Part shown: positions 1-34,496 of the stretch, one piece after another | Position numbering within the stretch: position 1 is the stretch's first letter | Layout: each line of letters begins with the position of its first letter | From: Planctomycetota bacterium | GTDB taxonomy: Bacteria; Planctomycetota; UBA1135; GCA-002686595 | Assembly (NCBI GenBank): GCA_029259675.1 | Contig: JAJDES010000503.1 | Coordinates: 1 to 34,496 of the forward strand | DNA length: 34,496 nucleotides | Reading direction: 5' to 3' | Made by a program: the position numbers and the translations under genes | Notes under the pieces: generated by a model | The model's input: only the letters and a program-made list of their open reading frames with translations | The model's database searches: none | What the model was told of the DNA's origin: nothing

Positions 1-2785
1 GGTCGAGCACAGTGCGCCCGGCCTCCGTGAATGTCCAGCCTTCACGTCGGATCTCGGTCTCTTGGGCACTGCTTGGGAGAATGTTTCCATTACTGCCCTG
101 TACGAAGGGCAGTTTCTCAATCGTCCACGTTTTCGCTCCGCTTGACTCCACGGGGGGTTGGGCGGTTTCGACGAACCAGGTCACCTTGTCGTTCCTATTG
201 CTGAGCAGGCGATAAACCGCGACCGTGCCGCTGCGCTGCGGATAGCCGCCCCCTTTGTGTATGGCCACCTGGAGCGATAGCTCCGCGCGCCAATCATCAA
301 ATGCGTCGCCGGACGCCACAGAGGGAATATTGAAATCGAGTTGGTTGCGGGCGTCATCATCACCGGTGTACCAGCGCTGGGCGTCCCAAAATTCATAGAG
401 CGAAGATTGCTCGCTGCTCGAAAACTCGATCGTTGATCCATCGCCCTCAAGAAAGCTTGTCCATGACGCCAGGGCATCGACACCCTTTAGGTCCTTGACC
501 TTCAACACGCCGCCCGATTCGTATTGGGTCTTCAACTCAGAAGTCAGGCGACCCAACAAAGTCATCAACACTTCGGGTCCGGCCAACTTCGCCAGTTCAA
601 TGGCGTTGCTCGGATCCTGTAAGGCAGAGCCCTGCGTGACCAAGGCCATACCCTCTTTGTTGGCATCCGCTAAGGCGCTTTCGCGAGACGCAATTTCTAA
701 CTCCAGTTGCGCAATTAGCTCCGTCAAGCGCTCGGCACGCTTGGGGTCTTCTTTGCCGGGCCCAACAACGGTCAACCACTCTTGAGATTCCACTTTGAAA
801 TCGGGTACGCCGGTAGCCGCTTTCGTCAACCGCGCACGAGCTTCAATCAACTTGCCGGAATCCATCTGACCCGACTTCTTTGCCAAATCGTAGGATTCGA
901 TATTTTCAGCAACGACAATTAAGTGCTCGAGCATGGCTCGCCCATCTCCAGCGCCCACGCTGAAATTGCCGGACTCCGCTGTGACATTGAGGGTCGATCG
1001 CGCCGAAACTCCCCGAAGCTTTTCGACCCAAGTCAGGATCTTATCAAAGCCGGCAGCCGCTACTGCTTGGGGTGTATCCTTGAAACGCAACTGAGCGTTG
1101 ATGTCTTCCAAATCCTGGTTGCGGAGCTCGAGCTTTCTGAGCTTTTCCTTCAAATCATCAAGTTGTGACTGAATCAGCATGTCACTGGCTTCGCCGACAG
1201 CTGTGTCTAGGGTCACAACGTCGCTCTGCTCACTAAGAGTTTGTTGCAGTGCAACAATATCGCCGTTGAGCTTTTCGATCGTGTCCTGCTTTGTTCCAAG
1301 CTGAGTATTCAACCCGGCAATCACCTTGTCCTTCTGGGTCAGCTCTTTTGATTTTTGATCTGCAAAGGTAGAGCGTTCGTTACCGATGTCCGTATTCAGG
1401 CGAGTAACAGAATCTTGCAAGTCCGTGATGCGCTGATCCTTTTGCTCAAGTTTCTCCTGCGTGTTGTTACCCGAGACAAAGATGTATGCGCCCTGGCCCA
1501 ATGTAGCCAACCCCAAGACACCCAACAGGAAACCCGTCCCCGCCGGCAATTCCGAGGGCATGCGGAAGGCTTTGGACTTCTCGATGGCATCGATGAACTC
1601 CTGTGCATTTTGGAAACGCTTCTCGCGATCCTTTTGCAGTGCCTTCTGCAGAATCTTTTGAATCGGCTTACTGAGGTGCCGCAACTCCGCGATCATCGGC
1701 GAGACCTTGGTCTCCAATAGCGATGTCACAACTTCCTTAACCGTCGTGCCTTGGAACGGGCGCGAACCGGTCAAGCATTCGTACATCATCACGCCGACCG
1801 AGAAGAGGTCCGAGCGCGGATCCAACCTTTGCCCCTGGGCCTGCTCCGGCGACATGTACATCGGCGTACCCGCAATTTGCCCGCCGACTTCCGCGGCCAA
1901 TCCCGCAATGCCGAAGTCGAGCAAGTGCACGCCCACGCCAAAGGGATTCTCATCCGTTTTGGAAACACGCGCCGCAAGCATGATGTTCGACGGCTTGATA
2001 TCGCGGTGAATGAAGCCCTGCTCTTGACCGCTTTGCAGCCCCATCAAAGTTTGACGCGCAATCTCCAGCGTGTGGCGCTCGTTTAGCGAGCCTTCACGCT
2101 TGAGCAATTGGTGCAAGTCTTCGCCCTCGACCAAGTCCATGGTCAGGTAGAGCTTGCCATCCTCCATCTGCCCGGTGTCGCGCACCTGCACAACGTTTTC
2201 CGAAACGAAGTTTTGCGCTGCGTGAATCTCCTGGAAGAAAAGCTGCCGGAAGCGCGGGTTGCGCGAAAAGCGCGGACGCAAAATTTTGAGCGCCAACTCG
2301 CGCCCTTCGATTTGGCGATCGCGCACATGGAAGACCTTGCCCATGCCGCCTTCGCCCAAAACCGAAATGACCTCGAAGCGCCCGGCAAAGACCTTCCCGG
2401 CCGACTTCGACTGCGGCTTGGAACGGACTCCACCAGTCGGCGGGCCAGCCGTCTCATCCGCGGATCGGGCGCCCCCGGAACTTGCGTGGGAGATGGTGCG
2501 GTCCTCGTTCATTCCAGCCGCGCCTGCGGTCGGCATAGTCGCATCGCCCGCGTCCCCATCGACACCTGAAGGCAAGGTCTGATCGCCCCCAAATTCGTCA
2601 CCTACTTCATCGTCCTCTACATCACTGTCCCCCATGATCGTGGCGGGCATGTCCTCAAAATCCTCATCGAAGTCGCCCGAACCCTCTCCGTCCGCCGAAT
2701 CTCCGGCGGTGATCGTCGCATCGAGCTCTTCGGATTCAGCAGTAAGTGTCTCGTCGATTTCCGGTTCTTCGCGCTCGGGACACAT
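1..2785 (-). CDS. Membrane Ser/Thr protein kinase with acidic disordered N-terminus, TM helix and coiled-coil/extracytoplasmic C-terminus (partial at window start)
   Basis: Manual translation of the complement: MCPEREEPEIDETLTAESEELDAT...FAGRFEVISVLGEGGMGKVFHVRDRQIEGRELALKILRP...GFIHRDIKPSNIML...LLDFGIAG...GTPMYMSPEQ; then TM-like GTGFLLGVLGLATLGQGAYIFVSG and long coiled coil. Reading frame stays open to base 1, so it is missing from the ORF track. Confidence 0.95.
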   Translation of the reverse strand, partial: MCPEREEPEIDETLTAESEELDATITAGDSADGEGSGDFDEDFEDMPATIMGDSDVEDDEVGDEFGGDQTLPSGVDGDAGDATMPTAGAAGMNEDRTISHASSGGARSADETAGPPTGGVRSKPQSKSAGKVFAGRFEVISVLGEGGMGKVFHVRDRQIEGRELALKILRPRFSRNPRFRQLFFQEIHAAQNFVSENVVQVRDTGQMEDGKLYLTMDLVEGEDLHQLLKREGSLNERHTLEIARQTLMGLQSGQEQGFIHRDIKPSNIMLAARVSKTDENPFGVGVHLLDFGIAGLAAEVGGQIAGTPMYMSPEQAQGQRLDPRSDLFSVGVMMYECLTGSRPFQGTTVKEVVTSLLETKVSPMIAELRHLSKPIQKILQKALQKDREKRFQNAQEFIDAIEKSKAFRMPSELPAGTGFLLGVLGLATLGQGAYIFVSGNNTQEKLEQKDQRITDLQDSVTRLNTDIGNERSTFADQKSKELTQKDKVIAGLNTQLGTKQDTIEKLNGDIVALQQTLSEQSDVVTLDTAVGEASDMLIQSQLDDLKEKLRKLELRNQDLEDINAQLRFKDTPQAVAAAGFDKILTWVEKLRGVSARSTLNVTAESGNFSVGAGDGRAMLEHLIVVAENIESYDLAKKSGQMDSGKLIEARARLTKAATGVPDFKVESQEWLTVVGPGKEDPKRAERLTELIAQLELEIASRESALADANKEGMALVTQGSALQDPSNAIELAKLAGPEVLMTLLGRLTSELKTQYESGGVLKVKDLKGVDALASWTSFLEGDGSTIEFSSSEQSSLYEFWDAQRWYTGDDDARNQLDFNIPSVASGDAFDDWRAELSLQVAIHKGGGYPQRSGTVAVYRLLSNRNDKVTWFVETAQPPVESSGAKTWTIEKLPFVQGSNGNILPSSAQETEIRREGWTFTEAGRTVLD

Positions 2786-3227
2786 GTCGGGGACTCCAGC
2801 GAATGATGACTAATTAAATGGGAAAACAGGCTGATTGGATTGTAGGGCCTGACAACCCCAAGAAAAGGATCGGTCAGCGCCCGCAACCACGCCGTTCCTT
2901 ATCGGGCCAGTCTTCACAATCGCCTTAGTAGGATCGAGTGCAGCGGGGGCGCTACGCCCTTGTCGCGGCACCGAATTTTTTTCCGATACTCGAGCGCCGG
3001 CCCAAGCTCAGATGGCCGTCGCCAAGCCGCGGCAGGAAATTTCCGGCCTCCAGCGGACCGAAAGCGAGAATCCAAGCCCAAGATCGCCATCCACGCTTAG
3101 GAATCCCCCATTCGAGCCCCGAGGGATGGTTCTCCGCTCCCTTCCGGTGTTGGCTCAAAATGGCCTCCATGGCCTTCCCACCCATGTCGGCTACCATGTT
3201 AGGACCCCCCTCCCGAGGACCCATCCC

Positions 3228-3860
3228 TTGTATCGCCTTCACATCAGCCAACCGGGCCAGCCCGACATCGAGCTAACCATCGACGAGCCCTGCATCACCT
3301 TTGGGCGCTCGGCCGATTGCGATGTCGTCATCAACCAGCCCTACGTAAGTAAGCGGCACGCAAAGTTATTCAACGGTGCCGTGATCGTCGACTTGGGTTC
3401 CAGCAACGGAACCTTCCTCGACGGAGAGCGCGTCGATTCCGACTTCATCTACGATCGAGAACTGACCTTGGGCCACGAGGATGTGGTTGTGGAAGTCGTT
3501 CCGCTGACCACAAGCGATGACAGTGAAGCGGCCACTCAAGTCGGCTTTGATAAATCGGCGGAGTTGAAGAAACGCGTGCGGCAATTGGAGAAAGAGCTGC
3601 GTACGTCCAAGGAAAAGATCGCGCTACGTGAAAAGGAACTGGTGGAGTTGCGCGAGAAAGCCGCCACCGACAGCTCTGCAACAGTGGCTTTGCCCAGTCA
3701 ACTGCTGGAGCTCACGCGAGAGGTTCTCGACCTCAAGAGCGAAAATCTCGACATGAAGCGCCAACTCCTGGATCAAGCCTCCGGCCTTAGCGGCGAATCC
3801 ACCCTGCGCCCCCCCGTCCCCGGCGAAACCAACGACACCCTCCGCCGCGAGCAATCCTGA
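3228..3860 (+). CDS. FHA-domain protein with C-terminal coiled coil
   Basis: ORF 3012..3860; FHA signature ITFGRSADCDVVINQPYVSKRHAKLF...VDLGSSNGTFLDGERV, then heptad-like ELKKRVRQLEKELRTSKEKIALREKELVELREK. Start is uncertain; in-frame TTG at 3228 lies just before the FHA domain. Confidence 0.88.
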   Translation: MYRLHISQPGQPDIELTIDEPCITFGRSADCDVVINQPYVSKRHAKLFNGAVIVDLGSSNGTFLDGERVDSDFIYDRELTLGHEDVVVEVVPLTTSDDSEAATQVGFDKSAELKKRVRQLEKELRTSKEKIALREKELVELREKAATDSSATVALPSQLLELTREVLDLKSENLDMKRQLLDQASGLSGESTLRPPVPGETNDTLRREQS

Positions 3861-4218
3861 ACGCGCCACGGCAGCGCACGCCCCCCTCAAAAAAAGGCAT
3901 CGAATCGCTATTGGGCGAAGAGGTTGGCTTCCGCGCTTGAAGGAGGGAGTTCCTGAAAAAACTCAAGCCGTTGGTGCCCAAAGCAGCCCAAGGCCGTTCG
4001 GATCCGCGACCGCCCGCTTGGTTTGGAGTCATGAGAGGAGCTACATTGAGTAGCAGCGGAATATCGCGGACCGGCCCTGGAACCAGGCTTCCCCTGCGCC
4101 TTTCAGCGGTACAGCACATGCGCCCCGACCTCAGGCCAAATCGCAAGCATTCGTCCCGGCGTGGTGAGGAGCAACGACGTTGTCTCGCGACCATCGCCTG
4201 CGCAGGGGATTGCCAGCA

Positions 4219-5838
4219 TTGAATAACTCCGAATCAGAAACACTGAGCCGGAACACGGAGCGGCTGTTGCTGCTCCTGGCTTGCGTCGCCACGGGGTTGG
4301 CTAAGTACTGGGTTAGTGCTGAACGGACTGTGGTCGGTTATGGGGATTTGGCGCACTACACAACTCTCGCGCGCAACTTGGCGCAGGGTGAGGGCATGTG
4401 GGTCAACTACATTGCCACCTGGCTTTCGGAACCGGATGGGTTGCCGGTGCAAGGAGCCAGTTACTGGATGCCCATGCCGGCACTGATCGCATCCTTGGGC
4501 ATGCTCGTGGCGGGCAGCACGAGTTTTGTTGCCGGCAAGCTCGCGATCATTGTGTTGACGAGCGTTGCTCCCCTGATCACCTACGGGCTCGCGCGCGAAC
4601 TTTGGAATGACCGGCGCTTGGGGCTTTTGGGAGCTTGGCTGACCGCGTTTCTGCACGCCTTCCTTTACACGGGCGCCGTTCCCGTCACCCATGGGCCCGC
4701 CTTGGTTTTTGGTGCGGGCAGCCTTTGGGCCATTGCCGCCAGTTTGCGCGACAGGCGCTATTTGCCCGTGGCCGGAATCCTGATCGCCATGGCCCAACTC
4801 AATCGCGCAGATGGCGTTTTTTGGTGGTTGGCCCTGATCGTTTGTTTTCGCTTCGCTGCAAACGCGCGCAAGTCCTGGCTTGCACTTTGGCCCGCTGCGC
4901 TCGGCTACAGCTTAGCCATGGCGCCCTTCTGGATTTACAACAGCCTGACCCTGGGCAGCCCCATGCCCGGTTCGCTGATGAACGCGGCTCTGCTAACCAA
5001 TTACAGTGAGCTGTACTTTTTGCCGGAGCAACTGTCACTTGAACGCTACTTGGATCAGGGACCGCTTGAAATCCTCCAACAAAAACTCGGCACCGCGGGC
5101 AAGAACAGCTGGGCCTTCCTTACCGGTCTAGCGACCGGCGGTGAGCGAACCGGCGGAAAGCACCTGCACACCTATGGTCCGCACATTTTGGTGACTCTCT
5201 TCCTATTGGGCTCCAAGCGGCTTTTGCGTCGGGAATTGCTGGGGTTTTGGGTCTACGCTCTGGCGACCTTCGCGCTCTACACCGTGGTCTTCACCCACTC
5301 GGGGCGCACCTCATTCCGTGCGGTCATGTTTGCGCTCTACCCGATCCAAATACTCTGCGCTGCGGGCAGTTTGCTTTGGATTCTCGATAGGATTTTTGTC
5401 CACAAGCCCAAAATCAAACTCGCCGCGGGAATAGCGAGTGTCTTGCTTTTCGCTGCAATCGGATTGCTGGAAGCGAAGCCTGCCGCCAACCGCAAGGCCG
5501 CAGCGGCGAAGCAAATGCAAGTGGCCAACACGCTCTTTCTGGAAGAGGTCATTCGCCCGGCCGGGCTCGAAGACTCGCTCCTGCTCGTCTCCCACGACTC
5601 CGTTCATGCTCTGCACGCGCACACGGGCTTGCGCGTGGCGTCCATCCCCCTATCAAGCGAAAGCGAGCTGCGTGCAGCCGCTAGTCGGATTGGGGCCACG
5701 CACTTGGTTATCGACGATCAAGCGCCGAAGAGTCCCGACTGGAACACGTTAGAAGAAATTCGCGCGAACCCCGCCTATACGCGCGTGGTCAGCAAGAGAA
5801 TGGGCAAACGCAAAGTCGAGATCTACCGCTTGCCGTAG
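4219..5838 (+). CDS. Multi-TM GT-C/GT39-like membrane glycosyltransferase or related integral membrane protein
   Basis: ORF 4180..5838; many hydrophobic helices, luminal-loop style GDLAHYTTLARNLAQGEG near the N-terminus. TTG at 4219 is preceded by AGGGG at 4204..4208. Confidence 0.75.
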   Translation: MNNSESETLSRNTERLLLLLACVATGLAKYWVSAERTVVGYGDLAHYTTLARNLAQGEGMWVNYIATWLSEPDGLPVQGASYWMPMPALIASLGMLVAGSTSFVAGKLAIIVLTSVAPLITYGLARELWNDRRLGLLGAWLTAFLHAFLYTGAVPVTHGPALVFGAGSLWAIAASLRDRRYLPVAGILIAMAQLNRADGVFWWLALIVCFRFAANARKSWLALWPAALGYSLAMAPFWIYNSLTLGSPMPGSLMNAALLTNYSELYFLPEQLSLERYLDQGPLEILQQKLGTAGKNSWAFLTGLATGGERTGGKHLHTYGPHILVTLFLLGSKRLLRRELLGFWVYALATFALYTVVFTHSGRTSFRAVMFALYPIQILCAAGSLLWILDRIFVHKPKIKLAAGIASVLLFAAIGLLEAKPAANRKAAAAKQMQVANTLFLEEVIRPAGLEDSLLLVSHDSVHALHAHTGLRVASIPLSSESELRAAASRIGATHLVIDDQAPKSPDWNTLEEIRANPAYTRVVSKRMGKRKVEIYRLP

Positions 5839-5853
5839 GCACCTGGCAGTAAA

Positions 5854-6630
5854 TCAATGGCTTTGGCTCTGCAGCTCATTGCGCAAGCCCTGCAAACGCT
5901 CCAATCGCTCCTTGGCCAAGGGATGCGTGGACAAGAAGTCCATTCCTTCGGCACCTGACCCATCGGCGTGCCGCAACATGTACTCAAAGAACTCGAGTAC
6001 ATCGTCCGTGTCTTCAAAGATTCGAGCGACGAGTTCGAACGCGAATTGATCGGCCTCGAACTCTTGATTGCGCGACCAGCTCAAGCTTTCGAGTTCCGAG
6101 GCTTGATCAACAATCGAACTCGCCTCCGAACCGAACAACAAGTACATGCAAGTGTCCAAAATCAAAGTGCGCCCCATTTGCTTGAGCACATGCCGGTTTT
6201 GGATATGCCCCAGCTCGTGGGCAAGAACCATAGCGAGACCGGCTTCGCTCGTCACTTCGCGCAGCATCCCGTTCGTAACGCCAACCACACCGCCCAAGAG
6301 AGCAACGGCGTTCGGATCGTCATCCGGTAAACGCACCAGCCGGTAGTCGAGCGGTCGCAATTCAGACTCGTTCACCAATCGCTTGAAAAGAGCTTTGGTC
6401 TCCTCGGGAGGATCGAGAGCATCGGGTATATCGAAAGCGACCATTCTGGCCTCCCATCGATCGGGTACGAAGCCCGCCATTGCTTGCCCTAACCAACCGA
6501 GAAAAAGGTAGGCAATGGCGATCGTCACTACGACGATTGCGAAGTAGCGCAGTTTTTCTCCCCACGCGCCGATCCCGCGCGAGACATCTGCAGTTTCGCA
6601 AAGCTCTTTTGCAACGAACTTAGGCTGCAT
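5854..6630 (-). CDS. M48-family zinc metalloprotease, membrane anchored
   Basis: VLAHELGHIQNRH (HExxH) plus downstream NQEFEADQFAFEL (third ligand Glu) and an N-terminal TM segment. Confidence 0.93.
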   Translation of the reverse strand: MQPKFVAKELCETADVSRGIGAWGEKLRYFAIVVVTIAIAYLFLGWLGQAMAGFVPDRWEARMVAFDIPDALDPPEETKALFKRLVNESELRPLDYRLVRLPDDDPNAVALLGGVVGVTNGMLREVTSEAGLAMVLAHELGHIQNRHVLKQMGRTLILDTCMYLLFGSEASSIVDQASELESLSWSRNQEFEADQFAFELVARIFEDTDDVLEFFEYMLRHADGSGAEGMDFLSTHPLAKERLERLQGLRNELQSQSH

Positions 6631-6683
6631 GGATCAAGGATCGCAAGGAGTCCCGGCTGCAGCGAATCGTCAGCACTCTGCGT

Positions 6684-7157
6684 TTACGGTTTCGCGTAGG
6701 TAATCGCAGTACCGAAGGCCACGACCTCCATACAGCCGATGGACTTGTTTTGGCCGTTGGAAAGGGTCGAAGTCATCAAGCGACAATTAACAAAGGCATC
6801 CGCATCGGGATGCGATTCCTTCATGCGCAACCACGCTTCGCGCCGTCCGCGATCGATCACCGATGAGTACGAGCGTATCTCCCCGCCGAAAATTCGGCGA
6901 AAAGCCATCATCAGCCTTTTGAAGTGATCCACTGAAACAACAACGGCACCGATGCAAAGCTCTGCGTTATCGATTGAATTGGGGTCACCCATGCTCTTGC
7001 CGGAAATGGCCGGTATGGAAACCCAGCGCTTCTCTCGCCGGCGAATCGATTTGTAGTGTCGCAACTCTGCAATGCGCCCGGCCACCAATCCGACCAAAAG
7101 GGCCAGCAGGGGTAGGACGAAGATCAGGAGTTCGAAATTACTATTTCCGTTTCCCAT
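6684..7157 (-). CDS. YbjQ/UPF0145-like protein with N-terminal TM anchor
   Basis: 157 aa; TM ELLIFVLPLLALLVGLVAGRI, then GGEIRSYSSVIDRGRREAWLRMKE...MEVVAFGTAITY, which matches the YbjQ pattern and the neighbouring gene. Confidence 0.75.
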   Translation of the reverse strand: MGNGNSNFELLIFVLPLLALLVGLVAGRIAELRHYKSIRRREKRWVSIPAISGKSMGDPNSIDNAELCIGAVVVSVDHFKRLMMAFRRIFGGEIRSYSSVIDRGRREAWLRMKESHPDADAFVNCRLMTSTLSNGQNKSIGCMEVVAFGTAITYAKP

Positions 7158-7160
7158 GAC

Positions 7161-7475
7161 CTACTCCACTCGAACGGCTGTCCCGTAGGCCAAAATTTCC
7201 GCCGCCCCCTGGGCCACGGAAGATGTAGAGAAACGCACATTGGTCACCGCGTTGGCTCCGAGCTCTTTCGCTTGGGCCATCATGCGACGGGTCGCCTCCG
7301 AGCGCGCTTCCACCAACAACTCGGTCTAGCCCTTGAGCTCGCCACCGACGATGTTCTTCAATCCCGCCATAAAGTCGCGACCAATGTGCTTGGCCCGGAT
7401 GGTGCTGCCCTGCACCAATCCGTAATGCTCCAATATCTGGCGACCGGGAACATTTTCCACGTTTGTCAAGATCAC
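7161..7475 (-). pseudogene. YbjQ/UPF0145-family protein interrupted by an in-frame TAG at codon 50
   Basis: Complement translation from GTG at 7475: VILTNVENVPGRQILEHYGLVQGSTIRAKHIGRDFMAGLKNIVGGELKG*TELLVEARSEATRRMMAQAKELGANAVTNVRFSTSSVAQGAAEILAYGTAVRVE*. The TAG is at 7326..7328 and family sequence continues in the same frame. Confidence 0.82.
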
Positions 7476-7627
7476 TGCTTTGCCTCTACTTTGTTTGCGA
7501 GTCCATTTAAAACGGGATGCTTATTGCCCCAGTTCTGATCACTCAATCGATTTGTGTGACGCCACCTCTGTCTTCTTTACTCAAGATGCGGGCTTGCTCC
7601 CTGAATGTTGCTGCGCATTTAGCCTCT

Positions 7628-8242
7628 TCACTGCATGCCAATGAAGAGCACTTGCAAGAAGCCGATCAGGACTCCCAACACAGCGCCCCAAATCTCGATC
7701 GCACGCAGTTCGCGCGAAGCGACCTCCAAAACCAATTCCTCAAGCCGTTCGACGGGAAACGCCTCTACCTTTTCGGTAACGATTTTCTTGATGTCGAGGC
7801 CGTCTTCCACAGCTCCTTCGATCTCTTTGAAAATCATCTCCTTCTTGGCCAAGATCCCGCGCACGACCGAAGCCTGCAAGTCTTCAATGCGGTCGTCGGT
7901 CAAGAAGCTGCCTACCAGGGGCATATTCTTGAGCTGTTCCACCTTTTTGCTCAGCCCCTGCTTGACCGCGCCGCCGATCACGCGTTCGAGATCGATGCCG
8001 TCAAGTGCGGCCATGATGTCATCGTGACCGACCAAGTGCTTGCCGACGACATTCCCGATGCTGCGCGAAAGGTCTTTTTGGCGCCGACCAATCAAGCCCT
8101 GAAGCTTGAACCCCATCACATTCACAGGAGCGATGGGTCGAAAGATCATCTTCACCGCAATGCGGTTGGTGATGTACCCGATCAATCCCCCGGTCAGGGG
8201 AACGACAATCCAAGTGCTGGGGCTGAGTTCCATGGAGAGCAC
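7628..8242 (-). CDS. DUF445-family membrane protein
   Basis: 204 aa; N-terminal PLTGGLIGYITNRIAVKMIFRPI, which is characteristic of DUF445/YheB-like proteins, and a C-terminal TM helix IWGAVLGVLIGFLQVLFIG. Confidence 0.85.
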   Translation of the reverse strand: MLSMELSPSTWIVVPLTGGLIGYITNRIAVKMIFRPIAPVNVMGFKLQGLIGRRQKDLSRSIGNVVGKHLVGHDDIMAALDGIDLERVIGGAVKQGLSKKVEQLKNMPLVGSFLTDDRIEDLQASVVRGILAKKEMIFKEIEGAVEDGLDIKKIVTEKVEAFPVERLEELVLEVASRELRAIEIWGAVLGVLIGFLQVLFIGMQ

Positions 8243-8421
8243 AAGATAGCGGCCAGCTCCCTCCGCCCCAACGGCATCCCTGGGCTAACTGGCCGTGGAT
8301 GCACCCTGGCCGTCGAATCCCCGAGGGATCGTCGACAGGCGATGGCTGAACGCGGCATGGGCATCGGTCCCAACTACCACACGCTGCGGCCCAATACGGC
8401 TGCCCTACCTCGGAAGGATTG

Positions 8422-8638
8422 TGAACTGACTTGCTTTAGTGGGTTTCATTGCGTTGCAAGTGGGCACAACCACTTCTGTGCAATCAACTTGCATCTTCGC
8501 CCAGGTGGAGCAGGCCCTCCTGAATAGGCTCTTGTGCTGGGGCCTCCACAAATCGCCATTCTCTGACGCTGGGCTGGGCTTTGGATGCCGCCGCCGCCGA
8601 GGTCTGAACGAAGAAACCCACTAAAGGTAGTCAGTTCA
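8422..8638. mobile_element. MITE-like non-autonomous element with 26-bp TIRs
   Basis: Left TIR 8422..8447 TGAACTGACTTGCTTTAGTGGGTTTC; the complement of the right TIR (8613..8638) is TGAACTGACTACCTTTAGTGGGTTTC (24/26). Flanks GAAGGATTG (8413..8421) and GAAGGGTTG (8639..8647) match at 8/9. No transposase inside. Confidence 0.65.
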
Positions 8639-8733
8639 GAAGGGTTGCCCGAGTCGGCGCCCTCAGCCATGGCCCCGCGGCCGCGGACCTCAGCCGAACC
8701 CACTCGCTCTGCGCTCCCTGGCTCCAGCTTTTA

Positions 8734-8743
8734 GTTGCGCAAC
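8734..8743. promoter_or_regulatory. Perfect palindrome GTTGCGCAAC upstream of the MarR-type gene; candidate operator
   Basis: 10-bp perfect dyad 28 bp before ATG 8771, with further GCAAC/TTGCAAC half-site-like repeats up to 8770. Confidence 0.4.
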
Positions 8744-8770
8744 GCAACCTTTAAGTTTCTGATTGCAACC

Positions 8771-9712
8771 ATGAAACCGGAACCAGCATCCGAAGCGGAG
8801 GGCCTGCGCAGGGCGTCGCGGCAATTAATAAGGGAGCTTGGATTTCTCGTGGATCGCTGGGATGACGGGCAGCGATCCCTTTCGCACTCCCAGTGCCACT
8901 GTCTGCTCGAACTGTCCTTTCGCGAAGAACTTACGGGAGGGGAATTGTCGGAGATCTTGCAACTGGATAAGTCCAGCACAAGTCGCGCAGTCGCAGGGTT
9001 GGTGAGCGACGGACTGCTTGAACCTGCTAGTAGCCGTCAGCTCGGCGACAGTCGGCGCCGGCCCATGCGCTTGACACGCACGGGCAAACGCACTGTCGAT
9101 CGCATTGACACCCGGGCCAATGCCGAAGTGCAAGACGCACTTTCGTTGTTGGACCCCAAGGAACGCGCCTGCGTCTGTTCTGGAATGGAACTCTACGCGC
9201 GCTCACTGACGCGCGCACGACGCTTGCGCGGCATCGAAGTGCGCCCCATCCGATCTAAAGACAATACGGCCATGGGCACAATCATCCGCAACGTCATGAC
9301 CGAATTCGGTGCCGTTGGAGTGGGCTATTCGATCGAAGATTCAGAAGTGGACAACATGTCGAAGGCTTACAGGATGGCCGGACATGCGTTTTATGTGGCA
9401 ACAGAAGACGGCGCTATTCTCGGCGGAGCGGGGATCGGGCCACTGGCCGGCGGGCCGAAGGATGTTTGTGAGTTGCGCAAGATGTACTTGGGAACTGCTG
9501 CGCGTGGCTTGGGACTGGGCCGGCGACTGCTGCAGACCTGCTTAGATCACGCTCGGTCTTTGGGTTACAAAAGCTGCTATCTGGAAACCCTTAAGCACAT
9601 GCTGGGTGCCCGAAAACTCTACGAACGCTTTGGCTTTCGTGCGCTTGATGCCCCAATGGGCAGCACCGGTCACTGCGCGTGTGACAGTTGGATGCTGCTC
9701 GACTTCGAGTAG
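8771..9712 (+). CDS. MarR-family regulator fused to GNAT acetyltransferase
   Basis: N-terminal winged helix (LSHSQCHCLLELSFREELTGGELSEILQLDKSSTSRAVAGLVSDGLLEP...DSRRRPMRLT); C-terminal GNAT core (ELRKMYLGTAARGLGLGRRLLQTCLDHARSLGYKSCYLETLKHMLGARKLYERFGF). ORF also open from TTG 8735; ATG 8771 preferred. Confidence 0.9.
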   Translation: MKPEPASEAEGLRRASRQLIRELGFLVDRWDDGQRSLSHSQCHCLLELSFREELTGGELSEILQLDKSSTSRAVAGLVSDGLLEPASSRQLGDSRRRPMRLTRTGKRTVDRIDTRANAEVQDALSLLDPKERACVCSGMELYARSLTRARRLRGIEVRPIRSKDNTAMGTIIRNVMTEFGAVGVGYSIEDSEVDNMSKAYRMAGHAFYVATEDGAILGGAGIGPLAGGPKDVCELRKMYLGTAARGLGLGRRLLQTCLDHARSLGYKSCYLETLKHMLGARKLYERFGFRALDAPMGSTGHCACDSWMLLDFE

Positions 9713-9718
9713 TAAAAC

Positions 9719-9737
9719 TGCCGCGAGCGAAGCGGCA
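9719..9737. terminator. Short hairpin between convergent genes
   Basis: TGCCGC-GAGCGAA-GCGGCA, just after the stop at 9712 and before the convergent stop at 9789. Confidence 0.4.
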
Positions 9738-9788
9738 TTCCACAAAAGCTGCGACGTTTCGAAATACGGCACACGGCCTGCGCGATAG

Positions 9789-12700
9789 CTACCAAGCCTT
9801 GACTTGGCCAGCGAACAGGTACACCGCGCCCGTCTTGGGACCGCGATCATCGCTCCAAGCTGCTGAGATCAAAAAGTCCGCACGTCCGTCGCCGTTGACG
9901 TCCCCCATTCCAGTCGCATCGAAACCAAAACAAGCACCGGGCTGCGTATGCGTGAAGCTGGACAGTACTCGGCCCGTGCGACCCGAGTACAAATAGGCTT
10001 TCCCGCCGTGCTCAGCCGCTTCGCTATTGATCCAGGCTCCGACGATCAAGTCAGCACGTCCGTCGCCGTCCACATCTCCCGCCAGGGCATTGCCGATGCC
10101 CAACCCTTCACCGGCCCCGCCGCTAAAGATTCGCAACGACTCGCCATTGCGTCCGGAATGAACGTAAACCCGTCCCGAGCCCGGGCCATGAACCTCATTT
10201 TCGAAGTCAACGGCGTACACATCGGGGATGTGGTCGCCGTTCAAATCGCCGGGGAAAGACACAAACATGCGGCCCAAGTTCACGGCGGTGTCGTCAGCCT
10301 CGATGCGAAAGTGGGGCTGGGCCCCTCCCGCGCCCAAGTGGTAAACGTACACGCGACCAGCACGCCTGACGCCCGCATCCATAGCACCGATCGCAAGCAT
10401 GGGCTGGGAGCCTTCGAGCTTCGCACTCACCGCACTTCCGAATGCTTCACCCGCGCCTTCACCTTCAAGTGAAAATAGCAGCTGGCCGGTCGCGCCGGAC
10501 ACAGCATCCACCCGACCGTCGTTCCGGTTGTGGCCCGGTGCGCCGATGATTAGATCGGGAACTTGGTCTCCATCGAGATCGCCGGGGCCCCAGAGACTTC
10601 GACCGAAGCCTTCGTCCGCTTGCCGCCCGCTCAGCCGCAACAGCTCAGATCCATTCGCGCCCGAATAGACGAACACTTGCCCGGCCTGACGATCGCGGCC
10701 TGTCGTGGCGCCTTGCGGTTTGAACAGCTTGTCTGATTTTTGGCCCAGGGACTCCTGTTCTGTGCTTGCCGCTTTCTCGGCACCACTCGGGGCCGGCAAA
10801 GCTCCTTCCGCTTTTTTCATACCCGGGGCACCCACTGCCAAGTCATCTCGCCCATCGCCGTTCAGGTCCCCGACAGCGACGACGCAATAGCCGAAATGAC
10901 TCTCGTCGCTTCCATCCCAGCGGTGCAAGAGTTCCCCCGTCTTGCCCGAGTACACATAAGCGCGTCCCGCACTTCCGACTTTGTGTTCGTGCAATTCTCC
11001 GGTTACGGGACTCGCCAGTGCTGCATTGGGTGCGCCGATCAAGGCGTCGGGCACTCCGTCACCGTCCACATCGCCCACACGACTGATGGACCATCCGAAT
11101 TGCTCGCCTTCCGTTTCTCCGACCCACTCGTGAAGGACAACGACATCTTCCTTGAATTTGGAACTCGCGCTTTCCTCAACGGTTTCGTGAACCTCATCGA
11201 TCTCGACGCTTTCAACTCTCCAGCGATTGCGACCCGACATGGACATCAGCTCGAGCATGCGTGAATCTTCGCGCAGGCTGATTAAGTCCTCATCTTCCAA
11301 TACGAATCCCGGATCAAAGCCGGCGTCGGTCGCCTTGAAAAGCCACTCGAAAGCCAAGTCGACTTCGCCCAGCAATGCGTAGGCACAGCCGGCGTTGTAC
11401 ATGCCCAAGGACGCGACGCTGGAATCCCGGAAAGTGGCGGCCTTCTTGTGGCAAACCAATGCCCGCTCCAGGTCCCCCAGACAATGCAAGGAGTAGCCGT
11501 ACAACATCCATGCACGCGCGTTGTACGGCTGCGCTTTTGTAATCGCCTCGAATGCCTGGGCCGCCCCCGCAAAGTTTCCGCGATCCAAGCGCGCCTGAGC
11601 TTCAGCCTCCGTTGGCAATCGGCCGCTTTCAATGCGCAAATGCATTTCCTGCCGTAGTGCCGACGCGCCCGAAATCAAAAACACGCGGCCGGAGCCTTGC
11701 GGTTGTTCCCCGATCGAATCCACGGTCTTCATTGCCGTAACCAACAAGTCCGGCGCGCCGTCGCGATTGACGTCGCCGACGCCCGTGGCGCGAAAGCCAA
11801 AGGCTTCGCCTTCTGCCGTGGAGGTGAATGAGGCCAGCTGTCGACCATCGAAACCGGAACGCAAAACAATCTTACCTGTGGAATCAACTTCGCCCGCGTG
11901 CAGCCACGTGCCCACCATCAAATCGTCGTGGCCGTCTCCATCCAAGTCGCCGATAGGGCCCGTTCCGATTCCGAATGTCCCGCTTGCCGCGCCCCCCACA
12001 GTTTGCAAAGTGCGCCCGTCCGCGCCGGAAAAGACACTGGCTGCACCACTTTTGGATCCACGCCCGTTCGGCTTTCCAATGGAGCTGAGAATGTCTTCGC
12101 TGCCGTCGTGATCAATGTCTCCCACGATCGCCACGAATGGACCGACGGAATCGACGTCTCTTTCGTTTGCCTCAATGGAAAACTTCAATTGCGGTTCTTT
12201 GCCGCGGTAGACGTAAACAGCACCGTTCTTCAACGCTCCAGCCAAGGGCGCCGCGATCACCAGGGTTTCTTCCGATCCCGCGATCGAAGCACCGAATCGA
12301 TCTCCTGCTGCATCCCCATCGAGGCGAGCCAACTCTTTACCGGTGATGCCCGTTAGCAGGCTCACCCGCCCGCCCGAAGGAACACCTGGAGCACTGACTG
12401 CATAGTCTTTCCAACCGTCGCCGTTCCAATCTCCAAGCGAGGCGACGGATTCGCCAAAGCGGTCGCCGACACTCTCGCCCTTTAGCAGCCCCAACAATTG
12501 GCCGTCAACGCCTGAAAGCAGGTAAACACATCCTGCACCACTGCCTATTTGCGGCGCGCCCACGAGCAAGTCGGCGTGACCGTCTCCATCCATGTCGCCG
12601 CAACCCGCCATGGACCAACCAAAGCAATCACCAAGCTCACCCGTGCGCTCAAAGAGCAAGGATCCCGTGCGACCTGAATAGGCGTAAATCCTGCCCTGTC

Positions 12701-13163
12701 CGGATTCGGAGTGCGAATCGAGTGAAGCAGGCGCTTCGCCAGCAACCGGTTCTGATGGTTGCTTGACTTGTCCGGGTGCTTCCCCGGGTACGCCATCGGG
12801 TACGCCATCGGGTGCGTCAGCGGGTACGCCATCGGGTGCGTCAGCGGTGGTCGGAGCTATTGAACTTGATTGCCCCGCATTCGGAGCAGTTCCGATTGCA
12901 CGCGGCAAGCTCTGATACAGGGGCGCACCAATAACAATGTCCCCCACACCGTCTCCGTCCAGATCACCCGCAGCACAGATCTCATATCCGAATTGATCCC
13001 CGGGACGCTCGCCTTCGAAGCGATAGAGAACATCCACATCGGCCTCGACCCATTGAGCACCGGCAGCACAGGTTCCGAACAACATTGTGCAACTTGCAAC
13101 ATTCAAGGCTCGCAGCGCGATAGGCCGCAAGGAGATCAATCGAGTTGTCCTTGAGTGAGCCAT
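9789..13163 (-). CDS. Giant secreted FG-GAP/integrin-alpha-like beta-propeller protein with central TPR-like segment
   Basis: ORF 9789..13406; ATG at 13163 gives MAHSRTTRLISLRPIALRALNVASCTMLFGTCAAGAQW (signal-like). Repeated FGxxxxxxGDxDGDGxxDxxxGAP units on both sides of a TPR-like block (FAGAAQAFEAITKAQPYNARAWMLYGYSLHCLGDLERALVCHKKA). Confidence 0.92.
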   Translation of the reverse strand: MAHSRTTRLISLRPIALRALNVASCTMLFGTCAAGAQWVEADVDVLYRFEGERPGDQFGYEICAAGDLDGDGVGDIVIGAPLYQSLPRAIGTAPNAGQSSSIAPTTADAPDGVPADAPDGVPDGVPGEAPGQVKQPSEPVAGEAPASLDSHSESGQGRIYAYSGRTGSLLFERTGELGDCFGWSMAGCGDMDGDGHADLLVGAPQIGSGAGCVYLLSGVDGQLLGLLKGESVGDRFGESVASLGDWNGDGWKDYAVSAPGVPSGGRVSLLTGITGKELARLDGDAAGDRFGASIAGSEETLVIAAPLAGALKNGAVYVYRGKEPQLKFSIEANERDVDSVGPFVAIVGDIDHDGSEDILSSIGKPNGRGSKSGAASVFSGADGRTLQTVGGAASGTFGIGTGPIGDLDGDGHDDLMVGTWLHAGEVDSTGKIVLRSGFDGRQLASFTSTAEGEAFGFRATGVGDVNRDGAPDLLVTAMKTVDSIGEQPQGSGRVFLISGASALRQEMHLRIESGRLPTEAEAQARLDRGNFAGAAQAFEAITKAQPYNARAWMLYGYSLHCLGDLERALVCHKKAATFRDSSVASLGMYNAGCAYALLGEVDLAFEWLFKATDAGFDPGFVLEDEDLISLREDSRMLELMSMSGRNRWRVESVEIDEVHETVEESASSKFKEDVVVLHEWVGETEGEQFGWSISRVGDVDGDGVPDALIGAPNAALASPVTGELHEHKVGSAGRAYVYSGKTGELLHRWDGSDESHFGYCVVAVGDLNGDGRDDLAVGAPGMKKAEGALPAPSGAEKAASTEQESLGQKSDKLFKPQGATTGRDRQAGQVFVYSGANGSELLRLSGRQADEGFGRSLWGPGDLDGDQVPDLIIGAPGHNRNDGRVDAVSGATGQLLFSLEGEGAGEAFGSAVSAKLEGSQPMLAIGAMDAGVRRAGRVYVYHLGAGGAQPHFRIEADDTAVNLGRMFVSFPGDLNGDHIPDVYAVDFENEVHGPGSGRVYVHSGRNGESLRIFSGGAGEGLGIGNALAGDVDGDGRADLIVGAWINSEAAEHGGKAYLYSGRTGRVLSSFTHTQPGACFGFDATGMGDVNGDGRADFLISAAWSDDRGPKTGAVYLFAGQVKAW
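12785..12844. repeat. Five 12-bp tandem units (CGGGTACGCCAT / CGGGTGCGTCAG, order A A B A B)
   Basis: Read directly; encodes the (A)DAP/DGVP repeats in the FG-GAP protein. Confidence 0.9.
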
Positions 13164-13427
13164 GGATCGCCCCTCGGGCGAGGGAGAAAAGTGAGCCGAT
13201 TGCGTTCGAGCGCAGCTTCGAACTGTTCGCGTTGCCGAACGCCGCTGCCGAGCCAAAGTACTGTTGCTCAAAGATAACCGCTGGGGGCCGTTCCGGTGCT
13301 CGAGTGCGAGGCTTGTGCTCCAAAGCTTACATGGAGCGGCCATCCTACGCGTATCGAGCCCCAAGGCGGGCGAAGGCGCATTGTCGAGATTGGGCAAGGC
13401 CTGCAATTGCCTAACTGTTGATGCCTG

Positions 13428-13649
13428 CTAGAGCCCGGTCAACACCATGTAGATCAGCAAGCTCAGTCCAATGAGAAATCCGCAGATCACGATGATTACC
13501 AGCACGATCGCCTCCCTATTCTCGTCTCGAGCCCGATTGACGTTGGCGACGGAGTCCCCATGTTGCGGCGCGCTTTCGGTACCCCAACCCTTCGGATTCA
13601 AGGCCTCAGCACCCTGCCCATTCTCGCCGTTGCGCGGGTTTTCTTTCAT
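13428..13649 (-). CDS. Small single-TM protein
   Basis: 73 aa; C-terminal hydrophobic helix REAIVLVIIVICGFLIGLSLLIYMVLTGL; same strand as the downstream-lying COX3-like gene. Confidence 0.55.
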   Translation of the reverse strand: MKENPRNGENGQGAEALNPKGWGTESAPQHGDSVANVNRARDENREAIVLVIIVICGFLIGLSLLIYMVLTGL

Positions 13650-13785
13650 TCGAGGGTGTTCACAATCTCAGCTGGGTGAAGCTGACGGCCCTTGGCAAAA
13701 CATGCAAGCGGTGGATGCGCAAACAGGGCCCGGCTGCCGTGAGCATAGTTTTGCGATGTTCTCGAGCTCCCGAATCCTTCCTTTG

Positions 13786-14544
13786 CTAGTCCAAAAAGTA
13801 CAGCGCCCCAAATAACACCAGCCAAAGCCCGCCCATGGAGTGCCAATAGACCGCGCACAACTCAGCTGAAGCAACCCATTTCACTGCGGGCTCTCGCTTG
13901 CGCACCATCCACATCACGCGAGTGAGATAAATCAAGCCGCCCAGGATGTGCAAACCGTGCAATCCCGTAATGCAATAGAAAATGGTGCCGTAGGCGTTGG
14001 AGGCAATGGACAATCCATTGCTCCTCAAAAGCTGCCAAAGGCTGACTTGCGCGAACAAGAACGCCACGCCCAAAATCCAGGTCGCCATGTACATGCGTCC
14101 CATGCGAACATGCTCCCGGCGCCGGCGGCTTCGCTCGGCTTTAATCAGGGCAGCGTCACTTGCCAGCATCAAGACTGTGCTCAAAAGCAGGCCGGCTGAT
14201 GCACCGCCGAATCCCGGCGGTGGCCACGTGGGGGCGCTGGCACTGAGAGCGCCGTACACGACAAGAAACATTGAGAAGAGAGTTGCGACGCTCACAAGGA
14301 ACAACGCCAGGCCGAGCTTTTTGTGGCCCAGGGTGGAATCCTCATCCTTTTCACTCTCGCCGTCGTCCCCTCCTCCGCCACCACCACCGCCGCCGCCACC
14401 TCCGTCTTGGGGAGGCTCAACCGGGGGGGGTCCGATGCTTCTTCGGCGCCGCGTGGGTCGCACGGGTTGATCCCCACACGTAGGGTCGAGGAGCTCCACA
14501 CCGGCTCCGCCCGAATCCACCCATGCTGAAAACTGAATCAACAT
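13786..14544 (-). CDS. Heme-copper (cytochrome c) oxidase subunit III-like protein with poly-Gly N-terminal linker
   Basis: Multi-TM; VSLWQLLRSNGLSIASNAYGTIFYCITGLHGLHILGGLIYL and C-terminal CAVYWHSMGGLWLVLFGALYFLD match COX3/CyoC patterns. Confidence 0.85.
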   Translation of the reverse strand: MLIQFSAWVDSGGAGVELLDPTCGDQPVRPTRRRRSIGPPPVEPPQDGGGGGGGGGGGGDDGESEKDEDSTLGHKKLGLALFLVSVATLFSMFLVVYGALSASAPTWPPPGFGGASAGLLLSTVLMLASDAALIKAERSRRRREHVRMGRMYMATWILGVAFLFAQVSLWQLLRSNGLSIASNAYGTIFYCITGLHGLHILGGLIYLTRVMWMVRKREPAVKWVASAELCAVYWHSMGGLWLVLFGALYFLD

Positions 14545-14706
14545 CCAATTGAATTGTCCCCGGCTGAGTGCGATTCGAGAACCGGAAATTGCTCAATACT
14601 GAAGGGGACCTGATCTGCGCCCTGGCAGCGCGCCAAACGGGAGCGCAAGCTCCCTCCACTCGTTCCACCGAACCCGGACAAGCTCATAACGAGAGCGCCC
14701 GCCCCA

Positions 14707-15642
14707 ATGCCCGAGATACTCAACGAAGGAGAACCGCATCGCATTGTGATTCGCGAATCGCGTTCGCCCAAACAGGCCCACGAGCAAGAGCTTGTGTTGG
14801 CGGCCGCGGATCTGCCCTATGTTCGGGTGCAGCGTGGCAAGCGCATTTTCATCGCCGTCCACCCGGATATCGCCGAACGCGCCCTTTCGGAGCTGACGCA
14901 ATACGAGCAAGAAAATCGAGGTTGGCCTCCGCGCCGCCCCGACCTGGAGCTCTTGTCCGACGGCCGCACAGGGCCCTTCCTCTTTTCGGCGCTCGTGTTC
15001 ATGGTTTTCATCCTGCAGCGCGAAGGTGCACTCGGACACGACTGGGTTGAAGTCGGAGCGGCCAGAGCCAGGCTCATCGCAAACGGCGAATGGTGGCGCG
15101 CCGTTACAGCCCTGACGTTGCACGCCGATTTGCACCATCTGCTTTCAAACATTCTGTTCGGCGCACTCTTCACCGCTCTCTTGTGTCAGTTGACGGGAAC
15201 CGGAGCCGCCCTCGGCGCAGTTTTCGCCTCGGGAGTGCTTGGCAATTTGGCCAACGCATGGATTCAAGACCCCATGCACAGTTCCATTGGCGCAAGCACC
15301 GCCGTCTTCGGAGCTCTGGGCTGCTTAGTCGGTTATCAGTTGGCCGATCGCAAGCGCATCGGACTGGGCACGCTTGAGCGCTTCGCTCCACCCCTGCTCG
15401 GACTCGTCTTTCTCGGCTGGATGGGAACCGGATCCGGCTCCGACCCCGGCGTTCCACAGGACGGCGCCAAAGTAGACGTTTGGGCCCACGCCATGGGCTT
15501 TGCCGCCGGCGGGCTTTCAGGTGCCGTACTCGGTTGGTTGGGACTCGAACGCCTGCGCAGTCGCGCCCTTCAATGGAGCGCAGTGTTCTGCTCGGCCGCA
15601 ATTCTCATCTTCTCCTGGGCCAAGGCCCTTGGAGAGTTCTGA
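14707..15642 (+). CDS. Rhomboid-family intramembrane serine protease
   Basis: LHADLHHLLSNILFGALF, GASTAVFGALG (catalytic Ser region) and VDVWAHAMGFAAGGLSG (catalytic His). Confidence 0.9.
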   Translation: MPEILNEGEPHRIVIRESRSPKQAHEQELVLAAADLPYVRVQRGKRIFIAVHPDIAERALSELTQYEQENRGWPPRRPDLELLSDGRTGPFLFSALVFMVFILQREGALGHDWVEVGAARARLIANGEWWRAVTALTLHADLHHLLSNILFGALFTALLCQLTGTGAALGAVFASGVLGNLANAWIQDPMHSSIGASTAVFGALGCLVGYQLADRKRIGLGTLERFAPPLLGLVFLGWMGTGSGSDPGVPQDGAKVDVWAHAMGFAAGGLSGAVLGWLGLERLRSRALQWSAVFCSAAILIFSWAKALGEF

Positions 15643-15648
15643 GCGCGC

Positions 15649-18600
15649 TTAACGACTAGCGGTTTGCACCTGGGTTGAAGCGGCCTCAACGGCTTGTACT
15701 GAAGCGAAAGCGGAGTCGCGTTCGAAACGCGAACTCTGTGTGTGCAAGGGCTCAATCCAGGTGTGGGACGGTCGCGTGTTCCACTCCAAGCGCCAAGCGC
15801 GGTGCGCTTCGTCAGCGGGAAATGCTTCATCTTGACCGTACGGATACGAACTCATTCCGTGGAACGGAAGCGGTTCGACAAAGAGGGCTTCCACACTGTT
15901 GGGGTCGCGATCCTTGGCCCAGCCGTCCATGTACAAGAGGTAGTCGCGTTGCATTCCGTCCGGCACCGGACCCAAGTCCTTGGCGTCGAACTGTACGCGC
16001 AATGCGTCGCCCGCACCCATGATGACGAAACGATCCTCGGCACTTGTCAGCAAAGGCAAGACTTCGCCCAATTTGGTGTAGAGGCCCGGGTGTTGGTTCC
16101 AACGCGGGGTCTCGGATTTTTGATCCCAGTCAAACCACTCGAGTTCGTGCTCACCCAACAAGACAGTCGGTTGGGAGAAACCTCGCAAGTACAAGTCGCC
16201 ACTGGTGGGCTCGAGGGAAGTCACACGCATGCGCGCATCGTCTCCATCCACAGCCAACCGAATGGAATCCCAATAAAGGCGCAAGGTCGAAAAAATGCGC
16301 AAGCGAGGATCCGCCGGATCGAGCATTTCAGTGATGTCGATCACCATGCTCTTGAGCTTGCCCGCAGGGAATCCCACCGGGGGCCCCGCGTCGCGCCAAC
16401 CAGATGGCGCATCGGAGTCGGGAACCTGAAAAATGGGCGGAATGAAATCCACGCCGGGAGTCCGCGCGGCAGCGACGTTGACGCTGGCATTGGTCCAATA
16501 GAACCAACCGCTACAAATCAAACGCAACTGCTCGGCGTCCCGAACGGCTTCGGCATCGAATGCCAGCTCGATCCAGTGGGGCTTGGCCAATCCCATGAAT
16601 TGGCGCTCGAGCACCTCGAACGGAATCGCGTAATCGCCATCCACTGCGGCCAGCTCTTTCGTCCACGAATGGCCATCACTTCCCGTGGCGGATACTGGCG
16701 CCAGGGGCGTGTCGACCACGTGCGTGTGAGCTTCGGGAAAGGGCGGAAAGCAAAAGCGCTCGTTGGGGTGCACTTCCGTGCCGAGCGGATGATCAATCAC
16801 ATCCAAGCGCACGCGGTCCAAGTAGGTAACTTCGCGCAACTCTTCAGTGATCTGCACATCATAGTAACGCTCTCCGTTTGCCCCTTCGCGCAACTTCATT
16901 TGATCGCCGCGCACAAGAACGTATTCGTCATTGTCAGGGGGCACCAGCACACCCGGCTCCATCGGCAAACCCAGTGGCGTGATTCCGAGCACGTCCGTGA
17001 TGAATTCGTACGTCTCGCCGTTCCAGGTGTAAAGGAAAGGGCACGAACCGGACTGCCGCTCGACCCTTTCGATCAAGACTTCGCTTCCAACTGGAACATC
17101 AACTTCGTGTTGAATCACTCCGGTCGGCCAAGTGACTCGAATCACATCCAGCTGCTCCGCAGTACCGACCCCGATGGTTTGCGGTTCCCCGTTCCAGAAG
17201 ATGCGCCGATAAACGCCGCCGGCACGAATCTCCACAATGGAGCCGACTCCACGCCGGTTGTCTTTCTCGGCTTTGAGAGCCAATCGAATGCTATTTCCAC
17301 TGCTTGCCCCCGAACGCAGGGTGGCGGATCCGGATCCATAGGCCAAGACGTCCATGTGCGCATCCCCGTCAAAATCACGGGCCACGAATTGCGCGGAGGA
17401 AAACTGCTCGGCTGCGTCGAATAGCTTCCAAGTGGACTTCAACTCGTGTTCCAGGCCGAATGCGTATTGAACATCCGAAGGAGCATTGAGCACGTCAAAA
17501 GAACCGTCGAGGTCTAAGTCCGCCGCTAGAACGCCCGTGGAGGACTCACGGCCTTCACCCTTGAAGTCGCCACTGGGCCGCCCCCAAGCCAAAACACCCG
17601 CTTCCGGCAACCACATGTCCGGGCGGGTATCCCCGTCGAAGTCAGCCAAAATCGGTTTGGCCTTCGATACGGGAATGCCTTCCAAGCGAAGGCTTTCGTC
17701 GGCGAATCGACCGCCGCGCAAACTATCCGCTAAGTAGTAGCCGGCGGACCCTCCCAATAGAAAATCCACATCTTGGTCCGTATCGAAATCCTCTACTGCA
17801 CACCACTCAAAGGCCGTATCGCCGGGAAGGCCGGCCTCAGCGCTTGCATCGCTGAACTGCCCCTCGTCAATACCGGACACCAGGCCGTCGTTGCGCCAAA
17901 CGCGCGCACCGAAGTCACCCGCCAGCAATAGGTCCAAATCGCCTTCATGGTCAAAATCCACGGCCACCAGGTCGCGAACCGTGCCGTCCAATTTGGGCAA
18001 GCTCAAGTTCGCGCGCTCGAAGCGGGTCGCCGACTGATGGAACACGACAACTTCAGCATCACGGACAGCAACGAGATCCAAATCCCCGTCATTGTCCAAG
18101 TCGCAGGGCACGACGTGGGACCACGATCGAGTGTCACCACCCTTGTCCACTTGTTCGACTCGATAAAGGCCCGAGTGCTCGCGTGCAACAAAGATTCCAT
18201 CGGGGCCAAAGCACAGCAGGTCCGGCAATCCGACTTTTGAATCGACGGCCTCGCCATTCGCGTTGCGAAAGATTTCCCAATTCTCAGTCAAGCTGCAGGC
18301 AATAATTCCAACCGCATTCGAGAATTCAGCCGGTAAGGCCATTCCCGCAGTTGCCGGAAACAACGGAATGGGCTTCGAAACGGTGTTCCCCGCGGGCAGT
18401 GCGCGCCCCAGCAAACCAAAGTTTCCCCTTTGCATTTCCGACGAACTCGGCGCCTTCATTCCGCGCGCGATCAGCTTGTCGCGTTCATTGAAATACTGCA
18501 CCGCATCCTCGCTTCCCCGGCGCGAAAGCAATTGTGCCAAGCGGAAAAGCGTCGAGAGGTGCCAACTTCCCGCCTGATCAACTCCGACGGCCACCAAGTC

Positions 18601-19164
18601 GCGATAATGCCCCAGCGCCTCCTCTTCTTCGCCCAATTCATCTAGGACGTTCGCGAGTGCCAAATGGGTGGGATAGTCATCCGGACTCAATTCGTGTGCC
18701 TTGCGCAGGTGCAACTCCGCTTCTTCGAAGTAGCCGTTTCCCGCTTTCAACTTGCCGAGATTGAATTGGGCCGCAGCCGATTTTGGATTAGCGCTCGCCG
18801 CCGCCTCCAACCAAGTGCCGGCGGACTCGATGCGACCATTGGCAAACTCCAAAATTCCGAGCGTGAGCAGATCTTCGAAGGCCGCGTCGGGGCTTTCGGC
18901 AAACGGTCGAATGACCGCAGCGGCCGCTTGCAAATTCTCCTCGACAAAATGAGCTGCCGCTTTTTCGCGCGCAACAACCAGCTCGATTGGAACTTCTGGA
19001 GACGCCGATCCGTCCAGCGGCCCCTCCGCGCCTCCACCCGAATTGTCGGAGCAGGCACAAATTGCCGGCAACCCCAATAGGACGAGGAACCAAGTGCGGA
19101 TGGACGGGTTGAACAGTCCGCGATGGGACTGATTGCTACGAATTCGATTTTGTGCTCGCGTCAT
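15649..19164 (-). CDS. Lipoprotein with TPR, FG-GAP/VCBS and ASPIC/UnbV-like regions plus long C-terminal extension
   Basis: ATG 19164: MTRAQNRIRSN...TWFLVLLGLPAICACSDNSGGG (lipobox-like AICAC); TPR block (AAQFNLGKLKAGNGYFEEAELHLRKAHELSPDDYPTHLALANVLDELGEEEEALGHYRDL); VVPCDLDNDGDLDLVAVRD repeats; RRGVGSIVEIRAGGVYRRIFWNGEPQTIGVGTAEQLDVIRVTWPTGVIQ (ASPIC/UnbV-like). Confidence 0.92.
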   Translation of the reverse strand: MTRAQNRIRSNQSHRGLFNPSIRTWFLVLLGLPAICACSDNSGGGAEGPLDGSASPEVPIELVVAREKAAAHFVEENLQAAAAVIRPFAESPDAAFEDLLTLGILEFANGRIESAGTWLEAAASANPKSAAAQFNLGKLKAGNGYFEEAELHLRKAHELSPDDYPTHLALANVLDELGEEEEALGHYRDLVAVGVDQAGSWHLSTLFRLAQLLSRRGSEDAVQYFNERDKLIARGMKAPSSSEMQRGNFGLLGRALPAGNTVSKPIPLFPATAGMALPAEFSNAVGIIACSLTENWEIFRNANGEAVDSKVGLPDLLCFGPDGIFVAREHSGLYRVEQVDKGGDTRSWSHVVPCDLDNDGDLDLVAVRDAEVVVFHQSATRFERANLSLPKLDGTVRDLVAVDFDHEGDLDLLLAGDFGARVWRNDGLVSGIDEGQFSDASAEAGLPGDTAFEWCAVEDFDTDQDVDFLLGGSAGYYLADSLRGGRFADESLRLEGIPVSKAKPILADFDGDTRPDMWLPEAGVLAWGRPSGDFKGEGRESSTGVLAADLDLDGSFDVLNAPSDVQYAFGLEHELKSTWKLFDAAEQFSSAQFVARDFDGDAHMDVLAYGSGSATLRSGASSGNSIRLALKAEKDNRRGVGSIVEIRAGGVYRRIFWNGEPQTIGVGTAEQLDVIRVTWPTGVIQHEVDVPVGSEVLIERVERQSGSCPFLYTWNGETYEFITDVLGITPLGLPMEPGVLVPPDNDEYVLVRGDQMKLREGANGERYYDVQITEELREVTYLDRVRLDVIDHPLGTEVHPNERFCFPPFPEAHTHVVDTPLAPVSATGSDGHSWTKELAAVDGDYAIPFEVLERQFMGLAKPHWIELAFDAEAVRDAEQLRLICSGWFYWTNASVNVAAARTPGVDFIPPIFQVPDSDAPSGWRDAGPPVGFPAGKLKSMVIDITEMLDPADPRLRIFSTLRLYWDSIRLAVDGDDARMRVTSLEPTSGDLYLRGFSQPTVLLGEHELEWFDWDQKSETPRWNQHPGLYTKLGEVLPLLTSAEDRFVIMGAGDALRVQFDAKDLGPVPDGMQRDYLLYMDGWAKDRDPNSVEALFVEPLPFHGMSSYPYGQDEAFPADEAHRAWRLEWNTRPSHTWIEPLHTQSSRFERDSAFASVQAVEAASTQVQTASR

Positions 19165-19557
19165 GATGTTGGGGCGACTGTGCGCCCATTCCTTCTCGGT
19201 CCTAGCATTCTCCGTGCCACCCCAAAGAATCCAAGCGTGGGCACGATAGAACCGCCAAATGGCCCCTCGGCCCATAGGATCAGCGCGCGAACCCGCAAAA
19301 ATCGCGGGAACCGGGCCGATATGCGCGAAAGACCAACGCTCGCGAAGCTGAGCCGTAGGGCGGGCAACCATGACTTGATCAGCTTCTGCTCGTGCTTGTT
19401 GCCCATTGGAGATTGGGATCCAACCACCGCCAATTCAGTCCATGGGCGACCCGAACTCCCCACACACAGGGATGATGCTTTTGAAGGAAAGTTGAAATCT
19501 ACGAAGGCTGTTATTGATTCCTGCGCCCTTTAACAATGCAGAAGGATCGCGCTTACT

Positions 19558-19586
19558 TTGTCCAAAAGGATTGGACAATTTTGTCC
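19558..19586. promoter_or_regulatory. Cluster of TTGTCC/GGACAA dyads in a divergent intergenic region
   Basis: TTGTCCA-AAAGGAT-TGGACAA-TT-TTGTCC read directly. Confidence 0.35.
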
Positions 19587-19757
19587 GATTGGTGACCTGC
19601 AACTTCACCTCCCACTGAGTGACGAGCAAATTGAGCAAGACTCGGAATTGGCACGCGAGCCCTCAGAGGCAACTCGAAGTGAAACAAGTCTTGTACCCGA
19701 GTCGTCCCAAGTGGGTAGAGTCCGAAAGCACGCCCCGAGACGAATTAGCGATACGGC

Positions 19758-20087
19758 ATGAGTAGCGCAACAACTTCCACACACGTCGTCACATCCAAGA
19801 GAACCTTCCTCTCGAGGTTGTTTCCCGTCTCCATTCTGTTGCTCATCTTGGGCTCGGTAGTGCTGCTGGGTGTCCTCGGGGACGGGCACTTAAATGCTCC
19901 CGCTGCTGCCCACGACGCGGTTAATTCCAAGGCAACAAACGCCAAGGCCCTGAGTGCGGGAAAGCAGGAAAAGCCCCTTTCCGCCTCAAATATGAGCTCT
20001 AACGGCAATGCCTCAAATGCGGCCGGGGCCAAGCATGCGATTGAATCCGAGCAGGCCGAAACGGATGTGACCACGGCTCCCCAATAA
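19758..20087 (+). CDS. Small single-TM protein with low-complexity Ala/Ser/Asn-rich tail
   Basis: 109 aa ORF; TM segment LFPVSILLLILGSVVLLGVLG. Confidence 0.5.
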   Translation: MSSATTSTHVVTSKRTFLSRLFPVSILLLILGSVVLLGVLGDGHLNAPAAAHDAVNSKATNAKALSAGKQEKPLSASNMSSNGNASNAAGAKHAIESEQAETDVTTAPQ

Positions 20088-20532
20088 GCCTGACTACTTG
20101 AACTGACGGGTCCAAAAAAGCCGCTGAACCTTTTCTGTTCGGAGTGCGGCAAGCCATTGCTCAGAAGCCAGGGTTCGCGCAGCGCTATTGCTCAATGCGT
20201 AGCTTTCGGTAGCCGGCTCGCTCACCTAGTTTGTTGCGGCTCGAGCGCGCCCGTCCGTCCAAGACTTGTGGGCACCCGCTCGCGACGATATGCGCACTCC
20301 TGAGGGTGCCCGCAAATTTGGGCTTCCCATGTGAATTCATGGGGCAAATTCATGGGAATTCGCGGTGCCGAAGTTAGCCCGTTTAGCCGAGATTTGATTG
20401 GCGTTTGAAGTCGGCCGTAAGCGCAGGCAGCAACCAAGACAAGACCGGCTCCGCCGGCACGCTAGGCCAATTCAATTTGGAAGCTCCCCACTGCGTGGAC
20501 GATCGCTCGGGCCGGCCCCCCACCGCTCCACC

Positions 20533-20564
20533 CCCGGCGTCAAAGGGCCCCGGCGTCAAAGGGC
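20533..20564. repeat. Perfect 16-bp tandem duplication (CCCGGCGTCAAAGGGC x2)
   Basis: Read directly; ends 7 bp before the stop codon of the minus-strand gene at 20572. Confidence 0.9.
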
Positions 20565-20571
20565 TTCCCCC

Positions 20572-21201
20572 TCAATCGAGCGTTGCCAAAAACTCGTGAA
20601 ACGCGTCCTGCGCTCGATAAAAGAAGCAGTCGCCGTCGCCGAGCAGCAGCGCATCAATCGGCAGGGAAGCAAGCGGCCTGAGGGAGGCGATCACTTTGAC
20701 TCGGTCTGTCAGCTTCGGGTCCGGCAAGAGCCGCAAATTTCCCACCTCATGGGAGCGCACGACGTCCCCGAAACACAGGGCTCGAATCGGCTCGATGTAG
20801 AGTGCTATTTCGACCGGTGACTTGCCTCCCCGAATGGAATGAACGGCCAGATTCTGTCCAAGTTCCGCAGGTAGAGAGCTGGGCTGGCCCGCCCGATACC
20901 AACCGTTCACCGCTTCGGCGTCGATGCCGAAGCGTTCGCGCTCGGCCTCAGGCGCCCACAATTCCGCGCCGAATTCCCGGCACAAGCTGACGGCATCGCG
21001 CAAATGATCAAAGTTGGTGAGCAGTACCCAGCGCACTCCACCCAACTCCCTTAGCTCCCCACGCTCCGCCTCCGAGAGCGGCATGGGATCGATTAGGAGG
21101 TTGCCCGAGGGCTGAACCCACAAAAAGCCGTTGAAGTCGAGCTGCTTCTCCGGTTGATAGTGGCTCCAAAGGAACAGATTTTCGATTCGAGTTTTCTTCA
21201 T
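20572..21201 (-). CDS. Metallo-beta-lactamase-fold-like protein with degenerate metal site
   Basis: 209 aa; fold-like features GFLWVQPSGNLLIDPMPLS, WVLLTNFDHLRDAVSLCREFGAELWAP, ALCFGDVV, but no HxHxDH. Confidence 0.6.
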   Translation of the reverse strand: MKKTRIENLFLWSHYQPEKQLDFNGFLWVQPSGNLLIDPMPLSEAERGELRELGGVRWVLLTNFDHLRDAVSLCREFGAELWAPEAERERFGIDAEAVNGWYRAGQPSSLPAELGQNLAVHSIRGGKSPVEIALYIEPIRALCFGDVVRSHEVGNLRLLPDPKLTDRVKVIASLRPLASLPIDALLLGDGDCFFYRAQDAFHEFLATLD

Positions 21202-21273
21202 GACATTTCTCCTCCGGGGGCCCTTGGCGCCCCACGTGGATCATACGCCGGTGACCCCCGGCTGACATACGCA

Positions 21274-22209
21274 ATGACGGATCCAGGCGATCCCCTTCGG
21301 CTGACGATTCCAGCCAAATTCAGCGGCCAACGTCTCGATCGGGTTCTGGCGGCCCTGATCCCCGATCATTCGTCGGCTCAGCTGCAAAAGATGGTGCGCC
21401 GCGGGCGTGTGCAGCTGGGCGGAAGCAAAGTACTGCGCTCCAATCTGCGCGTGCAAAAAGGACAGGAAATCCTCATCCAGCTGGAGTCGATCGTCCAAAC
21501 CCAGCCGTTGCTTTGCGTTTTGCACGAGGACGAGCACATCGTCGCCGTGGACAAACCCGCGGGCTTGATCACGCATCAAACGGATCGGCACAAGAGCGGC
21601 ACCCTCGCCGACCTCGCCGCCCTCCAATTCGGAGCCATGCCGAGTTTTGAGGATCAACATCGCCCGGGGATCGTTCACCGATTGGATAGGGACACCAGCG
21701 GTGTGATCCTCTTGGCGCGCACCCAAGCCGCAATGGACCACTTGCGCGATCAATTCAGACAACGCACTGTCGAGAAGCACTATTTGGCATTGGTGCAAGG
21801 TATCCCCTCACCGCCCAAATACATCATCGAGCAGCAACTCGGCCCCGATTCAAAGATCCCCGATCGTCAACGAGTCTTGAAGTTGTCCGAGGGCCGGCGC
21901 GCTCGCACTCAAGTCGAACTGCTTGAGGAATTCGAATCTTGTTCCCTAGTCAGCTGCCGACCGAGCACAGGTCGCCGGCATCAAATCCGAGTCGCTTTGG
22001 CTTCCACCGGCCACCCCATTCTTTGGGATGCGATCTACGGCGCACCACTCAAGGGCAAACCGGATGCGCCCAAGATGAAGCGCCAAGCGCTGCACGCGAG
22101 TCAAATCGAATTCGAGCATCCAGCAACGGGCAAGAGGCTCATGGTCGAAGCCCCGCTCCCTGCCGACATGCAAACAATCTTGCAGTGGCTGCGCGATTCG
22201 TGCGCCTAA
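21274..22209 (+). CDS. RluA-family 23S rRNA/tRNA pseudouridine synthase
   Basis: S4-like N-terminus (QRLDRVLAALIPDHSSAQLQKMVRRGRVQLGG); catalytic HRLDRDTSGVILLARTQ; GRRHQIRVALASTGHPILWDAIYG. Confidence 0.95.
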   Translation: MTDPGDPLRLTIPAKFSGQRLDRVLAALIPDHSSAQLQKMVRRGRVQLGGSKVLRSNLRVQKGQEILIQLESIVQTQPLLCVLHEDEHIVAVDKPAGLITHQTDRHKSGTLADLAALQFGAMPSFEDQHRPGIVHRLDRDTSGVILLARTQAAMDHLRDQFRQRTVEKHYLALVQGIPSPPKYIIEQQLGPDSKIPDRQRVLKLSEGRRARTQVELLEEFESCSLVSCRPSTGRRHQIRVALASTGHPILWDAIYGAPLKGKPDAPKMKRQALHASQIEFEHPATGKRLMVEAPLPADMQTILQWLRDSCA

Positions 22210-22232
22210 TACGCTAGCTCGCGTCACAAGCA

Positions 22233-22269
22233 AATGCGCGTCACATTCCCCTGGAATGTGACGCGCATT
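22233..22269. terminator. Perfect 17-bp stem / 3-nt loop hairpin between convergent genes
   Basis: AATGCGCGTCACATTCC-CCT-GGAATGTGACGCGCATT; lies between stops at 22209 (+) and 22293 (-). No long T tract. Confidence 0.75.
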
Positions 22270-22292
22270 GCACGTTTAAAAGCGGTTTTGAG

Positions 22293-23123
22293 CTACGGCA
22301 GCAACTGCGGCAAAGACCCCGACAGGTCGTTGCGCAGGGCGGCGATCGCCTCATCGCGGGTCATCCGAATTTGGCGCGCGACGGCCAACAAGCGGGCCGG
22401 CCGGTAGTACCAATCGGAAACCGTGTTCAAGTCCTGGCGACGGCCGCTGACCGATTGGTCCCGCCCGCCAACACCTTGCTGGTCGCTGATGGCAGCGCCC
22501 GTATTAACCGAAGAGCCCGCATCGCGATCGTAGTTTTCGTTGGTATCCACGCCGCCTTCGATTCGTTCGCCGATTGCGATATCGATCACGAGGTTCCACT
22601 CGGTGACCTTGGTGAAGTTGCTGAACATCTCATTCGCAACAGCCCCCGCACCGACAGCTGCAGCTCCACCCAAGACGGGATTCGCACCGGCGCTATCCAA
22701 GGTAGCGAAAGTCGCTCCGCCGACTGCAACAGCACCCAAGGTGTTCAATGTCGATGAGCCGCCGTCGGCATTGGGGTTCTCGTTAAAGGCGCGCAGATCA
22801 ATTCTGTAGAAGAAATCAGCTTCGTCGGGATTGTTCGTCACGGTGTAGCCCAAGTCCACGGCTGCCGATTCAATCTCACCCTTGATGAAGTTGAACTCAT
22901 TGGCGCCGACCATATTCTTGAAGCGCAAGTAGATCTTGCTCTGGCTCGCATTGACCGGATCCATTTCCGGCAACTGGACCCAGTTGATCGTCGTACTCGA
23001 TTCGGCGTCTCTGATGCCCAGCAAGCCCTGCGTGGCACGGCAACCGGTGGCCATGCTGAGGACGGCGACCGAAGCGACCAGCGCGGCCAAGGGACGAAAG
23101 CGAGAAGGTGTGATGGATTTCAT
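22293..23123 (-). CDS. TraT-like outer-membrane lipoprotein
   Basis: Lipobox-like LSMATGCRATQG; KIYLRFKNMVGANEFNFIKGEIESAAVDLGYTVTNNPDEADFFYRIDL, Gly/Ala-rich hydrophobic core and VIDIAIGERIEG match the TraT layout. Confidence 0.7.
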   Translation of the reverse strand: MKSITPSRFRPLAALVASVAVLSMATGCRATQGLLGIRDAESSTTINWVQLPEMDPVNASQSKIYLRFKNMVGANEFNFIKGEIESAAVDLGYTVTNNPDEADFFYRIDLRAFNENPNADGGSSTLNTLGAVAVGGATFATLDSAGANPVLGGAAAVGAGAVANEMFSNFTKVTEWNLVIDIAIGERIEGGVDTNENYDRDAGSSVNTGAAISDQQGVGGRDQSVSGRRQDLNTVSDWYYRPARLLAVARQIRMTRDEAIAALRNDLSGSLPQLLP

Positions 23124-23354
23124 GGACGATTCGAAGTTCTGGCGGAGCTGAGCTCGCGAGCTGTAATGATCTTTGTGGTGGGCAGGTTACTGGACGGATC
23201 GATGTGAATTGAAGGGGCTCGATTCCCCTTCCCCCATACCCAAAGTCCGGCAAAACCCGACCAGAGGGTAGGAATATGCCTCGGAGTGGCCGGACTGGGC
23301 CAGGAAAAGCTGCGTATTACGCTGCGCCGGCATTCGTCCGATAAGTGCAGCGTC

Positions 23355-25211
23355 ATGTGCGGAATTGCTGGATGCCTGGCCCTAGGGGCCGATACTCGTG
23401 CCGATGCCGAGGGAGTTGTGCGCCTGCGCGACGCCCAGGCACACCGCGGCCCGGACGATTCCGGCCTGTGGATCGCCCCGGATCAATGGGCCGTCCTCGG
23501 TCACCGGCGCCTTTCGATTGTGGATTTGACCGCCGCCGGACACCAGCCCATGGGCACGGCCGACGGGCACCTGTGGGTGACGTTCAACGGCGAAATTTAC
23601 AATCACCGTGAATTGCGTGCTGAGCTTGAGCTCCTGGGCGCCAAGTTCGAGTCCAACTGCGACACGGAACTGCTCCTACACGGCTGGCGCGCCTACGGAC
23701 CCGCGCTGCTGGACAAGCTGAACGGCATGTTCGCCTTTGTCTTAGTAGACAGCATTAAGGGCGAGGCCTTTCTGGCGCGCGACCCGCTCGGCATCAAACC
23801 GCTCTACACGGCCGAAGTCGGCGGCAAGCTGTATTTTTCCTCCGAAATCCAACCCTTGCGTCGCGAGCTCGGACTCAACGAGCCCGACCCCGAGGGAGTT
23901 GCCAGTTTTCTGCAATGGGGCTCCATCGCCGCGCCTCGCACGTTGTACGCGGGAATTCGCGCCCTGCCGGCCGCAACCTGGATGCAAGTTAGGCGCGGAA
24001 GAATTGATGGGCCCAACAGCTATTGGAGTCTCGAACAAGAGCTACTATCCAGCGATCCCCTCGAGCTAGTTGACGCACAAGAATGGGCGCGCGCAGCCCT
24101 GACCCAGTCCGTGCGAAAGCACAGCCAAGCAGACGTTGAAGTGGGCGCCTTTTTGTCGGGAGGAGTCGATTCAGCCGCGCTCGTGGGACTTTTGTCCGAA
24201 TCGCACAATGGACCGGTGCGCACGATTACGCTCGGCTTTGACGATCCAAAGCTCGACGAGAGTGATTTAGCGCAGCGAGCAGCAAAGCTATACGGCAGCT
24301 CGCATCAATCGGTTCCGATCCGGATTTCCGCCATGCGCGAAGGTCTGCAGGAGGCCGTTCAAGCCCTCGATCAACCCACGATCGACGGAATCAACGTGTA
24401 CTTCGTTTCTAAGGCTGCAGCCGCGGCGGGCCTCAAGGTCGTCGTTTCCGGCATAGGTGGCGATGAGCTGTTTGGTGGCTACAAGAGCTTCGAACGCGTA
24501 CCGCGCATACGCGGCATTCACCAAGCACTAAACCGCGTGCCGGTACTAACCGGCCTCGCGCGACCGGGCGCTGCTTTGTTGCGCTCCATGCCGGAGAATC
24601 GCAGGACTGAAAAGTTCGCCATGGCGCTCGAATCAGGCCATTCAAGCGCGGGAGCCTACTACGCGGAAAAAGGACTGTTCAGCCCGGGGCGCACGCGCAA
24701 ATTGCTCGCACCCGAATGGGCGCAGGCCGTCTCCGCAACGGATCCCGCGCGCGAACTCCAAAGTCGGATCGACATCGATTCGGTACCCGATGAAGAGCGC
24801 GTCAGCCTGATGGAGTTGCGCCAATACCTCGAAGTCCAACTGCTGCGGGATGCCGATGCCGCGAGCATGCGTCACTCCATAGAGCTGCGCACACCCCTTG
24901 TCGATCGCGAACTTTTGAAGGCCCTCTTCCGCTTGTCCGCCGCCGAACGGCGCGCCGGACCGGCCAAAAAACTCCTGCGCGAAGCTCCCAAGCCCCCGGT
25001 GCCCGACGCCCTTTGGAAGCGCCGCAAGCAAGGCTTCACCCTGCCAATCGAAGGCTGGCTCCAGGAGGGAAGCTTGTCCGCTCAATTGCCCGATCACCCC
25101 CTGCTTCGCCAGAGCGAGATGCAACGCGTGGCCAAGGACTTTCGCCGCGGCCGAGTCCACTGGTCGCGACTGTGGGCCCTGCACAGTTTGGGCAGCTTCC
25201 TCACACGGTAA
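23355..25211 (+). CDS. asnB: Asparagine synthetase B-like (class II glutamine amidotransferase plus synthase domain)
   Basis: MCGIAGCLAL start (Cys2); AHRGPDDSG; VTFNGEIYNHRELR; ARDPLGIKPLY; VGAFLSGGVDSAALVGLL. Confidence 0.95.
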   Translation: MCGIAGCLALGADTRADAEGVVRLRDAQAHRGPDDSGLWIAPDQWAVLGHRRLSIVDLTAAGHQPMGTADGHLWVTFNGEIYNHRELRAELELLGAKFESNCDTELLLHGWRAYGPALLDKLNGMFAFVLVDSIKGEAFLARDPLGIKPLYTAEVGGKLYFSSEIQPLRRELGLNEPDPEGVASFLQWGSIAAPRTLYAGIRALPAATWMQVRRGRIDGPNSYWSLEQELLSSDPLELVDAQEWARAALTQSVRKHSQADVEVGAFLSGGVDSAALVGLLSESHNGPVRTITLGFDDPKLDESDLAQRAAKLYGSSHQSVPIRISAMREGLQEAVQALDQPTIDGINVYFVSKAAAAAGLKVVVSGIGGDELFGGYKSFERVPRIRGIHQALNRVPVLTGLARPGAALLRSMPENRRTEKFAMALESGHSSAGAYYAEKGLFSPGRTRKLLAPEWAQAVSATDPARELQSRIDIDSVPDEERVSLMELRQYLEVQLLRDADAASMRHSIELRTPLVDRELLKALFRLSAAERRAGPAKKLLREAPKPPVPDALWKRRKQGFTLPIEGWLQEGSLSAQLPDHPLLRQSEMQRVAKDFRRGRVHWSRLWALHSLGSFLTR

Positions 25212-25405
25212 CTTTGCAACTTCCTCCATGAGGTGCCACCAAGGGGGCCCAATCCCCCCCGAGGCCTCCACAGAATGCCTCTTCCCGATCTGCTACGAAG
25301 CCGCGATTAGGTCGGAAGTTATTTCGCAAGTCTTCCGATACGACCCATGTAGCAGCCCGCCGCATGTGCCCCACAGAGTCGATACCCAGCCCGGAAGCCA
25401 CGGAG

Positions 25406-26137
25406 ATGTACGCAGTTAGGACAAGAATCAAACACCTCGGCAGGCTCGGCTTGCTGCTGATTGCGACGAGCCCGATTGCTTGCAAGGCCCCGCCGCTAGT
25501 GGAGGGAACGATTCCACCCGAATCCTTCTCTTCGCAAGTGGAGTGGGATCGGTACTCACTTGGTCCGGGCGACGTTGTGCGCGTGTCGGTTTTTCAGCAC
25601 CCCGAATTCTCGACGAGCGACATCGGACAACGCATCGATGGACAAGGCAACCTCAGCTTGCCGTTGATCGGACCGATCCCCATCGGCGGCCTGCAGCAAG
25701 AGCAAGCCCGAGCTCTAATTCAGCAAGAGCTCGCCACCTACATTCAGGAACCCTCGGCCAATCTGTCCGTGATCGACTATGGGGCAAGACGCGTTTACGT
25801 CTTCGGCCAAGTGCGCGACCCCGGCAGCTTTATCCTCGACCGACCCATCAACGCATTGCAAGCATTGACCCTCGCGGGCGGCTTCATGCCGGGCGCCGAT
25901 CGCGAACAAGTTGCCTTGATGCGAGCCTCCAGCGGCGAGTTCGAAGTCGCCTTCTTCAACGCTCAAACTCCCGACACCAACGGCCTGGTTGGCGTTCTAC
26001 CCGACGACTTTCTATTCGTCAGGCAAAGCGGAGCCGGTCGCTTCTCCGATCAAGCGCTCCCCGTTCTTCAAGCTCTTGCACCCGTCATTGGTGCCATGAC
26101 AAATGCTCTCGTTGTGGCCGATGCACTCGACGACTAA
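25406..26137 (+). CDS. Polysaccharide export outer-membrane lipoprotein (Wza-like, Poly_export/SLBB)
   Basis: MYAVRTRIKHLGRLGLLLIATSPIACKAPP (lipobox); YSLGPGDVVRVSVFQHPEFS...RIDGQGNLSLPLIGPIPIGG; VYVFGQVRDPGSFILDRPINALQALTLAGGF. Confidence 0.92.
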   Translation: MYAVRTRIKHLGRLGLLLIATSPIACKAPPLVEGTIPPESFSSQVEWDRYSLGPGDVVRVSVFQHPEFSTSDIGQRIDGQGNLSLPLIGPIPIGGLQQEQARALIQQELATYIQEPSANLSVIDYGARRVYVFGQVRDPGSFILDRPINALQALTLAGGFMPGADREQVALMRASSGEFEVAFFNAQTPDTNGLVGVLPDDFLFVRQSGAGRFSDQALPVLQALAPVIGAMTNALVVADALDD

Positions 26138-29048
26138 CACCAACCCGCAAGAACGAACTCACAACGTGACCCGCCACCGCAATTCGAATTTCGACTCGGC
26201 GTCCGACCACAGCGCACCCCATGCGCTGCGGGAGAGCGAATTTCACGTCAGTCAACTATTGGGCCTGTTCAGACGCCGCAAGTGGACGGTCATGGGCACG
26301 GCCCTCGTCGTATTCGTCGCAAGCGTGTTATGGATCGGGACGCGCACACCCGTGTATCGCGCCAGCTCAACGCTGCTAATTCATTCCGCGCACAGTGAAG
26401 GCTTGCTCGGCGACCTAGCCTCGTTGGGCAAAGCTCCCGCAGCAGCCAGCGAAATGGCTATTCTGGGCTCGCGCACGATCGCGGGCATCACCGCCAAGAC
26501 TCCTGAGGGAGCGAAAGTCGCACACCCCGGACTCGAGAATTACGCCCGACAATTGGGCCTGGCCACGACAGTCGAAGACGAACACCTTCGCCCCCTGCAC
26601 GGCCTTTGGAGACGTCTGGCCGGCCTCAAGTCGGGGACTGGCCGATTGTTTGCAAACATCGTTGAGGCCCCAGCGGGTCGCGATAGTGCCTTGCGCGTCG
26701 AATTTTTGAGCGCGGATCGCGTGCGCATCGGTACGGATACATTCGGATCGAGCTTTGGATTTCACTCCGCGGACACGCGCGAACTCCCCTTTCAGCAAGG
26801 TCAACCGATTTCGTTCGACGGTTACCTCATATATCTGCGCGTCGAAGGCGATCCTGTCGGCAAAGCCTTTTCCATTCACAAAGTCTCCGAGCGCATCGCC
26901 GTGCGGCGACTCGTTCAGAACACGCGTTTGGCCGAGACCGAACGCAACTCGGGCGTCATTCAATTGACAGTTAGTGATTCCGATCCGAAACGCGCGGCGG
27001 AAACCGCCAACGCCCTGTGTCTCAATTATTTTGACGTCAACGTCGATCGCGGCAGCCAACGCGCTTCAAAGACCGTTGCGTTCATTGAGAATCAGTTGGA
27101 TGCGCAAATGAAGGCGCTGGAGAACGCCCAAGACGAGGTCGTCAGAATCCAGGAGCTCAGTCCGGAAATCATTGACATTTCCACCTCCAGCCAAACTTTG
27201 ATTGCGCGCCTGTCCGACCTTGAGGTGCAGCGCATGCTGCTCTCGATGTCGTTGGCTTCGCTCAAAGAGGCCATCGGCTTGCTCGAGCAAGGTGACTTCC
27301 AGTCACTTTCGCGACTGGAGCCGGAAGTGGCCGATCCGATCACGCGCGGATACATCGAGCAAATCGGATTGTTGACCGCAGAGTCCGAACTTCAAAGTCG
27401 AACGGACGCCGGTGCGTACAAATTCCTGTTGCAAACCGAGCTGACCGAACTGGAATCCGACTCCGAGCTGATTCGCCTGCGCATTTCCGCGCTCGAGCAA
27501 GCTCTCATGAATCACGCCGCCGGCAAGCCGGGCGCACTTGCCTCAGGTGCCGGCCTCGACAGCGACAGCGGCCAGCTCGATCCGCTCGTTGCCGGTTACT
27601 TGGAATCGATAGCCGAACTGCAAGCTGAGGAAGCGGAGCTGCGCCAAGTCTATACGTCGGAATTTCCGCGCTTGGTGCAAATCAGCGAGAGCATTGCCAG
27701 CATGCGCGAGCGAGTGCGCAATCAACTGGAAGCGCGCAAAGACGGACTCACTGAACTGCACAACAATCGCAAGGAACTCATCACTCGCACGCGCGAGCTG
27801 CTGCAGTCCTACCCCGGTCGCGAGCAGGAGAATATTGAAAAAGCCCTGGCGAACTTCCGGACACGCACTCTCCAGCACTTGAATTCACGCTTGGCAGGCC
27901 TGCGCTCGCGCGATGAATCGCTGGGCGCATCCATTCGTGAACTGGAAGCAGAGCTTTCCGCATTGCCGGAGAAGGAACGCAATGTCGCCGGGCCCAAACG
28001 CCGCTTGGAAACCCACAGCGAAATTGTTCAGTTCCTATTGAAAAGTCAGCAAGAGGCCCAGATCGCCCGCGCATCCACGGTGGCGTCGGCAGACTTTATC
28101 GACCCGGCAGTTCCGCCCATCCTGCGCTATGCGCCGCGGGTAACATTCAACTTGGCACTGGGCCTAATGCTCGGCATTGCAGCCGGTTTGGGACTGGCGT
28201 GGCTGCGCGAATCTTACCGCGGCAGCCTGCACACCGAAGCCGAACTGGAAATGGTCACCAACCTGCCGGTGTTGGCCTCCATCCCCGATTTCCGCAACGG
28301 CCGTATGCGCAGTGCACACGTCGGCAGTACTTTCCTAGCATTGCGGGATGATCCCGATGGGCCCGTTGCGGAAGCTTATCGATCCCTGCGCGCCAATTTG
28401 CGTTTCGCGCTCGGCGGCAGCCAAAGCATTCGCACCATGGCCGTCACGTCCTCGGTTCCGAGCGAGGGCAAGTCGGTCACCAATTGCGATCTGGCGATTG
28501 CCTTTGCCAGTGGCGGCCAACGCGTGCTGCTGGTAGACGCCGACGTGCGTCGCCCCACGGTTCACAAGAACTTCCACGTGGAACGCGCACCCGGCCTATG
28601 CGAAGTCTTGATTGACAATCAGGAGTGGCGCGATTGTGTCCAAGCGGACGTCTTGCCCGGGCTCAGCATCCTCTCGGCCGGCCGTCACGGCGGAAAACCG
28701 GGCGATTTGCTTTCGAAGCCCACATTGGGCGCTCTGGTGGATGAATTCCAAAGTGAATACGACGTCGTTGTCTTTGACTTGCCGCCCGCGCTGGTCGTTG
28801 CCGATGTCGAAACCTTTGCTCACAAGCTCGATGCCATGTTGTTGCTCTATCGCTGCGACGGCATCCCCGGCGACGCGGTTTCCGCCTCCGTGACTCGCTT
28901 GCGCCAAACCGGATCCAACTTGGTTGGAACGGTGCTGAATGCCGTGCGCTCCGAGCACGGCAAGGGTGGCGCGTACTACAACTCGCACTACAGCTACGAG
29001 TACAGCGACGGCGAAGCGGACGATCGGCAGCACCGCAAGGGAGCCTAA
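26121..29048 (+). CDS. Wzc-like chain-length determinant / BY-type tyrosine autokinase
   Basis: Wzz-like N-terminus with TM, long coiled coil, second TM; Walker A VPSEGKSVTNCDLA, Walker A' VLLVDADVRRP, VVFDLPPALVVADV; Tyr-rich tail GGAYYNSHYSYEYSDGEADD. Start may be 26103. Confidence 0.93.
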   Translation: MHSTTNTNPQERTHNVTRHRNSNFDSASDHSAPHALRESEFHVSQLLGLFRRRKWTVMGTALVVFVASVLWIGTRTPVYRASSTLLIHSAHSEGLLGDLASLGKAPAAASEMAILGSRTIAGITAKTPEGAKVAHPGLENYARQLGLATTVEDEHLRPLHGLWRRLAGLKSGTGRLFANIVEAPAGRDSALRVEFLSADRVRIGTDTFGSSFGFHSADTRELPFQQGQPISFDGYLIYLRVEGDPVGKAFSIHKVSERIAVRRLVQNTRLAETERNSGVIQLTVSDSDPKRAAETANALCLNYFDVNVDRGSQRASKTVAFIENQLDAQMKALENAQDEVVRIQELSPEIIDISTSSQTLIARLSDLEVQRMLLSMSLASLKEAIGLLEQGDFQSLSRLEPEVADPITRGYIEQIGLLTAESELQSRTDAGAYKFLLQTELTELESDSELIRLRISALEQALMNHAAGKPGALASGAGLDSDSGQLDPLVAGYLESIAELQAEEAELRQVYTSEFPRLVQISESIASMRERVRNQLEARKDGLTELHNNRKELITRTRELLQSYPGREQENIEKALANFRTRTLQHLNSRLAGLRSRDESLGASIRELEAELSALPEKERNVAGPKRRLETHSEIVQFLLKSQQEAQIARASTVASADFIDPAVPPILRYAPRVTFNLALGLMLGIAAGLGLAWLRESYRGSLHTEAELEMVTNLPVLASIPDFRNGRMRSAHVGSTFLALRDDPDGPVAEAYRSLRANLRFALGGSQSIRTMAVTSSVPSEGKSVTNCDLAIAFASGGQRVLLVDADVRRPTVHKNFHVERAPGLCEVLIDNQEWRDCVQADVLPGLSILSAGRHGGKPGDLLSKPTLGALVDEFQSEYDVVVFDLPPALVVADVETFAHKLDAMLLLYRCDGIPGDAVSASVTRLRQTGSNLVGTVLNAVRSEHGKGGAYYNSHYSYEYSDGEADDRQHRKGA

Positions 29049-29054
29049 CCTCCC

Positions 29055-30251
29055 ATGGGCGGCCTCAATCCAGGTCAGCCGGCCCCCCCCGCAGCGCGCG
29101 AGGACAACGCCGGTTCGCACAACCAGCGGCAGTCGCAATCGGGCTTGTCGCAGGCACAACTAATGGCGACCGCGGATGCAGCCAAAGCTCCGAGCAAGTC
29201 GCTGCGCATTCTCTACGTCGGGCCGACGGAAAGCTCTTCGCGCGCGCGGCTGCTGATGCAGGCCATGGAAGACCTTGGACATCGAGTTCAATCCATTCCC
29301 ACCGAACGCATGGACGCCGGCGGCGAACGCATCCTCGAACGCGACCTACACGCGCGCATTATGCGGCGCATGGGCAGGCCGCTCGATCGCGCGGGTACCA
29401 ATCGTGCGTTGGAGCTGGCGCTCGAGAATGAGTGCTTCGATCTGCTTTGGGTCACGAAGGCTCTGGCTCTGCATCCCCGCAGTTTGCGGCTCGCTCGCCA
29501 ACTGCAGCCGGACATGCGCACAGCCTTTTATTCGGAGGACGACATGGTCGGTCGTCACAACCAATCCAGCTACTTCCGTGCAGGCTTGCCGCTTTACGAC
29601 ACGGTCTTCACAACCAAGAGTTACAACACCCAGCCCGGCGAGCTGCCCGCCCTTGGTGCAAAGCGGGTTGTGTTTGTAGACAAAAGCTTCGGACGCGATC
29701 GCCACCGGCCCGTCCCTCCCAGCGCAGAAGATCGCCGGAAGTTTGGATCGCGCGTCGGCTTCATTGGAACCTTTGAGGAAGAGCGCGCCGAACTCATGTT
29801 GCGGCTCGCCGAAAACGGCATGGATGTGCGTGTTTGGGGCGGACTTTGGCCCGATCCATGGATCGGTCGCCATCCCCGCCTGCGCGTCGAAGGGCGCGGA
29901 CTTTGGGCGGAAGATTACACTCGCGGCATTTGCAACACGGACATCAACCTCGGCTTCCTGCGCAAGCTCAACCGAGACCTACAAACGGACCGCAGTGTCG
30001 AAATTCCCGCCTGTGGCGCGTTTTTATTGGCGGAGCGAACGGACGAGCACCAACGCTTGTTCAGTGAAGGCATCGAAGCCGAGTACTACGCGAGCGCGGG
30101 CGAGCTGACGGATAAAGTCCGCTACTATCTGGAGCACAGCGAACAACGGCAGCGCATCGCCGCAGCCGGCCGCGAGCGCTGTCTTGCGAGCGGCTACAGT
30201 TTCCACGACCGCTTGCCCGAGATGTTGCGCATTGCAGAGGGAACTGCGTGA
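29055..30251 (+). CDS. CgeB-like glycosyltransferase (GT-B type)
   Basis: LRILYVGPTESSSRARLLMQAMEDLGHRV; YSEDDMVGRHNQSSYF; VGFIGTFEEERAELMLRLAENGMDVRVWG; NTDINLGFLRKLNRDLQTDRSVEIPACGAFLLAERTDEHQRLF. A later start (ATG 29163) is possible. Confidence 0.82.
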   Translation: MGGLNPGQPAPPAAREDNAGSHNQRQSQSGLSQAQLMATADAAKAPSKSLRILYVGPTESSSRARLLMQAMEDLGHRVQSIPTERMDAGGERILERDLHARIMRRMGRPLDRAGTNRALELALENECFDLLWVTKALALHPRSLRLARQLQPDMRTAFYSEDDMVGRHNQSSYFRAGLPLYDTVFTTKSYNTQPGELPALGAKRVVFVDKSFGRDRHRPVPPSAEDRRKFGSRVGFIGTFEEERAELMLRLAENGMDVRVWGGLWPDPWIGRHPRLRVEGRGLWAEDYTRGICNTDINLGFLRKLNRDLQTDRSVEIPACGAFLLAERTDEHQRLFSEGIEAEYYASAGELTDKVRYYLEHSEQRQRIAAAGRERCLASGYSFHDRLPEMLRIAEGTA

Positions 30252-31546
30252 AAGTCTGCATTTCCGTCCTAGGTCGCTTCCACGCCTTTGATCTTGCGCG
30301 TGAACTGAACCGTCGTGGGCATCTGCAGAGCCTGACGACTTCTTTTCCCAAGTACGCGGCGAAAGAATTCGAAGTACCCGCGCGATCCATTCGCTCCCTG
30401 CCTGCGATTGAGGTGTTGCGGCGAACTTGGCTTCGATCACCGGCCTTCGTTAAGCGAGTTTTCGATGCTCGTCCCTTCATTCGGGACGTTTACGACCGCG
30501 CCGCAGCCAAGCACATCCGTTCTGACTGCGATATTTTTGTCGGTTGGTCCGGGGCCGCGTTGCACAGCATCAAGCGCGCCAAGCAACTTGGCGCAACGAC
30601 GGTACTCGAACGGGGAAGTTGCCACATCGCCGTCCAGGACCGAATTTTGAAGGAGGAATCCGAGCTCAGTGATTGCGCAATCCCGCGCCCATCACCCAGG
30701 GAAATCGAACAAGAACTGCTTGAGTACAAAGCGGCCGATTTCATCGCCGTTCCTAGCGCCTTTGCCCGAACCAGCTTCCTTGAGCAAGGCTTCGCCGCAG
30801 AACGCATCCTGTGCATTCCCTTTGGGGTCGCGCTAGATCAATTCAGCCCCCCGAAAAAGCCGCGGGATGCGAGCCTGCCCTTCCGCGTCTTGCACGTGGG
30901 CGCTGTCAGCCATCAAAAGGGCTGTCACTACTTGCTGCGCGCGTTTCGGGAATTAGCTCTTCCAAACTCCGAGCTGCACTTCGTCGGCCGCGTGGATGAA
31001 AGCATGCACGCACTACTGGCGCGCGAGCAAGCACCCAATATCTTTGCCCACGGAACCATGCCGCAGGCTCAATTGCCCAGTGCCTATCACAGGGCGTCGG
31101 TGTTTTGCCTGGCATCCGTGCAGGAGGGATTGAGCATGGTCCTGGCCCAAGCCATGGCATGTGGGTTGCCGGTCATCGCCAGCGCCAATACGGGCGCAGC
31201 CGAGTTCATTGACCATGCAATAGACGGCCTCATTTTCGAAGCGCGCAATGTCGAGCAATTGAAGCAGTGCCTGCTCAAAATGCACGGGCAACCGGCCGAA
31301 CGCGCGGCCATTGGTGAGCGCGCCAACACCAAAATTCGTTCGGGCTTTGGCTGGGCGGACTACGGCGATCGCATCGAAGCTACCTACAAATCGCTGTTGT
31401 CCGGAAACAGCATCGATCCCACAAACGCTCTGCCAAGCAGCGTTGTGCCTGAACCACACCCCGCCTTGCCTACGGACTGTGCGCGAGGCATGGCGAGGAG
31501 TGCACACGATCCAATCGCCGCACGCAGCGAAGGGAGTCAAACATGA
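30248..31546 (+). CDS. GT4-family glycosyltransferase
   Basis: FRVLHVGAVSHQKGCHYLLRAFRELALPNSELHFVGRVDE; SVFCLASVQEGLSMVLAQAMACGLPVIASANTGAAEFIDHAIDGLIF. GTG start overlaps the upstream stop (GTGA). Confidence 0.93.
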   Translation: MKVCISVLGRFHAFDLARELNRRGHLQSLTTSFPKYAAKEFEVPARSIRSLPAIEVLRRTWLRSPAFVKRVFDARPFIRDVYDRAAAKHIRSDCDIFVGWSGAALHSIKRAKQLGATTVLERGSCHIAVQDRILKEESELSDCAIPRPSPREIEQELLEYKAADFIAVPSAFARTSFLEQGFAAERILCIPFGVALDQFSPPKKPRDASLPFRVLHVGAVSHQKGCHYLLRAFRELALPNSELHFVGRVDESMHALLAREQAPNIFAHGTMPQAQLPSAYHRASVFCLASVQEGLSMVLAQAMACGLPVIASANTGAAEFIDHAIDGLIFEARNVEQLKQCLLKMHGQPAERAAIGERANTKIRSGFGWADYGDRIEATYKSLLSGNSIDPTNALPSSVVPEPHPALPTDCARGMARSAHDPIAARSEGSQT

Positions 31547-33123
31547 CTCCCCCCCTACTGGCCCCGGCGCCGGAAGGCCCCGCTGAGCAAGCCGCCAAGC
31601 CGAGCAACGCTGCGGACTCCCGCGCAAGCCGCTTTCGTCGCGGCGCCTTGGCCACGATTCTATCCCAAGCGATCACCGCCCTTGGGCAACTGGCAACGGT
31701 CCCGATTTTCTTGGCCTTTTGGGGCGATGAGCTATACGGCGAGTGGTTGGTGCTGACGGCTCTCGCGGCGCAAATGGCCATTTTTGACATGGGCTTGCAA
31801 ACCTATGTCGTCAACCGCCTGTGCCAGTGCTACGCCCGCAAGGATCTGGATCAGTACGCCCGTATTTTGCATAGCGCGCTGGCCGGATCGATGCTGATTT
31901 GCGCTTCAGCGCTGGCCCTTGTTGTCGTTGTGGCGCTGCTTGCGCCAATGAACAGTTGGTTCCAATTGGAACTTGTCCATTCGGGTATGGCCAAGTGCGT
32001 AGCCATCCTGCTCGCGTTGCAAATTCTGGTTGCGATCCCCAGCGGCATCCTGCGCGGCGTTTACCGGACTCTCAACCGCTATCCCACCGGCGTCATGCTG
32101 CACAACGTGCAGCGCATTGCGCACTTCGGGCTAACCATTGCAGCGGTTGTTCTAACCAAGAATCTGGCCTACGTGGCTGCCGCGCAATTGATACCCGTTG
32201 TCGGCGTGTTGCTGTTCGCACGGCGCGATATCGCTCGCAATCATCCCGAAGTCAGCATCGGTATCTCGCGGGCCGACAAAGCACTCGCCCTGTCCTTCCT
32301 CGGCCCCAGCTCGCTGTTCTTTTTGCTGCAACTTGCCCAGGCCGGTTCCATCCAAGGCAGCACGATCATTCTGGCTGCGATGACCGGATCGGCCAGCGTC
32401 ACGCTGTATGTCAGTTTGCGCACCCTTTGCAATGTTGTGCGCCAAGCCGCCGCCGCCTTCGCACACACTCTTTGGCCCGAGCTGACAAGTATCGAGGCGA
32501 CCGGCGATTATCAAAAGCTGCGGGCCTTGCACCTGCTAGCGGTGAAAGGTCTCACCGCGCTCAGCATGGGAGCCGCGCTCTTCATCTATTTTGGATCAAA
32601 GGATTTGCTCCAACTTTGGACGGGCGGCAGGCTCGCTGGCAATGACCAACTAACAGCAGCTCTGTTGGCTCTATTGGTATTGCAAACGCCCTGGTGGACC
32701 AGCTCGATGGTCCTAGTCGCTTCCAATCGCCATCGCCCCGTTGCAGTCGCAACCCTCGCCGCCACGATTCTCGGACTTGCGCTTGGTGCGATTCTGCTAC
32801 CCAGGCTAGGAATCATCGGATTGCCCATCGGCTTGGCCATTGCGGATCAATTGGTTTGTGGTTGGTTCATTCCCATGCGCGTCTGCGCGCTCCTCAAAGA
32901 GCGCCTATCGCACTTGACCCGGCAAGTTCTGCTGCGCGGAATCCCGACCGCTGCCCTGGGATTCGGATCCTGCATAGCTCTGTCGCACTTCTTGCCCGAA
33001 CTGCACGCTTGGCGACTTCCCGCGCTGGCCCTGACCGTTGCGCTCACAATTTCGGTAACCACCCTCGGCATCTGGCTGAGCGCAAGCGAACGGCGTCACA
33101 TTTTCGCAATGCTCAAGCGCTAG
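31543..33123 (+). CDS. Wzx-like oligosaccharide flippase / polysaccharide transporter
   Basis: Multi-TM; SRFRRGALATILSQAITALGQLATVPIFLAFWGDELYGEWLVLTALAAQMAIFDMGLQTYVVNRL; ATG overlaps the upstream stop (ATGA). Confidence 0.88.
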   Translation: MTPPLLAPAPEGPAEQAAKPSNAADSRASRFRRGALATILSQAITALGQLATVPIFLAFWGDELYGEWLVLTALAAQMAIFDMGLQTYVVNRLCQCYARKDLDQYARILHSALAGSMLICASALALVVVVALLAPMNSWFQLELVHSGMAKCVAILLALQILVAIPSGILRGVYRTLNRYPTGVMLHNVQRIAHFGLTIAAVVLTKNLAYVAAAQLIPVVGVLLFARRDIARNHPEVSIGISRADKALALSFLGPSSLFFLLQLAQAGSIQGSTIILAAMTGSASVTLYVSLRTLCNVVRQAAAAFAHTLWPELTSIEATGDYQKLRALHLLAVKGLTALSMGAALFIYFGSKDLLQLWTGGRLAGNDQLTAALLALLVLQTPWWTSSMVLVASNRHRPVAVATLAATILGLALGAILLPRLGIIGLPIGLAIADQLVCGWFIPMRVCALLKERLSHLTRQVLLRGIPTAALGFGSCIALSHFLPELHAWRLPALALTVALTISVTTLGIWLSASERRHIFAMLKR

Positions 33124-33356
33124 ATCGGCGCACATAAGCATTGGAAATCGCGCTCTTTGCGGAGCCCTCGCCAAACATCTGCTCGTTTGGACGTCATCGC
33201 CAGACCGAATTTGGCGACTTTCGGTAGCTTTTGAGGCGACAGGGTTCGGTTCGCGGGAATTGTTTCCTGGCCGGCAGTAACCGGAGAGTCCCAGGCGCAT
33301 ATTCTGGGAGCCGATCCCTCCTCCCAACCAAGGCGCCGAGTCACGAGGTCCTTTGC

Positions 33357-34496
33357 ATGTACAGCTTCGCTATTCCATTGCTGGCTGCAGCGTTACCCGC
33401 CATTCCGCTTGCCCCTCGAGCGGGCGAGCAAATTCGCGTCACGGATGCAGTCAGTGGCAAGGCCCTCAATCATGCGATTGTTTGGTTGACCGAAGAGTCC
33501 CCGACACCGCTAGGGGGTGAATTTTGGTACTCGCTGAAAATGGAGACTGACGATGAGGGTTGCGTTGTCTTACCCAATGCAAAGCGCAACGAAAATGAAG
33601 AGTGGTGCTTTGTTGATGCCGAAGGATATTCGCCTCTGATGATTCCCGCGGGCGACCTGAGCAACCAGGTTTCCCTTACCCGCGGTCAGAATGTCGAAAT
33701 TCGAATGATGGATGTCTTCGAACAGCCGGTGGCTGGAGCACAGCTCGGTTGGATGCTTGGCTGCGGGCATTTGCCCGATAGCCGCACCGCGGTCACCAAT
33801 GAGCAAGGGATCGCAATTTTGCGCGACATTAGCCCTGATCGTGATGCGGAATGGTGGCCGTCCGGACCGGGCGTTCTAGCTGACTACTTGACTCCCGAGT
33901 GGAACGACAATCGCACCCAAGTCCTTTTGCGCTGCGAGCCCGGCAGCGTGCAAGAGGGCACGGTTTTGGGGCACGACGGCAAACCCTTGGTCGGCGGATA
34001 CGTGGGACAACCGAATCGGCACCGCGGCCCGTGGTGCCGAACGGATGCAGACGGAAAGTTCCGGTTGTTCGGCGCTGAATCACGCAACTTGTGGATACGC
34101 GACCCAAGCGGCCATGATTTGAGCGTGGTCCCAGGATCCGTCCCCGGCATTTCAAGGTTGATCGATCTCAGCCGGCCCGAAGAAGAATCCCTGCAGCTCA
34201 CGATCAAACTAGTGGAGGGGGAGGGTGCGGAGAAACCGGGCTCCTTCGCGGGTGTCCCCATTCGACTCGTAAGGAAGTCGGACGGTTGGAATACACGCGC
34301 TCGCGCCGACGCTGCCGGAAGCGTTGCAATGGCAGCACCGGTAGGCGCCTACTTGGCCATCATCGGAGGCGGGCTTGGTTCATTCTCACAGGCCGAAGCC
34401 AACTTGGAAGTGTCCGCACAAGCAAACATGGAGCATCAAGTGAAGCTCAGCTTGCGTCCCGCCACACACGTGATCCTGCCGGCAAATCTGGAGGGC
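33357..34496 (+). CDS. Secreted protein with carboxypeptidase-regulatory-like repeats (partial at window end)
   Basis: Manual translation from ATG 33357: MYSFAIPLLAAALPAIPLAPRAGEQIRVTDAVSGKALNHAIVWLTEES...VRLTRGQNVEIRMMDVFEQPVAGAQLGWMLG-type blocks...EGTVLGHDGKPLVGGYVGQPN...TDADGKFRLFGAES; open to the window end, so absent from the ORF track. Confidence 0.8.
   Translation, partial: MYSFAIPLLAAALPAIPLAPRAGEQIRVTDAVSGKALNHAIVWLTEESPTPLGGEFWYSLKMETDDEGCVVLPNAKRNENEEWCFVDAEGYSPLMIPAGDLSNQVSLTRGQNVEIRMMDVFEQPVAGAQLGWMLGCGHLPDSRTAVTNEQGIAILRDISPDRDAEWWPSGPGVLADYLTPEWNDNRTQVLLRCEPGSVQEGTVLGHDGKPLVGGYVGQPNRHRGPWCRTDADGKFRLFGAESRNLWIRDPSGHDLSVVPGSVPGISRLIDLSRPEEESLQLTIKLVEGEGAEKPGSFAGVPIRLVRKSDGWNTRARADAAGSVAMAAPVGAYLAIIGGGLGSFSQAEANLEVSAQANMEHQVKLSLRPATHVILPANLEG

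Follow-up and report, generated by a model that had tools for sequence, protein, structure and literature searches.

A diverged MITE family in a Planctomycetota genome shares its ends and target motif with a co-resident IS1-like element

The window analyzed here, a 34,496-nucleotide stretch of a Planctomycetota bacterium draft genome (GenBank assembly GCA_029259675.1, contig JAJDES010000503.1), contains a 217-bp MITE at positions 8422-8638 (+ strand), which genome searches and alignment place in a set of 33 near-full copies within that genome. In all likelihood, this element is a non-coding, non-autonomous MITE mobilized through shared ends by the transposase of a co-resident IS1-like IS, with formation of a 9-bp target duplication. 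The observations that carry this interpretation are the ends, the copy number, the 9-bp duplications, the ends and target motif held in common with the IS, and the open transposase frame of the latter. A reading made earlier from the letters of the window (the sequence-only reading) had already proposed a non-autonomous transposable element at this position, and the proposal is borne out both by copies with 9-bp duplications and by an IS with matching ends.

The element is bounded by 26-bp terminal inverted repeats (TIRs) at 8422-8447 (+) and 8613-8638 (-), which are identical at 24/26 positions by inspection and which a repeat search lengthens to 29 nt at 90%. TGAACTGACTnnCTTnnGTGGGTTT is found both in the left TIR and in the end of the IS that resides in the same genome. 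Just outside the TIRs, GAAGGATTG (8413-8421) and GAAGGGTTG (8639-8647) form a direct repeat agreeing at 8/9 bases. The repeat pair, the length of the element and the flanking direct repeat are all exactly as the sequence-only reading described them; its statement that no transposase is encoded likewise holds, coding signal being absent across the 33 copies. Short length and terminal inverted repeats, as expected of a MITE, are therefore both present. Two conserved blocks are located in the interior, one at 8465-8493 (+; consensus CGCAACCGCTTCTGTGCAATCAACTTGCA) and the other at 8509-8520 (+; AGCAGGCCCTCC, from the alignment of copies).

Searching the draft genome to which the window belongs (4.97 Mb in 630 contigs, 65% complete) yielded 41 sequence matches to the element. 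With a profile derived from 23 clean copies, 33 near-full copies dispersed over different contigs were retrieved, along with fragments, many of which lie at contig ends; copies number about 40 in all. Copy lengths are 217 bp (15 copies), 218 bp (12), 216 bp (3), 219 bp, 215 bp and, in one instance, 187 bp, so that 32/33 fall within 215-219 bp. The closest relative of the window copy, on contig C67, is 92% identical to it. Given these 33 near-full copies and 77 genome matches to the end motif in a pattern search, as against 4 for a reversed control pattern, the inverted-repeat element is far above chance. Many further copies with 9-bp duplications were thus found in the source genome, and the pattern that the sequence-only reading had named as telling against mobile DNA, namely a lack of other copies combined with conservation of the same sequence at this locus in relatives, was not observed. 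MITE copies with perfect duplications have a mutual identity of only 64-84%; therefore, several diverged lineages moved recently, with length nearly fixed. At the starts of two contigs (C67, L002 1-300; C311, L021 1-340), a MITE, a target of about 9 bp, a second MITE and the same target follow each other in tandem; either genuine dimers or artefacts of assembly could account for these arrangements.

When the copies were aligned to their ends, the flanking 9 bases agreed at 5.85/9 positions on average, compared with 3.56 for shuffled partners; in 20,000 shuffling trials the match peaked at 4.48, and the observed value was never reached. Flank identity is 65% at length 9 versus 20-33% at lengths 5-8 and 10-13, and the 9-bp target duplication claimed by the sequence-only reading is accordingly the statistically unique length among the copies, whose flanks match at 9 bp only. 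Perfect 9-bp duplications are found in four copies (L006, L015, L021 and L098). The target-site duplication (TSD) is more intact in copies with a higher identity to their closest counterpart (Spearman rho 0.51, p 0.002), as should be the case for ageing insertions. Around the copies there is a palindromic target preference, roughly g-CAAnnnTTG-c with the duplicated bases in capitals, and the target of the window copy, GAAGGRTTG, agrees with CAAnnnTTG at 5/6 specified positions. The context of insertion was examined by joining the flanks and looking for ORFs: insertion points fall in long open frames in 17/26 cases, compared with 87.5% expected from random points (p 0.003). This test is coarse, because spurious ORFs are abundant at 58-59% G+C, and it shows no more than an avoidance of long frames. 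Such avoidance agrees with the usual intergenic bias.

The partner IS was found by a pattern search of the genome with the end motif, which occurs with a different interior at four places (contigs C4, C155, C156 and C300). The IS on C156 is 1,229 bp long, reads TGAACTGACTAGCTTCCGTGGG...CCCACCGAAGTTGGACAGTTTG and has a perfect 9-bp duplication, CAAGTAGTG, on both sides, which falls in the same target motif as the MITEs. The C4 and C156 copies have 919 bp in common at 92%, counted from the first end base; besides the C156 copy, IS copies interrupted by contig ends are present on C4, C41 and C65, and their flanks (CAATGGATG, CAAGAGTTG and TAATCATTG) match the MITE target motif. MITE and IS have the ends TGAACTGACTnnCTTnnGTGGG in common. 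An autonomous IS with ends beginning TGAACTGACT and a 9-bp duplication, as anticipated by the sequence-only reading, is thus present in the genome, and the MITE shares with this element, represented by C156 and C4, both ends and target motif. Their similarity is confined to the terminal 26-30 bp, and end positions 11-17 vary between subfamilies. The idea that the MITE arose from the C156 IS, or from the other IS copies found, simply by internal deletion was rejected because only these termini match. On C155 (L036 1501-1625) and C300 (L044 1067-1173), solo left IS ends of 107-125 bp with different break points are seen, representing either truncated copies or one-ended events. Beyond the right TSD of the C156 IS (L037), CAAGTAGTG is followed by TGAACTGACTAGC, which repeats the first 13 IS bases and looks like a tandem copy cut short.

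The transposase frame of the C156 IS is intact and open over 375 codons, and a 354-aa product was used in the analysis. A Pfam search assigned no family to this product, and the NCBIfam IS1 model NF033558 matches it at E 3.7e-7 with 30 bits, below the curated cut-off of 100; 17/19 homologues from the bacterial family match the same model at E<=0.01 (best 3.3e-11). Profile comparison with hhalign pairs the N-terminal zinc-finger/HTH region with E. coli InsA (95%, E 3.4e-8), and the catalytic region gives a weak match to InsB (5% probability). Structure comparison with the predicted fold (pLDDT 83) brings up DDE integrases and the transposase of ISCth4, at low TM-scores. IS1 duplicates 8-9 bp at its target and encodes the domain order zinc finger, HTH, DDE (PMC12428005). 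The partner IS resembles it in a zinc-finger and HTH N-terminus, ahead of what may be an RNase H-like domain, in imperfect ends of roughly 25-30 bp and in the size of its duplication, that of CAAGTAGTG at both sides falling within the 8-9 bp of IS1. It differs in having 1,229 bp and a single continuous frame, whereas IS1 has 768 bp and the insA/insB frameshift organization, in a transposase score under the curated IS1 cut-off and in ends unlike those of IS1. Because of the sub-cut-off score, the weak InsB match and the single frame, the partner is named IS1-like rather than filed in IS1; judged by these comparisons, its transposase is distantly related to IS1. In an alignment of the transposase homologues (A1, numbered as in the L067 protein), every sequence carries D125 and D214, and an invariant Asn, N252, stands by eye at the position of the IS1 catalytic Glu, with an invariant Asp, D260, eight residues further on. 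The third catalytic residue of the partner transposase may hence differ from that of IS1.

Very probably, the MITE is moved by the enzyme of the IS1-like element. In the proposed mechanism, the transposase would recognize the ends common to IS and MITE, free or copy the MITE and join it to two target strands 9 bp apart, preferably at CAAnnnTTG, after which gap repair would leave the 9-bp duplication; the window copy would have been inserted in this manner into the intergenic gap of the divergent DUF445/MarR-GNAT pair. Both this chemistry and the movement itself would be attributable to the C156 transposase or a close relative. Since only the ends are held in common and positions 11-17 vary, the driver could instead be a related IS absent from the 65%-complete assembly. 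A transposase other than that of the C156 IS, either a relative since lost or one that the assembly does not contain, is also favored by the recent activity of several diverged MITE lineages whose end variants differ. Nevertheless, such a driver is considered unlikely, given that the C156 IS agrees with the MITE in ends, duplication length and target motif, and that the end-pattern search of the 65%-complete genome revealed no additional long element that carries these ends.

Two explanations that dispense with transposition were weighed against the behavior of the interior across copies. The sequence-only reading had reported nested dyads inside the element, which are indeed located at the positions given; they are not conserved across copies, with full pairing in 2/33 copies for TGCAAGT/ACTTGCA, 15/33 for GCACA/TGTGC and 3/33 for GTGGAG/CTCCAC, and they are mostly private to the window copy or its subfamily. 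A structured or regulatory RNA conserved at the locus would account for the strong folding of the single window copy (-100.9 kcal/mol, z -4.05), but this fold consists mostly of the TIRs. No consensus helices appear inside the alignment of 33 copies, the best dyad, GCACA/TGTGC, shows no covariation across them, Rfam gives no match, and the copies reside at unrelated loci with target duplications, so that an RNA origin was rejected as highly improbable. The remains of a protein-coding segment, or a repeat that codes for protein, would fit the very few indels for the divergence observed (about 90 substitutions versus 1.25 gaps in the most diverged copy pairs); however, variation among the 33 copies lacks three-base periodicity, and stop codons occur in every frame when averaged over copies. 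The coding remnant was rejected on the former ground and is scarcely credible.

For the MITE interpretation, an unexpected feature is the 29-bp block at 8465-8493, whose column entropies in the alignment of copies are as low as those of the TIRs. Its core, GTGCAATCAACTTGCATC, occurs 28 times in the source genome with up to two mismatches, always on catalogued MITE copies, and in the 80 other genomes of the bacterial family only two isolated two-mismatch matches were obtained. As a guess, the block is a cis-acting transposition site. It contains AATCAA, a sequence found in IHF sites, but lacks the rest of the IHF consensus. A broader and rather doubtful proposal, put forward tentatively, is that the block acts in cis through the transposase or a DNA-bending host protein and is selected as tightly as the ends, within a MITE lineage that would persist and diversify as a replicator of its own, in keeping with the low mutual identity and nearly constant length of the recently inserted copies; each genus would hold its own lineage, with all depending on a common group of IS1-like transposases.

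Within the bacterial family, transposase homologues were detected in 32/81 genomes representing 25/42 genera, and a related end, AACTGACTGGNTTCCGTGT, was found in 13/81 genomes, including G089 (93 matches), G032 (68) and G091 (55). These ends recur as pairs about 145-220 bp apart in G089, G091, G032 and G020, and single or few end pairs are present in G028, G001 and G019; over all seven genomes the spacing is 145-240 bp. Among 20 sampled short elements from six genera (loci L158-L177), those within one genome are often alike, while elements from different genera have essentially nothing but their terminal 20-30 bp in common; the profile of the window MITE accordingly matches mainly the ends of other genera's short elements. 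In G089, the flanks of the short elements agree at 6-8/9 bases in 3/8 cases. As far as these sampled elements indicate, several genera seem to hold their own MITE set upon a common transposase group. The window MITE itself was not found in 60 related genomes, save for one 24-base match at chance level. Its presence in named bacteria was rejected, since the sole match among genome contigs (Billgrantia) is limited to the core, lacks TIRs and is attributable to chance. Viral or plasmid spread was likewise rejected: IMG/VR gave no exact match to the core, and PLSDB gave no match to either MITE or transposase.

The element is mobile DNA of a well-known kind. MITEAba12 of Acinetobacter, which is mobilized by ISAba12, has a near-fixed length of 111-114 bp, 9-bp duplications and recently active copies (PMC6382973). 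Like the window MITE, it is short and gene-less, with ends common to a co-resident IS; near-fixed length is thus not unique to the present family. The two differ in that MITEAba12 has 113 bp, other ends, another IS and host, and no reported target motif, whereas copies of the window MITE are far more diverged and show the CAAnnnTTG preference. QMITE2 of Coxiella and other reviewed MITEs have 23-29-bp TIRs, 7-9-bp direct repeats, a 113-145-bp core and a strong single-strand fold (PMC10969869), all features with counterparts in the window MITE, but they have other ends, cores and hosts, and the partner of the window MITE is IS1-like. In the open literature, with subscription papers and ISfinder outside the search, neither a paper on a MITE with an IS1-like partner nor an earlier description of the element in its lineage was found, and the MITE lineage is apparently undescribed. 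A transposase group, a duplication length and a target motif can now be assigned to this family. Moreover, a recurrent pattern emerges in which the short elements of other genera keep the ends, with unrelated interiors, beside the same IS1-like transposase group, providing a natural series of replicates across genera for asking which features other than its ends a MITE requires for its persistence.

In the window, the MITE separates a DUF445 gene (7628-8242, -; PF04286, E 9.9e-28) from a divergent MarR-GNAT fusion gene (8735-9712, +; PF00583, PF12802). In G020, which belongs to another genus, homologues of the two (55% and 51% identical, respectively, the latter with one in-frame stop reported by the search) are also divergent neighbors, and their gap is about 90 bp without the element versus about 490 bp here, a gene-order comparison that is not base-exact. 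An element-free counterpart of the locus is thereby available, as the sequence-only reading had envisaged. Its further suggestion that the element could affect the expression of either neighbor is unsupported, although possible, as no promoter-like match was detected within the element or close to it. A palindrome, GTTGCGCAACGCAAC (window 8730-8775), lies downstream of the MITE, immediately before the MarR-GNAT gene, and is apparently intact; a different palindrome, CAGCCAATTTAATTGGTTGC, occupies the corresponding place in G020 (L181 1490-1520); by sequence, both are possible candidate MarR operators. Adjoining the MarR-GNAT gene on its other side, the minus strand at 9789-13406 encodes a protein of 1,205 aa that contains FG-GAP repeats and a TPR segment.
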